Below, in pieces: positions 1-64,000 of a stretch of DNA of 64,000 bases. This DNA comes from Candidatus Kapaibacterium sp. (GTDB taxonomy: Bacteria; Bacteroidota; Ignavibacteria; Kapaibacteriales; UBA7675). How positions within the stretch are numbered: the stretch's first letter is position 1; the number at the start of each line of letters is the position of its first letter. The stretch covers positions 1-64,000 of the forward strand of contig JANQRB010000115.1 in NCBI GenBank assembly GCA_028284775.1, read 5' to 3'. A program made the translations under genes and the position numbers. The notes under the pieces are model-generated. The model did no database searches, was not told the DNA's origin, and saw only the letters and a list, made by a program, of their open reading frames with translations.

Positions 1-6
1 ATACGT

Positions 7-1836
7 ATGAACGACAATCTTATCAAAGCAAACAGCCTTGTTCTGTACAAATCGCGTCCGGCGCGGGTTGTTTCGGTCGGGGATAAAATCGAGCTGGCGC
101 TGGAGGGCGGCGGCGCGCAGCGGGTGCGTCCGAAGGATGTCATGCTCCTGCATCCCGGTCCTTTAACAAGCCTGGGCGAGCTCGTGCCGCAGGAGAGCGA
201 AGCCGCCCTGGCCTGGGAGCTGCTGGAAGACGGCAGCGTCACCTTGCAGGATTTGTCCGAGCTGCTCTTTGACGCTTATTCGCCGCTTACGGCCTGGGCG
301 GCCTGGCAGCTTGTCGATGAAGGACTGTATTTCCAGGGCAGCCCCGAAGCTATCCGGGCGCGCAGTGCCGAGGAATTGCGGCAGACACGTGAAGCGCGCG
401 AAGCCAAAGCGGCGCAGCGACAGGCCTGGGAAGCCTTTGTCGGGCGCGTGCAGGAGGCCCGGCTGCTGCCGGACGACAACGATAGGCTCGCTGATGTGGT
501 TGCGCTGGCGGAAGGGCGGGGCAGTCAAAGTCGCCTGCTGAAAACGCTGGCTATCCCGGCTACGCCCGAGAATGCGCATGCTTTGCTGCTCCGGACGGGC
601 TGGTGGGAAGAATCTGTGAATCCCTATCCCCGTCGCTGCGGTCAGACGATGGAGCGGACGCCGCTTGCGATTGGAGAGCTGCCGGAGGAGGAGCGCCTGG
701 ACCTGCGCCATCTGGACGCCTTTGCGATTGATGACGAGGGCAACCAGGATCCGGATGATGCCGTCAGCCTGGACGGCGATCGCATCTGGGTGCATGTGGC
801 GGATGTCGCGGCGCTCAGTCCGCCCGACAGTCCCCTTGATCTGGCGGCGCGCGACGCCGGCGCAACGCTCTATCTGCCTGAACGCACACTGACGATGCTG
901 CCCGTCCGCGCGACCGAATTGCTGGGTCTCGGCCTGCAGGAGCCGTCGCCGTCCCTGTCCTTCGGCTTCAGCCTCGATGCCGACGCCGCTGTCAGCGATG
1001 TCGTCGTGCGGCCCAGTCTGGTGCGGGTAACGCGCCTCAGCTATGCGCAGGCAGAGAAACGATTGCATGAAGAACCTTTCGCTCGCTTGCTGCGCCTGAC
1101 TGAAGAATTCCGCGCGCGCCGGCTGGCGCGCGGCGCGGCCGTCATCGAGTTGCCTGAAGTCAAAATCAGGCTGCGTGACGGCGAGGTGAGTATTCAGGAG
1201 CTGCCTCCGCTGCGTTCGCGCCGCCTTGTGACCGAAGCCATGTTGATGGCCGGCGCGGCCGCGGCGCAGTTCGCCATCACTCACAAGATTCCCTTTCCTT
1301 TTACCGCGCAGGCGCCGCCGGAAACACAGCAGCAGCCGACAGATCTGGCGTCGGCATTTGCCTACCGCAAGAGCTTTCAACGCAGCCAGAACCTGAGTTC
1401 GCCCGCGCCGCACGCCGGTCTGGGCCTGGCAATGTACGCCCGCGCAACGAGTCCCCTGCGCCGCTATCTCGACCTGGTCGTGCATCAGCAACTGCGCGCC
1501 TTTCTGCGCGGCGCAGCGCCCCTCGATGCCGAAGCTGTGCTGGCACGCGTCGGCGCGGCCGAAGCGGTTATCGACGGCATCCGGCGCGCCGAACGTTTGT
1601 CCAATCGCCATTGGACCTGTGTATACCTGCAGCGTAAGCCGGATTGGCAGGGCAGCGCAATCCTGGTAGAGCAACGGGGCCGTCGCGGTCTCTTCGTCAT
1701 CCCGGCGCTGGGCCTCGAAGCCTCGATCCTGCTGGAGCAGGAATTGCCGCTGAACAGCACCGTATCGCTGGCCCTGTCGTCGGTCAATCTGCCCGAACTA
1801 CAGGCGCATTTTGTAATTCGCCACCGGGAAGACTGA
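7..1836 (+). CDS. RNB-domain exoribonuclease (RNase II/R family)
   Basis: Predicted 3'-5' hydrolytic exoribonuclease, 609 aa, close to the length of E. coli RNase II and shorter than RNase R. The metal-binding motif IDDEGNQDPDDA has Asp at 242, 248, 250 and 251, the same spacing as the four catalytic aspartates of RNase II. A later motif, ATSPLRRYLDLVVHQQL, is the usual RNB C-terminal signature. The N-terminal part (KSRPARVV, VRPKDVMLLHPGP) looks like the small beta domain that opens many bacterial RNase II proteins, so the ATG at base 7 is probably genuine, although only six bases lie upstream. I see no clear extra S1 or helix-turn-helix region of the RNase R kind. Likely role: mRNA turnover in the cytoplasm. 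Confidence 0.88.
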   Translation: MNDNLIKANSLVLYKSRPARVVSVGDKIELALEGGGAQRVRPKDVMLLHPGPLTSLGELVPQESEAALAWELLEDGSVTLQDLSELLFDAYSPLTAWAAWQLVDEGLYFQGSPEAIRARSAEELRQTREAREAKAAQRQAWEAFVGRVQEARLLPDDNDRLADVVALAEGRGSQSRLLKTLAIPATPENAHALLLRTGWWEESVNPYPRRCGQTMERTPLAIGELPEEERLDLRHLDAFAIDDEGNQDPDDAVSLDGDRIWVHVADVAALSPPDSPLDLAARDAGATLYLPERTLTMLPVRATELLGLGLQEPSPSLSFGFSLDADAAVSDVVVRPSLVRVTRLSYAQAEKRLHEEPFARLLRLTEEFRARRLARGAAVIELPEVKIRLRDGEVSIQELPPLRSRRLVTEAMLMAGAAAAQFAITHKIPFPFTAQAPPETQQQPTDLASAFAYRKSFQRSQNLSSPAPHAGLGLAMYARATSPLRRYLDLVVHQQLRAFLRGAAPLDAEAVLARVGAAEAVIDGIRRAERLSNRHWTCVYLQRKPDWQGSAILVEQRGRRGLFVIPALGLEASILLEQELPLNSTVSLALSSVNLPELQAHFVIRHRED

Positions 1837-1969
1837 GCCCTGGAGTACATTGCGGGTAACCGCAGCGGCGTTGAAGGGTTTGGGACAGCTTCAAAACATT
1901 TCGCAACGCTTTTCGTGTGTCTGGCGGATTCTCCGGCGATACCGATAGCAAATTCAGACAGGAATCCGA

Positions 1970-3109
1970 ATGAGCAGAGATAACTATTTCCCCGGCACCG
2001 GATTGCGTTTCTTCACCCGCTGTCCGCTGCTGTTAGCCGCAGCCATAGTACTTTTGCCGCTGCCCCTCGACGCCTTTGATTTTCAACGTGAAACACCGGT
2101 TGTCGCCGATCAGAATCCCCGCGCCATCTCTCTCGCGGACTTCGACGGCGACGGCGATGTCGATATGGCGATTGTCAACCAGAGATCAAACACCGTCTCC
2201 ATTCGCAGCAATGACGGCAAGGGTCGATTCAGCGGAGCGGAAAATATCCAGGTGCAGGTTAAACCCTATGGCAGCGCGGCGGCCGACCTCGACGGCGATG
2301 GGGCCGCCGACCTGGCGGTTGTCAATTCGCGATCGCATACCGTTTCCCTGCTCAACAACCGGGGCGGCCGTTTTGTGAGCGGCGAATCTTATACGATCGA
2401 TGCTTCGCCGGTGAGCGTCATTTGCAGCGATTTCGATGCCGATGGCGATCAGGATATCGCCACATGCAATAATGGCGGACGCTCTATCAGCCTCCTGCTC
2501 AACGATGGCCGCGGGAATTTTCACGAAGCCCAGGTTCTGTCGGTCGGCCTGACGCCGATTGCACTCGTGCCGGGCGACTTCGATGGTGACGGCGACACAG
2601 ACATCGCTGTCGCCAACAATGGCTCGGATCGCGTCTGGGTATGGAACAACAACGGCAAAGCCTATTTCACTATTCACGTCAAATTCAAAGTCGGCGAAGG
2701 GCCGGCGCAAATGGTTGGCGGCGACTTCGACGGCGACGGCGATCTGGATCTGGCGACGGTGAATATCGGCAGCGACGATGTTTCGATCCTCAGCAACGGC
2801 GGCACCGGTGGATTCACGATCAGCCAGAGCCTGTCCGTCGGCAAAAACCCGAATTCACTGGCCATCGGTGATTTCGATGGCGACGGTCGCGAGGATCTGG
2901 TGGCGCTTAACTATTCCGATCAGTCGCTCAGCATCCTGCAGAATACCGCTGATAAGGGCTTTCGCAAAGTGAAAGACCTGCCTATCGCCACAACTCCGAC
3001 CGACATCGCCGTTTCGGACTTAAACGGCGACGGCTTGCTGGACCTGGCAATTGCGCATAGCTCCAACCATAATGTTGAAATCTGGCTGAATGTCACTTCG
3101 CGACCCTGA
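1970..3109 (+). CDS. exported FG-GAP/VCBS seven-repeat beta-propeller protein
   Basis: 379 aa with an N-terminal hydrophobic export signal (about residues 18-35). The rest is built of seven repeats of about 49 aa, each centred on a calcium-loop motif of the DFDGDGDxD type, with first Asp at residues 57, 106, 154, 203, 252, 301 and 350. Seven such units fit one closed integrin-alpha-like propeller. The protein ends at the last repeat and has no T9SS sorting domain, unlike the longer FG-GAP protein at 43612-45777. Substrate or partner unknown; such propellers usually bind ligands at the cell surface or in the periplasm. Nothing in its neighbours suggests a specific pathway. Confidence 0.8.
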   Translation: MSRDNYFPGTGLRFFTRCPLLLAAAIVLLPLPLDAFDFQRETPVVADQNPRAISLADFDGDGDVDMAIVNQRSNTVSIRSNDGKGRFSGAENIQVQVKPYGSAAADLDGDGAADLAVVNSRSHTVSLLNNRGGRFVSGESYTIDASPVSVICSDFDADGDQDIATCNNGGRSISLLLNDGRGNFHEAQVLSVGLTPIALVPGDFDGDGDTDIAVANNGSDRVWVWNNNGKAYFTIHVKFKVGEGPAQMVGGDFDGDGDLDLATVNIGSDDVSILSNGGTGGFTISQSLSVGKNPNSLAIGDFDGDGREDLVALNYSDQSLSILQNTADKGFRKVKDLPIATTPTDIAVSDLNGDGLLDLAIAHSSNHNVEIWLNVTSRP

Positions 3110-3742
3110 GCCCGAGTGAGTTAGCATTTCCAGTTGAAAGGGCAGGATTGACGATATCGAGACGGCGGATGAATCCGTCCGAATTGATGCAGCATTCGAT
3201 TTTTTTCGCTACTGCTGTTTCAAATAAGTTATTTGTAGTCCCCCTCTTTGCGAAAGAGGGGCCAGGGGAGTTCGAAAGGCCTAAAGTTCATAACACCTCA
3301 TCGTTTGGCGTTTAGTCCGCTCCTCATCCCCTTGCCTTAAGCGGAAGAAAGTATACAAACAACATATTTGAAAGAGCACTGATACGGTATTAATGCCTTT
3401 GACGAAAGTTTTTACTTCGGCGGCAGGGATGCAATACTGGTATCAAGGCAGGGATCTATGTTCTCAAGTACGAGAGAGCTCAGCCTGGAGGAAGCGCGCA
3501 ACTGGTTTTCACGACGTTGTTTATTATTCTTGCAAGTTTTTTTGATGAAACTTTCGCCGCCAATTGAAAAAGATCGAATCCAGCCAGAAAAAACAGCTGG
3601 CCAAATGACCGCATTTGTTAACTCGCTGAAGAATTGTTAGACTGAACCGGCTCCCGGTCGTATATGCCCAACAAACTTATCGTCGCGCTTACAGTTAGAC
3701 TCTGGCCTTTGACCTGATTTTTGCCGGACCGGAATGCATCGT
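3110..3742. other. intergenic region without a convincing gene
   Basis: Holds a perfect hairpin at 3241-3261 (separate entry) and a 60-codon open frame at 3458-3640. I do not call that frame, because it has no homology I recognise, no strong Shine-Dalgarno and no signal peptide. Confidence 0.5.
3241..3261. repeat. perfect 9-bp inverted repeat with GCG loop
   Basis: CCCCTCTTT at 3241-3249 and AAAGAGGGG at 3253-3261 are exact complements around GCG. It is followed by a G-rich stretch (GCCAGGGGAG) rather than a T-tract, so it is not a standard terminator. It may be one copy of a short dispersed intergenic palindrome; no second copy was noticed in the window. Confidence 0.5.
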
Positions 3743-4126
3743 TCAGTACATTGGATTACCGTTCTTAGTTTCTTTCGGCACACTTTGTATCGAATCCCAG
3801 TGTTCAACAATTTTGCCGGAATCGTCGAATCGAAAGAAGTCCATTGTAACGTATTCCTCGTTCCGGGGCCAGATCTGGTGAGTATGGAGCGCCACCAGGT
3901 CACCTTCCGCTACCACTCGAACAAACTCGATTTCTTTCTCGGGATATCTTTCCGCCATTTCACTGAAGTAGGCAATGAATGCCTCTTTTCCATTAGCGAC
4001 CAGCGGATTGTGTTGGATATATTCCGCCCCAACATATAACTCAACCGCTTTGGCCGGTTCTCCCAGGTAGGCTGTACGGTAAAATTCAATGGCGTTCCGT
4101 TTGTTCGCTTCGAGATCGTTTTTCAT
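3743..4126 (-). CDS. SnoaL-like / NTF2-fold protein
   Basis: 127 aa, counted from the ATG at 4126, which has GAGGAG six bases upstream (4133-4138 on the complementary strand); the open frame extends 16 codons further without support. The sequence has the SnoaL-like polyketide cyclase pattern: an N-terminal helix with NAIEFYRTAY, then YIQHNP, then GDLVALHTHQIWP, and a C-terminal strand with EHWDSIQSVP. The His and Asp of these segments line the pocket in this family. Substrate cannot be inferred. Members occur as stand-alone small-molecule-binding or isomerase-like proteins. It is convergent with nothing and appears monocistronic. Confidence 0.75.
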   Translation of the reverse strand: MKNDLEANKRNAIEFYRTAYLGEPAKAVELYVGAEYIQHNPLVANGKEAFIAYFSEMAERYPEKEIEFVRVVAEGDLVALHTHQIWPRNEEYVTMDFFRFDDSGKIVEHWDSIQSVPKETKNGNPMY

Positions 4127-4755
4127 GTTCAACTCCTCGGAATGGTAATGATCGGATTGCCGCGCCGCATTCATATTGTTACGAATTTCATAATGTTTCC
4201 TTTCTGCGCCCGGTCACGATTACTGTATGCGACACTTTCTCTACGCATGACAAATTAGCATCTCTTAGCAAACATAGAAATTATCGCAGATTTTAAGGAT
4301 CCTGGAAATTTAATTCCCTGGGGCTATTGTATGCAACCTTCGTCGACGACAGCTTTCCGGCCGCCATTTGAAAGCGGGCGAGACCTGCCCTCTCTATAAT
4401 CTTTGCCGGGCATCACTACTCTCTGAATCGCAGAGCAGAGGATTCACCGTGTCGCCATTCTGTCATTCGTGCTCAACGTAATGTTAATGACCATGAGCCT
4501 GCAAGTATGGCAATCTGTACCGGCTCACGCTTGCGGCTTCTTGCCGGATTGCAGGAATGAGCCTTTGAATTTTCACCATCGGGCGAATAATCGCTGACCT
4601 CGCATAACCCTAATTCGGGCCTAGTAAAAACCGGTGGCACCGTAATTCAGTGATGGCCGTCAAACTACAAGACTTAACGTTTTAAGACAATTGCCAGATA
4701 CCAAGATTATTGCAGATAAAGATACCGTAACCTTGAAACAGCTGCACAATTGAAC
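4127..4755. other. intergenic region, no gene recognised
   Basis: About 630 bases between the SnoaL-like gene and the terminator of the acidic repeat gene. A short frame starting at 4482 (MLMTMSLQVWQSVPAHAC) faintly resembles a signal peptide, but it stops after about 40 codons. I treat it as non-coding or decayed. Confidence 0.4.
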
Positions 4756-4789
4756 AAAAAAGGGAGGAAGCTCCTAAGAACTTCCTCCC
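4756..4789 (-). terminator. Rho-independent terminator of the acidic repeat gene
   Basis: Read on the minus strand, GGGAGGAAG and CTTCCTCCC form a perfect 9-bp stem with a 10-base loop, followed by six T (4761-4756). It lies 43 bases after the stop codon at 4832. Confidence 0.85.
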
Positions 4790-4831
4790 ACAGAGAACCG
4801 GAATAGATTTGCTATTCTGGCGATTGACGGT

Positions 4832-6583
4832 TTAGCGCGTAATGATAACCGGCGCGGTTTGGCTAAGCTGACCCGCCACCGCGATGTTAAGGAAATAAGT
4901 GCCGCTGGGCAGGCTGCGAACGTCGATCGTCAGGATGTTGCCGCCGCTTTGGGTCTGGACGGACTGGACGAATACCTGCTCGCCGGCGCTGTTGGAAAGC
5001 ACAAGGCTGGCAGATCCCGGGACCGCGTCGAATTCGACGCGCAGACTGTTAACAGCCGGATTCGGATAGGCGGCGATCGCCACAGCCGCCGAGCCTTCGC
5101 CGACGCCCGAGATGACGCGATCCGCTGCGCCTTCAGGATCGTGAACCAGCGCTTCGGCCTCTTCATCCCAGTAGCAGTCATCTTCATCGAAGAGGTCGGG
5201 GAATTCCTCACGGAGACGACGGAAGATTTCTTCGAGCTGTTCCTGCGTCGGCTCACCTTCAAAATCTTCACCGAGAACTTCGATCGCGATTTCGTTAATG
5301 CGCTTCTGCAGTTGTTCGAGCTCTTCTCTGCTCGGACCGTCTTCGGGCCATTCTTCTTCTTCTTCCCAGCCTGGACCTTCGTCGCAGTAGAGGAGGAAAG
5401 GCAGCTCGACGCCGAACTCTTCCAGCATCGTGTTATAGATCGACTCGCGGTCTTCCTGGCTGAGCGCACAGATATCGCCGTCCCAGTCATCGCCGCCCGC
5501 TTCGCGCAGCAGCTCTTCCAGGCGCATCGTCAGTTCGTCTTCCTCATACTCAGGCTCTTCGAAAGGATCGAAGGGCAGCTCGTCGCCGAACTCTTCTTTC
5601 AGTTTGTTGAGGATTTCTTCTTTTTGCTCGTCGCTCAACTCACCGTTTTCATTGCCGTCCAGCGCTTCTTCGATCAGTTCCTGCAGGCGCGTGATAAAGC
5701 GGACAATTTCATCGTCCTCGCCGCCGGGGAAATCGATTTCGTCGTCCGGGCAAATGATCATCGGCGGGCATTCATCGCCGAACTCTTCGCGTAAGCGCTC
5801 GTTAATTTCTTCGCGCTGTTCTTTGCTCAGGCTGCAGAGATCTTCGCAGGGCACTTCTTCGCCGACCACTTCCGTGATGATTTCGTGGATACGCTGTGCG
5901 ATATCTTCGCCGTCGTGACCCGGGAACTCACCGCCGGGGAACTCGCCGAAAGGATCGAAGGGCACATCGCCGAACTCTTCGCGCAGCTGTTCCATGATGG
6001 CTTCCTGCTCTTCTTCCGTCAATTGCCGGCGTTCGCCGTTCAGGGTCTCTTCGATCAGCTCGTTGAGACGCTCGAAGAAGGCTCTGAATTCGTCATCGGG
6101 GAAGTCGGGCATATCATTCTCGTCGCCCGGGAAGTCCGGGAAACCGTGGCCGTCGCCGCCGTCGTATCCGGGACGGCCCGCTTCACTTTCGCCGGCGTCA
6201 TTATAAGCTCTGACAAGGAAGTCGATCGGACGCGCGTCGCCGATATCCAGCGTACTGGCGATTTGCTCCAGACTAAGCGCTACTTCTGTTTCCACAACAT
6301 CAGCCAGCACGGCATAGTCGCCCATCTGACCGGTATAGACGTCGATGGCGGAGCCATAGAGTCTGTATCCATCCGCCACACCGCCATCGGGGTTGGCTTC
6401 CCATGAAAAGTTAAAATTGATTCCTTCGCCGGGATCGGCTTCGTTAACGAGCGTAACGGCTACTTGAAAATTGAGTGGTGCGCCCGGGACTGCTCCCTGG
6501 GCCCACGCTTCGCTGAGCCCGCATAGGCTAAAGGCCGCTACCAGGAGCCACAGGTTTCGCGTCAGTGTGTTTAATCGTTTCAT
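4832..6583 (-). CDS. acidic tandem-repeat secreted protein with T9SS sorting domain
   Basis: 583 aa. Signal peptide at residues 1-29 (cleavage after SEAWA/Q). Residues 32-130 look like one fibronectin type III domain (PGAPLNFQV, NFSWEANP, FLVRAYNDAGES). Residues about 165-465 contain five imperfect helical repeats, each ending in REEFG or a variant at residues 201, 265, 329, 387 and 458, and each with a motif like RLxELIEExL followed by QxEEIxxxLREEFG. Linkers are rich in Asp, Glu, Pro and Gly. The last 80 residues (YPNPAVNSLRV, VRSLPSGTYFLNI) are a type-A T9SS C-terminal sorting domain. Likely exported through T9SS and anchored at the surface. The repeats match no family I know. The strong acidity could mean calcium or mineral binding, which is inference. 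Confidence 0.8.
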   Translation of the reverse strand: MKRLNTLTRNLWLLVAAFSLCGLSEAWAQGAVPGAPLNFQVAVTLVNEADPGEGINFNFSWEANPDGGVADGYRLYGSAIDVYTGQMGDYAVLADVVETEVALSLEQIASTLDIGDARPIDFLVRAYNDAGESEAGRPGYDGGDGHGFPDFPGDENDMPDFPDDEFRAFFERLNELIEETLNGERRQLTEEEQEAIMEQLREEFGDVPFDPFGEFPGGEFPGHDGEDIAQRIHEIITEVVGEEVPCEDLCSLSKEQREEINERLREEFGDECPPMIICPDDEIDFPGGEDDEIVRFITRLQELIEEALDGNENGELSDEQKEEILNKLKEEFGDELPFDPFEEPEYEEDELTMRLEELLREAGGDDWDGDICALSQEDRESIYNTMLEEFGVELPFLLYCDEGPGWEEEEEWPEDGPSREELEQLQKRINEIAIEVLGEDFEGEPTQEQLEEIFRRLREEFPDLFDEDDCYWDEEAEALVHDPEGAADRVISGVGEGSAAVAIAAYPNPAVNSLRVEFDAVPGSASLVLSNSAGEQVFVQSVQTQSGGNILTIDVRSLPSGTYFLNIAVAGQLSQTAPVIITR

Positions 6584-7113
6584 TCAAACAGTTCCAGTAA
6601 GACGTTGTACATATTGCTTTCAACTACCGGTATCATATTTCGGTCATGCCTGTCAACCACAAAAAGATGATGTTTAAGTTTTCCATCTGTCGATCGCGCC
6701 GCGTGGTTGTCTGGTCGTCTTTGTCGGGAGGCGCGTTCCATTGTTCCGTTTACATACTTGCGAATAACCTCCATTGCCTTGTTCACGAATGCCTGGATTC
6801 GATTCCGGAACCGGTACTCTGTGTTGCTGCCTTGCTCTGCTGCATTACTTTGAGCTAATGACAAGGGCGAAGGCAAGCGGCAAAAGAACTGTGACGTTGG
6901 ATGTTGTCGGCCCCATTGTCAGATTCAGCACGGACTAACAACGCCTCGGCGGAATGGATACATCAGGGACGCAATTTTTTTGCGAGCGATAATTGTTGTA
7001 CCGTTTTGGCCGCTCCTTTGTTATTCAGCCTTAGTGCGGCGTCCGTCGGGGCTGAGGCGCGCACAGGCACAGAGATATCTGCTTGGCTATCCATAGATGC
7101 AAGGTGAAGAGCG
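6584..7113. other. divergent intergenic region
   Basis: 530 bases between the minus-strand acidic repeat gene and the plus-strand sigma factor gene, so it should hold both promoters. No box could be assigned with confidence. Open frames here (for example 6580-6876 minus) show low-complexity or random composition and are not called. Confidence 0.4.
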
Positions 7114-7701
7114 TTGCTGAGTTTCAGGGCCCATAAACGTCTCGATGACTGCACTGACCAGGGATTGTGCGAATTGATCCGCGGTCCGAAGCGTGATGCC
7201 GAGGCGGCATTTACGGAGCTGTTCAACCGCTATTCGTCGCGCATCCACGCCTATATCTATCGGATTCTCAATCAGCCCGAACTTGCCGAGGATGTCTTCC
7301 AGGAGACCTTTCTGCGTTTTCACGAGGCTGTCAAAGCGGGACGCCCGATGACAAATGTGTCCGGCTTTCTCTTTACGGTGGCCAAGAATCAGTGTCTCAA
7401 TCACAAAAAAACGCAGAGTCGGCGGCAGATGCTGCCGATCCAGGATTTTGACTTCCCGGTGGGAGCGTCCAATCATGAGTCGGAAGAGCTGTTGCAGCTC
7501 GTAGCAACGGCACTCGACCTGCTGGATTTCGACTATCGCGAAGCCTTTGTGCTCAGAGAGTATGACGGTCTTTCCTTTGCCGAGGTGGCGGAAGTGACCG
7601 GCGCGTCCCTGGCCACGGCGAAGATTCGGGTGCATCGCGCAAAAAATAAAATCAAGCAAATTCTTAAGCCATATCTTAAAGATTTACTGGCAAATCAGTA
7701 G
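7114..7701 (+). CDS. ECF-type RNA polymerase sigma factor
   Basis: 195 aa, starting at a TTG preceded by AAGGTGA at 7101-7107. Region 2 (about residues 28-65) shows FTELFNRYSSRIHAYIYRI and LAEDVFQETFLRFHEA, the usual core-binding and -10 recognition segment. Region 4 (about 137-187) shows FDYREAFVLREYDGLSFAEV and the helix-turn-helix GASLATAKIRVHRAKNKI. It lacks regions 1 and 3, as expected of the extracytoplasmic-function class. The next gene begins 12 bases downstream and has the layout of an anti-sigma factor, so activity is probably controlled by release from that partner. Confidence 0.93.
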   Translation: MLSFRAHKRLDDCTDQGLCELIRGPKRDAEAAFTELFNRYSSRIHAYIYRILNQPELAEDVFQETFLRFHEAVKAGRPMTNVSGFLFTVAKNQCLNHKKTQSRRQMLPIQDFDFPVGASNHESEELLQLVATALDLLDFDYREAFVLREYDGLSFAEVAEVTGASLATAKIRVHRAKNKIKQILKPYLKDLLANQ

Positions 7702-7713
7702 CAGGGTACAACC

Positions 7714-9072
7714 ATGCAGTACTCCGAATTAATTAATGACTACCTGGACAATGTCCAGCTTTCAAGCGTCAAGGAAGACATGCTGTTTCAGGCGCTGGCT
7801 CACGACCAGGATTTGCGGCTGGAGTTTCGCTCGCTCTTGCTTGTGCGTCAGGCGGTGCGCAAGGATCATCGCGCCTATGTGCCACCCATGGCTTCGGTCA
7901 ACACGGTGTTCGCCAAGCTGGGCTATACGGCGCCCGCGTCGGCCGGCGCACTGGGCGGGATGGCAAGCGTGAAGAGCGCTTTACTGAGCAAACTCAGCCT
8001 GTCGACGGCTAATATCGTGTCGGCGCTTGTCGGAGCGATTCTGGCGTCGAGTCTGCTTCTGACATTCGGCGGCGGCGGCAGTGGATTTGCCGATGTCGGC
8101 GGCGGGCCGGACAGCAATACCGGCCCAGGCAGCACCGAGGCTCTGCCGCCACTCGCCGCAGTGCAGTTTCAGGAGCAGGACGAACATTCCGCTTCTGCCA
8201 GCGCTGCGACGCCCCCTGCTGTACAAAGCGTGCCGGAGCCGGTTCATAGTGCCGCGAACAGGGCCGCCGCGCCGCCGCCTGCTCGCAGGGCTCAGCACGA
8301 ATCGTCCGATGCCCGTTCAATTGACAATTTTGCGTATGCCCAACCGACAGTGCAGCACGAAAACAATGCGGTTGATTCACCGACGGCGGCGGATGCGACT
8401 GCATCTTCCTCCACGGCTGTAGCACACACTGAACCGAAGGATCCGAGTCTCGCGCTTGTTCCGGCCTCCCCTTTGGCGGAGTCGATGAATGCACTGTCGG
8501 TTCGGCCTTCGCAGTCAAGTTCGTCCAGCTATGGCAGACGCATTGCGCTGCCTGACGGTCTTATGGGCGCGGACTATTTCGGGGCTGTTTCCTCGCTGCA
8601 AACAACGTTTGAAGTTCGCAACCTCCAGATGTTCCATGTTCCCGGCGGTACGGTGCCGGTTAACGGCAATCAAGGGCCGGTTGACTTTGCCCTGCACTTT
8701 CGCTACGATCTCACGCCAAACAGCGCCATTGTTTTCGAAGCCGGCCGCGAGGCCTTTTTTCAGGAATTCGATGAAGTGTCCAACGACTGGCGCTACGAGT
8801 ATCGTCAGCAGCCGCAGATGTGGTGGTTCAGCGCGGGCTACCGTCACAGTTTTTTCAACAATGCCGTTGTTCAACCATTTCTGCAAGGCAGCCTGGGTAT
8901 CGCACAGGGCGGCGCTATGGGTCGTTTGCTGGCCGGAGGCCGTTATGATTTAAGCGAAAGCGCCTACGTGAATCTGGCAGTCGAGAGCAGTATGCTTCTG
9001 TATACGCATGGCGGCTCGATGTTCAGGTCGCATAACCTGGGTTTGAGCTATGGACTCGGATTTACCTTTTGA
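7714..9072 (+). CDS. putative dual-membrane-spanning anti-sigma factor with outer-membrane barrel
   Basis: 452 aa with three visible parts. Residues 1-55 (INDYLDNV, LFQALAHDQDLRLEFRSLL) resemble the small helical cytoplasmic domain of anti-sigma factors, but without the zinc-binding His/Cys motif. Residues about 99-118 form one hydrophobic membrane helix. A Pro/Ala/Ser-rich, low-complexity stretch of about 160 residues follows. Residues about 285-452 have alternating polar and aromatic strands and end in a terminal Phe (GLGFTF), as in outer-membrane beta-barrels. One chain could thus contact sigma in the cytoplasm, cross the periplasm and sit in the outer membrane, the plan of the Dma anti-sigma factors described in Bacteroides. 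The ECF sigma gene lies immediately upstream and two lipoprotein genes downstream. The anti-sigma role is inference from architecture and position. Confidence 0.68.
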   Translation: MQYSELINDYLDNVQLSSVKEDMLFQALAHDQDLRLEFRSLLLVRQAVRKDHRAYVPPMASVNTVFAKLGYTAPASAGALGGMASVKSALLSKLSLSTANIVSALVGAILASSLLLTFGGGGSGFADVGGGPDSNTGPGSTEALPPLAAVQFQEQDEHSASASAATPPAVQSVPEPVHSAANRAAAPPPARRAQHESSDARSIDNFAYAQPTVQHENNAVDSPTAADATASSSTAVAHTEPKDPSLALVPASPLAESMNALSVRPSQSSSSSYGRRIALPDGLMGADYFGAVSSLQTTFEVRNLQMFHVPGGTVPVNGNQGPVDFALHFRYDLTPNSAIVFEAGREAFFQEFDEVSNDWRYEYRQQPQMWWFSAGYRHSFFNNAVVQPFLQGSLGIAQGGAMGRLLAGGRYDLSESAYVNLAVESSMLLYTHGGSMFRSHNLGLSYGLGFTF

Positions 9073-9082
9073 TGCCGGCTTA

Positions 9083-9766
9083 ATGAAGAAGATATTAAGC
9101 ATATCGATGTTGTTCGCTGCTCTGTCGCTCATAACGGCCTGTCAGCAGCCGCTGGAATTCGATGCCCCGCGATCTCTTGACAGCACTGCGCTGGGCGGCG
9201 CTCCGGCGGAGGAAGAAAGTGAACGAACGGAGCGCCATGTCGATCTGATCGGCACGGAGATATTTGTATCCAACAGTTTGCCGAGCTTTCCCGGCGGCAG
9301 CTCGGGGCCCTGGTTCGTGGATGAATCGGCTCTGATGCTCCAGGCAGGCATCACAACGCGTGCGAACGTCGAATTACTAGATCTTGAACTCGAGATCTCG
9401 CATGAGCAGGATTTCGTGTTTCCCCTGCTGACTGATCCGACGCTGCAGGTTGCGAGCGTCCATCTGACGCTGGAGCCGGTCGCATTTGAATCCGAGGAGC
9501 CCGAGTCGATTGTTCTCAGCAGCGCAGACGGCGACGATGTCGGAATTGAAATCGGTACCGTCGACCTGATGAGCGCTACCTTTCAATCGACGGCAGACTA
9601 CCCGGCGTCGGTCGAGCTCATCCTGCAGCGCAGCTTTGTGATGGACGAGGATAATCAGATCGTCGACGCTGTCATCGGCTTTGCTTTCATTCGCAACGAG
9701 GAAGACATTCCGGGGGCCGCGAATATTATTTTCGAGTTGAATGTGTCTTTTCTGGTATTCTTATGA
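9083..9766 (+). CDS. lipoprotein, first of a paralogous pair in the sigma operon
   Basis: 227 aa from the ATG at 9083, which follows the stop of the barrel gene by 10 bases. The signal peptide MKKILSISMLFAALSLITAC ends in a lipobox with Cys20. Just after it lies QQPLEFDAPRSLDST, matched by QSPLDFDEPRQIDST in the next gene. Both proteins also share a DGD motif followed by a short EIG or DIG segment (ADGDDVGIEIGTVDL here) and a hydrophobic C-terminal end (NVSFLVFL here). No known domain recognised; mostly predicted beta strands. Proposed role: surface or periplasmic partner of the putative trans-envelope anti-sigma factor (inference). Confidence 0.72.
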   Translation: MKKILSISMLFAALSLITACQQPLEFDAPRSLDSTALGGAPAEEESERTERHVDLIGTEIFVSNSLPSFPGGSSGPWFVDESALMLQAGITTRANVELLDLELEISHEQDFVFPLLTDPTLQVASVHLTLEPVAFESEEPESIVLSSADGDDVGIEIGTVDLMSATFQSTADYPASVELILQRSFVMDEDNQIVDAVIGFAFIRNEEDIPGAANIIFELNVSFLVFL

Positions 9767-10488
9767 TAGGGACTATCCGGCGCCATAGAGCATCATCGCT
9801 GTTTAAGAGTGGACTGGCGCCAGCCATTATCATAGCTTGTCTGCTACTGAGCCAGGCCTGTCAGTCGCCCCTGGACTTTGATGAGCCGCGCCAGATCGAC
9901 AGCACAAGCGCAGCCCCCGATACCGAAGAACCCGATGTTAACACGGAAACACTGTATGACCTGCATATTGCTTATGCCGGTCAGTCGATTACTGAAGATG
10001 GTCAGGAAGAGCCTATTCTGGAATTCCCTTACCTGACACTTCCAGATGTTAACGGTAGTGTTTTAGAGGGGATCGTGACGACGTCGGCCAGCACTCAAAC
10101 GCTGTCCTTGAATCTGACCGTGACACATGAGAGCTGGTCGTTGGTTCCTCTTCCTGTCAGTAATCCGCAGCAGATCACGGGTTTTCATCTCGTCATGCCC
10201 GCCGAGCCCTTGACATTTGTGTCGCCTACCCTGGTTAGATTAAATACCGACGACGGCGATGAGGTCTCGTTGGATATCGGCAGCATAGACTTCGGCGGGC
10301 ATGGTTTGCCTGAGATCGAGAGCTATTCCGCAGAATGCCAAATTCTGTTCCAGCGCCAGAAGGAACTCGTCGACGGCGAGTTTGTGGACGTTGTCTCCTG
10401 TTATGTCCAGATCGGTAATACCGAGCCGGTCGACGGCGCTGAAGAGTTTAGTTTTCTGATGACCATGGTTTTTTTCATCCTGTTGTAG
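9763..10488 (+). CDS. lipoprotein, second of the paralogous pair
   Basis: 241 aa. The ATG overlaps the TGA stop of the preceding gene (ATGA at 9763-9766), which points to translational coupling. Lipobox Cys is residue 33 (LLLSQAC); the longer N-region is rich in Arg. It is diverged from its upstream neighbour but shares the post-lipobox motif, the central DDGDEVSLDIGSIDF element and the hydrophobic C-terminus (MVFFILL). The pair looks like an old tandem duplication. Function unknown. Confidence 0.72.
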   Translation: MIGTIRRHRASSLFKSGLAPAIIIACLLLSQACQSPLDFDEPRQIDSTSAAPDTEEPDVNTETLYDLHIAYAGQSITEDGQEEPILEFPYLTLPDVNGSVLEGIVTTSASTQTLSLNLTVTHESWSLVPLPVSNPQQITGFHLVMPAEPLTFVSPTLVRLNTDDGDEVSLDIGSIDFGGHGLPEIESYSAECQILFQRQKELVDGEFVDVVSCYVQIGNTEPVDGAEEFSFLMTMVFFILL

Positions 10489-10549
10489 CCGCAGATTGGA
10501 GTCCGAGTTCAGGTCGGTCAATTCCCCTCGCCATCCCTGAAGCACACTT

Positions 10550-10579
10550 TTGTATTCCGCTCATTAGCGCGTATATTCG
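10550..10579 (+). promoter_or_regulatory. candidate promoter, TTG-N19-TATATTCG
   Basis: TTG at 10550-10552, a 19-base spacer and TATATTCG at 10572-10579. It lies in the gap between the lipoprotein pair and the gene starting at 10640. It resembles the Bacteroidota -33/-7 consensus and matches five other intergenic boxes in this window. Confidence 0.5.
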
Positions 10580-10639
10580 TCGCCGCCCTTACTAAACATT
10601 GTATCTCTGTACCATTGACTCCCCAGCGGAGCGACCGCC

Positions 10640-11308
10640 GTGAAGATGGAGCCTCCCAGAATTGGCCTGCAAGTGGTCGTCGGGCTGACGATTCTTATGT
10701 TGTCCTTCGCAAGCATGACGGCGCAGCAATGGAGCCGCCGGCACAGCCTCGGCGATTATCTTGACCGCTTCGAGCTGAACTACGGTCTGGATTTCCAATG
10801 TTTCGACATCGACGCCCGCAGTCCGGCGCAGCAACAAAGCAACACGGGCATCACGAGCTCGCAGCTTCTTATACAGCCCGCCCTTGGTATTGCCTGGAAT
10901 GTTCCTCTGTACTTTGCCGGCGAAGACCTCGCTGTCGCCGTCAGTCCGGCCCTGCAGCTGAGTCTGGGCCGCAGGATGGAGGACCCCGATACTTTTGAAG
11001 GTTATTGCATCAACGGGGAAGACAGTTTCGGTTTCGGTACACTGGGGCTGCCGATACTGCTGACGCTGCGCCATGGCGCTGAAGCGGAATACAAACGGCG
11101 CTCGTCAATCGGAGCGGCGGCGGGCTTTGGCCTGCAAACCATCTGGCAGATCGGCACTTCCAGCTTTGTCCTGGCTCCCGCGATTGCGGCGGAGTTTGCC
11201 TTCGGTAAACGCGGCGCTGTTAAGCTGCGTCTCCTGCGCAGCTTTGCGGCAGCTCTTAACCCTGTCACCGATGTATCCGCTACTACCCTTACACTAAGCA
11301 TTCATTAG
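10640..11308 (+). CDS. probable outer-membrane beta-barrel protein
   Basis: 222 aa from a GTG that has GGAG about nine bases upstream; an ATG two codons later is the alternative start. A signal peptide runs to about residue 28 (SMTAQ/Q). The remainder has alternating amphipathic strands (PALGIAWNVPLYF, AVAVSPALQLSLG, FGTLGLPILLTLRHG, SSFVLAPAIAAEFAFG), typical of an eight-strand-like barrel of the porin or OmpW size class. It ends two bases before the helicase ATG, so the two are probably co-transcribed, though their functions look unrelated. Confidence 0.65.
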   Translation: MKMEPPRIGLQVVVGLTILMLSFASMTAQQWSRRHSLGDYLDRFELNYGLDFQCFDIDARSPAQQQSNTGITSSQLLIQPALGIAWNVPLYFAGEDLAVAVSPALQLSLGRRMEDPDTFEGYCINGEDSFGFGTLGLPILLTLRHGAEAEYKRRSSIGAAAGFGLQTIWQIGTSSFVLAPAIAAEFAFGKRGAVKLRLLRSFAAALNPVTDVSATTLTLSIH

Positions 11309-11310
11309 CG

Positions 11311-14292
11311 ATGACCAAGTCCCGTTTACCTGCCGCTCCCGACTCCGCCGCGCATATCTTTGCCTACCTGCGGGATTGTTTTAAGGCCGACAACCGCGCG
11401 TCGACCCTATGGAGCGTGTTGAAACTTGATAAATCCGACAAGGTCATTTTTCTGGAAGGCGAAGAGCTGCTCCTGAGCGGGCTTGTGCAGGCGCTGCCCA
11501 TGCAGCAGGAATTGGAATCCGAGGCGATGCGCGCCAAGGCCTGGGTTCAGCGCGGAGAAAAGAACCTGATCTATGCCTCGTTTTTTGTTGTCGGCGCCCA
11601 TGTCGAGCACATGGGCAAAAAAATCCCTTTGTGCGCTCCAATCTTTCTTTACCCGGCAAAAATAAGGGAGGAACAGGAACTGACCGTCAGTCTTGAAGAA
11701 CGTACACTTAACTTTCCTCTCATCGAACTGCTCTGCGGCGATAGTGACTACGCGATGGACTGCGCCGCGCAGATCGCCGAACAATTGCCGCCCGGCAGAC
11801 TGGAATTCGCGGAAGCCGGACGACTGGCGGATATTTTGCGCGAGACGTCGCCCCACCTGGATTGTGATCCTCTTTACCTGTATCCGGAGCTACAGAGCGA
11901 AGCGGCGCTACGCAAAAGGGCGGCTGCTCGTAAACAGGGGATGTCCGTCCTGCCCGGCGGAGCGCTGGCGCTTGTTAAAAAATCGCGTGACTCGCGCGGG
12001 ATACTTAACGAGCTTACGATGATGGGCGCGTCCTCCGTCTATTCGCCGCCCCTGGCTGTCACTCTGGGCCGCGCGCCGAGCAAGAGCAAAGAAGAAGCCG
12101 CCGACATCGAAGTGCGAAACGTTCCGGCGATTTTGAGCAGCGCGCAGAGCGCAATCCTGGATTCCGCCGCGCGCAATCCCTTGAGCCTGGTGATCGGTCC
12201 GCCCGGCACCGGCAAGTCATTCACGATCGCGGCCATCGCGCTGGAGCATCTGAGCCGGGGGCAGTCCGTCCTGATCGTATCGAAAATGAATCATGCCGTG
12301 GACGTCGTGGGGGCGAAAATTGAAGAACAATTACAAAGCGGCGATGTCGTGATGCGGGGTGGCCGCAAGGACTACCGCAAACGATTGGTGGCACGCTTCA
12401 ATGACTGGCTGCACGGCGGGGAACACAATGTGGAAGCGCTTGAAAGGCAGATCCTTCAGTTGGATGAAGACATCGAGGCGCTTAACAGCCGGATCGCCAT
12501 GCTCGAAAAAAAGTTTAGCTCCATGAATGCCGCCGAGAACAAACGCGCGGCCTACCTGGCGGCGGACGAAGGAATCGTCCCTGCATCCACCGGGTCGCAG
12601 GAGCTGCTGCCGGCCTGGCTGCACCGCTTTGTCCTGCCCTGGGTACGCTTTCGCGCCAGACGGGAAACGCCCCAATGGAGCGTGCTGGCCGAGCTGGAAT
12701 CCTGCATGAACAGGCGGCATGCGCTCATCGTGCAGCGTATCATGCTTCAGAATAAGCTGCGCGTCAGCTTTGCGCTCCGCTATCATCGTCGGGATATTGT
12801 TAACTTTCGCAAATCTCTGACGGCCCGCAGCGAACACAACCAGCAGCGCTACCTCAGCTCGGTCGATAAATCTGCGATTATCGACACATTTCCCGTCTGG
12901 CTGGTAAACCTCAGCGATCTGAATGAAGTACTGCCGCTGAAAGAGGAACTTTTTGATGTTGTCATCATCGATGAAGCGACCCAGTGTGATATCGCCGCGG
13001 CACTGCCGGCCATGCAGCGCGGGCGGCGGGCTGTTATAGTCGGCGACCCGCGGCAACTGCGCTTCATCTCTTTTTTGTCGCGTGACCGACAGGCCCTGAT
13101 CGCCAAGCGGCACGGTCTCAACGCCGACGAGACACAGCTCTTCAATTACCGTGAAAACAGCATTCTTGACCTCATGGACGAAAGCATCAGTGACCAACGG
13201 CAGGTGATTCCCCTGGGCGAGCATTTTCGCAGCGTCCCGTCCATAATAAGATTCAGCAACCGGGAGTTCTACCGCGACTCGCTGCGCATTATGACGGAGA
13301 GGCCGCATGAAGTTGCAGCGTTTTGCGGTGTACAGACGCGTATCGTGGCTGGACGCCGGCGCAGGAACGGTGTCAACACCGAGGAGGCAGAGGCATTGAT
13401 CGCGGAAGTTAAACAGCTCATTGAAAACCAGCGTTTCTTTAATGCCGCTGCGTCTTATTCGATCGGTATCCTCTCGCCCTTCCGCGATCAGGTGGACTTT
13501 TTGCGCGCCGAGCTGCTTAAACAAATTCCCACATCGCTATTGGAAAGACATAAAGTAATGATCGGTACCTCTCATACCTTTCAGGGTGAAGAGCGCGATG
13601 TGATGTTTCTCTCTTTTGCCGTTTGCGGGCAGACTTCACATGCCGCACATTACTTTCTGAACAAAGCCGATGTGTTTAATGTAGCAGTGACGCGTGCGCG
13701 CTTAGGGCAAATGGTGTATACTTCACAGCCGGCGGATGCGATTAAACAGGACACTTTACTTAAGAAGTACCTGTTGGCGATTAGTGATGCAGGCGAGGAG
13801 CAGATGCCGGATGCCGATCATCCTCAGGATAAGTTCTTGAATCGCGTTTGCGATGAGTTAGAAAAGCTGGAGCTGCGCTATTATAAGGCGTATCCGATTG
13901 CCGGTATCATAATAGATATTGTGTTGGAACGAAACGGCCTGTGTTACGGCATTGACTTGATCGGTTTCCCGGGCGCCTTTCAATCGCGTATTTCGCTTGA
14001 ACGTTTTCGACTGTTGCAGCGCGCCGGGCTGTCGATTTTTCCGCTGCCCTTTTCAAAGTGGACATTAGAGCGGGACCGCTGTTTACAAGACTTGAAACGC
14101 TTTATTCATTACGACGACTTGCCCCGCGACGCCAAGGGAGCGCTACGCAGTGCCGGGAAGGGAGACGACAATCAAATGACAGCCACCCTGGGTGAAGGAG
14201 TTTCATATTTGTATAAGTATCCCGGCAGTGACGACGGAGAGAACATTGTTTACAGACTCTCAGATGATGACGAATCCAGGCAGGCAAAGTAG
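11311..14292 (+). CDS. Upf1-like superfamily 1 helicase with C-terminal nuclease-like domain
   Basis: 993 aa. Walker A GPPGTGKS has Lys302; a coiled-coil insertion follows (about 375-420); Walker B IIDEAT is at 552-557; motif III GDPRQL, motif IV GEHFRS, motif V GTSHTFQGEE and motif VI VAVTRAR (ends at 797) are all present, as in the Upf1/Dna2-type group. The N-terminal 250 residues (CAPIFLYP, LNFPLIELLCG) recall the DUF4011-type region of other bacterial Upf1-like helicases. Near the C-terminus, IIIDIVLERNG then YGIDLIG (Asp869, Asp882) fits a VSR/PD-(D/E)XK nuclease fold, with Asp in place of the more usual Glu. Such fusions occur both as repair enzymes and in defence islands; no other defence gene lies nearby. 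Confidence 0.82.
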   Translation: MTKSRLPAAPDSAAHIFAYLRDCFKADNRASTLWSVLKLDKSDKVIFLEGEELLLSGLVQALPMQQELESEAMRAKAWVQRGEKNLIYASFFVVGAHVEHMGKKIPLCAPIFLYPAKIREEQELTVSLEERTLNFPLIELLCGDSDYAMDCAAQIAEQLPPGRLEFAEAGRLADILRETSPHLDCDPLYLYPELQSEAALRKRAAARKQGMSVLPGGALALVKKSRDSRGILNELTMMGASSVYSPPLAVTLGRAPSKSKEEAADIEVRNVPAILSSAQSAILDSAARNPLSLVIGPPGTGKSFTIAAIALEHLSRGQSVLIVSKMNHAVDVVGAKIEEQLQSGDVVMRGGRKDYRKRLVARFNDWLHGGEHNVEALERQILQLDEDIEALNSRIAMLEKKFSSMNAAENKRAAYLAADEGIVPASTGSQELLPAWLHRFVLPWVRFRARRETPQWSVLAELESCMNRRHALIVQRIMLQNKLRVSFALRYHRRDIVNFRKSLTARSEHNQQRYLSSVDKSAIIDTFPVWLVNLSDLNEVLPLKEELFDVVIIDEATQCDIAAALPAMQRGRRAVIVGDPRQLRFISFLSRDRQALIAKRHGLNADETQLFNYRENSILDLMDESISDQRQVIPLGEHFRSVPSIIRFSNREFYRDSLRIMTERPHEVAAFCGVQTRIVAGRRRRNGVNTEEAEALIAEVKQLIENQRFFNAAASYSIGILSPFRDQVDFLRAELLKQIPTSLLERHKVMIGTSHTFQGEERDVMFLSFAVCGQTSHAAHYFLNKADVFNVAVTRARLGQMVYTSQPADAIKQDTLLKKYLLAISDAGEEQMPDADHPQDKFLNRVCDELEKLELRYYKAYPIAGIIIDIVLERNGLCYGIDLIGFPGAFQSRISLERFRLLQRAGLSIFPLPFSKWTLERDRCLQDLKRFIHYDDLPRDAKGALRSAGKGDDNQMTATLGEGVSYLYKYPGSDDGENIVYRLSDDDESRQAK

Positions 14293-14413
14293 ATCCTGTT
14301 CGCTTATGATGTCCATCAATCCGACCCCGCTCGACGCGGCGGGCAAGCCGGTCGATTGAAGAATCGACCTCAGCGCTTTGCTTCGCGTATTTTTTGGGAA
14401 TTAACCTTCCGAT

Positions 14414-14448
14414 AACGAGGCCCTCTCTTGAGTTGAGAGAGCCTCGTT
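14414..14448. terminator. bidirectional hairpin between convergent genes
   Basis: AACGAGG (14414-14420) pairs with CCTCGTT (14442-14448), and CTCTCT (14423-14428) pairs with AGAGAG (14436-14441); two C bulge out and the loop is seven bases. It lies between the helicase stop at 14292 and the Cys-rich protein stop at 14479. The T-tract is only three bases, so efficiency is uncertain. Confidence 0.6.
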
Positions 14449-14478
14449 TCGAAAGGCGGCAAGAAAAGTCGTTTCCTG

Positions 14479-15372
14479 CTATCGTCTTAGCACGAACGCA
14501 GCCGAAAGCATTGCTCCACCGCTGCGAACTTTTACGAAATATATCCCGTCCACCAGATCCGCTACATCTACCTGCGCTTCCAATGCACCAGCCACGCTGC
14601 GCAGAGTGCCGGCCCTGAGCACCGTCTTTCCGAAAGCATCATAAATACTGAATGTCATCGCAGCAGCGCCTGCGCCCGGGACGCGCAGTCTGATATGATC
14701 GCGGGCCGGATTTGGGACTATCAGGAGCGCGTTGTCTTCTGCGGCTGCTCCGAACTCGTCCAACGCGCTTCCGCGTTTGCTGTACTGCGAGGGCAGGGCG
14801 CCGCACATGGCTTGGCAGCCCGCGCTGCTCGAGCATTGAAGCGAAGCTCCGGAAACACTCAATTGCTCAATGGAACGCGTAGCGTTGCTCGACAGGCATA
14901 CTTTGTAGATCGCGGTACAGCAGGCACCGGTACACGGAATGTAGCTGCGAATTTGGGGCAGACCGCCTTCCTGCCAACAGGCCGGAATCACGACGCGCCA
15001 GTCCTGCCGACAAGCTCCGGCCGAGGGTAGCGGAAAGCGCATCGGGTTGTCCAGCAATAGCTGGCCGATCGCCTGCCCGAAGATATTGTAGAAGCCGCAA
15101 ACAAGGTCGCAGGTGCCGCTTAAAGGCACAAGTCTGGTAATCTGAACTTCATGGAGATTTGCACAAGTATTGTGGCGTGAGCAGTATTCGACCTGGAAAT
15201 TGCAGGTAGCGGAAGCACAGGTGACCTGCGCCGTTGTAACATCGCATTGCCAGGGAATGTAATCGCAGATCGGCTTACAGATTAAAGTTGACCCCTGAGC
15301 GATTGCGCCAGCCGCCGTCATCAAAGAAATTGCGATACAGCATACTAAACTGCGAGACAGAGTTTTCTTCAT
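14479..15372 (-). CDS. cysteine-rich secreted protein with T9SS sorting domain
   Basis: 297 aa from the ATG at 15372, which has GGAG six bases upstream; the open frame begins four codons earlier. Signal peptide to about residue 25 (GAIAQ/G). The mature region before the sorting domain has about 18 Cys in 170 residues, several paired closely (CKPIC, TGACC, CSSSAGC), suggesting a disulfide-stabilised extracellular fold. Residues about 220-297 (VPNPARDHIRLRV, DLVDGIYFVKVRS) are a type-A T9SS C-terminal sorting domain. No known family recognised for the Cys-rich part. Probably surface-exposed. Confidence 0.75.
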   Translation of the reverse strand: MKKTLSRSLVCCIAISLMTAAGAIAQGSTLICKPICDYIPWQCDVTTAQVTCASATCNFQVEYCSRHNTCANLHEVQITRLVPLSGTCDLVCGFYNIFGQAIGQLLLDNPMRFPLPSAGACRQDWRVVIPACWQEGGLPQIRSYIPCTGACCTAIYKVCLSSNATRSIEQLSVSGASLQCSSSAGCQAMCGALPSQYSKRGSALDEFGAAAEDNALLIVPNPARDHIRLRVPGAGAAAMTFSIYDAFGKTVLRAGTLRSVAGALEAQVDVADLVDGIYFVKVRSGGAMLSAAFVLRR

Positions 15373-15899
15373 CACAAGCTCCATTTAACTGTAGTTGCGG
15401 GTTGGGCAATGCTTTGTCGCGGCACGACGATGTCTTCCGCAATGCTGGCACTGTCCAAACGCTTCGAATTCGGATTGTAAATCAGGAAAAGGACCGACGG
15501 CCGCGATCTACCCGATGCTCTAAATGGGTGGGCTTAGAGCAAACGCTGGCCAAGATAGTTATCTTGAGAGTAAAATGCAATATATTCTGTTGTATTCTGA
15601 AAGTTTGTAGGCCATAAGACCGCAGGATATTTTTTAATTTTTCTGCATTATCGTAAATGTGCTCGGCTGTCTGTTTTGTGTCGCAACTGTTCGAGATCGC
15701 ATCGATGACTAGCGGAATAGCTGTGCAATCGACCGTCAGTTAACTGCCTGTTGAGCGCCCGGCCGCCGGTGTCGAGTCCCTACTGGGCTAAACCTCATCG
15801 GTGGCATCGGATGGCGCCGTCCCGCTTGTCCTCATTGGCCGGTGACGATGCCGTTTTGTCCTATTCGCCCGCACTCTTGTATATTGCGGGCTTTCGATA
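15373..15899. other. divergent intergenic region
   Basis: 527 bases separating the minus-strand Cys-rich gene from the plus-strand peptidase gene. It holds the plus-strand promoter listed at 15856. A minus-strand TATATTGC at 15577-15584 could serve the Cys-rich gene with a leader of about 200 bases. No coding frame convinced me. Confidence 0.45.
15856..15887 (+). promoter_or_regulatory. candidate promoter, TTG-N21-TATATTGC
   Basis: TTG at 15856-15858 within TTTTG, a 21-base spacer and TATATTGC at 15880-15887. The peptidase ATG is 13 bases after the box; if transcription starts about seven bases downstream, the leader is very short, or the true start is the ATG at 15927. Confidence 0.5.
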
Positions 15900-18578
15900 A
15901 TGCACAAGCCGGATTGCGACGCCAACATGATACTTAGCCCGAAAGCTTCATTGACATTAGTACTGTTGTTTTTAGCCGGTTGGGGCAGCCTTGCAGCACA
16001 GGTTGAAGACCTCCAACTGGATTACTACCTGCCGGCCGGTCAGGATTATGATCCCGACATCCCCACGCCGCAGCAATACTTCGGTTTTCAGGTCGGGGAG
16101 TGGCATTTGCGGCCCGATCAGCTTGTCGGGTATATGCGCGTATTGGCCGAATCTTCGGCGCGTGTGACATTCGAGGAATACGGCCGCAGTCATGAGCAAC
16201 GGCCCCTGGTGCTTCTGACAATCACGGCGTCTGAGAATCATGCTGATTTGGAACGCATCCGGCGCGAGCACAAGGCTTTGTGCGACCCGCGCCAGACAGC
16301 GCCGCAATTCCTGGAAAAATTGCCCCTGGTGGTATGGCTCGGCTACGGCGTGCATGGCAACGAAGCCAGCGCCAGCAATGCCGCCCCGCTGGTGGCATAT
16401 CACCTGGCCGCAGCACGCGGTGGCGGCGTCACGACGCTGCTCGATTCCACGGTGGTCTTACTCGATCCCTGCTTTAATCCCGACGGTCTGGGACGCTTTA
16501 CGCAATGGGTCAATTCGCATCGCAGCCGCACACTGGTCACTGATCCACGGAGCCGTGAGCTTAACGAGCCCTGGCCACGCGGCCGGACCAATCATTACTG
16601 GTTCGATCTCAATCGGGACTGGATGCCTGCGCAACATCCCGAGAGCCGGGGACGGCTGAAGATATTTCGCGACTGGATGCCCAATGTCCTGACCGATGGG
16701 CACGAAATGGGCAGCGACAATACCTACTTTTTTCAGCCGGGTATCCCTTCGCGCAACAATCCCTTGACGCCGGAGCGGACCTTCGAGCTTACAGCCCTCA
16801 TTGCCGAATATCACGCCAGGGCGCTGGATGCAATCGGATCGCTGTATTACACCCGCGAGTCCTTTGACGACTTTTACATCGGCAAGGGGTCAACTTATCC
16901 GGATTTGAACGGCTGTATTGGAATTCTCTTCGAACAGGCCAGCGCCCGCGGTCACTTGCGCGAGACTGCCCACGGATTGTTGAGTTTTCCCTTTGCCATT
17001 CGCAATCAGGTACAAACCTCACTGTCGACGCTGGCGGCGTCGCGCGCGATGCGCCTCGATCTGTTGGAGCACCAACGCGAGTTTTTCAGCTCGGCGGCGC
17101 AGGCCGCGCAGACATACTCTGTCCATGCTTTTGTCTTTGGTTCGGCGGCCGACCGGGCTCGCACCTGGCATCTGGTGGACATTCTGCTCCAGCATGAAAT
17201 CGAGGTCCACGAGTTAAAAGGCAGTCTCCGCGCCGACGGCCATAGCTTTGAGCAGGGCTCGGCTTTTGTCGTGCCGATGCAGCAGGCCAATTACCGGCTG
17301 GCGCGCGCGCTCTTTGAAACGCGGACCAGCTTCCGCGATTCTCTCTTCTACGATGTCTCGGCCTGGACTTTGCCGCTGTCCTTTAACCTACCCTATGCCG
17401 AGCTGCAAGCCGACGATCTCGGTGAAAATCGGCTCGGCCCGCTGCTGACTTCATTACCATTTCCCGAAGGTAGGAGGCAGGGCAGCAGCGAATACGCCTA
17501 TCTGTTCGAGTGGAGTGAATTCTACGCTGCGCGCGCCCTCAACCGATTGCTCTCCGCCGGCATAATTGCAAAAGTTGCTATGGCGCCCTTCAGCATTAAA
17601 CTGAATGGACGTCCGCGTTCTTTCAAGGAGGGGACGATCCTGGTCCCGCTCGGCCCGCAGGCTGATAAGCGCGACACTATCGAAGCACTGCTGCAACGCG
17701 CCGCTGAGGAGGATGCCCTGACGATTTACGCCGCGCCGAGCGGCCTGACCGAAGGAGGGATAGATCTCGGCAGCCCCAACTTCGACAGAGTTCGGCGCCC
17801 CGAAGTTCTGATTCTCAGCGGCGACGGGGTCTATCCGAACAGCGCCGGCGAAGCCTGGCATTTGCTGGATCATCGTTTGCACATGCAGGTAAGCATGCGT
17901 GATGTAGGTGGCCTGGCCGGCAACGAGCTGACACGCTACAACGTCATCGTGATGGTTGACGGTCGTTACGGCTCGATGGACTCCAGCGACGTGGCGGCTT
18001 TGCGCGCCTGGCTGAATAAAGGCGGAACCCTGGTGGCAACGGAAGAAGCCGTCACCTGGGCTATCCGGCAAAAACTGGCCGATGCCGAGTTGATCAAAAG
18101 TCCGCCGGACACGACGCGCCGTCGCGCCGCCTACGCCGGTTTGTATGCGGCTCGCGGCGCACAGATTATCGGTGGCGCTATCTTTGAAGCGCGCCTTGAC
18201 AGGACGCATCCGCTGGGCTTCGGCTACACGCGAGACGCCCTTAGCGTCTTTCGCAATAACAGGGTGTTTCTCAAGCCGGCCAGGAATCCTTTCGCAACGC
18301 CGCTGGGGTATACCGCAGCGCCATTGATGAGCGGCTATGTGTCGGATGCTAACAAAGCGCTGATAGCGAAGTCCGCGAGTATTGTCGTATCCGCGAAGGG
18401 AAGGGGCAGGGTGATATTGATGACCGACAATCCGAATTTTCGGGCATTTTGGTTTGGCAGCAACAAACTCTTTATGAACGCTGTATTTTTCGGTCAGCTT
18501 ATCGATCGCAACTCAGCCCGCTCCGATTACGAGGCCGGAGATGGTGATGGCCACGGCCACGGCCATCCGCACGACTAG
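15900..18578 (+). CDS. M14-family zinc carboxypeptidase, secreted
   Basis: 892 aa. Zinc ligands are visible in VHGNEAS (His152, Glu155) and LTDGHEMG (His268); Glu345 in GILFEQAS is in the place of the catalytic general base. A signal peptide runs to about residue 33 (SLAAQ/V). The ATG at 15927 (residue 10) would give a more usual signal peptide and may be the real start. After the catalytic domain (about 65-400), residues 630-760 contain DVAALRAWLNKGGTLVATEE, a glutamine-amidotransferase-like fold seen in large M14 proteins of Bacteroidota. The C-terminus is His/Gly/Asp-rich (GDGDGHGHGHPHD), a possible metal-binding tail. Likely digests peptides in the periplasm or outside the cell. Confidence 0.85.
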   Translation: MHKPDCDANMILSPKASLTLVLLFLAGWGSLAAQVEDLQLDYYLPAGQDYDPDIPTPQQYFGFQVGEWHLRPDQLVGYMRVLAESSARVTFEEYGRSHEQRPLVLLTITASENHADLERIRREHKALCDPRQTAPQFLEKLPLVVWLGYGVHGNEASASNAAPLVAYHLAAARGGGVTTLLDSTVVLLDPCFNPDGLGRFTQWVNSHRSRTLVTDPRSRELNEPWPRGRTNHYWFDLNRDWMPAQHPESRGRLKIFRDWMPNVLTDGHEMGSDNTYFFQPGIPSRNNPLTPERTFELTALIAEYHARALDAIGSLYYTRESFDDFYIGKGSTYPDLNGCIGILFEQASARGHLRETAHGLLSFPFAIRNQVQTSLSTLAASRAMRLDLLEHQREFFSSAAQAAQTYSVHAFVFGSAADRARTWHLVDILLQHEIEVHELKGSLRADGHSFEQGSAFVVPMQQANYRLARALFETRTSFRDSLFYDVSAWTLPLSFNLPYAELQADDLGENRLGPLLTSLPFPEGRRQGSSEYAYLFEWSEFYAARALNRLLSAGIIAKVAMAPFSIKLNGRPRSFKEGTILVPLGPQADKRDTIEALLQRAAEEDALTIYAAPSGLTEGGIDLGSPNFDRVRRPEVLILSGDGVYPNSAGEAWHLLDHRLHMQVSMRDVGGLAGNELTRYNVIVMVDGRYGSMDSSDVAALRAWLNKGGTLVATEEAVTWAIRQKLADAELIKSPPDTTRRRAAYAGLYAARGAQIIGGAIFEARLDRTHPLGFGYTRDALSVFRNNRVFLKPARNPFATPLGYTAAPLMSGYVSDANKALIAKSASIVVSAKGRGRVILMTDNPNFRAFWFGSNKLFMNAVFFGQLIDRNSARSDYEAGDGDGHGHGHPHD

Positions 18579-18648
18579 GAAAGCTTTCACTTGCCAGAGC
18601 CTGATCGGCAGCGACAATCTGCCATCTCTAAACCTTCGCAAGGCCAGG

Positions 18649-19719
18649 ATGCCGCACGCACGCAGCGTTGATGATATTATCGTGGGACAGGGACTTGCGG
18701 GAACGATGCTTGCGCACTTTCTGCTGCAGGCGGGCCGCCGCGTCCTTGTCGTCGATCGGGCTGCGGCCGATGGTTCATCCCGTGTAGCGGCCGGAATCTA
18801 TACGCCGCTGGCCGGAAAACGCGCGGCTCTGTTATGGCGTGCCGCCGCCGTCCTCGATTTTATCGAGGTCTTTTACCCGGCGCTGGAATCGGAACTGAAC
18901 GCCCGATTTTATTTTCCCCATCCTCTTCTGCGAATTTTTAAGAATGAAGCCCATCGCGCCGCCTGGCAACGTCGTCGGGAGCAGGATGCCTACTCCTGTT
19001 TTTTGGGAGCCTGGCTGGAAGAAGCTGAGGTAGCCGAGGCTTTTCGTGCGCCGCATGGGGCTGTTCAGGTTCTGCGCAGCGGCAGCGTGGCTACCAAACC
19101 GCTGCTCGATTGCTATCGCCGGCGTTTGCAGGCACAGGACGCTCTGATGGAAGCCGACATGGTTTACGAGGAAATCTCGCCCGGGCGCGATGGACTTCGC
19201 TGGCGCAATATCGAGGCCGAACGCATGGTGTTTTGCGAGGGCTTTCGCGCGCTGGGCAATCCATGGTTTCCTGCACTGCCTCTTCGCCCAACCCATGGCG
19301 ACATTCTGACAATCAGTATTGCCTCGGACGATGCGCTGCCGATTGCGCACGGTGAATTCTTTCTGGTGCCGGTCGGCGGCAATCGCTACCGCGCCGGCGC
19401 AACCTATCTGCGTGACACCGATGACCTGCGGCCGCGCGCCGACGGACGCAGGACAATCGAGGAAGGCCTGCCCTCAATGCTGCAACTGCCTTTCAGGGTC
19501 CGGAGTCACGAAGCCGGGATCAGGCCCACCATTATCGGCCACCATCCGTTCGCCGGCGTTCATCCGCAGCTAAAATCGCTCTGCATTGCCAATGGCTACG
19601 GCTCGAAGGGCGTCCTGTTCGCGCCTTATATCGCTCACTTGCTGACCGAACACCTTTTGCGCAAGCAGCCTCTGCCGGCAGAGCTGGATATTCAACAATA
19701 TTTTAAGGAACAAACATAG
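18649..19719 (+). CDS. FAD-dependent oxidoreductase (DAO-like)
   Basis: 356 aa from the ATG at 18649; the longer frame begins inside the peptidase gene. The dinucleotide-binding motif is near the N-terminus (IIVGQGLAGTMLAHFLLQAG), with VVDR as the second strand end. A C-terminal segment (LKSLCIANGYGSKGVLFAPY) is where DAO-family enzymes close the FAD site. It belongs to the glycine/D-amino-acid oxidase-like group; the substrate cannot be told. The next gene starts four bases after its stop, so it is probably in one transcript with the tRNA methyltransferase and S4 genes. A link to tRNA modification (as in MnmC, whose C-terminal half is a DAO oxidase) is an attractive but unproven idea. Confidence 0.8.
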   Translation: MPHARSVDDIIVGQGLAGTMLAHFLLQAGRRVLVVDRAAADGSSRVAAGIYTPLAGKRAALLWRAAAVLDFIEVFYPALESELNARFYFPHPLLRIFKNEAHRAAWQRRREQDAYSCFLGAWLEEAEVAEAFRAPHGAVQVLRSGSVATKPLLDCYRRRLQAQDALMEADMVYEEISPGRDGLRWRNIEAERMVFCEGFRALGNPWFPALPLRPTHGDILTISIASDDALPIAHGEFFLVPVGGNRYRAGATYLRDTDDLRPRADGRRTIEEGLPSMLQLPFRVRSHEAGIRPTIIGHHPFAGVHPQLKSLCIANGYGSKGVLFAPYIAHLLTEHLLRKQPLPAELDIQQYFKEQT

Positions 19720-19723
19720 AATT

Positions 19724-20329
19724 ATGGCCACTCTCGCCAGACCTCTCGAAATGGCGCAGGAGCTTGTAGCCCGCGTTCTCCGACCGGGCGACACCGCGAT
19801 TGACGCGACTGTCGGCAATGGACACGATACCCTGTTTTTGGCGCATCGCGTGGGTGCCGCCGGCAAGGTGTACGGCTTCGATATTCAGCAGGCGGCATTG
19901 GCGGCGGCGCGTAGACGGCTCGCTGAGCTCGAAGACATTGACAACATTGTTCTGCTTCAGCAGAGCCACGAATCCATGGCGGCGCAGCTTCCGGCCGGGC
20001 GGCAGGAACGACTGCGGGCGGTGATGTTCAATCTTGGATATTTGCCGGGCGGGGATAAATCCATTATTACGCGGCCGGCCAGTAGTCTGGCGGCTTTGGC
20101 AGCGGCCGCGGACTTGCTGGCGCCGGACGGAATCATCAGCATTGTGGCCTACACCGGTCATCCCGGCGGTGCTGCCGAGGCACGCGCCGTGGCAGGCTGG
20201 GCCGGACAACTCGACCGGCGCCGTTACAGAGCGGCGCGCTATGATTGCATTAATGAACCAAATAATCCGCCTTTTCTTCTGGCGATCGAGCGTCTGGCCG
20301 CCGACAATCGGGCGGATGAGGAATCCTGA
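19724..20329 (+). CDS. mnmM: MnmM/YtqB-type tRNA methyltransferase
   Basis: 201 aa class I SAM-dependent methyltransferase. The SAM motif is DATVGNGHDTLFLA, followed by YGFDIQ. Family-specific motifs FNLGYLPGGDK, VAYTGHPGG and NEPNNPPFLLAIER match the YtqB group, now named MnmM in Bacillus for the last methyl transfer in mnm5s2U34 wobble uridine synthesis. It sits 4 bases after a DAO-type oxidoreductase and overlaps the S4 gene by one base (TGATG). The symbol is assigned from motifs only. Confidence 0.82.
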   Translation: MATLARPLEMAQELVARVLRPGDTAIDATVGNGHDTLFLAHRVGAAGKVYGFDIQQAALAAARRRLAELEDIDNIVLLQQSHESMAAQLPAGRQERLRAVMFNLGYLPGGDKSIITRPASSLAALAAAADLLAPDGIISIVAYTGHPGGAAEARAVAGWAGQLDRRRYRAARYDCINEPNNPPFLLAIERLAADNRADEES

Positions 20330-20559
20330 TGGAAGAATTTGCCATTCGCGGGGAGTGGATCGAGCTGATAAAACTGCTAAAGGCCGCCGGCCTCGCCGGC
20401 AGCGGCGGCGAGGCCCGTCATTTTGTGGAAGAAGGATTGGTACAGGTTAACGGCAGTGTGGAAGATCGGAAACGTAGGAAATTGCGAGCGGGTGATATGG
20501 TGCTCTTTGACGGTCGCAGCATTGTTATCACGCGCCAGGACACCGGCGCCGCCCCCTAA
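20329..20559 (+). CDS. small S4-domain RNA-binding protein
   Basis: 76 aa, almost entirely one S4 domain: IELIKLLKAAGLAGSGGEAR, then VEEGLVQVNGSVEDRKRRKL and AGDMVLFDG. It matches the YbcJ/YaaA-like stand-alone S4 group, which binds structured RNA and is often ribosome-associated. The start codon overlaps the stop of the methyltransferase gene, indicating translational coupling. Confidence 0.85.
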   Translation: MEEFAIRGEWIELIKLLKAAGLAGSGGEARHFVEEGLVQVNGSVEDRKRRKLRAGDMVLFDGRSIVITRQDTGAAP

Positions 20560-20777
20560 AAATTAAAGACCGTCGCCTCCGGGCTGCAGTTCACCATTCC
20601 GTTAGTGGTCGGTCGCCGGGATAGCTCGCAGGCTTTACGGGCTGTCGTTCGTCCCGGTAAAACCTGGTCATCTGTCTGACAGCCGTCACTGACGGCTTCG
20701 ATTCAACGGTGCGTCCCTGAACGGAGAGCCGCTTGATGCAGTAGTTTTACAGTAGTAGCTTCACCTTGGCTCAAAGG
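20560..20777. other. intergenic region, no gene recognised
   Basis: About 220 bases between the S4 gene and the candidate RNA promoter box. Several short inverted repeats occur, but there is no tRNA or terminator I can defend. Confidence 0.35.
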
Positions 20778-20785
20778 TATATTGC
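20778..20785 (+). promoter_or_regulatory. TATATTGC promoter-like box before the candidate RNA
   Basis: Same box as those before 15900 and 34544, but no TTG lies 19-21 bases upstream, so the assignment is weaker. Transcription would start near 20790. Confidence 0.35.
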
Positions 20786-20789
20786 GGGT

Positions 20790-21007
20790 GCAGTTTTTAG
20801 GGTGGTACGTTAGTCACGTATCGGTGCTGCGCGCCCGCCGGGCGCGCAGCGCCAAGACGTGATCGAGCAGCAGAGGATACGCCGAAAACTTGCCCGCGGC
20901 GGCATTCAAGTCCGTCACTCGGGTCTGAAATTTTAGCTAAGCGAGTGCGTGTAATTGCCTAAAGGGAAGTCGGGAATCTTTTAGATTTCCGACTTCCCTT
21001 GTTTATT
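20790..21007 (+). ncRNA. candidate structured non-coding RNA, about 215 nt
   Basis: There is no plausible coding frame. TCACGT (20814-20819) pairs with ACGTGA (20857-20862), enclosing a symmetric 3x3 internal loop and a 15-bp GC-rich hairpin (20823-20837 with 20839-20853, one G-U pair). CACTCG (20916-20921) pairs with CGAGTG (20942-20947). TTTAGG (20796-20801) can pair with CCTAAA (20958-20963) to close the molecule. A strong terminator ends the element. I find no RNase P, tmRNA or SRP signature. Length and a closed rod-like shape would allow 6S RNA, but this is not established. Confidence 0.5.
20962..21007 (+). terminator. long terminator hairpin of the candidate RNA
   Basis: A 17-bp stem (20962-20978 with 20984-21000) has a single G-U pair and the loop TTTTA, followed by GTTTATT. 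No protein gene ends nearby; the closest upstream stop is 400 bases away. Confidence 0.8.
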
Positions 21008-21086
21008 AGCTGGCGGCCTGTTTGCGGGCACGGGCACTTTTCGTAATTTCGTACTTTACGAATGAGCACGCGAGCGCCACGGCAAA

Positions 21087-21740
21087 ATGACCAAACAAGC
21101 AAAAGCAGCCTTCATCAGCGATAAACTGGAAGAGCTCTTTCCTGCCGTTCCGATTCCTTTGGAACACAAGGATCCCTATACGCTGCTGATCGCCGTGCTA
21201 TTGTCGGCGCAGTGTACCGATCAACGTGTTAACCTCGTCTCGCCGCACTTGTTCGCCAGGGCATCGACGCCGGCGGCCATGACGATGCTGTCTGTGGACG
21301 AGATCCGTTCGATAATACGACCCTGCGGACTATCGCCGCAAAAATCCAAGGCGATTCTGGCCTTGTCGCATATTCTGATGGAACAACATAATGGTGAGGT
21401 GCCTGCCAGCTTCGAAGCGCTGGAGGCGCTGCCCGGCGTTGGACACAAGACGGCTTCGGTTGTGATGTCTCAGGCCTTCGACGTGCCGGCATTTCCCGTT
21501 GATACTCATATACATCGTCTGGCTTTTCGCTGGGGACTCTCTTCCGGCAAGAATGTCGTTCAGACGGAAAAAGATTTGAAACGGCTTTTTCCACGCAATC
21601 AGTGGCAAAAGCTTCACCTGCAGATAATTTATTTTGGCCGCGAATATTGTCCGGCCCGGTCGCATGATCTTCACAGATGCCCGATCTGTTCAGTGGTAGG
21701 CCGCAAGTCGCTGTTAAAGAAGGACGTGATTGCGTCCTGA
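21087..21740 (+). CDS. nth: endonuclease III, DNA glycosylase/AP lyase
   Basis: 217 aa, the usual length. The helix-hairpin-helix LEALPGVGHKTASVV carries the Schiff-base Lys121, and FPVDTHIHRL the catalytic Asp139. Removes oxidised pyrimidines in base excision repair. The C-terminal iron-sulfur loop is unusual: only three Cys remain (188, 198, 201) with spacing X9 and X2, and no fourth Cys follows, against C-X6-C-X2-C-X5-C in E. coli. The gene stands alone between the candidate RNA and sdhC. Confidence 0.93.
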   Translation: MTKQAKAAFISDKLEELFPAVPIPLEHKDPYTLLIAVLLSAQCTDQRVNLVSPHLFARASTPAAMTMLSVDEIRSIIRPCGLSPQKSKAILALSHILMEQHNGEVPASFEALEALPGVGHKTASVVMSQAFDVPAFPVDTHIHRLAFRWGLSSGKNVVQTEKDLKRLFPRNQWQKLHLQIIYFGREYCPARSHDLHRCPICSVVGRKSLLKKDVIAS

Positions 21741-21799
21741 TAGGGATCTGCCGTTTGCGGCGGCATCAATTTATTCAATAACGAGTAGTACGCAGCTAT

Positions 21800-22534
21800 A
21801 TGTCACAATCAAATGCAGTAGCCAACAAAACAGCCGAAAGCTCGGCGACGCTAAGCCGAAGCACGGGGAAATTTTCCTCTATCAGCAAAAAAGTTCTGAT
21901 GGCGGCAACCGGCCTGTTTTTGTGTACCTTCCTGATTGTGCATCTGTCGGGGAACCTTCAGTTGTTGATCGATGACGGCGGGCGGGCTTTTAATGAATAC
22001 ACCAGGTTTATGACTACCAATAGCCTGATTCGTCTGACGGAAATCGGACTGGTGCTCGGCTTTCTGGGGCATATTGTTTTCGGCCTGCTTGTATCGCGGC
22101 AGAATGCCAGGGCGCGCCCGCAACGCTACCTAGGCGGGTATCGCAGCACGGCGCTTAACAGCTGGTTTGCCCGTACGATGAAATGGAGCGGATTGCTCAT
22201 CCTGGTATTTCTGGTTGTCCACCTGAAATCATTCTGGTACGAGTATCAGTTCGGCCCGATCGAAACTGTAGTCTACGATGGCGAAGAGTACAAAAACATG
22301 TACCTCGTTGTGCAGGCGGCCTTTGCGCAATGGTGGTATGTGCTCCTTTACGTCATTTCAATGATCGTGCTTGGACTGCACCTTAATCACGGCTTTCAAT
22401 CGGCTTTTCAATCGCTCGGGCTCAATTCGTCCACATACCGACCCATCTTCAGCCGTATCGGCAGCATTTTTGCCGTTGTTGTGAGCCTGGGCTTTGCCTT
22501 GCTGCCGCTGTATATGTTTATCGCTCAACTCTGA
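21800..22534 (+). CDS. sdhC: succinate dehydrogenase cytochrome b subunit
   Basis: 244 aa with five membrane helices (about 33-53, 78-98, 127-147, 180-200, 221-242). His48, His91, His141 and His194/His197 are placed in these helices as expected for the dihaem cytochrome b of succinate dehydrogenase/fumarate reductase found in Bacteroidota and Chlorobiota. It anchors SdhA/SdhB and passes electrons to quinone. The flavoprotein and iron-sulfur genes, which normally follow directly, are absent; the next gene is an unrelated barrel. Confidence 0.9.
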   Translation: MSQSNAVANKTAESSATLSRSTGKFSSISKKVLMAATGLFLCTFLIVHLSGNLQLLIDDGGRAFNEYTRFMTTNSLIRLTEIGLVLGFLGHIVFGLLVSRQNARARPQRYLGGYRSTALNSWFARTMKWSGLLILVFLVVHLKSFWYEYQFGPIETVVYDGEEYKNMYLVVQAAFAQWWYVLLYVISMIVLGLHLNHGFQSAFQSLGLNSSTYRPIFSRIGSIFAVVVSLGFALLPLYMFIAQL

Positions 22535-22913
22535 GTAACTCCATAACAGCATCTTTCTCTCCCTCTCTTTTTCGGAGTCCGCCCGGACCGTCCGCCCTGC
22601 CATCAGCTGCCTGCGAAGCATGATTTGCCCGCTTTGGCGCAATGCCGACAATGCCCTGATATTGAACCGGCCGTAGACAATCACAAAACCTCCTGCCGGG
22701 ACTCGCAAAATTGAAATACGTAAATTTGCGGATTGACATTTTGCATTACATCATGGTATCTTCCTGCGACTATCCGATGTTATGTGTGTTATTGTATTTT
22801 GTCAGCAGCAAAACGTAGCAGCCTATTGAATTTTGTGACTGATTCTTGAGAAGGCGTCCACAATAGTGATCAGGGGAGTGGACGGTGTTGGCAATGTAGT
22901 TTTGGAGAAGTGT
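22535..22913. other. intergenic region after sdhC
   Basis: 379 bases. The first 200 show no gene of known type; a minus-strand frame at 22358-22708 overlaps sdhC and is judged a shadow. The last part holds the promoter listed at 22733. Confidence 0.4.
22733..22762 (+). promoter_or_regulatory. candidate sigma-70-like promoter, TTGACA-N18-TATCTT
   Basis: TTGACA at 22733-22738 and TATCTT at 22757-22762 are 18 bases apart. The barrel gene starts about 150 bases later. It differs from the TATATTSS boxes elsewhere in the window. Confidence 0.4.
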
Positions 22914-23720
22914 ATGACGCGGAAGACCAGTAGCAGGTTTATCCGTTTTCTTGGATTCCTACTTATCGCAGCAGGTTTTTTTGTGGCGCGGCCCGGATTA
23001 CGAGCCCAGTGCAACAAGAGTTTCACCAGCGACGAAGAAAAATGTCCTTCCTTTATGCTGTACGGCGGGCTTGGTTTTCACAATACCAAAGAAGGACAGC
23101 TCAATGCAATCCTTCAGCAGAGTGGCTTTAGCGCCCTCGAGACCACAAAATTGCTTTCCTACCGGCCGTCGACGCTGGCCCTCGGAATTCAAAAAGTAGA
23201 CGGCAAGTGGCAATATGGTATGGAAGGCGAACGACTGTTGCCGCTCAGCGCCTCCGCTCTCGGTGCAGCCGGCGAGGCGGAACTGGAATCCTTCATCCTG
23301 AACGCCATCGGCTCCTATCGTCTGTTCTCGGCTTCCATCTCTTATTTCGGCACGCGGCGCATGACCTTTAACCTTGCCTTTGGCGCTCGTCTCGGCTATA
23401 CGACAACCTCTCTTTCAATGGATGACCTTTCCTCCGGCGGCTCGCTGGATCTGTCGCTCGGCAATCGTATTCCAAATGCCGATCGCAGAGATGTTGACCT
23501 GCGCACGTCGCGCTGGTTTGCGGGCATGAGCATTAACGGTCAATTCGTGATACCCTTCCGGCGCCTGTCCTTCGTCAACGAGGTCGGTGTTGAATTGCGC
23601 CTCGGGTACGACGGAACGCTCGCTTCGCATTCCTGGGAGTACGAAGAGCGTCGAGTTGCCTTGCCGGCATTGTACAAACCGGGCTTCTACACCGCCGTCA
23701 ATGGTTTTCTGCGTTTTTGA
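22914..23720 (+). CDS. probable outer-membrane beta-barrel protein
   Basis: 268 aa from the ATG at 22914, which has GGAG seven bases upstream; the frame extends 16 codons further without support. Signal peptide to about residue 32 (GLRAQ/C). Two Cys close to the mature N-terminus (CNKSFTSDEEKC) may form a disulfide. The rest shows alternating strands (MTFNLAFGARLGYTTTSLS, SFVNEVGVELRLGYDG) and ends in FLRF with terminal Phe, as in outer-membrane barrels recognised by BamA. Function unknown. Confidence 0.68.
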   Translation: MTRKTSSRFIRFLGFLLIAAGFFVARPGLRAQCNKSFTSDEEKCPSFMLYGGLGFHNTKEGQLNAILQQSGFSALETTKLLSYRPSTLALGIQKVDGKWQYGMEGERLLPLSASALGAAGEAELESFILNAIGSYRLFSASISYFGTRRMTFNLAFGARLGYTTTSLSMDDLSSGGSLDLSLGNRIPNADRRDVDLRTSRWFAGMSINGQFVIPFRRLSFVNEVGVELRLGYDGTLASHSWEYEERRVALPALYKPGFYTAVNGFLRF

Positions 23721-23776
23721 CTTCCGTCTTTCCCGTACATCTGAACTTCCGCTTATCTTTTACGCTCGATCCCTTC

Positions 23777-24235
23777 TTAAAAACCTTCCTCATCATCGCT
23801 GTCATCGTCACGTGCCATGCCGGGCCGCGGCTGCCAGTCATTTCCTTCACAGGGCGTGTAATTGGCGCTGACGTGTTCATCGTACAGGCGGCAGAGCAGA
23901 CCCGTTTCTTCATAGTTGCGGCAGGTTGAGCAGAGTGCATTTTCCTCGATTTTCTTGCTCTGCTTCTTATACGTTTCATACATTCTCAGCGTAGGATACA
24001 TCGCGACGATCCACGCGGCGAAAAAGGCCAGGTGCCAGGACTCGGAAGCGTCCTGAAACTCGAAAATGTACCAATACACCAGCAGGGTTGCTGCCGTAGC
24101 GACAATACAATACAAGACAATGGAGCCGATGGTAACGGCTGGATTAATCGGCTGCCGGAACAGATGCGGGTAGAGCTCGCGTTCGTCGGGGCCCAGTATT
24201 TTGCGATTGAAAAACTGTCGAAATTTATCAAACAT
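23777..24235 (-). CDS. two-helix membrane protein with four-Cys motif
   Basis: 152 aa from the ATG at 24235, with GGAAG about eight bases upstream. Two membrane helices (about 34-56 and 67-85) are followed by a soluble tail with Cys102, Cys105, Cys115 and Cys129, spacing C-X2-C-X9-C-X13-C, and an acidic end (DDDSDDEE). The Cys pattern could bind zinc or an iron-sulfur cluster on the cytoplasmic side. I do not recognise the family. It is transcribed away from mutL. Confidence 0.65.
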   Translation of the reverse strand: MFDKFRQFFNRKILGPDERELYPHLFRQPINPAVTIGSIVLYCIVATAATLLVYWYIFEFQDASESWHLAFFAAWIVAMYPTLRMYETYKKQSKKIEENALCSTCRNYEETGLLCRLYDEHVSANYTPCEGNDWQPRPGMARDDDSDDEEGF

Positions 24236-24537
24236 TGATTGCTTCCGTCTTGGGTAAATTGATTCCCGGAATACTACGATCATCATTAACGTAAATTTTC
24301 ATTCTCCATCGCATTAAAACAAGTACTTTTCGCCCCGCAAACTTTTCCATCGCCCTTGTTCCCTCTCTGTTCCGGCGTCCGGCCTGCACTCGCCGGGGAT
24401 TTGATTCCACTGGCCGATAACGTATTTTGCAGCCTTGCGTTCATTCGGCCGCTGCAGGGGAATGGTGCTGCCTGCCGTCCCTCTTCGCCGCTCCATCAGA
24501 CTAACTCTCTTATTCGCCAATACGATTCCGACAGCCC
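24236..24537. other. divergent intergenic region upstream of mutL
   Basis: 302 bases that must contain both the minus-strand promoter of the four-Cys membrane protein and the plus-strand promoter of mutL. No clear boxes or repeats. Confidence 0.4.
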
Positions 24538-26421
24538 ATGCAGACGAATCACAGCATTCAGATTCTTCCCGATTTTATCGCCAATCAGATTGCCGCCGGC
24601 GAAGTGGTTCAGCGTCCCGAGTCAATTGTCAAGGAGTTGGTGGAAAATGCTATCGACGCCGGTGCGGACACGGTCAGCGTGGTGGCGCGCGATGCGGGTA
24701 AGCAGCTAATACATATCGTGGACAACGGCAAGGGAATGAGCCGCGAGGACTTGCTGCTTTCCATCCGCCGTCATGCAACCAGCAAAATTCGCTCGGCGGA
24801 GGACCTGCAAAAGATACAGTCACTGGGTTTTCGCGGCGAGGCGCTGGCATCGATTGCCTCCGTGGCGAATCTTGAAATCCGTACGCGGCGTCCCGGCGAC
24901 GAACATGGCTGGCGCTTGACGGCCACGCCGCAGCGCGAAGCGATTGTCGAAGCCTGTTCGATGGACCCCGGAACGCAGGTTTTCGTGCGTAATTTGTTTT
25001 TTAATGTGCCCGCGCGACGCAAGTTTTTGCGCAGCAACCTCACCGAATTTCGGCACATCGCCGACACTATGCTCAAATTTGCGCTATGCCGGCATCAGCT
25101 TCGATTTGTCTTTTTCGAGGATGATGCCTTGATGTACGACCTCAAGCCGGCCGCGCCGCAGGCTCGTATCGGCGACGTACTCGGTGCGCAGTTCGCCGAG
25201 GCGCTGTTGCCGATCGAGGAGGAGCCCGGACCGGTACGGGTGCATGGATTCACCGGGCAGCCGGGGCAAGCGAAGAAGACGCGCGCGCATCAGTTCTTCT
25301 TTCTCAATGGCCGCAGTATCATCTCGCGGCAGCTCAACCATGCCGTGATGACGGCTTATGAGCATCTGCTTGAAAAAGGTCAGTTTCCCCCTTTTGTCTT
25401 ATACCTGGAGCTGGATCCGGAACGGGTCGATGTCAATGTTCATCCACAAAAACACGAAGTGAAATTTGAAGACGATCGGCTGGCGTACAATGCCGTCCAG
25501 CGCGCCGTTGTCAGCGCTCTGCGGCGGCACAACCTGGCGCCCGAAGCACAGTTCAGCCAGCACGTAGCCGATACGCCCTTTGAAAAAATCAGCTTTGGCG
25601 AGCCGGGCAAAGCGCGACAGACAGCGCTGGTTAACCGGCTGACCGGCGAAGTATTGGAAGGCGGGGGCGGGAGTTCGGCCGGCGGTACGGCCGCTGCGGG
25701 TCGGATGGCCGATCAACGCGAACGCAGCGCTCCGATCACACAGCGTGAGCTTAGCGCCTATGAAGCCCTCTTCGGCACCGATTCGAATTCCGCCAGGTCA
25801 GAACCGGAAGTGATTGATTCGGCCGCGCCGCGCTCGCGACAGGACGAAGTAAGTGCGAAATTTACCTGGCAGCTGCACAAAAAGTACATCTTACAGCAGA
25901 CCGCGGACGGTCTCAGCATCGTAGATCAGCAAGCCGCCCATCGACGCATCCTATTTGATCGGGCAATGCGGGCGATTCAGGGCGAGATGGCCTATTCGCA
26001 GGAACTGCTCTTTCCGGTGCGACTCAGCCTGGATGTCGCCGACCGCAGTCTCTTGAAAGAGTTGGAGCCCGATCTTGTCAGGCTGGGATTCGTGATGGAA
26101 GCAGCTGAGGACGAGAGCTTTGAAATCCGGGCTATTCCATTCGATGTACGCAGCGGCGGAGAAGAGAGTGCCCTGCGGGAACTGCTGGACGCATTTCGTG
26201 AAATTCGTCAGCTCGGCGACCGCGACGAAAGGAGGGCACTGGCCGCCTCTTATGCCGCCAAAGCCGCCATCCGTTCCGGCGAGCGAATGTCGGTGGAGGC
26301 AATGAAAGCCTTGCTGGAGGATCTGAGCGCAAGCGAGTCGCCGCACTTCAGTCCCGACGGCCGCCCGATCGCTATTGAGCTGAGCCTTGAGGAACTCGAT
26401 CGCCGTTTTGGCAAGACCTAG
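24538..26421 (+). CDS. mutL: DNA mismatch repair protein MutL
   Basis: 627 aa, typical length. N-terminal GHKL ATPase motifs are intact: ELVENAIDAGAD, DNGKGM, RHATSKI and GFRGEAL. The transducer domain follows (VDVNVHPQKHEVKF), then a variable linker (about 360-440) and the C-terminal dimerisation domain. The C-terminal endonuclease motif, usually DQHAAHER, reads DQQAAHRR (residues 463-470), and the other metal-site motifs read AAKAAIR and SPDGRP where nicking MutL proteins carry Cys. Together these suggest the protein matches and recruits but does not nick. It appears monocistronic. Confidence 0.95.
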   Translation: MQTNHSIQILPDFIANQIAAGEVVQRPESIVKELVENAIDAGADTVSVVARDAGKQLIHIVDNGKGMSREDLLLSIRRHATSKIRSAEDLQKIQSLGFRGEALASIASVANLEIRTRRPGDEHGWRLTATPQREAIVEACSMDPGTQVFVRNLFFNVPARRKFLRSNLTEFRHIADTMLKFALCRHQLRFVFFEDDALMYDLKPAAPQARIGDVLGAQFAEALLPIEEEPGPVRVHGFTGQPGQAKKTRAHQFFFLNGRSIISRQLNHAVMTAYEHLLEKGQFPPFVLYLELDPERVDVNVHPQKHEVKFEDDRLAYNAVQRAVVSALRRHNLAPEAQFSQHVADTPFEKISFGEPGKARQTALVNRLTGEVLEGGGGSSAGGTAAAGRMADQRERSAPITQRELSAYEALFGTDSNSARSEPEVIDSAAPRSRQDEVSAKFTWQLHKKYILQQTADGLSIVDQQAAHRRILFDRAMRAIQGEMAYSQELLFPVRLSLDVADRSLLKELEPDLVRLGFVMEAAEDESFEIRAIPFDVRSGGEESALRELLDAFREIRQLGDRDERRALAASYAAKAAIRSGERMSVEAMKALLEDLSASESPHFSPDGRPIAIELSLEELDRRFGKT

Positions 26422-26674
26422 CCCTCGTTGCCCCCTGGACCGTCAACGGTCGTCTTGGGTAATTTGAGGGTAGAGGCCATTGAGAGGGGGCGAATGGCTG
26501 GTATAACACACCTTATTTTCATAACTTTCATCCCAAGGGAAGGTGAGGAAGAGAAACCGGGGCTCGTAGCGTCGGCCATCTGTATGCAATGATACGATTT
26601 GGCCAATAGCAAGTATTCCTTACCGTCTGCAGGCGAATCTTCGAACAATTTATTCAGTGGCGACGGGTAGATCT

Positions 26675-29600
26675 ATGATACGAGCGCTATGCTTGCTGTT
26701 GGTGATGCTGAGTGTAGCGGCACCGCTGCAGGCCGATTTCTCGGCGGAAATGAGTATTCAGAATTTGCAGCTCGAAAACGATGAAATTACATTCGATCTT
26801 TATTTGAAGAGCACGGGCAGCGATCCGTTGTTTCTCTCGGATTGCAACTACACGATTTTGTTTAACAAGAGCAAGTTCAGCGCGCCGCAGTTCACCTTTA
26901 CGCCGGCGCCGGGCAAGTTAAGCGATCGTTATTCCTACACCACTAAAATTCTCGAAAACAATACGCTGGGCGTCGATGTATTCCCGCCGACTGTACGCAG
27001 CACCTGGTCTCGCAGTCGCTTTGAATCCAGGATAGAGGAAATAGCCAGTACCGGCAACGGCAGCCTGCTCGGCAGTATCCGCCTGAAGACCGTAGAGCAG
27101 TTTACGGGCCTGGCGGACATCGAACTGCGAACCGAGTTTCCCTTTTTTACCGTTATCAATTCATTTGAGGATGAGCAGCCCTACGGTTCGAGCGCAGCGG
27201 AAATTGAAGCCGAGGCCGCGCCAGAGCTGCATTTGGGGCCCGAATATAATGTTGTGCTGAGTAACCAGCAGTTGAACGATACGGAGTTTAGCTTCGACCT
27301 TTATATGCAGCGTACCGATGGCCGTCCGCTGGAACTTGCGGACTGCGATTTAACGCTGATGTTTAACGATTCAAAATTTACCGATCCGGTCTATAGCGTT
27401 GTCAGCAAAGGCGATGGTCGTCTTGACGATGAGTACAGCTATGATGCGCGGGTCGATGGCAACCTGTTGAAACTGGAAATTGCTGCGCCCGCCACGGCCT
27501 CCCAGGCGGAGTACGACAATAAGATACAGGTGGTCGGCAGTAGCGCGCCGGGTACTCGGATTGCGAGTATGCGACTGACCGGCGTCAATCCCTACACCTC
27601 CATTATTCATGTGAAGCCGGTTTGGGCCGAAGACCACGATGCCAGCTTGATTAGCCGTCGCCGCAATTTTACGCCCTTTGATAAAGACGATGATGTCAGC
27701 GCCGCCGCGGAGTTTAGTGTTGTGGACCCTATCGTTAGGCTGGATCTGGAAGCGCCGGCAGATCCTGTATCATATTGTCACGATGAAAACTTGCGCGTAG
27801 AGTGGAACAGTGAAAACGTTAAGCAGGTGCGGATCGAACTCTTGCCCGAAGGCGGCGGCGATCCCGTTGTGCTGGCGGAAGAACATGACGCGTCGCCGGC
27901 AAATTTCGAATGGACCGTGACGGAGCATGTCGGACGCTTTAAGCTGCGTGTCAGCGATCGGGCGAACGCCGCTTTGCTTGCTGAAACTCCGTTTTTTGAT
28001 CTTTTCGGCCATATCAATATTAGCGGACAGCCGGAAGACTTCCGCCTTTGCGATGGTGAGTCGGCGAGCTTTAGCGTGCTTGTCGAAGGAAGGCCGTCGC
28101 CGCAGATGCAGTGGGAGGAGCGTCGACCGGGAGAGGATTGGCAGCCGCTCGACGCCGCTAATAAGAACAGCCTTTCCCTTGAAAATGTCGATCTTTCATA
28201 CAACGGTCGTGAATATCGTTTGCGTTTGATCGGCGCGTGTGAAACGCTCATCAGCGCCGTTGCGACCCTGGAAGTTGGAACAGCGCCCCTAATCAGCGAA
28301 TTGACAGCGGACCAGGAAGTTTGTGAGGGCGATGATCTGAGTCTGCGTGCGGTACTGGATGCCTCACCGGCCCCTTCGGCGCAATGGCAGGTTAATGCCG
28401 GTGCGGGCTGGGAAGATATCGAAGGCGCTACGGATGATGAACTGCTCTTGTCTGACATCACGCTTGCTCAGAATGGATTCCGCTATCGTCTGCTTTTAAA
28501 CAATATCTGCGGCAATCTGCAGAGCGATGAAATCGGCCTGACCGTTTACGGAATCCCGGCGGTGGAAAGTGATCCGCTCAGCCAGGTCGTCTGTGAAGGC
28601 GCCGATGTCATCTTTGAAGTAGAAGCCTCCGGTGTTCCACTCCCGACGGTGCAGTGGCAGGTGAGCAGCGACGGCGGTTTCGACTGGGACGATCTGCCCG
28701 GCGCAAATTCCTTTCGCCTGGAGCTGCCGGCAGTAGATCGCAGTATCAATCAGCGGCGCTACAGAGCGCGCTTCACCCATTTTTGTAATGAGAGTTTTGC
28801 GTCCCGGAAGGCGCGCCTCACTGTTAACTACGTGCCCGAAGTGCTGGTGCAGCCGCTCGATGTTACCGTGTGCAAAGGAGAACCCACCGTGTTCACCACA
28901 CTGGCGGAGGGCCGTCCCGAACCAGATTTGCAATGGCAGGTACGCAGCGGGGCCGGCGCGGAATGGCAGGAACTGACGGATGAGACTTCCGCGACTTTGA
29001 CAATTTCGGAAACGCCGGCGGCATTGAACGGAAATGAATATCGGGCTGTTTTCAGCAATATCTGCGGCTCGAATGTTGCGACGCACATTGCCCGCTTACA
29101 GGTTAACACTTCTCCTGTTGTTGAAGATCATCCGCGGGATGTCCGCCTCTGTGTTGGTGAAAGCGCCGAGTTCAGCGCAGTTGCAGGCGGCCGTCCCGAG
29201 CCGAAGGTACATTGGGAAGTCAGCTTCGATGGCGGCGACGCATGGATCGAAGTCGCCGGCGCCGACAAGTCTACGCTGACTATCGACAATGTTCAGCTTT
29301 CCCAAAACGACAACCTGTACAGAGCTGTCTTTGCTAATGTTTGCGATGGTTTTTCACCCAGCTCGCCCGCCATTCTCAATGTGACGAAAGCGCCCGAAAT
29401 TACCCGCCATCCTTTTTCGGCTCGTGTAATTGTCGGTGAAGACGTGACATTTTCAGTTGACGTCGATCAGCCGAATTCGGAGTTTGCTTGGTATCGCGCT
29501 GAGCAGCGCCTCGTTAACAGCGATAAAATAACCGGCGTCGTGACGGCGATTCTGACTTTGAGCGATGTCCAGCCGGACGATGTCGACAATGAGTATTATG

Positions 29601-30757
29601 TTATCGTTACCGGAGAGTGCGGCGCCGACACTTCGCGCTTCTTTGCCCTGAATGTCGACGTACCGGATATCGAGATTCTCACACAGCCCGAAGCTAAATC
29701 TGTGTGCGAAGGCGCAACTCTTGAATTCAGCATTGAAGCGCAGACCGAAGTAAATGGCGCGCGGCTGGTCTACCAATGGCGCCGCGGTTCGGAGGATCTG
29801 AGTAACAATGCCGTCTACCAGGGAGTTAACAGCTCAGTGTTAAGCATCAAGAATGTCAGCGCCTCTGAAGCGAACTCCGCTTACAATGTGCGAATCAGCA
29901 CCGATCCCGGCAATGCGATCACCTTTTCCGACAATGTCGGTCTGACGGTGCGGCAAGCGCCGTTCATTATCCGACAACCGCTCTCGATTGCTGTCTGCGA
30001 AGGGCGTTCCGCCGCGCTTGAAATCGCCATCGAGGAAGGTGATACGCCGCAGTATCAGTGGTTTCATGATGGAGTAATGATTGACAACGCCAATGATCCG
30101 CGCCACATTGTGGCAGCGGTGGAATCGGCACTGACCGGTCGTTATCATTGTCGCGTTACGAATGAATGCGGCAGCACCGAATCGCGCGAGGCAGAGATTA
30201 GTCTTAAGACAGCCACGAGCATCTTGCAACATCCGCGCAGCACCACCGCCAGTTCCGAAACCGAGTTTAGCCTTGAGGTCCAGGCCGAAGGCGAGGGTGA
30301 ACTGAGGTATCAGTGGTTTCTGAATGGTGTGGCGATTACCGGCGCGACGCGTCCCGTCTATAGCAGGGTTCGGCCCACCCTGGCGGACGAAGGGGAATAC
30401 ACGGTGCGGGTGCGCGGTGAATGCGGCGACATCAGCTCCGACCCTGCCAGCGTGGGAATTACGATAGTCGGAGTTGCTGAAGAAGCATCGGCGCAGCCTT
30501 TTGCCTTGGGCAGTAATTTTCCCAATCCCTTTGCTTCCGTCACGAAGATTCCCTTCACGCTTGAACGAGCAGCGTCAGTCGCGCTACACATCAGCTCCGC
30601 GCTGGGCCATTTGATGATGGAGCTCGCTCCCGGACCGCTGCCGGCAGGCAGGCATGAGCTTGCAGTGGACGGGCGGCGACTGCCGAGCGGTCTTTATCAT
30701 TACACCCTTATTGTCGATGGCCGCCGCGCAACACGGCGAATGATGATCCTGCGCTGA
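26675..30757 (+). CDS. giant secreted Ig-repeat protein with T9SS sorting domain
   Basis: 1360 aa from the ATG at 26675 (the longest frame begins at a GTG six codons earlier). Signal peptide to about residue 22 (APLQA/D). Two copies of a beta-sandwich of about 165 residues come first; both contain an FDLY...L.DC...FN.SKF pattern resembling cohesin-like domains. A spacer domain follows, then nine Ig-like domains of about 85-90 residues, most starting with a Pro-x-x-x-x-x-Cys-x-Gly pattern and containing a central QWQV or QWxx core. The last 80 residues (NFPNPFASVTKIPF, LPSGLYHYTLIVDG) are a type-A sorting domain. Probably a long surface adhesin or scaffold. Confidence 0.82.
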   Translation: MIRALCLLLVMLSVAAPLQADFSAEMSIQNLQLENDEITFDLYLKSTGSDPLFLSDCNYTILFNKSKFSAPQFTFTPAPGKLSDRYSYTTKILENNTLGVDVFPPTVRSTWSRSRFESRIEEIASTGNGSLLGSIRLKTVEQFTGLADIELRTEFPFFTVINSFEDEQPYGSSAAEIEAEAAPELHLGPEYNVVLSNQQLNDTEFSFDLYMQRTDGRPLELADCDLTLMFNDSKFTDPVYSVVSKGDGRLDDEYSYDARVDGNLLKLEIAAPATASQAEYDNKIQVVGSSAPGTRIASMRLTGVNPYTSIIHVKPVWAEDHDASLISRRRNFTPFDKDDDVSAAAEFSVVDPIVRLDLEAPADPVSYCHDENLRVEWNSENVKQVRIELLPEGGGDPVVLAEEHDASPANFEWTVTEHVGRFKLRVSDRANAALLAETPFFDLFGHINISGQPEDFRLCDGESASFSVLVEGRPSPQMQWEERRPGEDWQPLDAANKNSLSLENVDLSYNGREYRLRLIGACETLISAVATLEVGTAPLISELTADQEVCEGDDLSLRAVLDASPAPSAQWQVNAGAGWEDIEGATDDELLLSDITLAQNGFRYRLLLNNICGNLQSDEIGLTVYGIPAVESDPLSQVVCEGADVIFEVEASGVPLPTVQWQVSSDGGFDWDDLPGANSFRLELPAVDRSINQRRYRARFTHFCNESFASRKARLTVNYVPEVLVQPLDVTVCKGEPTVFTTLAEGRPEPDLQWQVRSGAGAEWQELTDETSATLTISETPAALNGNEYRAVFSNICGSNVATHIARLQVNTSPVVEDHPRDVRLCVGESAEFSAVAGGRPEPKVHWEVSFDGGDAWIEVAGADKSTLTIDNVQLSQNDNLYRAVFANVCDGFSPSSPAILNVTKAPEITRHPFSARVIVGEDVTFSVDVDQPNSEFAWYRAEQRLVNSDKITGVVTAILTLSDVQPDDVDNEYYVIVTGECGADTSRFFALNVDVPDIEILTQPEAKSVCEGATLEFSIEAQTEVNGARLVYQWRRGSEDLSNNAVYQGVNSSVLSIKNVSASEANSAYNVRISTDPGNAITFSDNVGLTVRQAPFIIRQPLSIAVCEGRSAALEIAIEEGDTPQYQWFHDGVMIDNANDPRHIVAAVESALTGRYHCRVTNECGSTESREAEISLKTATSILQHPRSTTASSETEFSLEVQAEGEGELRYQWFLNGVAITGATRPVYSRVRPTLADEGEYTVRVRGECGDISSDPASVGITIVGVAEEASAQPFALGSNFPNPFASVTKIPFTLERAASVALHISSALGHLMMELAPGPLPAGRHELAVDGRRLPSGLYHYTLIVDGRRATRRMMILR

Positions 30758-30785
30758 TATTTTCCAGTCAAAGGATTCCATCTAA

Positions 30786-31862
30786 TCATTTCAGGCAAGA
30801 GCCGCGGATAAGAAATCTGTCATGCGTCAGGTCTTGCGCTGCCCGCCACGGTTCCCGGGTATAGGCGGAGCTAAACATTATGCGCTCCGCCAGCTCTTCG
30901 CCGCCGTTCTGAATCAGATAGGAGCGCAGGCCTTCACCGAATGGTTCCAGCTCCGGGAATATCAGTTCACCGCGGATGCCATTAAACAGATCGAGATGTG
31001 AATCCGGCAAACCGTCGGGTCCGGAAGCGCCCGAAAAGTTATCGACGCGATCCAGGCCGGTAATGTTCAGCAGCTTGTCCGGCCGCGAGCCAAGAAATTC
31101 GGTTTCTTCGCCGCGATCATTACGGTAATAAACATTAATATTCACATCGCTTGGATTGAAAGACCGGTCGGCAAGAACAAAGATGTTGCGCAGTTGACGC
31201 TGCCATAGAATGCTGAAAGCCGGGTTGAAGTCGGGGCGGTAGATCAATTTGAGTACGAGCGTATCATTTCCGCCGGAGCCTGACGCAAAGCTGCCGCAGC
31301 GCAGATCGTCCTGCGCTGCAGTTGTGCCGGCCTCTACTCGATAAGAAACGGCATAGCTTCGGTCGCTGCGCAAGTTGAGGAGGCAGAGCACGCCAAGATT
31401 CCGATCCAGCGTAAAGCTTCCGGTAGGGAGTCGCCGAAATCGGTGAGCTTCGACAGAGCCCTGTTTCCGGGGCTGCCCTCGGATGGCATCGCTATACCTG
31501 GCGCCCGACGGTATCAGCGGCAATTCGGCCAGCGCCAGCGCCTCTTGTACTCCAGAGACTTCACCGATCCCCGTCATCGATTCCCAGACTTCGATCTGCT
31601 TGATCCGCGAATGCGAAGCCGCTTCCGGAATGACGCTCAGCGGATGGGCCTTGGCCTCGCGCCAGATCGTTTTGTAGGCGCTATCCAAAAAAAAGTAATT
31701 GCCTGCATAGTCGTAGGCGTGTAGCGCAAAATCGATCCGTTCGGCTTCGTTACCGTCCCCGCTATCCATCGGACTGCCGCCATCATTACAGGAAAGCGTA
31801 AAAAGCAATAGGCCCGCTATCGCGGGTATCCGGAAGAAACACAGTACTGAGTAAGTGCACAT
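30786..31862 (-). CDS. lipoprotein carrying one SprA-type repeat
   Basis: 358 aa. Lipobox Cys25 (LLLFTLSC). Residues about 85-320 follow the order of motifs in the repeats of SprA/Sov, the giant T9SS outer-membrane channel: RIKQIEVWES, then LGVLCLLNLRSDRSYAVSYR, then a strand pair ending in NINVYYRND, then LLNITGLDRVDN, GPDGLPD and GELIFPELEPFGEGL. Full-length SprA has several such units and is over 2000 aa; this is a single unit on a lipid anchor. It is convergent with the Ig-repeat gene, with 28 bases between stops. Possible role as a T9SS accessory is inference. Confidence 0.72.
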   Translation of the reverse strand: MCTYSVLCFFRIPAIAGLLLFTLSCNDGGSPMDSGDGNEAERIDFALHAYDYAGNYFFLDSAYKTIWREAKAHPLSVIPEAASHSRIKQIEVWESMTGIGEVSGVQEALALAELPLIPSGARYSDAIRGQPRKQGSVEAHRFRRLPTGSFTLDRNLGVLCLLNLRSDRSYAVSYRVEAGTTAAQDDLRCGSFASGSGGNDTLVLKLIYRPDFNPAFSILWQRQLRNIFVLADRSFNPSDVNINVYYRNDRGEETEFLGSRPDKLLNITGLDRVDNFSGASGPDGLPDSHLDLFNGIRGELIFPELEPFGEGLRSYLIQNGGEELAERIMFSSAYTREPWRAAQDLTHDRFLIRGSCLK

Positions 31863-32038
31863 TTGACCGTGACGAGGATTGAGATGAATGCTGATTAAGC
31901 GCTAGTCGAAACCCGTGAAGTTAGCTTGCCGAAGCCAGGCCGACAAGGCAATTCGCCTTCTCAGTTCCGACCTGACGGGGAGCGGCAATTGGCGTAACGC
32001 TGCCGCCGACAGTCACCCGGCCATTGAGCATTATTATG

Positions 32039-32046
32039 TATATTCG
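32039..32046 (+). promoter_or_regulatory. TATATTCG promoter-like box
   Basis: Lies 70 bases before the ATG at 32117. A TTG occurs only 12 bases upstream, so the -33 element is not convincing; the call rests on identity with the other boxes. Confidence 0.35.
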
Positions 32047-32116
32047 TGTCCACAACGCTTTTACGTGCATCTTATCGCCGGCTAGCTGCTCTTCCCGATA
32101 TATTTCCGAAATACAT

Positions 32117-33676
32117 ATGATCGATACGAGAAAAACCGTGCTAATATCATTGCTGTTTATGCTTTTGCTGCTTGCCAGCGGAAAAACTGCCAGCGCTCAG
32201 GAAGGAGCCGCGGCGAATGAGGTTGAGAGTCTGGCGGAAGAAGATGAACCGCTTGCCTGGTATTCGGTTGGCGATGTCGGCTTTCATCTGTCTGGCGCCG
32301 GCGCCGACTATCGCGCGCTTGGCGATCTCGGTTTCTATACGGGCGGCGACAATTTTTTTACCGGCGTTATGGGGCTGACTATTATCGACGACGAAACCTA
32401 TCTGACGATGCGTCTGCAGCCGGAGTTAACATTCGGTAAGTTCGGCGTCGGGCTGGATATCCCCTTGATGTACGGTCTGGAAAGCGGGAAGCTGCGGACC
32501 GAGGAATTCGAAGATGGCGTGGCGGCTCTCCGAATCGTCCGCTATCTGCGCTATGGCCGTAAAAAGACGGACCCGGTTTACATTCGGCTGGGTGACTTAA
32601 ACAGCAGTACGCTCGGCGCGGGCTTCGTGGTTTATCGCTATGCTAACTCTTTCAGTTTTGAGAAACGAACTATCGGCACTGAATTCGATATCAATCACAA
32701 TAATTTGTATGGCATTGAAGGCGTGTATGGCGATTTCAGCGATCCCGGTTTGATTGCCCTACGGCCGTATTTTAAACCGCTGGCCTTGTTGGACAGTACC
32801 TTGCCGCTGCTCAATCGGCTCGAGATGGGTGTACTCTACGCCACCGATGTCAGCGACTTTGCGACCCCCGGTGGCGAGTCCCTTTCGATTTGGGGGGCCG
32901 ACCTGTCCCTGCCATTATATCTGGGCGACATCCTGACCGTGACGCCCTACCTGGCCTGGGCCTCGATCGGCAGTCTTGAAGATGATCCCATCCTGCAGAG
33001 CTATGCCGAGCGTGTTTTAGATAGCCCGAGTTTCGATCCAGGCAGCGGGAGTGCCATTGGGGTCAACTTGAATTTTGACTTTATACTTAACATATTTACG
33101 CTGGCGGCAAAACTTGAACGCCGTATTTACGGCAAACACTTTGTCGGTTCGTATTTTAACACCGTTTACGAGCTTAACAAATTCGATGGTAAAACCACCA
33201 TTGATTCCATCCTCGCAGGAGGCGACGATGCTGTCGATATCAGTACGCACCCCACGGCCAGACTCGTTACGGCCGATGGCGACAACGGTATTTACGGAGC
33301 TGTCTACGGGCAATTCCTGCGCAAGATATTAATTGGCGGAAGCCTGCAAATTCCCGATCGGAAGAAGGTCGTTGATGTACCCAACAGCCGTACAGAAGCC
33401 ATCAACAACGGCGCTACGCTACATCTAGAGGCTCGTGCCGCCGACCTGGTATCGGATATTAGCGCCGGATTCAGCTACGATCGCAATTTCATTCAGGACT
33501 TCGATGATGCTTTTGCACTCGATGAACGATCCGTGGCGCAGGCGCTGATCGTCAAGAAACTATCGGACGCATGGCGCGTTGGCCTGCAGTACCGCTGGAC
33601 ATTTGCACGTGTCGACGGCGAGGTCGAGACAACATCGTACATCTTTCCCTATGTAGGCCTGCACCTGGAGTTGTAA
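32117..33676 (+). CDS. large outer-membrane beta-barrel protein
   Basis: 519 aa from the ATG at 32117, where a clear signal peptide begins (MIDTRKTVLISLLFML, cleavage after SASAQ or nearby); the 31 codons upstream look non-coding. An acidic segment (about 25-45) precedes strands such as YLTMRLQPELTFGKFGVGLD and RKKTDPVYIRLGDLNSSTLG. The strand pattern runs to the C-terminus (YIFPYVGLHLEL), suggesting 14-18 strands. GDLNSSTLGAGFVVYRYAN-type loops recall uncharacterised barrels of Chlorobiota. Substrate unknown. Confidence 0.65.
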   Translation: MIDTRKTVLISLLFMLLLLASGKTASAQEGAAANEVESLAEEDEPLAWYSVGDVGFHLSGAGADYRALGDLGFYTGGDNFFTGVMGLTIIDDETYLTMRLQPELTFGKFGVGLDIPLMYGLESGKLRTEEFEDGVAALRIVRYLRYGRKKTDPVYIRLGDLNSSTLGAGFVVYRYANSFSFEKRTIGTEFDINHNNLYGIEGVYGDFSDPGLIALRPYFKPLALLDSTLPLLNRLEMGVLYATDVSDFATPGGESLSIWGADLSLPLYLGDILTVTPYLAWASIGSLEDDPILQSYAERVLDSPSFDPGSGSAIGVNLNFDFILNIFTLAAKLERRIYGKHFVGSYFNTVYELNKFDGKTTIDSILAGGDDAVDISTHPTARLVTADGDNGIYGAVYGQFLRKILIGGSLQIPDRKKVVDVPNSRTEAINNGATLHLEARAADLVSDISAGFSYDRNFIQDFDDAFALDERSVAQALIVKKLSDAWRVGLQYRWTFARVDGEVETTSYIFPYVGLHLEL

Positions 33677-33818
33677 ACACCGGCAATCGGGAGGATTTTG
33701 CACAACTACTTTTGGTGAGCGCAGTGAACATATCCGAGTGTATTCGGTACCTGAGCCGCAATGAAATTACCACGTTTGCTGGTGTCATCGCTCTAAGGAC
33801 AGGCAGGAGCAGTAGGCA

Positions 33819-34391
33819 ATGAAAAAGGGAGTAACCGATAAGCTTGATCCTTGCCCGGCGAGCGCGCCGAGCTTGACCTTGTTGTATGCAGCAGATATCA
33901 TTCTTCGGCAACACAAAATCGCCAGCCTCCTGATGCTGATTCTGACGATGCCGATGCTAGTCGCTTGCAAGAGTCATGATGCTGCCGAGTCCAGGACCTC
34001 GGACAGTGACAGCTTCGATGCGCGACCCGCTGCCGGTGTCGCTCTCGATCCCGGCACGTGTAAAGTCGCGGCCCAGGTGCTTGCCATCGACAGCAGCCGA
34101 CACAGCCGTCGTTCTGACGACCCCTGCGCCAAAGCGCCTTGCCGGGCGACCTTGAAGATAGGCGAGACCCTGGGATTCGGGATGGCCTTCCCCGCCGTGC
34201 TCGGAGCGGGAGATGAAATCGAGGTGACATTTGCATTTACGACAGCGCCGACCGAGCAGCTATTTCCGCGTCTTAACCGGCATTATCCGGGCATACAGCC
34301 AGGCGACAGACTCGTCGCGATACTGCACGCCAGTCCACAAGCGCACAGCAACGAACCGGCCTATACAATCTACGAATATCAACTGCGCTGA
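33819..34391 (+). CDS. small lipoprotein of unknown function
   Basis: 190 aa if started at the ATG at 33819 (AGGAG about nine bases upstream). The lipobox LMLILTMPMLVAC gives Cys50, which makes the N-region unusually long. A start at an internal codon nearer residue 25-39 is possible, but no good Shine-Dalgarno was seen there. The mature part has three more Cys (GTCKV, DPCAKAPC) and a C-terminal beta-rich region (GDEIEVTFAFTT, GDRLVAILHAS) of OB-like flavour. No family recognised. Confidence 0.55.
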   Translation: MKKGVTDKLDPCPASAPSLTLLYAADIILRQHKIASLLMLILTMPMLVACKSHDAAESRTSDSDSFDARPAAGVALDPGTCKVAAQVLAIDSSRHSRRSDDPCAKAPCRATLKIGETLGFGMAFPAVLGAGDEIEVTFAFTTAPTEQLFPRLNRHYPGIQPGDRLVAILHASPQAHSNEPAYTIYEYQLR

Positions 34392-34403
34392 AAACCGACC
34401 ATC

Positions 34404-34434
34404 TTGGGCGCCTTGCGTCTATTTCCTATATTGG
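34404..34434 (+). promoter_or_regulatory. candidate promoter, TTG-N20-TATATTGG
   Basis: TTG at 34404-34406, a 20-base spacer and TATATTGG at 34427-34434. It begins just after the stop of the lipoprotein gene and about 110 bases before the WD40 gene ATG. Confidence 0.5.
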
Positions 34435-34543
34435 CGGCGCACCCGGTCCAAAGCTATCCTTATGTTGCAGCACAAAGAGTAGCGTGGGCCATGACCGACA
34501 CGGACATAACAATCTCAGAGCGATTAATGAACGAGGAACGAGA

Positions 34544-35950
34544 ATGAAAGTAGTAGTACGGTTATTGTGCCTCATGGTCGTCTTTGCCGGTTTTGCCGGG
34601 ACAATGTTGGCTGCGGATCTGTCAATCCTCTGGCGACAGGAAGTTCATCGCCATGTCGTGAATGCCGTCGCATTTTCGCCGGACGGTCGGCTGCTGGCCT
34701 CCGTCGGTAGCGACGGACGACTCTCGCTGCTGTATGCCGGCGACGGCAGTGTTTACCGGACCCTGCGCCTCGCGGATCTCTTGCAGGAGCGCATTGCTGA
34801 CGAGCGGGGTGACAGAAGCGAGACCCTGGTGGCATCGCCATCGCTCCATTCCTTTCGACACGGATTTTTCGGTCTGGCCTTTGCGCCGCAGCAGCCGCTG
34901 CTGGCTACCAGCTTTATCCTGAAAGACAAAGATGCTAACGGCGCATTCCTCGCAACCAGAGAATACCTCTTTTTGTGGAACTTTGAAACAAACCGTAAGA
35001 CCGTCGTGCCAGTGTACACAACAGCGGGCGGCAGCAGATGCACACGGCCCGGCACGGTGGCATACTCGGCGGATGGCGAGCGGTTGGCTTTTGCCGGTGA
35101 CAACGGTATGGTGACGCTGATGGACGGCGTGAGCGCTGAAATTCTGTTCAGCTTCGACGCGCACAAAAAGTCGATCAGCGCTCTGGCTTTTGCGCCTGAC
35201 GGCCGGTCGCTGGCGACTTCCGGCGGCGACAAAAAAATTCGTTTGTGGGATCCGCGGACCGGTGCGCCACTGCAGAGTGTCGGCGCTATGAAGCATCGCG
35301 CCTACAGCATGCGTTTTTCCGATGACGGCAGCAGGCTCTACTCGGCCGGCTATGACAAAAAAGTGCGCGTCTGGGATCCATCCGTTGGCAGTGAGGAGCA
35401 GACCGTAAAGGGGCATCACGCGGCGGTCCGCGGAATTGCGCTCAGTAAGGATCGTCAGGTGCTGATGTCGGCAGCGCTGGACAAAACTATCCAGTTTGTC
35501 AACACCAGGGCTGGGGAATATATCGGCACATACACCGCTTTGCGCGAAGGACTCAATACAATGGATATCGCGCCCGACGGCCGAACGCTGGTTGTCGGGA
35601 CCAACAAAGGTCGTGTCTATCGTCTTGAGCTTCCCTTCTATATGGCAAGTGCCAAAGACGCCCAAGAGACGAGGAATGCCCTCGGCGCTTCGGAGCCTCT
35701 CCTGCATTCCAGCCCCAACCCGATCAGCGAAGACGCAAGCTTGGAAATCGTTTTACCTGCTTCCGGACATACCACCCTGGAAATACACAACACGCTTGGT
35801 GAAACGGTCAGTCAAATTTGGGACCACTATTTGAGCGCCGGCGCTCATGTCGTTCGCTGGGATGCGCGCGATATTGCCGCTGGAGTTTACTATGCCAGCC
35901 TGCAGATCGGCGAGTTGAAGTATTCACACAAATTGATCGTTGTCAAGTAA
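34544..35950 (+). CDS. secreted WD40 propeller with T9SS sorting domain
   Basis: 468 aa from the ATG at 34544 with GAGGA six bases upstream. Signal peptide to about residue 24 (TMLAA/D). At least six WD40-type repeats can be seen, with cores such as VNAVAFSPDGRLLASVGSDG, ISALAFAPDGRSLATSGGDK and YSMRFSDDGSRLYSAGYDKK, and IRLWDP or VRVWDP strand ends. The C-terminal 80 residues (SSPNPISEDASLEIV, DIAAGVYYASLQIG) form a type-A sorting domain. Exported WD40 proteins with a sorting domain should act outside the cell. The chrA gene starts five bases later, so it is likely on the same transcript. Confidence 0.82.
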   Translation: MKVVVRLLCLMVVFAGFAGTMLAADLSILWRQEVHRHVVNAVAFSPDGRLLASVGSDGRLSLLYAGDGSVYRTLRLADLLQERIADERGDRSETLVASPSLHSFRHGFFGLAFAPQQPLLATSFILKDKDANGAFLATREYLFLWNFETNRKTVVPVYTTAGGSRCTRPGTVAYSADGERLAFAGDNGMVTLMDGVSAEILFSFDAHKKSISALAFAPDGRSLATSGGDKKIRLWDPRTGAPLQSVGAMKHRAYSMRFSDDGSRLYSAGYDKKVRVWDPSVGSEEQTVKGHHAAVRGIALSKDRQVLMSAALDKTIQFVNTRAGEYIGTYTALREGLNTMDIAPDGRTLVVGTNKGRVYRLELPFYMASAKDAQETRNALGASEPLLHSSPNPISEDASLEIVLPASGHTTLEIHNTLGETVSQIWDHYLSAGAHVVRWDARDIAAGVYYASLQIGELKYSHKLIVVK

Positions 35951-35955
35951 ATCGT

Positions 35956-37131
35956 ATGCGTGAGCTTCGTGAACTGGCCCTGCTGTTTCTCAAGCTGGGT
36001 ACAATCGGCTTTGGCGGTCCGGCCGCGCACATCGCCATGATGGAAGATGAAGTTGTAAGCCGTCGACGGTGGATGACGCGCGAGCACTTTCTCGACCTGG
36101 TGGGTGCCACCAATCTCATTCCCGGCCCCAATTCTACTGAAATGGCGATTCACGTCGGCTACCAGCGCGCCGGCTGGGCCGGACTCGTAACGGCGGGCGC
36201 TTGTTTCATCTTGCCTGCCGTTCTTCTAACTGGGCTGCTGGCCTGGGCGTACAAAGTTTATGGTACGGTGCCGGAAGTGATGCCCTTTATCTATGGCATC
36301 AAACCGGCCGTCATTGCCGTTATTCTTTCGGCCTTGTGGAAGCTTGGCAAAAAGGCTGTTAAGGGCTGGCGTTATGCCGCCATTGGTATCGCGGTTGCGC
36401 TGCTCGTTTTCGGCGGTCTGAATGAAGTCCTCGCCATCCTGCTGGGTGGTCTTCTTGGCGGCGCCTGGATCCGGCTGCAACCGAATCCTTCTCCTCCTGG
36501 AAACGCGAAGGTTGGTGCCGGACTGGCGGTTATACCAGCGGCCCAGACTGAGGCCGCCGCAGGCAGCGCGACTCTGGTCGCCGGTGCTGCTGCGGGCGCC
36601 GGAGCCGTTTCACTAAGCCAGTTGGGGCTCACCTTTCTGAAAATCGGCTTCGTGCTCTTCGGCAGCGGTTATGTGCTTATCGCCTTTATGGAAGGCGAAC
36701 TGGTGGGCGAGTTGGGCTGGCTGACGCAGCAGCAGCTGATCGATGCCATCGCGATCGGACAATTTACGCCCGGCCCCGTCCTTTCTACAGCAACATTCGT
36801 CGGATATCTGATTGCCGATCTGCCCGGCGCTCTTATCGCCACCCTGGGCATCTTTCTGCCTTCTTTTATTTTCGTTGCGATTCTTAATCCTCTGGTACCG
36901 CGCATGCGGCGCTCGCGATTGCTTTCCTCCTTTCTCGATGCCGTCAATGTAAGTGCAATGGGCCTGATGCTGGCCGTCACCTTAACACTGGGCAGCAATG
37001 TACTTGTGGAATGGCCTGCGGTGCTTATCGCGGCGCTGGCCTCCTTCGTTGTGTTTTATTGGCGTCGCGTAAACGCTGCCTGGGTTATAATCGGCGGTGC
37101 GGCGGCGGGATATCTGCTCGCGCTTGTTTAA
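35956..37131 (+). CDS. chrA: chromate transporter ChrA
   Basis: 391 aa from the ATG at 35956; the longer frame runs into the WD40 gene. Two CHR domains are visible, the sign of a long-chain ChrA: first LGTIGFGGPAAHIAMMEDE with NLIPGPNSTEMAIHVGY, then GFVLFGSGYVLIAFMEGE with GQFTPGPVLSTATFVGY. About ten to twelve membrane helices. Exports chromate, and perhaps sulfate, by a proton-linked mechanism. The central linker (about 185-220) is Ala/Pro-rich. Its five-base spacing from a T9SS cargo gene looks incidental. Confidence 0.92.
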   Translation: MRELRELALLFLKLGTIGFGGPAAHIAMMEDEVVSRRRWMTREHFLDLVGATNLIPGPNSTEMAIHVGYQRAGWAGLVTAGACFILPAVLLTGLLAWAYKVYGTVPEVMPFIYGIKPAVIAVILSALWKLGKKAVKGWRYAAIGIAVALLVFGGLNEVLAILLGGLLGGAWIRLQPNPSPPGNAKVGAGLAVIPAAQTEAAAGSATLVAGAAAGAGAVSLSQLGLTFLKIGFVLFGSGYVLIAFMEGELVGELGWLTQQQLIDAIAIGQFTPGPVLSTATFVGYLIADLPGALIATLGIFLPSFIFVAILNPLVPRMRRSRLLSSFLDAVNVSAMGLMLAVTLTLGSNVLVEWPAVLIAALASFVVFYWRRVNAAWVIIGGAAAGYLLALV

Positions 37132-38105
37132 GTCCTGCTCAACGAAAACCTGAAGGCGGATTCATCTGCTGTCAAGGCTGTGAGGATGAATCTCAATTGT
37201 TGATGAACGCTTTGACTGGGCAACGAAGTCATTTGCAGGATGGAGACACAGGTTTGGTTTCCTTGGGTTTTGATCTGCTGACCACTCAGCTGTTTTAACT
37301 GCACGTTCACACCTTAAACGCGTCGAAACGACTACCGGTCCCTGGGATTGTGCCCGAGCTTTCGTATTCTTGCAGCCTGTCTGTACAGGCTGGAGATTTG
37401 GGGTGGCAAGATATTTGGAGAAGGCGCTGAAATTCTGAGAGAATCGGCGAGGGTGACTGTGTTTTAATCTTGAAAGTTTCGGTTGGTTGGTGGAGGGGGC
37501 AGGGCCCGAAGGGGCAATCTATACGCGTCATTTGGTTGTCCTGACAACTAAAAGCCCTGAGCGCTCTCCGTCCGCAATCTTCACGCTTAAGCCTGCGTCC
37601 ACCAACGTCGACGCCTCATTCAACTCTTGGAAAACAACTGCCGAGATGTGCAGTCAGAATTGCACATAGTCTCTTCTGCGTCCTTAACACAACTGCCATC
37701 TTCGCAATCGGCGGCTTTATCGCCAGGCAATTGTCGCCAGATTGAGTTCTGTAGCGCAGGCCTAAACCGGATTCGAATCCGGACCGGAGACTTCCGGCTA
37801 AAGTCAAGGCGTAGTCGTATAAAGACATGCTGAAGTCAAATTTCATTGTGATAATAATAGTGCGCCGGGATGCCGTCTAATGGGCGCCAGCATCATTAGT
37901 CTTCTTTATTCTGCCGATCAGGTGTTGTAGCGCCTTGAGTTGTCGGAAGGCACCGCCACCGGCGATAAAGACTATAGAGGTGGCGTAGCCAGGTCTGACA
38001 ACGGGAAGACAATAATAACCCGAGCAAGATTACCTGGCAGAAATGCCGTTGTTAGCACGGGAAACGGACAAGCTCTCATTGTGGAATCTGCCGGCCGCTG
38101 GCACC
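37132..38105. other. long non-coding stretch after chrA
   Basis: 974 bases, the longest gene-free stretch in the window. Short frames in all phases have no signal peptide, Shine-Dalgarno or recognisable motif. It contains the palindrome at 37767. It may be a decayed gene or hold unrecognised regulatory sequence. Confidence 0.45.
37767..37782. repeat. perfect 16-bp palindrome
   Basis: CCGGATTCGAATCCGG reads the same on both strands. It superficially resembles a tRNA T-arm, but the loop is one base short and no acceptor or anticodon arm surrounds it. It could be a protein-binding site. Confidence 0.4.
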
Positions 38106-38765
38106 TCAGTAGCGGAAGGTGCTGTGGACACGGCGAGAGAAATATACATATGGCAGCAGCAAGAAGCTCACCTGCAGCATGCGCAAAAACTCACGATAAT
38201 TTTCGGTGATAATGAAGTTGCCTGCTTCAAAGATCTGGCTCAGACAGACATCCCGGAGCAACAGGCTTGTAAGCGCGAACAGAAGATATAGGCTCAATGC
38301 ATGGCGCAGCATGCGACGCTTCATCACATACAGAACCAGCAGAAACAGGCCTGCAATGAATTCGGCGCTGCGGCTGATGATTATGAATTGAAGCGTGAAA
38401 CGCCACCATGGGTGGTATGAATCGGCCGTTTCGCTTGTAAGTGCCAGCCATACCGGTTCCGAAAAGCAGTACCATCCAGCCAAGAGTGCGATAAAGCTTC
38501 GAGCCGCCTCAGCCAGCAAGGCAATGCCCAAAAGAACTACAAGACCCCGGAAGCCGTCCCAGCGGCTGCCATACAGATCAGGGTCATATTTGTGATAGTC
38601 GGTTGTCTGTCGATAGAAATAGCCCAGGATGACTGATGTGACAAGGATTGCCGCGATAAGAATTCCAATACTGCCGAAGAGCAGAGTGTCCTGAAGTGAG
38701 CTTTTATCGACAATTTCGCTCATATACGCAGATAGCGCTGGCGCCGGTTGGGGAAACGATTCCAC
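38106..38765 (-). CDS. four-helix membrane protein, DUF2569-like
   Basis: 219 aa if started at the GTG at 38765, which has GGGAG nine bases upstream. The longest frame starts three codons earlier at a TTG that nearly overlaps that GGGAG, so it is less likely. Membrane helices at about 30-50, 75-97, 125-150 and 160-180. The C-terminal pattern LLPYVYFSRRVHSTFRY is like the end of DUF2569 proteins (YF..S.RVK.TF). Function unknown. It stands alone between a long gap and the HD-domain gene. Confidence 0.6.
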   Translation of the reverse strand: MESFPQPAPALSAYMSEIVDKSSLQDTLLFGSIGILIAAILVTSVILGYFYRQTTDYHKYDPDLYGSRWDGFRGLVVLLGIALLAEAARSFIALLAGWYCFSEPVWLALTSETADSYHPWWRFTLQFIIISRSAEFIAGLFLLVLYVMKRRMLRHALSLYLLFALTSLLLRDVCLSQIFEAGNFIITENYREFLRMLQVSFLLLPYVYFSRRVHSTFRY

Positions 38766-39017
38766 TTGCTGCAACTCCCTTGAAAATTTTCGGGGTCAAC
38801 ACTAAGGGAATGATGTTACTGTCGGTGCGGTACTGAACTTACGAATTCTCGCGCAAACTTTTGAGAGAAGCCCCGTCGAATATTGCCGTTGTTAACAGTC
38901 AGAGTGTCTGCAGGGCCAGTGATTGTCTCTCTGGCATGCTGGAAGATACTGCGCCTGATGCCTATTTCTTATTAATTTGCAAAGACAATCTTCAACTCGA
39001 GTGGAAGGATCGAAACC

Positions 39018-40883
39018 GTGGAATGGCAACAAGCTCCCCTGAAGTCTGATATGGAATTCGAGACATTGAAACTGCTTGACCGCTATGTTGCCGAAGAGGT
39101 GCGAATATTTATCGAGCAAACTTACTATGCCGAGGTCAACCGGCTGGCGCGAATGGAGACAGCCGTCAATGATCCCTTGTTCTTAGCGGATCCGCTTCGA
39201 CATCTGGGGCTGTTTACCGATCATGGCGTCGTGCACGTGCGCGATGTCGCAACGCAGATCATTCATGTCATCGATACGGTTAACGGTGTTCTTATCGCAG
39301 CCCGTGAACGAAAACGGCTCGAATTTATGAAGGGTCTCGGCGTTATGCTTGCCTATCTGCATGATGTCGGTATGAGCAAACCCGGGCCTATGGGCCGAGC
39401 GATGCATCCTGAATTTGCGGCACAACTGGTTTTCAGCGAATTATTTGACGATGTCATTGAAACTCTCTGGTCTGAGAACAGCGGTAACATGGCCTGGCGA
39501 TTGCAGCAATGCGCCGATCAAGGCTTGTTGAATGATGAGCCCCGCCGGGTGCTGCGCGAGATCCTGAGTCTTTCCGTCTGCCATAGCAAGAGTAAAGTAC
39601 CTATCGCGCTTGTCAATGACCCGCGGCGCTTGGCCGCACATATGAGAGTCACTCTAACCAGCGATCTCGAACACTTACACCATCAACAGCAGGTCCGCAA
39701 GTTACAGGTCAAGCTCGAGCAGGCTGCCGGTGGGCCGTCGGAACAAGAGCTGCTGCGGCAAAAGCTTGGCCAAGCGCAGGAGCGCCTAGTGGTATTCCAA
39801 ACTTCGCATCCGGATCCGGACAAGGGCGCTCACGTTCTGATGCGACACCGTCGAGCGGCAGCCGAGGCCTTCCTCTGGCTGGAAGAAGGCAGCGATCCAT
39901 CACTTGTCGACGATGTCAGGGATACTCTGCGAGCACTACGCGCCGCTGATGCTCTCCGTAAGCGCGGTACCGTTCTCAAGACTTCGGGAGGCTACGAGAT
40001 ATTTGTCGATCAGGGCAGCGCCAATGCCATTTATGCTCTGCGTATGGACGATGATGCCAAGCTGTTTCTCCTGGAAGCCGATTTCCCCATCAATGCCGGT
40101 GAGGCCAACCTGGCCAGCTCGGAGCTAACGCGCCACGGCGAGCTGCGGGTATCCTTGCATCACGGTTCCTTTGCCAGTGAAGATGCCATGCACCGGGCCG
40201 CACGCAACGCGGCGCTGATTATTCACGATATTCGCCGCGACGCCATCGATAGTTTTATCGGCGCAGCCGAGAATGCTCCGGATGGAGCGTCACTCATTCC
40301 GGCGTCCGGGATCAGCATCCTGGTCGAGGAAACTTCGGATAACGCTGAATTTTCTTCGCGTGTATGCCGCGAGCTCAAGAGCCTGACACCGAAGGATGAG
40401 CGGGAGATCAGACCGGCACCCTCGCTGCAAGACATTGAAAGCGGTGAACGCGACCGCTATCTCGCTGCACGTGAATTCGATTGGCCGCAGGCCGAACGGC
40501 GCAAATTGCTGGAACGCTTTGCCAGTTCCGGCTGTCGTTTGGACGGGCGAATGAACCAGAAGGCGGCTTTTGTGGATGTACGTCTGGCTACAGTCTACCC
40601 GGGCGAGGTGTTGCTTCAGGGCGGCAGCCGTCCCGGCTTTGTCTATATTCCGCTGGACGACGGATTGAAGGTATTGCCGCTGGGCGGTTATCACGCTGCG
40701 CCGGCGCGTCCCTGGGTACCGCTTGGCAATACGGGCGTCATTCGCGGTGCGGCGCGTAATGCCAGCGTCGTTGCAGAGCGGCACGTGAACCTCGTCATGA
40801 TTCCTAAGGAAGTATATCTTAAGCATTGGCATTACACCTATTCGCCTACTGATCTTACTGCGCTGTTCGGCGGCACTGAGTGA
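39018..40883 (+). CDS. HD-domain protein with C-terminal cyclic-nucleotide-binding-like domain
   Basis: 621 aa from a GTG preceded by GGAAGGA. The N-terminal HD domain shows DHGVVHVRDVA (His69, His73), YLHDVGMS (His115, Asp116), His130 and a later Asp in LRAADALRKR, a complete metal set for a phosphohydrolase. A coiled-coil insert (about 215-265) splits the domain. Residues about 510-615 (RLATVYPGEVLLQGG, NLVMIPKEVYLKHW) have the beta-roll pattern of a cNMP-binding domain. It may be a nucleotide-controlled phosphodiesterase or phosphatase; substrate unknown. Confidence 0.65.
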   Translation: MEWQQAPLKSDMEFETLKLLDRYVAEEVRIFIEQTYYAEVNRLARMETAVNDPLFLADPLRHLGLFTDHGVVHVRDVATQIIHVIDTVNGVLIAARERKRLEFMKGLGVMLAYLHDVGMSKPGPMGRAMHPEFAAQLVFSELFDDVIETLWSENSGNMAWRLQQCADQGLLNDEPRRVLREILSLSVCHSKSKVPIALVNDPRRLAAHMRVTLTSDLEHLHHQQQVRKLQVKLEQAAGGPSEQELLRQKLGQAQERLVVFQTSHPDPDKGAHVLMRHRRAAAEAFLWLEEGSDPSLVDDVRDTLRALRAADALRKRGTVLKTSGGYEIFVDQGSANAIYALRMDDDAKLFLLEADFPINAGEANLASSELTRHGELRVSLHHGSFASEDAMHRAARNAALIIHDIRRDAIDSFIGAAENAPDGASLIPASGISILVEETSDNAEFSSRVCRELKSLTPKDEREIRPAPSLQDIESGERDRYLAAREFDWPQAERRKLLERFASSGCRLDGRMNQKAAFVDVRLATVYPGEVLLQGGSRPGFVYIPLDDGLKVLPLGGYHAAPARPWVPLGNTGVIRGAARNASVVAERHVNLVMIPKEVYLKHWHYTYSPTDLTALFGGTE

Positions 40884-41207
40884 GGAACACGGCATGTGAA
40901 GAGTATGAACGATTTCGATGGATTTTGTACAGCCAGATTCGTGTTGCCGTCGACATAGTGTGCCGTCAGGGAGTCCGCCCGCCATGTGCGAAGCTTAATC
41001 TTCCGGACCGCGCGCCGATGAATGATATCCGACATGCTGAACTCTTTAGATTCGGACAGCTTCAGTTTGTGTTACGTCGGCTTTATCAGATCTTAAGATA
41101 GTTTTTATCCCACCCTCACATTTTCGCAATCTGCCGGTTGTAATCTTGTTGAAAGGCAATTGCTTGATAGCACAGTATGCCGATTCAACAGAAAAACCGG
41201 AGTTCCG
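40884..41207. other. intergenic region upstream of the acyltransferase gene
   Basis: 324 bases. No gene, terminator or repeat is clear. The open frame of the acyltransferase extends 16 codons into it, but the start with a Shine-Dalgarno is at 41208. Confidence 0.4.
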
Positions 41208-43076
41208 ATGCTCAGTGACCGCGTTGAAGCTGCCTGGGGAAAGGGAAGTGATGCAGCTCGTTTAATACAACTACCGGCCATCGCCCACCATCCATTCACG
41301 CGCAAGCTGTTGGAGATTGCGGAAAAGCCGCTTGTGCGCTGCTTGTGTATCGACCAACTTAACGCAGCGTACGAAAACATAACGCGTCAGCATCAAGATG
41401 GCGACTTTTTTGCGACGGCAGTTCAATGTCTGGATCTCAAGAGTGAAATTTCGGATGCCGACTTGCGTAAAATCCCAGGCTATGGGCCCTTAGTCGTTGT
41501 CGCAAATCATCCCTTCGGCGGCGTCGACGGTCTTTTGCTGGGGTATCACCTTACGCGCCGGCGGACGGATGTTAAATTTCTGGGCAACTATTTGTTAAAC
41601 GGCATACCGGAAATGCGACCATATCTGTTGCAGGTCGATCCTTTTGCCCAACGATCGTCGACAGGGGCAAACGCCAGGACCTTGAAAGAAGCGATACGAT
41701 GGCTCCGCCAAGGTGCTTGTCTTGTGGTGTTCCCGGCCGGTGAAGTATCCAGTTACAAGATCCGTGAAGGGCTTAACACCGACCGACCCTGGAGCAAACA
41801 CGTCGCAGCCATGGTTCGTTATGGCGAAGCCGCTGTGCTGCCCGTTTATTTTCCGGGCAGCAACAGCAGAGTGTTTCAGGCCGTAGGTTTTATTCATTCG
41901 TTGCTGCGGACAGCTCTGCTACCGCGCGAACTTGTTAAAAAGCAGGGGCAGACCGTGTCGCTCTATTTCGGCAAAACCATTGCCCCTGATGAATGGCAGG
42001 AACACCGAAGCAATGAAGGGATGACCGCCTTTCTCCGCAATCGTTGTTACGTCCTGCAATATCGCAGTCCGGGATCGGCGGCGTTGCGGCAATGCGCCGA
42101 CGAAATGCGCAATCCTGCGCACGTCGAAGCGCTTAACGAGGCGCTGCCCCCTGAAAAGCTGGCGGCCGAAATCGACACTCTTCCATCCCAGCAGATTCTG
42201 GTGGAACATGCCGCATACCGCGTGATGTACGCCTCGGCAGCCCAGGCGCCGCTCTTGCTGCGCGAACTGGGGCGCCTTCGCGAATTAACATTCCGGTCGG
42301 CCTCTGAAGGTACCGGCAAGTCAATCGACCTGGATGCCTTTGATGACTATTATCTGCACCTTTTTGCCTGGAATGATGAAGAGCGTGAGGTAGTTGGAGC
42401 CTATCGCTTGGGACTTTGCGACCGTATTTTAGCCGAACGCGGTCTCGATGGCCTGTACACTGCCGGTCTTTTCCGGTTTCAGCCGGGATTTGCCAGGCAC
42501 CTGGACGATGCTCTTGAAATGGGGCGGTCGTTTATCCGTGAGGAATACCAGCGCAAGTTTGGCTGTCTCTCCTTGCTATGGCGCGGCATCGGTGCATTTT
42601 TGGTTGCTCATCCGCGCTATCGTGTATTATTCGGCCCGGTCAGTATTGGTCGAAGCTATGGTCCGGTATCCCGCGTGCTCATGCTGCGCTACCTGGAGCG
42701 ATATCGCTACGATGCCATCCTTGGCCGCCTTGTCGCAGCTCGACAAGCTTTTCAGGCGGAGCAGTATGAATCTTCCATCGTACGGCAGGTACAACAGCAG
42801 CTTCACAGCGCCGCCGCGGTCTCCCGTCTGGTTGCCGACCTTGAGGCCGACGGCAAGGGCTTGCCGATACTCCTGCAGCACTATCTCAAGCTTAATGGGC
42901 GTCTGCTCGGATTTAACGTTGACCCCGCCTTCTCCGATGTCATTGATGGTTTGATACGCGTGGATCTGCGCCAGACCGAAACACGCTTTCTGAAACGCTT
43001 TATGGGGAAGGAAGGCTACGAAAGGTTTTCCGTTTACGGGGAGTCGTGTGCACAAGGATTCAGGGCTTCTCCGTAA
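41208..43076 (+). CDS. olsF: bifunctional acyltransferase, OlsF-like
   Basis: 622 aa from the ATG at 41208, with CCGGAG five bases upstream. The N-terminal half is a lysophospholipid acyltransferase: NHPFGGVDGLL carries the catalytic His101 and Asp107, and VVFPAGEVSS the second motif. The C-terminal half (about 330-600) is of the OlsB/hemolysin GNAT type: LGRLRELTFRSASEG, LDAFDDYYLHLFAWN, VVGAYRLG and LFGPVSIGRSY. Such a fusion is known as OlsF, which makes ornithine lipids in Flavobacterium and Serratia by N- and O-acylation. The head group used here cannot be told from sequence. Confidence 0.75.
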   Translation: MLSDRVEAAWGKGSDAARLIQLPAIAHHPFTRKLLEIAEKPLVRCLCIDQLNAAYENITRQHQDGDFFATAVQCLDLKSEISDADLRKIPGYGPLVVVANHPFGGVDGLLLGYHLTRRRTDVKFLGNYLLNGIPEMRPYLLQVDPFAQRSSTGANARTLKEAIRWLRQGACLVVFPAGEVSSYKIREGLNTDRPWSKHVAAMVRYGEAAVLPVYFPGSNSRVFQAVGFIHSLLRTALLPRELVKKQGQTVSLYFGKTIAPDEWQEHRSNEGMTAFLRNRCYVLQYRSPGSAALRQCADEMRNPAHVEALNEALPPEKLAAEIDTLPSQQILVEHAAYRVMYASAAQAPLLLRELGRLRELTFRSASEGTGKSIDLDAFDDYYLHLFAWNDEEREVVGAYRLGLCDRILAERGLDGLYTAGLFRFQPGFARHLDDALEMGRSFIREEYQRKFGCLSLLWRGIGAFLVAHPRYRVLFGPVSIGRSYGPVSRVLMLRYLERYRYDAILGRLVAARQAFQAEQYESSIVRQVQQQLHSAAAVSRLVADLEADGKGLPILLQHYLKLNGRLLGFNVDPAFSDVIDGLIRVDLRQTETRFLKRFMGKEGYERFSVYGESCAQGFRASP

Positions 43077-43077
43077 T

Positions 43078-43554
43078 TTAGCCGGAGGGGACGCCATGAA
43101 GCGCCAATTGCTGATTTTTGAAACGACGGTCGTCGGTAATTTCCCGTCCCAACCATTCCGGTTCGCGGAAGAGTTTGCTGTCTGCGACACAGGTGAATTC
43201 TACTTCGGCGGTTATTAGTCCCGTTAACTCACCATGGTAAATGTCTAGCTCGATGGTTAGCTTCGAATCTGTTGAAATCGTATAACGAGTTTTTTCTATT
43301 CGTTGCGCCAGCGTGAGCGGCCATAGCTGCTCGAATTGTCGCCGGCTGATTTCAACTTCGCACTCCGCGCGCTGTAAACCCGTACCATGTTTGACCGTCA
43401 GGAAGTATTGATCACCCTTCATACGCAGGCGAACCTCGCGGCCGGAATCATCAATTGCCAGATAGCCTTGCTGAAGTTCGACGCAGGGCCATGAGTGAAT
43501 GTCTTGCGGCAGCCGTTCAACGAGAAACTTGCGTTCGATTTCCAGTTCAATCAT
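43078..43554 (-). CDS. CYTH-domain phosphohydrolase
   Basis: 158 aa from the ATG at 43554; the frame extends 14 codons with no support. It starts with the ELEIERKFLV signature (ExExK) of the CYTH tunnel fold and continues with GREVRLRMKGDQYFLTVK and KTRYTISTDSKLTIELDIYH, the alternating basic and acidic strands that bind triphosphate and metal. Bacterial members hydrolyse inorganic triphosphate or thiamine triphosphate, or cyclise ATP. Its stop is one base after that of the convergent acyltransferase gene. Confidence 0.85.
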   Translation of the reverse strand: MIELEIERKFLVERLPQDIHSWPCVELQQGYLAIDDSGREVRLRMKGDQYFLTVKHGTGLQRAECEVEISRRQFEQLWPLTLAQRIEKTRYTISTDSKLTIELDIYHGELTGLITAEVEFTCVADSKLFREPEWLGREITDDRRFKNQQLALHGVPSG

Positions 43555-43611
43555 AATTGTAGGGGAAAGCAGATTCGCCTGCCTGCTGCCTGCCAAGGGA
43601 GCGGCGGAATT

Positions 43612-45777
43612 TTAATCGCTAACCAGGAAGGACTGCGCCTGGAGAAGCTTTCCGGTCGGACTGGCGAAGCGACACACGTACACGCCCGGCGGCACAGAGT
43701 TGCCATTCCGGTCTGTCAATTGCCAGCGTAGCTCACTGCCGCTCGCACCTGGGATAGTCCAGGATTTCAGCTCTGTGCCGAGTAAGGAATGAATTGAGAG
43801 AATACCGGCCGGCACCAGGCCGTCAGGCTTTGACGGGCTGAGACGCAGGACAAGCGTCGAAGCGGCCGGGACAGGCATTAACTGCAGCCGGATCATCGCT
43901 ACCCTGTCGTCGTGCCTGTCGTCGAGTGAATTCACGATGCGACGATTCTCGAAAAAGAGCAAACCGCCGCCGACGCCGCCCGCCACAAAATCCTCGTCGC
44001 CGTCGTCGTCAATATCGCCGAATGCCGGCGCGGCATTGAGATGGACATCCGGCGCAAAGCCTTCATCGGGCTCGAACTGCGGGTTCGTCACGGTGCCGGT
44101 GTTGCGCCAGAAGTTTATTCCGCCTTCTTCGCTGCCGATGAACAGATCAAAATCTTCATCGCCGTCGATATCGCAGAAAGTGGGTATGCTGCTGCGGCCC
44201 ACGTCGATGTCCAGATAGCGTTCCACCTCCAGTACGAAGTTAGGCGATTCGGCGCTGCCGTCGTTGCGATAGAAATTGAGGTTGCCGCTGAACTCGCCGA
44301 TGAAGAGATCGAAGTCGCCATCGTCGTCAATATCGACCAGCGCCGGCGCCGCACTGCTTCCGACATCGATTCCCTCGGTGATGCCGCCGCTTTCGACAAA
44401 GAAGGGCGTTTGCGGATCGCCTTCGTTGATGTACGACAGAATCTCACCGCTGCGGATGCCCAGCAACAGGTCTGCATCCTTGTCATTGTCAATATCGGCA
44501 AGCGCGGGCGACAGCTTGCTGCCTACGCGCAGCGTCTGAAAGTCCGTGTTGATGAGCCGCAACGCCGGTTGTCTTTTACTGCCTTCGTTGTCGTACAACA
44601 TCAATCGTCCATTGTCGGGATCGGCAATGCGATTTTCAGAGCCGATCAACACATCCAGGTCGCCATCGGCATCCAGATCGTAGAAGGCAGGCACGCTAAA
44701 ATCACCGACATCGATGCAGGAGAGGTACTGCCGAGTCTGCAGTTGATAATCAGGCGTATTCTCGTCGCCGACATTTCGATAAAAGTGAATATTCTCGAGA
44801 TCGGAAGGAGGGATCGGCGTAGTGCCGCCCAGAACCGACAGAAAGAAATCCAAATCGCCATCCCGGTCGATGTCGCTGAATCGCGGCACATTGTAGCCGC
44901 TGGTTTCGATCGGCGATCCTTCCGGAAAAAAGCGAACATTCGTGTCGAGGTCTATGTCTTCGCAACTGCCTACATTGCGAAAAATCAGGACGCGCGAGGT
45001 AAAGAGATCGCCCCAGAATAACTCGGCTGCGCCGTCCCCGTCAATATCGGCAAAACTAAAAGCGTTGGAGCCGTGACGCTGGGTCGGGTCTGCGTCCCGC
45101 TTGCGTGTGCCGCCCGTTAGGATCAGTAGCTCTTCAAAGCGTTCTTCGCGGAAAACAAATCGCGGTACATTGTCGGCGTCCATGCCATCATGCGAAAAAT
45201 AGGAAATCGTGCCGTTGGGATCGCCCACAAACAGGTCCGGCAGCTCGTCGCAGTTCACATCGGCCAATGTCGGCGGACTGGTGAACGTCGCAAAAATAGT
45301 CTCGCCTCTGTCGTCCTTGAGCGAGTCGCTTTTAACAGTAAATACCGGATTTTTGCTGTCACCTTCGTTTTCGAGATAACGGATTAAACCGAAGATCGGT
45401 CCACGACAAAAGAGGTCGTAGTCATTATCGTTATCGGCATCGGCAAAAACGTACCATGTTCCGATATCGATTCCCATAAATGAATCCGTGATCCATTTGA
45501 AGACGGCTTCATCCGACGATCCGCTATTCTCGAAAAAAATCAGCTCGTGTTCGCGTTCCTGAATAAAAAGGTCGTCATCGCCATCGCCATCGATATCGAG
45601 TAACTGGTGGCGCGGCGCGTTGAAGCCGCCCACAAAGGGATACAAATATCTGTTGCCTTCGAAGTCGGCGACGCGAAAGGGATCGACCGATCGCTGAAAA
45701 TCAAGCGGCTGAGCATCAACAATACCGGAAGCCGCGAAAACCGAAAGCGCAAGCAGTAAATTGAGAAGTAATTTCAT
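43612..45777 (-). CDS. secreted FG-GAP/VCBS repeat protein with T9SS sorting domain
   Basis: 721 aa from the ATG at 45777; the longest frame adds 27 codons without a signal peptide. Signal peptide to about residue 22. Ten or more FG-GAP-type repeats follow, with cores such as LLDIDGDGDDDLFIQ, FSDIDRDGDLDFFLS, LVDIDDDGDFDLFIGEFSG and FGDIDDDGDEDFVAGG; repeat pitch is about 60-65 aa, longer than in the protein at 1970. It ends in a type-A sorting domain (VPAASTLVLRLS, SVPPGVYVCRFASP). Strong calcium-binding potential. Likely a surface propeller; no partner identified. Confidence 0.83.
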   Translation of the reverse strand: MKLLLNLLLALSVFAASGIVDAQPLDFQRSVDPFRVADFEGNRYLYPFVGGFNAPRHQLLDIDGDGDDDLFIQEREHELIFFENSGSSDEAVFKWITDSFMGIDIGTWYVFADADNDNDYDLFCRGPIFGLIRYLENEGDSKNPVFTVKSDSLKDDRGETIFATFTSPPTLADVNCDELPDLFVGDPNGTISYFSHDGMDADNVPRFVFREERFEELLILTGGTRKRDADPTQRHGSNAFSFADIDGDGAAELFWGDLFTSRVLIFRNVGSCEDIDLDTNVRFFPEGSPIETSGYNVPRFSDIDRDGDLDFFLSVLGGTTPIPPSDLENIHFYRNVGDENTPDYQLQTRQYLSCIDVGDFSVPAFYDLDADGDLDVLIGSENRIADPDNGRLMLYDNEGSKRQPALRLINTDFQTLRVGSKLSPALADIDNDKDADLLLGIRSGEILSYINEGDPQTPFFVESGGITEGIDVGSSAAPALVDIDDDGDFDLFIGEFSGNLNFYRNDGSAESPNFVLEVERYLDIDVGRSSIPTFCDIDGDEDFDLFIGSEEGGINFWRNTGTVTNPQFEPDEGFAPDVHLNAAPAFGDIDDDGDEDFVAGGVGGGLLFFENRRIVNSLDDRHDDRVAMIRLQLMPVPAASTLVLRLSPSKPDGLVPAGILSIHSLLGTELKSWTIPGASGSELRWQLTDRNGNSVPPGVYVCRFASPTGKLLQAQSFLVSD

Positions 45778-46215
45778 GGATTTCGAAATAGTCGTTTGGA
45801 GAACAATGCACTGCGCAACTGCAACAAAGCTTTTCTGCACTGTAAACCACAAAGTCACCCGAAAAGCGGTAAACGTATTAAATAATGAAATAATTATATC
45901 TTGTTTCGGAATAATACACTAAACTCATAATTTCAGCGTTTGATGCCCGGACGTTTTGTTGCGCGAGATGGAACTTGCGACAAATGTTCTGTGTTTAGGG
46001 GCGATTCGGGGCAATACAACCATACACTTCATCTTCTGGCCGGCGCGTCAGTAGAGCACTTTCACTCCATATACCATTGATACAGCAGTAATGCGGCGAT
46101 TGATTTATTTTCTTCCTGACAAACTATCAAGCTCGACTGCCTGATGTAGTTTTTTCGGAAGAACATAAATCTGACGACTGTTTAGTTTATTCACTTCGTT
46201 ACAGGTAGGCATTGT
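45778..46215. other. AT-rich divergent intergenic region
   Basis: 438 bases between two oppositely oriented T9SS cargo genes. The part around 45875-45925 is markedly AT-rich (AATAATGAAATAATTATATC) compared with the GC-rich surroundings, as expected of a shared promoter region. No exact TATATTSS box is present. Confidence 0.45.
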
Positions 46216-48903
46216 ATGAAAAGAGTATACTTGATAATGGGGGCATTCTGTTTGATGGCCGCTACGACGATGTACGGCCAGTCGGATGTCGATTACCTCG
46301 TGTCGGGAGATCCGCTCGAATTTTCCGAACTCGGCAATGCTGTCGATGATCTGGACAATCCGATGGATCTCGATTTTAATCGCGACGAGGGTCGTGAAAA
46401 CGAACTATGGGTCCTGAACGGCGGCGAGATCGGCGGTACAACGGTTATTTTCTATGATCCGGGTACCAGCGACCAGAATACGCTCTTTCTGCGTGATGGC
46501 AATGCCCGCCACTTTATGGCAAACTCCTCTGCGATTTCTTTCAGTGACAACGAAACCTTTGGCACCGCGCAAAACGTTCTGGATGCCAATTTTCAGGGCG
46601 GCTCCTTTACCGGTCCCAGCCTGTGGTCGACCGACCTGGACATTTATGCGCAAAATCACGGTCGCAATGGCAGTCACCTGGACATGTTGCACGGCAGTCC
46701 TTACTGCTCGGGCATTGAAGCGGAAACAGATAATATCTATTGGGTTTTTGACGGCGGCAACGGTCATATCTGTCGTTACGACTTCGTCGAGCCGCACGTT
46801 CCGGGCGGAGAAGATCACTCAGACGGCAAAGTCTGGCGGTATATGGAAGTGGCTGTGGAGCGCAGCATGGACGTCCCCAGTCACCTCGTCCGCGATCGCA
46901 GCACGGATTGGCTGTACATAGTTGATGCCGGAAATGCGCGCATTCTGCGAATGAACGTCAATTCCGGTACGCCGGCTGTAGACCTGCAGTTAATCAACGA
47001 ACCGCTTGCCGAACACAAACGCGTAGACGGCGTTGAGTGGGAAGTCTATATCAGCAGCGGTCTCGAGGCGCCCACAGGCATTGAAGTTGCCGACGGCCGT
47101 CTCCTGGTCAGCGACAACGCCAACGGCCAGATCGTCGTATACGATATCACTGGTGAAAGCGCTGTTGAGCTCGGCCGCCTCGAAACCAACGCCGAGAGTA
47201 TTATGGGCATTAAGGTAGGAACGGACAATAACCTGTATTATGTCGATAACGGCGCGCGGACCCTGGTGCGTGTCGGTCCTCAGCGTGCGGGCAGTCTCGT
47301 TGCCGAGTCCGAAATAACCGGAGTGCCCGATGGCGGAACCCAGGTCAATTTCGATTTCACGAATAATTCCAGTGAAGCGCTGGACTTGAGTGTCCGTGCC
47401 GAACTGTCCGACCGCGCCCCGGAAGCCTGGGAACTCAGCGTCGACGGTGTGACTGTTGCCGCAAACTCGACCGTTACAATTCCCGTTACGATTTCGCCGG
47501 GCGACGAACTCGGTATCGGCGATGTCACCTTGTTCGCATGGGTGGAAGGTCGGCCGGAATTGGGCGATTACTTTGACCGGTCTACCGTAATCAGCGCGGG
47601 AATCGAGAGCATACATATCAATGATAACTCCGGCAATTGGTCGATTTCGCAGATTCTGCGCAATCGCAACTTCCGTTTCCTGGAGCTGACACCGGGCGAC
47701 TTTGCCGGAATCTCCGATATGTTCAACAATCTGAAGACAATGGTCTGGAACTGCGGACCTAACGGTCAGATCGAGCCGAGCGAAGCTACTTTAATCAAGT
47801 CGCTGCTGAACGATGGCACCAACATTGCCCTTATCGGCGATGTGGCGATGATCACGCTCGGCGAGGCACAGTTCCCTAACTTCGATCCTCAGCTGCTCGG
47901 ACAGTTCGGGCTAAGCTATGGCGGCCGTCTTGAAGGCCCCTCTTTCGGCTTCGATCCTAATACTTTTCCGCGGATCACGTTGAATGGCGTCGTCGGCGAT
48001 CCGATATCCGGTGAATTGATGAATGTCGTCGGTCAGATTACCCGCACGACGCAGACTGCCGGTATCCCCTCGTCGCGATTGAACCCGCAAAACGGCGGTT
48101 TCGGTTTCCTGCATCATAATAATACAGCGACGGACAATGTCGCCGTCCGTTACGAGACCGACACCTACCGTGCTGTTGCAATGAGTATCAACCCGGTTAA
48201 CCTGAGTAACAATACTCAGCGCAACAATCTGGTACAGAATATCATCGATTGGTTGAACGGCACTATTGGCAGCGGCACGCCCCAAATCTCATTTAACACA
48301 CAGCAGGTAAATTACGGCGTCGTCGGTGTTGGCTCGACCAGCCGCGAGTCCGTTGTCGTCAGCAATACCGGTGATGGACCGCTGCAGATCTCCAATATTT
48401 CGATCAGCGGCGGCCAGAACACCTTCCGTACGACGGCCGGTGAAAATGTGCCGATCCTCGTCCCGGCCGGAAGCTCGACCGAAATCGAGGTCGACTTTAC
48501 ACCGACTTCGGACCAGGAATTCAGTGCCCTGATGACGATTCGTTCGAACTCGGATAACAGCACGCAGAATGATGTCATCGAGCTGAACGGTAATGGAACG
48601 GTCGCTTCGGTAGCGCCGGCGGACAAAGGCTCCAACGATGCTCTCGCGCTTGACATCAACCCCAACCCGATTGCCGGACAGGCACTTGTCAGCTATGCCG
48701 TGAAAGGCAGCTCGCAGAAGCAAGTGAAGCTGAGTCTGATCAATTCCCTTGGTCAGGAAGTAAGCGTCCTGCAAAACACAATGTTGGCGCCGGGCGAGTA
48801 CAGCCTGACAATCGAGGGATCGGCATTACCTGCGGGCAGCTATTACGCGCTGCTTCGCACAGATGATGCGGCTGTGTATCTGCCGGTCGTTTTGCTGAAG
48901 TAA
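46216..48903 (+). CDS. secreted NHL-propeller/ASH protein with T9SS sorting domain
   Basis: 895 aa. Signal peptide to about residue 21 (TTMYGQ/S). Residues about 25-365 show NHL-like propeller features (DRSTDWLYIVDAGNARILRM, PTGIEVADGRLLVSDNANGQ, GTDNNLYYVDNGARTLVRV). A beta-sandwich and a Rossmann-like segment (LKTMVWNCGPNG, LLNDGTNIALIGDVAMITLG) follow to about 685. Residues about 690-790 (VNYGVVGVGSTSRESVVVSN) are an ASH/choice-of-anchor-D domain. A type-A sorting domain ends the chain (INPNPIAGQALVSY, LPAGSYYALLRTD). Probably surface-anchored; ligand unknown. Confidence 0.82.
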   Translation: MKRVYLIMGAFCLMAATTMYGQSDVDYLVSGDPLEFSELGNAVDDLDNPMDLDFNRDEGRENELWVLNGGEIGGTTVIFYDPGTSDQNTLFLRDGNARHFMANSSAISFSDNETFGTAQNVLDANFQGGSFTGPSLWSTDLDIYAQNHGRNGSHLDMLHGSPYCSGIEAETDNIYWVFDGGNGHICRYDFVEPHVPGGEDHSDGKVWRYMEVAVERSMDVPSHLVRDRSTDWLYIVDAGNARILRMNVNSGTPAVDLQLINEPLAEHKRVDGVEWEVYISSGLEAPTGIEVADGRLLVSDNANGQIVVYDITGESAVELGRLETNAESIMGIKVGTDNNLYYVDNGARTLVRVGPQRAGSLVAESEITGVPDGGTQVNFDFTNNSSEALDLSVRAELSDRAPEAWELSVDGVTVAANSTVTIPVTISPGDELGIGDVTLFAWVEGRPELGDYFDRSTVISAGIESIHINDNSGNWSISQILRNRNFRFLELTPGDFAGISDMFNNLKTMVWNCGPNGQIEPSEATLIKSLLNDGTNIALIGDVAMITLGEAQFPNFDPQLLGQFGLSYGGRLEGPSFGFDPNTFPRITLNGVVGDPISGELMNVVGQITRTTQTAGIPSSRLNPQNGGFGFLHHNNTATDNVAVRYETDTYRAVAMSINPVNLSNNTQRNNLVQNIIDWLNGTIGSGTPQISFNTQQVNYGVVGVGSTSRESVVVSNTGDGPLQISNISISGGQNTFRTTAGENVPILVPAGSSTEIEVDFTPTSDQEFSALMTIRSNSDNSTQNDVIELNGNGTVASVAPADKGSNDALALDINPNPIAGQALVSYAVKGSSQKQVKLSLINSLGQEVSVLQNTMLAPGEYSLTIEGSALPAGSYYALLRTDDAAVYLPVVLLK

Positions 48904-48938
48904 TTTTCCGGTCCATAATAAGCCGGATCGAGAATTAG

Positions 48939-48974
48939 AAACCCGAATCTGCTCCCGCAGGTTCGGGTTTTTTT
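48939..48974 (+). terminator. strong Rho-independent terminator
   Basis: A 14-bp stem (48939-48952 with 48957-48970, one G-U pair) with the loop TCCC runs into seven T (48968-48974). It lies 36 bases after the stop of the NHL/ASH gene. Confidence 0.92.
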
Positions 48975-49133
48975 ATGGCTGAAATTAGCGTCGCTTAGTA
49001 GTTAGGAGCATCAGCTTTCGGTCGCGGCGGCGATACAATCAATCCCGCTTGCTATAGTCGAGGCAGCTAAGCGGAATTGGAAGTCTTCTCAGTCCAATAG
49101 CTACTGGAGAGACATTCGTGTTTCAATGTTTGA

Positions 49134-51383
49134 CTAGCGCTCGACCAGAAACACTCCCTGCACGGCAGTCCCGTCGGCGCTGATCCGGCATAGGTAAGCG
49201 CCGGCTGCCAAATGTACCAGGGAGATGCGGCCTGAGCCCGCAAGATTCCGACGATCGACAGGCCGACCAAAGAGATCGTAGATTACGAGTACCGAAGGTT
49301 TTGTCGGCGGGCGTTGAAAATCGATGCGCAGCGCGTCCGGCTCGAAAGCCACTGCGACACCGGGGGGAGCCATATCCGGCATCATGCTGTGAAGCTCGAC
49401 ACCGCACTGCGAGTTTCCGCCAAATGTTCGCGGCAGTACCAGTGCGCCAAGGCTCAGAGTCCGGGTATTGTCACAGGGATCGAGCGCCAACATGCGATCC
49501 CGATGCGCACCCAGTTCCAGACTGGATCGGCAGACCGGGATTCGGATACTGTCGCCGGCAGGAATGCGTACCGCCTGCTGCGAGGGCGGTACCGAAAGGT
49601 GGACATTGACTTCCATAAAGGCGCGCAGCTCCTGAGCGAAGCGACCGTAGTTGTGCAGCGTGACGGTGTCGCAGCGCAATTGTCCCTGATAGACGGAATC
49701 GCGCCAGCCTGCATCGTCGATCTGCAGCGTAAATCCAGGGCTAAAAGCGCTGTCCGAACGGCTGAAACCGGCTCGGTCATGCACCGTGAAGTAGAGAGCG
49801 CCGTCGGCAAAAGGATCTTCCAGCTGAACCGGAATATCGAGTGCCAGGACACCCTCCTCAAAGTCAGGCACTTCATAGCTGAGATTGACGGCCGAATCGA
49901 TGACAACGCTTTGAATACCCGAATCGAAGTCCTCGTTTTCAAAAAGGTGCAGGCGAGCTTCATTGCAGCGCCCGCTGCTTAGCGCGCCCGGCGGATTGTT
50001 ATCCAGCAGAACTTCCAGCAATCGTTCGGTTTTCATCCCGGCGGGGTAACCGTAGCTGTTGGCAAATCCATAGCCGTAGGAAAGCAGGCCAAAAGCTTCG
50101 TCGGCCCGGATTCGATGTTCGCCCTGTGACAGAGGGACCGCCGCCCACAGGTAATCGCTGTCCTCCACTGCCTGAAAAAGATCGGGGTCAACAATGTCGC
50201 CATCCAGTTCGAGGCTCGGCAGCGCCGCCGCGGGAATGACAACATTGATCCAGTGTCGGTCAAAGCCGGCGAATGCGGCGCTGATGAAAGTATAGGAGTT
50301 CAAATACTGCATCTCGGAGGGGACAAAGGCCATAAAAGGGTCGCCGGGCCGCAGGGTGGCATTGGTGCTGGCGGTCGGCTCATACTGGGCGCAGAGGATG
50401 GGTTTGTCGGCTGCGACACGCAGTGCTTCGTCGAAGTAAATCTCCACTAATTCAGAAGCGTTCAGTACATGCGTGCCGCCGGCGAATGAAACCGTAGTAT
50501 TGTCGAAGGGAGCTACGATTCGGGCCAGCGTTTGCAGGCCGGGTTCCGGCGAGCGATGCGGACTCAATATTGCCGAGGCGCCGAGAATCGCAACAGCCGG
50601 CGTCTGCTCGATCAAAAAATCCGTACTGCCGTTTGAGGCGGGTATACTTGCCCGTTCGTGCGAAGAGAATACGGCGATCTTTTTGTCAGCTGTAATGATC
50701 GTGCCGGTGGCGTCGTACCAGTCGAGGGTGCTCATGCTCAATTGTCGTGTCTCACCGCGATCGATGCTGAATTCAAAGGCTTCCCGGCCGGCCGCATCGC
50801 GGCCAAGAAGCGGCGCCGAGGGAAAGACCCGTACGCGCGTGTTGTCCTCAACGCCCGCAACTGCGAAGGTCGAATAGCGATTGCCGGGCGCGCCGATAAC
50901 GCCCAGGGGAATGTCATTGGGATATGAGCTGATTATGTAAGCGGTGTCCAGCGACGAGAGCGGATAACAGAGAAAAGCGTCGGAAGTGAATGTTTTGGTC
51001 GAAATGCCGTAGACCACAACGTTGCGATCCGAACGCACGGCGATGCCTTTGATCTCGTTCTGTTCATAGGACGCCAACTCGAGACTGGCGTCGATTGGCA
51101 TTAGCAGGGTGGAGCTGCCCTGGACGCTGAAGGGACGGGAAACGGCTTTTCCGTTTTCAACATAATCGACCGATCCGCTGCAGAGACTGCCGTCAGCAGA
51201 TGCGAAATACAGGATCAGCGGATCGGCGCCTGAAGAACCGCCGCCGGCCCGATCATTTTGCGGAAAGCAGACAATAAACTCCCTTCCCGCTGATGAAGGC
51301 TCACTTTGTCCCGACAGATTTGGCGGAACAACAAGTAGTGTCAGGACGAGTGATAGAGCAATGCGCGTATTGATCCGTGCCAT
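49134..51383 (-). CDS. secreted IgGFc-binding-like protein with T9SS sorting domain
   Basis: 749 aa. Signal peptide to about residue 25 (NLSGQ/S). Residues about 33-480 follow the IgGFc-binding N-terminal domain pattern: GREFIVCFPQND, a SVDYVENGKAVSRPFSV strand pair, GIAVRSDRNVVVYGI, DAFLCYPLSSLDTAYIISSY, VAGVEDNTRV and a late GYGFANSYGYPAG. A further beta-rich region contains DNNPPGALSSGRCNEARL. A type-A sorting domain closes the chain (YDLFGRPVDRR, HLAAGAYLCRISADG). The eukaryotic domain binds the Fc part of IgG; in bacteria it is a general surface domain, and binding to host antibody should not be assumed. Confidence 0.78.
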   Translation of the reverse strand: MARINTRIALSLVLTLLVVPPNLSGQSEPSSAGREFIVCFPQNDRAGGGSSGADPLILYFASADGSLCSGSVDYVENGKAVSRPFSVQGSSTLLMPIDASLELASYEQNEIKGIAVRSDRNVVVYGISTKTFTSDAFLCYPLSSLDTAYIISSYPNDIPLGVIGAPGNRYSTFAVAGVEDNTRVRVFPSAPLLGRDAAGREAFEFSIDRGETRQLSMSTLDWYDATGTIITADKKIAVFSSHERASIPASNGSTDFLIEQTPAVAILGASAILSPHRSPEPGLQTLARIVAPFDNTTVSFAGGTHVLNASELVEIYFDEALRVAADKPILCAQYEPTASTNATLRPGDPFMAFVPSEMQYLNSYTFISAAFAGFDRHWINVVIPAAALPSLELDGDIVDPDLFQAVEDSDYLWAAVPLSQGEHRIRADEAFGLLSYGYGFANSYGYPAGMKTERLLEVLLDNNPPGALSSGRCNEARLHLFENEDFDSGIQSVVIDSAVNLSYEVPDFEEGVLALDIPVQLEDPFADGALYFTVHDRAGFSRSDSAFSPGFTLQIDDAGWRDSVYQGQLRCDTVTLHNYGRFAQELRAFMEVNVHLSVPPSQQAVRIPAGDSIRIPVCRSSLELGAHRDRMLALDPCDNTRTLSLGALVLPRTFGGNSQCGVELHSMMPDMAPPGVAVAFEPDALRIDFQRPPTKPSVLVIYDLFGRPVDRRNLAGSGRISLVHLAAGAYLCRISADGTAVQGVFLVER

Positions 51384-51720
51384 AATCCTTCGAAGATGTA
51401 AGCAGTTAGCCCGTTTGCGGTTACGGGCGCGGTCTCTGTTGTGTCAAGCAAGCGGAACAAAACGGAGCACCGCCGAACGGCGCTTTTGCAATCGACGCCG
51501 CGTAGTTTAGTGAAATAATGACTTGGCTGCAATCCTATTCGCTGAACCGGTCAGCATAGACAAAGGGCTTGCAATCGAAACTGGGTTATTTTGCCTGTTG
51601 TGGAATTCAGGTCCGGCAGAGTTCACTTTTCTGAGAAATTGCTACCGTACACAGGAAATTCTTTGTAATATTGATTAGGCAAGTAGCGTTTGTGAGTACG
51701 TCCTTTTATTTTTTTTTCTC
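51384..51720. other. divergent intergenic region upstream of the histidine kinase
   Basis: 337 bases. The last 17 include nine consecutive T (51709-51717) directly before the kinase ATG, with no Shine-Dalgarno. A TAATATTG at 51666-51673 has a TTG 24 bases upstream, slightly too far for a standard promoter. Confidence 0.4.
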
Positions 51721-52914
51721 ATGCAGAACACCAGCAATCTATCTGCTGCGGCACCGGTGAATGATGCCTTGGTTTTGATTGTCGACGACAATAAAGTGAA
51801 CATTGCAATTATTCAACGTATGCTGAAGCGCAAAGGCTATCGGGTGGCCACGGCTTATACCGGCAAAGAGGCACTCGCACAGGTTGCCGAAGAAAAACCC
51901 GATGTAATCCTTCTCGACGTCATGATGCCTGTTATGGACGGTTTTGAAACCTGTCGCGTACTGAAAAGCCAGGAAGATACCAGCGATATTCCGATAATCT
52001 TTCTCAGCGCTCTGGATGACACCGAGAGTAAAGTAAAGGGCTTTGACGTCGGTGGCGTGGATTACATAACGAAGCCCTTTCACGAGCCGGAAGTTATGGC
52101 GCGCGTGAACGTCCAGGTACGTATGCGTTTACTCGAACAAGAGCAATTGCGCAACATCGATGCCTTGAAAGAGCTGAATGAAGAAAAAGACAAAATGATG
52201 CAGATCGTTTCACACGATCTTCGTTCTCCTTTGGGCGGAATCAAAGGGCTGGCGGAAATTTTGCGTGATGGTGAAGAAGCGCAGGACGCGCAAACCGTTC
52301 GCGAGTTTTCAACCATGATGTGTACCTCGGTTGAATCGCTGATTGGTCTTGTAAACGACTTACTTGACCTTGCTAAAATTGAGTCGGGCGCAATGTCGCT
52401 TAACCTAAGTGAATTTGAGCTGCGAGAGCTGGCGCTGTCCTGCGTGGAATCACTCCAGATGATTGCTCTCAGTAAGGGTGTCAATATCGTGATGGAATTT
52501 GGCGACGCCGACATAGTTATCCGTGGTGACCGTCCTAAACTGATGCAGGTACTTAACAACTTGCTTTCGAATGCCGTTAAATTCACGCCTCAGGGGCAGA
52601 GCGTGTATTTCACCATCAAGGAGCGCGGCGATGAAATTGAAGTAGTCCTGCGCGACACAGGTATAGGCATCCCCTCGGAATTGCTTCCGCACCTGTTTGA
52701 AAAGTTCGGTCGGCACCAGCGACCGGGCACGAACGGCGAGAAAGGCACTGGCCTGGGAATGCCGATCGTCAAGCGATTCGTGAAGTTGCATGGAGGTTCA
52801 ATTGACGTACATAGTGTCGAACAGGAAGGCAGCACATTTACGATCTCGGTGCCGCGTACAGCCCGCAGTGTAGAAGATTCAGGCGAATTGTCGCCTACAG
52901 CGCTGGAAATTTAG
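51721..52914 (+). CDS. response regulator-histidine kinase hybrid, soluble
   Basis: 397 aa with an N-terminal receiver domain (LIVDDNKVN, LLDVMMPVMDG with Asp66, Lys in YITKPF) and then a HisKA domain with QIVSHDLRSPLGGI (His165) and a HATPase_c domain with N box LNNLLSNAVKF, G1 DTGIGIPSE and G2 GTGLGMPIV. No membrane helix or sensor domain, so it should be cytoplasmic and driven by phosphorylation of its own receiver or by a partner. The ATG follows a T-run rather than a Shine-Dalgarno. The sixA gene is convergent, with 27 bases between stops, and is a plausible phosphatase for the same phosphorelay. Confidence 0.93.
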   Translation: MQNTSNLSAAAPVNDALVLIVDDNKVNIAIIQRMLKRKGYRVATAYTGKEALAQVAEEKPDVILLDVMMPVMDGFETCRVLKSQEDTSDIPIIFLSALDDTESKVKGFDVGGVDYITKPFHEPEVMARVNVQVRMRLLEQEQLRNIDALKELNEEKDKMMQIVSHDLRSPLGGIKGLAEILRDGEEAQDAQTVREFSTMMCTSVESLIGLVNDLLDLAKIESGAMSLNLSEFELRELALSCVESLQMIALSKGVNIVMEFGDADIVIRGDRPKLMQVLNNLLSNAVKFTPQGQSVYFTIKERGDEIEVVLRDTGIGIPSELLPHLFEKFGRHQRPGTNGEKGTGLGMPIVKRFVKLHGGSIDVHSVEQEGSTFTISVPRTARSVEDSGELSPTALEI

Positions 52915-52941
52915 CCAGAGAGCGGCGAATTCAAGACCCTG

Positions 52942-53448
52942 TTAGCCGTTGCCCGAATGAGATTGGCCATCAAAACATGCGGGCGTCACAAACCAATCGA
53001 GGATGCCGGCGGGTTGACGAGAGCGTTGGAGCTGGATTTTGCAAAATGCACCCGGCGGATACTGCAGGCGCATCCCCCCGTTAGAACAGAGAGCGACGGC
53101 CGCCAGACTGACCAGAGGGTTGTGACTGATCATAATAAGTGAATCAACATCAGCCATTTCTTCGATGATATCGAAGAGCAGGCGAAAGTTGCTGTGCGGC
53201 GTGAGACGTTCATCAGTTTCGATGACATCGGCCATTCCGAAGGCTGTGGCAACAATCTTCGCTGTCTGTTGCGCCCGTAGATAAGGACTGGCGATAATTC
53301 GTCCAGGCTTCGGTTCACTGGAGGCCAGCCAGGTCGCAGCGCGATGCAGAGAATCCCTGCCGTATCGTGTGAGATTGCGGGCTGCATCGCGACCGGCGAT
53401 GCTCTGCGCTTCCGCCTCGCCGTGACGTACCAGGATAAGATGATTCAC
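52942..53448 (-). CDS. sixA: phosphohistidine phosphatase SixA
   Basis: 168 aa histidine phosphatase. The RHG motif (LVRHGEAEA, His9) and the second catalytic His109 (IMISHNPL) are in place, with SPYLRAQQTAKI between them. E. coli SixA removes phosphate from the HPt domain of ArcB; here the likely target is a His-Asp relay, perhaps that of the adjacent hybrid kinase (inference). Its ATG lies two bases after the stop of the PASTA gene, so the two are co-transcribed. Confidence 0.88.
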   Translation of the reverse strand: MNHLILVRHGEAEAQSIAGRDAARNLTRYGRDSLHRAATWLASSEPKPGRIIASPYLRAQQTAKIVATAFGMADVIETDERLTPHSNFRLLFDIIEEMADVDSLIMISHNPLVSLAAVALCSNGGMRLQYPPGAFCKIQLQRSRQPAGILDWFVTPACFDGQSHSGNG

Positions 53449-53450
53449 AG

Positions 53451-54257
53451 TTAATAGTTCTCAGAAACGTTTATAGCTGCGCCCGGCTCCACCTGTTCGC
53501 CCGCCATTGGAAACTGGTCGATTATCGTACCCTTAACAAAGGTTTCATCGGAGCTTTGACTCTTGAAGCCCAGTTCCAGTCCCGCCTCCTTTAGAATCTG
53601 GGCTGCCTCGGCAAGCGTTCTGCCTGTCAGGTCCGGAACCGTGACGTAGAAAATTTCAGGACCAAGGCTTACAACAACATTTACGCTTTCGTTATAGCGC
53701 ATCGCGGAATTCGCTGCTTTACTCTGTACAAACACCTGGTTGGTCGGAAATCCTTGATTGTGTTCATAACGAACTTCATCCAACAGCAGTCCGCGCTCAA
53801 GAAGTTTTATGCGGGCATCGCGCAAGAGCAATCCGCGCAGTTCCGGCATTGTTATATACTCCTGACCCCGACTCGCGACCAAATAGATTCGTCGTCCGCT
53901 TTTGACCTCGCTATTGCTGTGCGGCAGTTGACTCACAATATGTCCGGCTTCGACTTCTTCATGGTAATGTGTTTGCGCGATGATAGGATTGAGCCCTTCG
54001 TGGCGCAATACGCTGACTGCCCGGGACGAATCCAGTTGCACTACGTCTGGCACCCGAACGATTTCGTCGGCGCCGACCACGAGCGGCATAATGATTTTGT
54101 CAGTCACAAGTCCCAATGCAGCGATCCCCAGGACAAGCGCCAGCATCCAGATCAGATAGGTCTTGTTTTCTTCCCGATTTTCCCTACGGACCATCGCTTT
54201 GTCTTTGCGTTCGATCTCCGCTAAAAATTCTTCCGTTTTCGTCCTGGCTTCTTGCAT
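53451..54257 (-). CDS. membrane-anchored PASTA-domain protein
   Basis: 268 aa from the ATG at 54257 (GAAGG just upstream). A TTG start 16 codons earlier is less likely because a promoter-like box covers it. A charged cytoplasmic N-terminus is followed by one membrane helix (about 34-57) and three PASTA domains (about 66-131, 134-203, 205-266), for example VRVPDVVQLDSSRAVSVLRH and VTVPDLTGRTLAEAAQILKE. There is no kinase domain. PASTA domains bind peptidoglycan fragments, so it may sense or tether to the wall. It forms an operon with sixA. Confidence 0.88.
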   Translation of the reverse strand: MQEARTKTEEFLAEIERKDKAMVRRENREENKTYLIWMLALVLGIAALGLVTDKIIMPLVVGADEIVRVPDVVQLDSSRAVSVLRHEGLNPIIAQTHYHEEVEAGHIVSQLPHSNSEVKSGRRIYLVASRGQEYITMPELRGLLLRDARIKLLERGLLLDEVRYEHNQGFPTNQVFVQSKAANSAMRYNESVNVVVSLGPEIFYVTVPDLTGRTLAEAAQILKEAGLELGFKSQSSDETFVKGTIIDQFPMAGEQVEPGAAINVSENY

Positions 54258-54294
54258 ACCTTCGTATCGCGGTTCAGTGAAGTCTAGAAGACGA

Positions 54295-54302
54295 CGAATA
54301 TA
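54295..54302 (-). promoter_or_regulatory. TATATTCG promoter-like box for the PASTA-sixA operon
   Basis: Minus-strand TATATTCG lies 37 bases before the PASTA start. A TTG at the expected upstream distance is lacking. Confidence 0.4.
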
Positions 54303-54543
54303 CAACTTTATGTGCCTTCGGGGAACTTTTGTCGGTCCCGGTAGAGGATCCGTCTTCGGGTGATAGCGAGCCGTAGTGCAGGACAGTGGCGGACAAAGCG
54401 GCGAAAAGTATGCGCGGCAGACAAGAAAGCCCTTGGCATATCGTTTACACCTGCTGGTCTCCAGGCACAGTTGCGGCGAATGCCCTAAAGGGCACTAACT
54501 GGATTTATCCGACTGTCGAGTGATTAATTATCAACGAGGAAAC

Positions 54544-55572
54544 GTGAGCGACAATTCGAATCTTAAGATGCAGGATAACATACCGGCTCTCAGCGCGGCC
54601 TGGCCCGAATGTTTAAAGCTCCTGAAAGCAGCTCAGAAGGTCATGATTACAACTCATGTCAATGCCGACGGCGACGCCATCGGATCGCAATTGGGTCTCT
54701 ATCACCTGCTGCGGCAAATGGGCAAATTCGTGACCATGGTGAATCCTTCGCCGGTACCGCCGAATTTGTTGTTTCTGAATGGCAGCGAAAAGATCGAGAG
54801 TGTTCACGAAAAGTATTCTTTCGATGATTTGGGGCTTGTCGATACGATTGTAGTGCTCGACGTCAATACACCGAAGCGCCTGCCGGGGCTGGAGCAGTTT
54901 ATCCTGAAGTCCGCTGCAACCAAGATTGTCATAGATCATCACTTGCATCCGCAAGCCTTTGCCGATCTCTATGTCATGAATAGCGAAGCATGCGCCGTAG
55001 GCTTTATGTTACACGAGCTGGTTGTTCGGGCAGGCTCATCGTATTGGAACGCCGACCTCGCGATGGCACTCTATGTGGCGATCATGACCGACACCGGGAA
55101 TTTTCGTTTCCCGCGCACGAATGCCGATGTCCACCGCGCCGTTGCGACATTACTCGAAGCGGGCGCCGATCCGGTCGTCGCCTACGAACAAGTCTACAAC
55201 CAGGGCAGCATCGCGCGTCTGAGGCTTTTGGGACAGGCTCTGGCCGGCATCGAATTGTTTCACAATGGGCAACTGGCTGTCATGCAGATCACTCAAGCGA
55301 TGCTGGGGCACAAGGCGCCGGAGCCGGGCAGCACGGAAGGTTTTGTTGAGCAGCTGCTGGCAATTGAGGGCGTACGGATGGGAGCGCTGTTAATCGAGAC
55401 AGGGCAGGAAGTCAAGATATCGCTGCGTAGTAAGGGTAAGGTGCCCGTCAACATGATCGCGGATCAACTCGGCGGCGGCGGGCATGGCAACGCGGCGGGC
55501 GCGCGCGTTCAGGATACGAATAGTTCGGCCGTCGCCCGGTTGATTGTCGACAAAGCTGCTACCTGCCTTTGA
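54544..55572 (+). CDS. nrnA: DHH-family oligoribonuclease/pAp phosphatase NrnA
   Basis: 342 aa from the GTG at 54544 behind GAGGA; the longest frame starts eight codons earlier. DHH motifs: TTHVNADGDAIGSQLGL, VVLDVNTPKR, IDHHLHP and MTDTGNFRFPRT. A C-terminal DHHA1 domain carries GGGGHGNAAGARV. Degrades 2-5 nt RNA and dephosphorylates 3'-phosphoadenosine 5'-phosphate. It is the usual nanoRNase in bacteria without Orn. Confidence 0.9.
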   Translation: MSDNSNLKMQDNIPALSAAWPECLKLLKAAQKVMITTHVNADGDAIGSQLGLYHLLRQMGKFVTMVNPSPVPPNLLFLNGSEKIESVHEKYSFDDLGLVDTIVVLDVNTPKRLPGLEQFILKSAATKIVIDHHLHPQAFADLYVMNSEACAVGFMLHELVVRAGSSYWNADLAMALYVAIMTDTGNFRFPRTNADVHRAVATLLEAGADPVVAYEQVYNQGSIARLRLLGQALAGIELFHNGQLAVMQITQAMLGHKAPEPGSTEGFVEQLLAIEGVRMGALLIETGQEVKISLRSKGKVPVNMIADQLGGGGHGNAAGARVQDTNSSAVARLIVDKAATCL

Positions 55573-55703
55573 ATTCCTAGGGTTCACACTGTTTGTCGTT
55601 TGTACCCTTCTCAGAAGGAACTGGTCGGATTCTATCTTGCGGGATCCACAGAGGCGCGACGCCGATGTACCGGCACCGCGCCCCGAATCTGGCTAGGATG
55701 CCG

Positions 55704-57062
55704 TCAGGCGTCCAGTTCGCGCAGCGTTTCTTCGATAATATCCATTCCGATATTCATTTCGTCCAGAGTGAGATTCAGCGGTGGCCGGAAACGCATCGAC
55801 CGGCTGCCGGCGGCAATCATAAGCAAACCGCGTTTCATGCAGCCCGCCTGAAATGCCGAGCGAAGGTCTGCATTCGGCAGGTCGAAGGCGCACATCAGCC
55901 CTCTGCCGCGCGGATTACTGACAGTTGACGGGAATGACTGCGCCAGTTGTTGCAATCGCCGCAACAGGCTCTGGCCGATTGTGCGGGCATTTTCCACCAG
56001 ACCTTCCGCCGCGATAATTTCAAGATAACGGGTAGCACGCACCATATCGGTCAGGTTGCCGCCCCAGGTTGAATTGATCCGGCTGGGTGTATGAAAGACG
56101 TTTTCCGGGACTTCATCGACTCTGGGCCCAACCACGATTCCGCAAACCTGCATCTTCTTGCCAAAGGCCATAATGTCGGGCTCTACGCCGAGCTGTTCGT
56201 GCACCCACATCGACCCCGTAATCCCCACGCCTGTTTGTACTTCGTCAAAAATGAGCAAAGCCTCGTTTTCATCGGCGAGCTGGCGCATGGCGGCGAAAAA
56301 CTCGGGACGAAAATGATTGTCGCCGCCTTCGCCCTGGATCGGCTCGATTATGATAGCCGCGATGTCGTCGCGTTGTTCAAAGAATGCCTGTTTCATCGCC
56401 GCGATAGCCTGCTCTTCCTGCTGCTTGATCTCCTCCAGGTGATCCTCCAGCGGAAAACGGGCCGCCGGATTCGGAATACGCGGCCAATCGCTGAACTTGG
56501 GGAAGTACCTGATTTTATTCTCTTCAGTATTCGTGAGCGACATCGTGTAGCCGGTGCGTCCGTGGAAAGCCTGCCGAAAGTGCATTATTGCGTGGCCGCG
56601 TTCGCTGGAATAGCCCTTGGCGAAATTGCGACGCACCTTCCAGTCGAAGGCGGTCTTGAGGGCATTCTCGACAGCCAGAGCTCCTCCTTCGATAAAAAAG
56701 CCGTAGCGAAAGTGGGAGGGGACGGCAATTTCGAAGAATGTTTTAACGAAAGTCGCCATAGCCTCTGTGTACAGGTCCGAGTTGGAGGGCTTATTAAGCG
56801 ATATCTTACCGAGATAATTGATAAAGGCCGGATCCTGCAAGGCGGGGTGATTCAGGCCGATCGGCATCGAGGCAAAGCAGGTAAAGAAATCCAGGAAGCG
56901 CCGACCGCTTTTGGCATCCACCATATACGTGCCCTGACTGCGATCGATATCCAGTACGATATCAAATCCGTCGATAAGCATGTGCTTGCTCAATTCCTGA
57001 TGGACATCGTTGGCCTCGACTGTAAACTGAGGCTTGTATTGCGCTATTTGATTGATGATCAT
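55704..57062 (-). CDS. lat: L-lysine 6-aminotransferase
   Basis: 452 aa class III PLP-dependent aminotransferase, from the ATG at 57062 with GGAG eight bases upstream. The N-terminal DGFDIVLDIDRSQGTYMVDA and LDFFTCFASMPIGLNHP are typical of lysine 6-transaminase rather than ornithine or GABA enzymes. FFIEGGALAVENALK, IIIEPIQGEGGD and FDEVQTGVG (Asp273) form the cofactor site, with the PLP Lys at 302 or 303 in AFGKKMQVCG. It converts lysine to 2-aminoadipate semialdehyde, which opens a lysine breakdown route. No saccharopine or aminoadipate genes are nearby. Confidence 0.88.
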   Translation of the reverse strand: MIINQIAQYKPQFTVEANDVHQELSKHMLIDGFDIVLDIDRSQGTYMVDAKSGRRFLDFFTCFASMPIGLNHPALQDPAFINYLGKISLNKPSNSDLYTEAMATFVKTFFEIAVPSHFRYGFFIEGGALAVENALKTAFDWKVRRNFAKGYSSERGHAIMHFRQAFHGRTGYTMSLTNTEENKIRYFPKFSDWPRIPNPAARFPLEDHLEEIKQQEEQAIAAMKQAFFEQRDDIAAIIIEPIQGEGGDNHFRPEFFAAMRQLADENEALLIFDEVQTGVGITGSMWVHEQLGVEPDIMAFGKKMQVCGIVVGPRVDEVPENVFHTPSRINSTWGGNLTDMVRATRYLEIIAAEGLVENARTIGQSLLRRLQQLAQSFPSTVSNPRGRGLMCAFDLPNADLRSAFQAGCMKRGLLMIAAGSRSMRFRPPLNLTLDEMNIGMDIIEETLRELDA

Positions 57063-57817
57063 AATGGGGCTCCGCAAGATTAGTTGTCGAATTCTGTCAA
57101 TTTAGAGAGCGAAACAATGGTGAGCGCCCTGTGCCAGGCAGCGCCAATGTCTTCATTTGATGAACGCTTGAATTATGATTGACCAAAGGGCAATTCCCTG
57201 TGGCTCAGGTAGGAATCAGGCCGGAGTGGAGTATGTAGGCGAGCATGCGCATCCGCAGGCGGACGCCGCTAAGAAAGGAAGTGCCGCGAATCGTGCCGCG
57301 GAGCAGCCCCGAATTCGACTGCAAAGTCTTGATGCGCATACATCAATTTAGGATATTGAAAGTTAGCATTCAAACACGCTAATCGTGAATCTTTGGCAAA
57401 GCACGAAGCAGCGCAGTTGACATTGTTCTGCGGCGTAAATTTGTCAATGTGACTTTTTTCCATCGAGATGGATTACCTCCTCAAGACAAATCATTTTTTG
57501 ATCTACAATTGGATAAGGGCGAATCGAGAAGGTATGGACCTGAGTGGCGCTAGGAAGGAATAGAGAGGTGTCGGAAGAACAAAGCTCACAGACGAAAACC
57601 AGTCCGCAGCGTATTTCCCTAAACGATCGACAATTGACCCCCATCTTGCAGTCAATTCATATCAAGGCAAATCAACTGATTGACGCTAAATAATTATGTG
57701 ATTCTTTTGATAATTGCATAACTTACCGGCTTTGCTATACTGCGTGTTGATATACGGCGACGGTTAAAATTGTGACAGTCATATAAAGATTACATTTCTT
57801 TACTGAGGAGTTTCTCG
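57063..57817. other. intergenic region upstream of the four-helix membrane protein
   Basis: 755 bases. No protein gene is recognised; the frame at 57444-57644 (minus) has no support. The last 110 bases hold the promoter listed at 57714. A structured 5' leader or small RNA could be present, but I see no terminator hairpin. Confidence 0.4.
57714..57743 (+). promoter_or_regulatory. candidate promoter, TTG-N19-TATACTGC
   Basis: TTG at 57714-57716, a 19-base spacer and TATACTGC at 57736-57743. The gene starts about 75 bases later behind GAGGAG. Confidence 0.45.
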
Positions 57818-59152
57818 ATGAGCGTAACAAAAGCGTATAAGCCTCGGTTTCAACACATTGCCCTGGTGCTGGCTGTGTTTGGCGGGGTTGCGTTTGCTTT
57901 TTATTACTATGTCACTGCGGATGTTGTCGAAGCATTCATCTTATCGCAGTTCAAACCTGAAAAGAAGGAGCTCTTGGAATTTGCCGGTGTCCACGCAACA
58001 CCGTCGCGTAAAGGCGAAGCCGAGCACGGTCCGAATGTCACCGTTGCCAAAGATTTGATCGACAAAGAGTATTTCTTCGACTTTACGCATGAAGAACGCA
58101 GTGAGAAAATCCATGGCTATGAGAAAGGTGCAGGCGAATGGTTAGTTCGCGCGCCTAAACTCGGTGAAGATGCTATCTATCTGGAACCCTACGGCTTTTC
58201 GGTTATAGCCCTTCTCGTCGGCGCCCTGGTTGCTGTATTGTTGACACTCGTTCTGCCGCCGTCGATCGGATACTGCAGCCAGAAAATTCATCGCGAGATT
58301 TATAACACGAAGGCGAAAATTCGTCTTCAGACCGGTTTCAACTCCGAAATCGTTGAAGTGCTTACCTTGCGTGATTCCGATCTGGAGCGCCTCTACGAGC
58401 AAAACCCCGAGTTTGTGAAAGATGCCTTTCGAACGGTATGGAACCGGACAATTCCCGAGGAGGAAAAGGGCGCCAACGGCAACGGCGCCGGACCGGTTTC
58501 CTTCGATAAGTCCTTCGGTCCGGACGAAGATATTACGATCTTCCGCAATCAGATACTACTGGGCCGCATTAAGGAAATTTTGTCAGAAGTTATTGTGGTC
58601 GAGATCGTCGACGTCCAGACCGCCAACAAGTATAAGAAGCTGTCCATTCGAATCTTCGCCGGTCTCCGTCTGTACATGGCGCATCACTTCTCGCATAAGT
58701 ATTCGAATAGTGTGACCGGCTTTGCGTATGGCGGTGCTGCATTTCTGATTATCGCCGTCGGTATTCGCGGTCTGAAATTCATTCCGGCCACCCGTCCGTC
58801 GCTTATCTTTTTCGCCATCCTGATGGAGTTTGCGATGCTCTCCATGCTTGCGGTCGTATTGTTCTACACCGAGGGCGAAGAGCGGATGGATAAGATGCTC
58901 AAGAAAATGGAAGATGCCAGTAAGAATCAACTGGAAATGCTCAACAAGCTGGCCGACGACATGCACAAGTTTGCTCTGGCATTCGAAGGCGGCACCTCGG
59001 AGCTGATGAAAAAGAAAGTCGAAGAGGCAGTCGGCGAATATCTTCAGAGCGACAATAATGTTGAGAGCGCCGTGGCGCACGCCATTCGCGACAAACTCGT
59101 TGTCAGCCTGAAGGATACTTTCTCGAACAGCGCTAACAGCACTGTTAGCTAA
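57818..59152 (+). CDS. four-helix membrane protein with C-terminal coiled coil
   Basis: 444 aa. Strong GAGGAG sits eight bases before the ATG. Membrane helices lie at about 12-32, 127-150, 304-324 and 330-352. Between helices 1 and 2 is a segment of about 95 residues, and between 2 and 3 a charged segment of about 150 residues (KAKIRLQTGFNSEIVEVLTL). The C-terminal 90 residues are a charged coiled coil (MDKMLKKMEDASKNQLEMLN). This layout loosely recalls MotA/ExbB-type proteins, but no key motif is visible. With its own promoter, good Shine-Dalgarno and terminator it is probably well expressed. Function unknown. Confidence 0.7.
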   Translation: MSVTKAYKPRFQHIALVLAVFGGVAFAFYYYVTADVVEAFILSQFKPEKKELLEFAGVHATPSRKGEAEHGPNVTVAKDLIDKEYFFDFTHEERSEKIHGYEKGAGEWLVRAPKLGEDAIYLEPYGFSVIALLVGALVAVLLTLVLPPSIGYCSQKIHREIYNTKAKIRLQTGFNSEIVEVLTLRDSDLERLYEQNPEFVKDAFRTVWNRTIPEEEKGANGNGAGPVSFDKSFGPDEDITIFRNQILLGRIKEILSEVIVVEIVDVQTANKYKKLSIRIFAGLRLYMAHHFSHKYSNSVTGFAYGGAAFLIIAVGIRGLKFIPATRPSLIFFAILMEFAMLSMLAVVLFYTEGEERMDKMLKKMEDASKNQLEMLNKLADDMHKFALAFEGGTSELMKKKVEEAVGEYLQSDNNVESAVAHAIRDKLVVSLKDTFSNSANSTVS

Positions 59153-59176
59153 AAGTAAGTTCGCAAAAGCATCAAG

Positions 59177-59211
59177 GCCGCGATTACCAATGGTGATCGC
59201 GGCTTTTTTTT
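59177..59211 (+). terminator. strong Rho-independent terminator
   Basis: A 12-bp stem (59177-59188 with 59192-59203, one G-U pair) with the loop AAT is followed by eight T (59204-59211). It lies 25 bases after the stop of the membrane protein. Confidence 0.93.
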
Positions 59212-59536
59212 GCTCCGGCAAAAATGTGGAGTTGAATTATTGCGTCTGAATACTTTTGTCCGAGTCCGTGTCTCTGTTTGCAGGAAAGGCGAACGGAACC
59301 CGGACACAACGATTGCTGTTTTTGCAGTGAATCGAAATTCTGGCAGTGGACGCCGGAATGTAACGGAAGAATTGAGGTGGTGTTATCCACCGACCGACTC
59401 TGCGAGCAATTGCCTTAAACTGGAGACATCGGTACCGAGCTATGACTTGCATCTTCCGGTCGAATTCTACAACTTCGGTTCTTAATTTGCCAGGCGCACT
59501 CAGGCATCCCCATCGTTATTTTTTGCGGCGAGAACT
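59212..59536. other. intergenic region upstream of the C25 peptidase
   Basis: 325 bases. The open frame at 59210-59485 has no start signals or motifs and is not called. A TTTG at 59486-59489 and a TATTTTTTG stretch at 59517-59525 could be promoter parts, but their spacing (27) is too long. Confidence 0.35.
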
Positions 59537-62500
59537 ATGAAAATTTTCGGAACAGCAGCCCTGCTGTGCTGTCTCGTAAGCACGGTTTATGCAGAATCTA
59601 CCATTCAGGTCGTTACTGATCCCGCAGGAGTGACAATTTCCATAGAACGCCTGGACGTTGCACTGACATCTGAAAACGGCGACCATTCCCCGATACCGCG
59701 TCTGGCAATCGGCGGCACACCCTACGCCAAGAAAGCCGTCGCAGATCAAAAAATATCGCAGGATTTCCTGTCCTTTATGCTGGCCGTTCCCGATGCTTCG
59801 GCGCTCGAACCACAGCTCGCGTTAAAGGCCGAACCACATATCCTCACAAGCGCGGATCAACTTGCAGAATCAGTTAAGAAGTTCATCGATCCGGAGTTTG
59901 GCTTCAGCTATCGTTATGTCGGTATCCAGCGCGGCGTCCACATCGGCGTCGTAACGCTGAATCCCTTTCAATTGACCAACGATGGTCGGACACGGGCATT
60001 GAGCTCCGCTACCCTGCGCCTGCCTTTTCGACGGTCGCTTGCCATGCAAAGCGGTGGCAGCAGCGCGCGCGAACGCTCCCTCTTTTCACAGGTCGCCAAT
60101 CAGGATGCCCTGGACGCATTGCTGGCGGCTGTACCGGCCAATAACAAAAATGTGGGCGACCGCACGCTGGCTGAGGACAATGATTGGTTTTCCCCGGATC
60201 GCGACTACGTGAAACTGACAACAACGCGCGATGGCATTGCTGCCGTTTCAATCGCCGATCTCGGTGCCGCTGGCGCCTTTCTTGATGGGCGGGATCTGCG
60301 ATACTTGCGCCTGATTCAGGGAGGCAAGGAACAGCCGCTCTATATCGCCGACGACGGCGACGATCGCGTCTCCGCCCAGGACGTCGTGTACTTTGCGGGG
60401 CGCCGCCCATTTGGCGATACTTCCTACTACGATGTTAATCTGTCCAGCATCGCTTTCTACCTCACCTGGGACGATGCGGATGAAGGCATACGCTACCGGC
60501 TGTTCAGCGATAATCCTGCGGCGACGGACGTACTGAGCAGTGTTCACGTCGACCGGCATGTCGAATACGATAACACGTATCATTTAGCGGACGTATTCGT
60601 CGGCTACGACCATACGACTTCGCTGCATCGTTCCGAAACCGTCGCGGGCGAAGGCTGGTATTGGGAGCGCCTGCAGGAAGAGGAAACCTGGGAACATCGT
60701 CAGCTCGTTACGCCGGTCGAAGATGCTGACGAAATGCTGGAGTTTGTCTTCGGCTTCAAGACGCTAACCGACAACGCCAATTACGACCTTGACCATAACC
60801 TACAGTTTATCGTTAACGGCACAATTGTCGAGACGATGGAATTTAATGGCTATAAGCGTGAGGAAGTCGTCGCATCATTCCCGGGCGCGGGTGTGATAGC
60901 TGGTGACAATCTTATGGCTTTACATTCACTGGGGGTAGAAGAGTATCGCGATGCCAGCGATTACACGGACTTCACGGCAATTGACTACGTCGCTTTGCGC
61001 GGTGCGGTAAAGCCGTTTGCATTTGCCGGCCGCGCCGAGTTTGCGATCGCGGAGCAGTCTGCCGCCCCTCTTCTTCGGATGCCCGGATTTGCATCGCCGG
61101 AAGTCTATGTGCTCGATACTCTTAATAATCTTTTTGCGCAAACGAGTGCCGCAGAGCGAGGAACGACCGTGCGCGCCGGGACCATGCGTTCTCCGGAAGC
61201 GCTGAGTTCGATCTATGTCAATGATGAAGCCGTCTTTTTCAGCCGAGTTCAGGGGAGTGTTGTCGCAATAGTTCCGACTTCCGGCGGTGACGCGCTTATC
61301 TATACCGACATCGATGAAGCTGTGTCGGCTGTGAACGCTGCCGCAAATGGCAGTGCGATAGTGTTGTTGACGAACGAGACGACGATGCCTGATCGATTGC
61401 GCTCGCTGGCGAGTAGCCTCGGCGCGAAGAATTTGCCCGATGCGGCAGCGGGTCTCTGGTCGATGCTGCTGCAAAAAGGCGCGCCAAACAGCGTGCTTGA
61501 GCGGCTTGGCGAGAAGGTGACGAACCTGAGTGCCTTTATTGCGCAGCAGGGAGGACGTTCATACCAAACAAGTATGGGTCTGGAATCGGGCCGTGCCTAT
61601 TCTATCATGGCTGTCGACGGCAGCCAGCTGGAACGGCCGGGCGTGGCATCGGTCGGTAGAGATGACTTGCGTGACCGCAGCCGCCAGGCAGATGCGCTGA
61701 TCGTAACGCACCGGAACTTTCGGCAACAAGCCGAACGGCTGGCCGCATACCGGCGTGAGCATAACGAGGTCCGGGTTGAAGTCATCGACGTCGACGACAT
61801 TTACAATCAATTCAGCAATGGGCGTCGTCGAGCGGAGGCGATCAAAGACTTTCTCTCCTTTGCTTATCATCAGTGGGCCAAGCCGGCGCCGACACACTTG
61901 ATTCTGGTGGGCGATGCTTCCTGGGATCCGCGTAATGCGGATGATGAGTCGGTCAAACATGATTTTGTCCCTTCATTCGGCCGGCCCGTCAGCGACTTTT
62001 ATTATACTTTGCTCGACGGCGACGATATCGTCCCCGAACTGCTGGTGGGACGTATCTCCGCTGAAACGGCGGAAGACGTAGAAGTACAGATCGACAAAAT
62101 CATCGACTATGAATCGCAACCGCGCCAACCCTGGATGAAGAGAGTACTCTTCCTGGCGGGCGGCGAAACCAGGGGAGAACTGGCCGGATTTCGTAGCGAA
62201 GCCCTGCGATTCGGTTTCGACTTTGTGGCGAACAACCCATTCTGCGGCGTTTTCGATACGGTGTTTAAGGCCAATGCCGTCGAAGTCGAAAAAGTGCAGG
62301 CCACCCACATCCGCAACAAAATCAATCAGGGCGCGGTCTGGGTTAACTACGTAGGGCATGCGGCGCCCACGATCTTCGATATGGACTTCGGCGATGCGAT
62401 CGAGTTAAACAACGGAAGTAAGTACGGTGTACTTGCAACCTTTTCCTGTCAGACAGCGGCTTTTGGCGAACCCTATGTCGTCGCAAAAAATGAAGAATTC

Positions 62501-64000
62501 GTCAGAGTGAAAGGCAAAGGTTTCGTTGCGACGATGGGCACTACGGGCTGGGGCAATCAGGCGACCGATAAGTGGTTTCAGACGGAGTTGTGGGAAGGCA
62601 TCGCAAATTTCAAATTGCGCAACCTTGCGAATCTGATTAACCACGCCAAAGCCGGCATCATGTTCGACACGGATCTGGCGTCAACGAATCCCTTTCTGGA
62701 AGTCGATGCCATTCGCTACAATACGGTAATGCAATACTCGTTGCTGGGCGATCCCTTCCTCGAACTGCCGATTGCCACGGTGCCAGATCTCTATGTACTT
62801 GAAGAAGATATCATAATTACCAATGACGAAGGGCAGCGCGTCATTTCCGCGAAAGACTCCACGGTAAATGTTGCGGCTATTATTCGCAATGCGGGAGTGT
62901 GGCAGCCTGAGCCGGTCGATATGTTGCTGACGCGCGAGTATGACGGCCGCCTGGATTCGATCTGGCTGCGCGTTAATGACGTCTGCTATACCAGCGAGTT
63001 AAACTTCGAGCTGTTGACCAAGGATATGCCGGGTACGCACAAGCTGACAATCCATATCGACCCGGAAAACCATCTGGAAGATGACCGGCCCGCCAATAAC
63101 CGGCGCGAGATGACGCTATTGGTTTTCCCTGATGGCGTATTTGCTCTCGATCCAATGCCGCACTGGAACATTGATGCACAGTCGCCGATTTTTCGAGTGG
63201 TTACGCCGCGTGATTTCGAAGACTTCGACTATGAATTTGCCATTGCCGATGCGCCGGACACCGACGCGATCATTCTTCGATCCGTCGCTTCGGAAGTTCG
63301 GTTCAACGAGGCATTCGCAGAGTGGCGTCCGTCTACATCATTGCCTCCTGACGCCTCGCTCTGGATGTATGCGCGAACGGTTCTCAAAGAAGTCGGACAA
63401 GAGAGCGATTGGCAGATCGTGCCCTTCGTGACGCGCGGCGCACAAGAAATCGAGGCCGCCGAATACACGCTGCGGAATGAAGCGGACTTTGCGCTGCTGT
63501 CTGACAACAGTTTTGTCACGCAGGCTGTCGCGGATTCGGCGCAGCTTTCTGTCGACAACCGGCGACTGCCGATGGAAATCATTTCGGGCGGCTTCCGCAC
63601 AACCAGAAGAGTTAAAATTGCCATTGGCGAGACCGTCTATATCGACAGTATCTTTGCCCGCGGCGTCCACCTGATGATTATGCCAAAGGCGACCACGGAG
63701 CCGCGCTTTTTTCAGCGTTTTGACATTTACAAATCGGACACGTCCCGCATCCGGGAGTTGCTGACGCTCTTGCAGGAAGGGATTGGCGATGATGAGACAT
63801 TGATATTCGTTACCTGCGATGAAACCTGGCGTCAGATTAAACAATTCGATTATATCGAAGAGTATCGCGCTGCCTTGCGTCTGCATGGCGCGGAATTCGC
63901 CGACTCGCTGCGCGAACACAGCTCCTACATCCTGATTTCAGAGGGCAAGGTACGCCAGCATGAACATTGGCGCAACGGTCTTGTCGATCCGGAGCCGCTT
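59537..64000 (+). CDS. gingipain-like C25 cysteine peptidase with ILEI-like domain, 3' end outside window
   Basis: At least 1488 codons, open to the window edge. Signal peptide MKIFGTAALLCCLVSTVYA. A long beta-rich N-terminal half follows, with an early segment of gingipain-propeptide type (YVKLTTTRDGIAAVSIADLG). The peptidase C25 domain spans about 719-1075 (ADALIVTHRNF, LILVGDASWDPRN), with His941 in VNYVGHAAP and Cys971 in ATFSCQTAAFG as the catalytic pair. A CARDB-like domain follows (about 1080-1195). Residues about 1371-1480 (ARGVHLMIMP, FDIYKSDT, EYRAALRLHGAEF) resemble the interleukin-like EMT inducer (FAM3) domain. It may be a T9SS cargo protease or, less likely, the sortase PorU; the C-terminus needed to decide is missing. 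Confidence 0.85.
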   Translation, partial: MKIFGTAALLCCLVSTVYAESTIQVVTDPAGVTISIERLDVALTSENGDHSPIPRLAIGGTPYAKKAVADQKISQDFLSFMLAVPDASALEPQLALKAEPHILTSADQLAESVKKFIDPEFGFSYRYVGIQRGVHIGVVTLNPFQLTNDGRTRALSSATLRLPFRRSLAMQSGGSSARERSLFSQVANQDALDALLAAVPANNKNVGDRTLAEDNDWFSPDRDYVKLTTTRDGIAAVSIADLGAAGAFLDGRDLRYLRLIQGGKEQPLYIADDGDDRVSAQDVVYFAGRRPFGDTSYYDVNLSSIAFYLTWDDADEGIRYRLFSDNPAATDVLSSVHVDRHVEYDNTYHLADVFVGYDHTTSLHRSETVAGEGWYWERLQEEETWEHRQLVTPVEDADEMLEFVFGFKTLTDNANYDLDHNLQFIVNGTIVETMEFNGYKREEVVASFPGAGVIAGDNLMALHSLGVEEYRDASDYTDFTAIDYVALRGAVKPFAFAGRAEFAIAEQSAAPLLRMPGFASPEVYVLDTLNNLFAQTSAAERGTTVRAGTMRSPEALSSIYVNDEAVFFSRVQGSVVAIVPTSGGDALIYTDIDEAVSAVNAAANGSAIVLLTNETTMPDRLRSLASSLGAKNLPDAAAGLWSMLLQKGAPNSVLERLGEKVTNLSAFIAQQGGRSYQTSMGLESGRAYSIMAVDGSQLERPGVASVGRDDLRDRSRQADALIVTHRNFRQQAERLAAYRREHNEVRVEVIDVDDIYNQFSNGRRRAEAIKDFLSFAYHQWAKPAPTHLILVGDASWDPRNADDESVKHDFVPSFGRPVSDFYYTLLDGDDIVPELLVGRISAETAEDVEVQIDKIIDYESQPRQPWMKRVLFLAGGETRGELAGFRSEALRFGFDFVANNPFCGVFDTVFKANAVEVEKVQATHIRNKINQGAVWVNYVGHAAPTIFDMDFGDAIELNNGSKYGVLATFSCQTAAFGEPYVVAKNEEFVRVKGKGFVATMGTTGWGNQATDKWFQTELWEGIANFKLRNLANLINHAKAGIMFDTDLASTNPFLEVDAIRYNTVMQYSLLGDPFLELPIATVPDLYVLEEDIIITNDEGQRVISAKDSTVNVAAIIRNAGVWQPEPVDMLLTREYDGRLDSIWLRVNDVCYTSELNFELLTKDMPGTHKLTIHIDPENHLEDDRPANNRREMTLLVFPDGVFALDPMPHWNIDAQSPIFRVVTPRDFEDFDYEFAIADAPDTDAIILRSVASEVRFNEAFAEWRPSTSLPPDASLWMYARTVLKEVGQESDWQIVPFVTRGAQEIEAAEYTLRNEADFALLSDNSFVTQAVADSAQLSVDNRRLPMEIISGGFRTTRRVKIAIGETVYIDSIFARGVHLMIMPKATTEPRFFQRFDIYKSDTSRIRELLTLLQEGIGDDETLIFVTCDETWRQIKQFDYIEEYRAALRLHGAEFADSLREHSSYILISEGKVRQHEHWRNGLVDPEPL

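Follow-up and report, generated by a model that had tools for sequence, protein, structure and literature searches.

How a single polypeptide might tie a cytoplasmic ECF sigma factor to the outer membrane, and what two adjoining lipoproteins might contribute to such a link, is the question raised by an operon in the window, the whole 64,000-nucleotide stretch of Candidatus Kapaibacterium sp. DNA that was analysed. The original prediction, made from the sequence alone, placed an ECF sigma gene 12 bases before the gene of a 452-aa protein, followed by two coupled lipoprotein genes. Rechecking of the open reading frames and their translations returned all four genes where they had been called (Table 1). 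The sigma gene, whose start position is consistent with the ortholog in another locus (L045), ends with a stop codon at 7699-7701, leaving the predicted 12-base gap to the ATG at 7714, and the two lipoprotein genes are coupled by an ATGA overlap between the stop of the first and the ATG of the second at 9763. For lipoprotein 1, ATG 9083 is the most probable start, since the alternative ATG 9050 overlaps the preceding gene; the lipobox cysteines of the two lipoproteins lie at 9140 and 9859. No Rfam match was found in the operon, and promoter and terminator scans of it gave results at or near chance level.

Table 1 Features of the sigma, anti-sigma and lipoprotein operon, in window coordinates.
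Feature	Coordinates	Strand	Evidence
ECF sigma factor, 195 aa, TTG start	7114..7701	+	Pfam Sigma70_r2 2.1e-15, Sigma70_r4_2 2.7e-14
Putative trans-envelope anti-sigma factor, Dma-like architecture, 452 aa	7714..9072	+	AlphaFold model; ECF sigma gene upstream in 62/63 family members
Predicted N-terminal anti-sigma domain, residues 1-71, without zinc motif	7714..7926	+	AF2 helices 3-13, 18-30, 32-49, 59-68
Predicted inner-membrane helix, residues 98-119	8005..8070	+	AF2 helix, low pLDDT; hydrophobic segment here in all members
Disordered Ala/Ser/Pro-rich periplasmic tether, residues 120-296	8071..8601	+	pLDDT <50 over 120-293 (AF2)
Predicted C-terminal 8-stranded outer-membrane beta-barrel, residues 297-452, last residue Phe	8602..9069	+	AF2, Foldseek
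Lipoprotein 1, 227 aa	9083..9766	+	ORF call; homologs directly 3' of family gene in L061, L062, L063
Post-lipobox signature CQQPLEFDAPR, lipoprotein 1	9140..9172	+	Family consensus
Lipoprotein 2, 241 aa	9763..10488	+	ORF call; 33% identical to lipoprotein 1
Post-lipobox signature CQSPLDFDEPR, lipoprotein 2	9859..9891	+	Family consensus

The 452-aa protein was modelled with AlphaFold (AF2) from six sequences. It had been read as an anti-sigma-like cytoplasmic start, one membrane helix, a linker and an outer-membrane barrel, and the model of the protein alone, together with Foldseek, bore out this plan, with both the N-terminal helices and the C-terminal barrel predicted. The barrel blocks mostly had pLDDT 77-92, and the barrel ran to the final residue of the protein (...GLGFTF). 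Foldseek matched it to OmpA, NspA, Ail, OmpW and OprF (E 3e-7 to 1e-4), all of them 8-stranded barrels, and we are confident in the prediction of an OmpA-like 8-stranded barrel at the C-terminus. The anti-sigma domain was modelled with moderate confidence only (pLDDT 66-74 to residue 40, lower beyond), and its helices correspond to the four-helix N-terminal domain of class I anti-sigma factors, in which the first three helices form a bundle and zinc binding is not required (PMC7406223). The HxxxCxxC zinc motif is absent from the window protein, as had been noted, and from all 63 members of its family. A Pro/Ala-rich linker is also present, although it is 176 residues long rather than about 160 and is composed of 19% Ala, 15% Ser and 11% Pro.

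Neither the 452-aa protein nor the lipoproteins had a Pfam match above the gathering cut-off, and the window protein's own matches to anti-sigma families fell below it. Across 16 family members, the sole recurrent weak Pfam matches were RseA_N (6 of 16, best E 0.011) and zf-HC2 (5 of 16, best E 0.0088), both sub-threshold. PDB sequence searches with full-length and N-terminal profiles gave nothing significant, RsiW and DdvA being among the weak matches. The domain resembles RseA and RskA, which are zinc-free class I factors (PMC7406223), in its four predicted helices and shows weak RseA_N similarity, but unlike them it remains below the Pfam cut-off and is continued by a tether that leads to an outer-membrane barrel.

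We assessed how widely the arrangement is kept. A protein search gave 24 matches in the organism's own genome (7.9 Mb, 70 sigma region-2 matches), which holds about 20 family members. In all, 60 of 61 genomes had matches, every one of them within the same family or order; a search with a 4-member alignment gave five loci. The family set comprised 63 distinct genes from the fetched loci, each encoding the N-terminal domain and the barrel. Named relatives were mostly metagenome bins labelled Chlorobiota and Ignavibacteria, and outside the order, a phylum-wide profile search of 248 genomes yielded weaker members from a few genomes within the class and little from the rest of the phylum. Sigma, anti-sigma/barrel and lipoprotein genes also follow one another in this order at three loci (L221, L223, L225) from another family within the class.

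An ECF sigma gene lies directly upstream of 62 of the 63 family genes, so the sigma neighbour is kept in related genomes, and of the 60 loci whose downstream sequence was long enough to judge, about 53 have a lipoprotein gene as the next gene. The latter count is made up of 51 loci by a strict table, L041, and L047/L006, where the first downstream lipobox match in L047 is spurious and the real one, CQSPLDIVTPK, is seen in the overlapping locus L006. Given how regularly both genes adjoin, the locus arrangement is real and not a product of chance; the cassette of sigma factor, trans-envelope protein and lipoprotein is repeated about 20 times in the genome and across the order. The N-terminal helices carry residues that are invariant across the order, the conserved motif of the anti-sigma end is FLDGxLxxxxExxLFxxLxxDxxLR, and a short stand-alone membrane protein adjacent to a sigma gene (L138) matches the same domain. 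Linkers have a median length of 174 aa (128-222 aa in 61 of 63) and no conserved sequence, as is expected of a tether that crosses the periplasm. The C-terminal residue is Phe in 39 of the 63 members, and the third-last residue is aromatic or aliphatic in most. That the 452-aa protein acts as an anti-sigma factor is well supported, and the predicted fold and gene order suggest that residues 1-71 bind the sigma factor. This large family is real and apparently undescribed; no description of it was found in the literature searched, in which coverage of subscription journals was limited.

Cytoplasm-to-outer-membrane anti-sigma links have been described from Bacteroides and Phocaeicola, where Dma and Reo proteins built in this way hold back an ECF sigma factor (PMC9308784, PMC13114119, PMC13088901). 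Dma1 and Dma2 of B. thetaiotaomicron and EcfO-Reo of B. fragilis and P. vulgatus share with the family studied here an ECF sigma partner, an anti-sigma domain, one inner-membrane helix, a long disordered tether, a C-terminal barrel and system-linked lipoprotein genes. The present family differs in that its downstream lipoprotein is fixed and belongs to a different, non-NigD family, and in its about 20 copies per genome, compared to three Dma proteins named for B. thetaiotaomicron.

The original prediction equated the plan of the 452-aa protein with that of Dma factors, which proved correct for architecture but not for sequence. The one-chain build (AF2, Foldseek) and the ECF sigma neighbour (62 of 63) agree with Dma. 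For homology, the Reo-type reference was chosen by gene context rather than accession, from two genomes with a NigD gene beside the sigma gene (L188, L189), and consisted of proteins of 409-425 aa that combine a membrane helix with an OMP_b-brl barrel. hhalign gave probabilities of 0.3% for both the anti-sigma domain and the barrel when the 63-member family was compared with this context-identified pair, and 1.8% and 0.6%, respectively, against another Bacteroidota set, whereas that other set gave 93% (anti-sigma end) and 91% (barrel) against the Reo-type proteins as a positive control, and split halves of the 63-member family gave 99.9-100%. The conserved motif of the anti-sigma end also differs, with PxxxxWxxIExxL in the comparison proteins. 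The family thus shares the Dma architecture, but with hhalign below 1% against the Reo-type proteins it is not recognisable by sequence as a Dma relative; it forms a separate family of Dma-like build, possibly of independent origin. NF058625 (PG0214 sigma family) was set aside as a route to Dma, as its loci have short anti-sigma factors and no barrels. Lipoprotein genes occur near these other systems, with NigD in L188/L189 and, following several members of the other Bacteroidota set, lipoproteins that are LVIVD-type or unnamed, such that pairing with a lipoprotein may be a repeated feature of trans-envelope anti-sigma systems.

Paralogous lipoproteins had been regarded as an unusual addition to this plan, which does not hold across the family: a lipoprotein regularly forms the third part of the system, and the twins in the window are a local tandem duplication, because the loci of their relatives carry one copy each. 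Clear sequence relatives of the window lipoproteins were found only in L061/L046, L062 and L063, in each case directly after the family gene, and tandem lipoproteins occur elsewhere in L034 (three) and L036 (two). About 7 of the 60 loci have no recognisable downstream lipoprotein, and the lipoprotein may therefore be dispensable. One paralog in the same genome (L041) has no sigma gene beside it, whether through loss or from the outset, and nevertheless keeps its lipoprotein, which indicates that the lipoprotein travels with the barrel protein.

Lipoprotein bodies diverge fast, while the linked lipoproteins have the post-cysteine consensus C-[TK]-S-P-L-[DE]-[VLI]-D-[TA]-P-R. The pattern C..P at the cysteine was present in 17 of 36 linked lipoproteins and in none of the 43 unlinked ones, many of the latter coming from other families of the phylum, so that the control is not purely within-genome; the signature appears to be rare, being largely absent from other lipoproteins. 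Distances of sigma factor, anti-sigma domain, barrel and lipoprotein were correlated, also among 15 paralogs from the same genome, in which the distances of barrel and lipoprotein N-terminus gave r = 0.38 (Mantel, permutation p = 0.0055). These correlations agree with partnership, and joint inheritance of the operon rather than contact can also be expected to produce them. The AF2 model of the lipoprotein was too poor for fold assignment (mean pLDDT 57). A NigD identity was rejected, with no Pfam match and hhalign <1%; the NigD_N OB and NigD_C beta-sandwich domains were not found in the lipoproteins, and the genome itself had no NigD_N match.

We consider it likely that the operon is a three-part unit signalling from the outer membrane to the cytoplasm, in which the 452-aa protein anchors the sigma factor at the outer membrane, with the lipoprotein docking on the barrel and reporting the state of the envelope. 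The sigma factor would be kept inactive by the class-I-like four-helix domain of a protein predicted to have one inner-membrane helix, to cross the periplasm by its tether and to end in an OmpA-type barrel, for which the co-transcribed lipoprotein would serve as outer-membrane partner. The conserved segment after the lipidated cysteine would probably dock on the barrel, and the fast-evolving body, presumably all-beta, would carry out recognition. Perturbation of the outer membrane, or failure of the barrel or lipoprotein to assemble or bind ligand, may then alter or cut the tether so that the anti-sigma domain releases the sigma factor, which by analogy with EcfO-Reo and Dma1 would transcribe its regulon, probably including this operon. 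With roughly 20 such units in the genome, the paralogs probably differ in the input they read, and at the window locus the putative recognition subunit would be present in duplicate.

Precedents exist for the parts of this scheme. Among tested cases in which a lipoprotein reports by way of a barrel, RcsF and its outer-membrane proteins come closest: in the Rcs system, a lipoprotein is paired with outer-membrane barrels, OmpA included, and reports the state of the outer membrane (PMC4942254, PMC7553776). RcsF signals to the Rcs system and uses general outer-membrane protein barrels, whereas in the present family the barrel belongs to the anti-sigma factor itself and the putative pairing is dedicated through the operon. 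FecA/FecR-type TonB-dependent signalling likewise connects an outer-membrane barrel to a cytoplasmic ECF sigma factor, but through a large TonB-dependent receptor and a separate anti-sigma factor instead of one polypeptide with an 8-stranded barrel (PMC9249621).

The lipoproteins could instead be output, as NigD-like regulon products made after sigma release and acting at the outer membrane or in vesiculation, while the barrel alone senses stress. This main alternative is possible if on the unlikely side. The most induced EcfO-Reo targets include NigD surface lipoproteins (PMC13114119, PMC9308784), NigD1 is required for Dma1-linked vesiculation (PMC13088901), NigD adjoins the sigma/Reo-type pair in L188 and L189, and some members of our family have no lipoprotein; yet the lipoproteins studied here are not NigD by profile comparison, and a physical partner better fits their motif next to the lipid anchor, covariation with the barrel and retention without a sigma gene. 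Input and output roles can be compatible. The unit could also serve mainly to monitor outer-membrane protein assembly, such that a barrel left unfolded by BAM exposes its C-terminal Phe segment to a periplasmic protease that degrades the anti-sigma factor, with the lipoproteins as folding helpers. The frequency of C-terminal Phe and of an aromatic or aliphatic third-last residue agrees with this account, and such ends resemble signals read by DegS-type proteases. BcpT, moreover, induces the EcfO-Reo-type pair along with many genes that respond likewise to the BamA inhibitor bacteroidetocin A (PMC9308784). Such a monitor nonetheless seems decidedly unlikely, as a C-terminal Phe is general to outer-membrane barrels and around 20 divergent paralogs per genome favor many specific inputs over one common check.

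Two further alternatives concern what the protein is. Identical domain order, the sigma neighbour, the C-terminal barrel and the placement of both lineages within one phylum-level group would suit a true but highly diverged Dma/Reo member, which we find unlikely in view of the low hhalign values for both domains, set against those of the control, and the different conserved residues at the anti-sigma ends. That the protein is an ordinary OmpA-like barrel whose N-terminal helices are no anti-sigma domain would agree with the lack of a domain above Pfam gathering cut-offs in the window protein, but is highly improbable given the near-constant ECF sigma adjacency, the invariant helix residues across the order, the weak but repeated RseA_N and zf-HC2 matches and the matching domain in L138.

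The plan itself is already known from Dma/Reo; new here are the expansion into many copies, a lipoprotein dedicated to the system and a likely separate origin. A bolder version would combine a second origin of two-membrane-spanning anti-sigma factors with about 20 parallel channels per genome, in each of which a dedicated lipoprotein plugs or threads the barrel by its lipid-proximal motif and the sigma factor answers a specific surface signal; taken together, we regard this as rather doubtful. An apparently unrelated family with the Dma plan, many paralogs and a fixed signature lipoprotein suggests that this part of the tree uses the plan as a general solution. Only 6% of Bacteroidetes ECF factors have a recognisable class I anti-sigma neighbour (PMC7406223), a low rate that the family may help explain, and its lipoprotein is a candidate, open to testing, for the sensing subunit that is missing from outer-membrane-linked anti-sigma factors.

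Proteins of 300-360 aa encoded with a sigma gene at loci L153, L157, L158, L160, L161 and L162 share with the trans-envelope family a related anti-sigma N-terminus and have one membrane helix, while no barrel was detected in them. They are a sister group of the family with a different periplasmic end. Sigma/anti-sigma/barrel loci from other Bacteroidota (L145, L171, L174, L178) form a set distinct from the window's family; a lipoprotein often follows downstream, with its own conserved post-cysteine segment of the CSDKCEETYNYVY type, and that of L145 carries LVIVD repeats.

Within the family, the two units of L033 are both complete and lie head to head, in divergent orientation. No sigma gene adjoins the family member and lipoprotein (post-cysteine segment CNDPLEVDTPT) of L041, a locus of the window's own genome. 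Around the window operon, the gene for a secreted protein with repeated acidic EEFGD segments points away from it, and an exported protein and a helicase, whose genes are 2 bases apart, make odd neighbours.

Coordinates of family loci and of genes neighboring the window operon
Feature	Location	Coordinates (strand)	Remark
Two complete units	L033	1363-3243 (-); 3422-5446 (+)	
Family member; its lipoprotein	L041 (G000:C108)	3332-4594; 4601-5221	
Secreted protein, 583 aa	window	4832-6583 (-)	type IX secretion tail (Por_Secre_tail)
Exported protein, 222 aa	window	10640-11308 (+)	
Helicase, 993 aa	window	11311-14292 (+)	AAA_11/AAA_12

A search of the own genome returned ~70 sigma region-2 matches within 7.9 Mb, ~20 of them paired with the window's anti-sigma family; the sigma set of this organism is unusually large.
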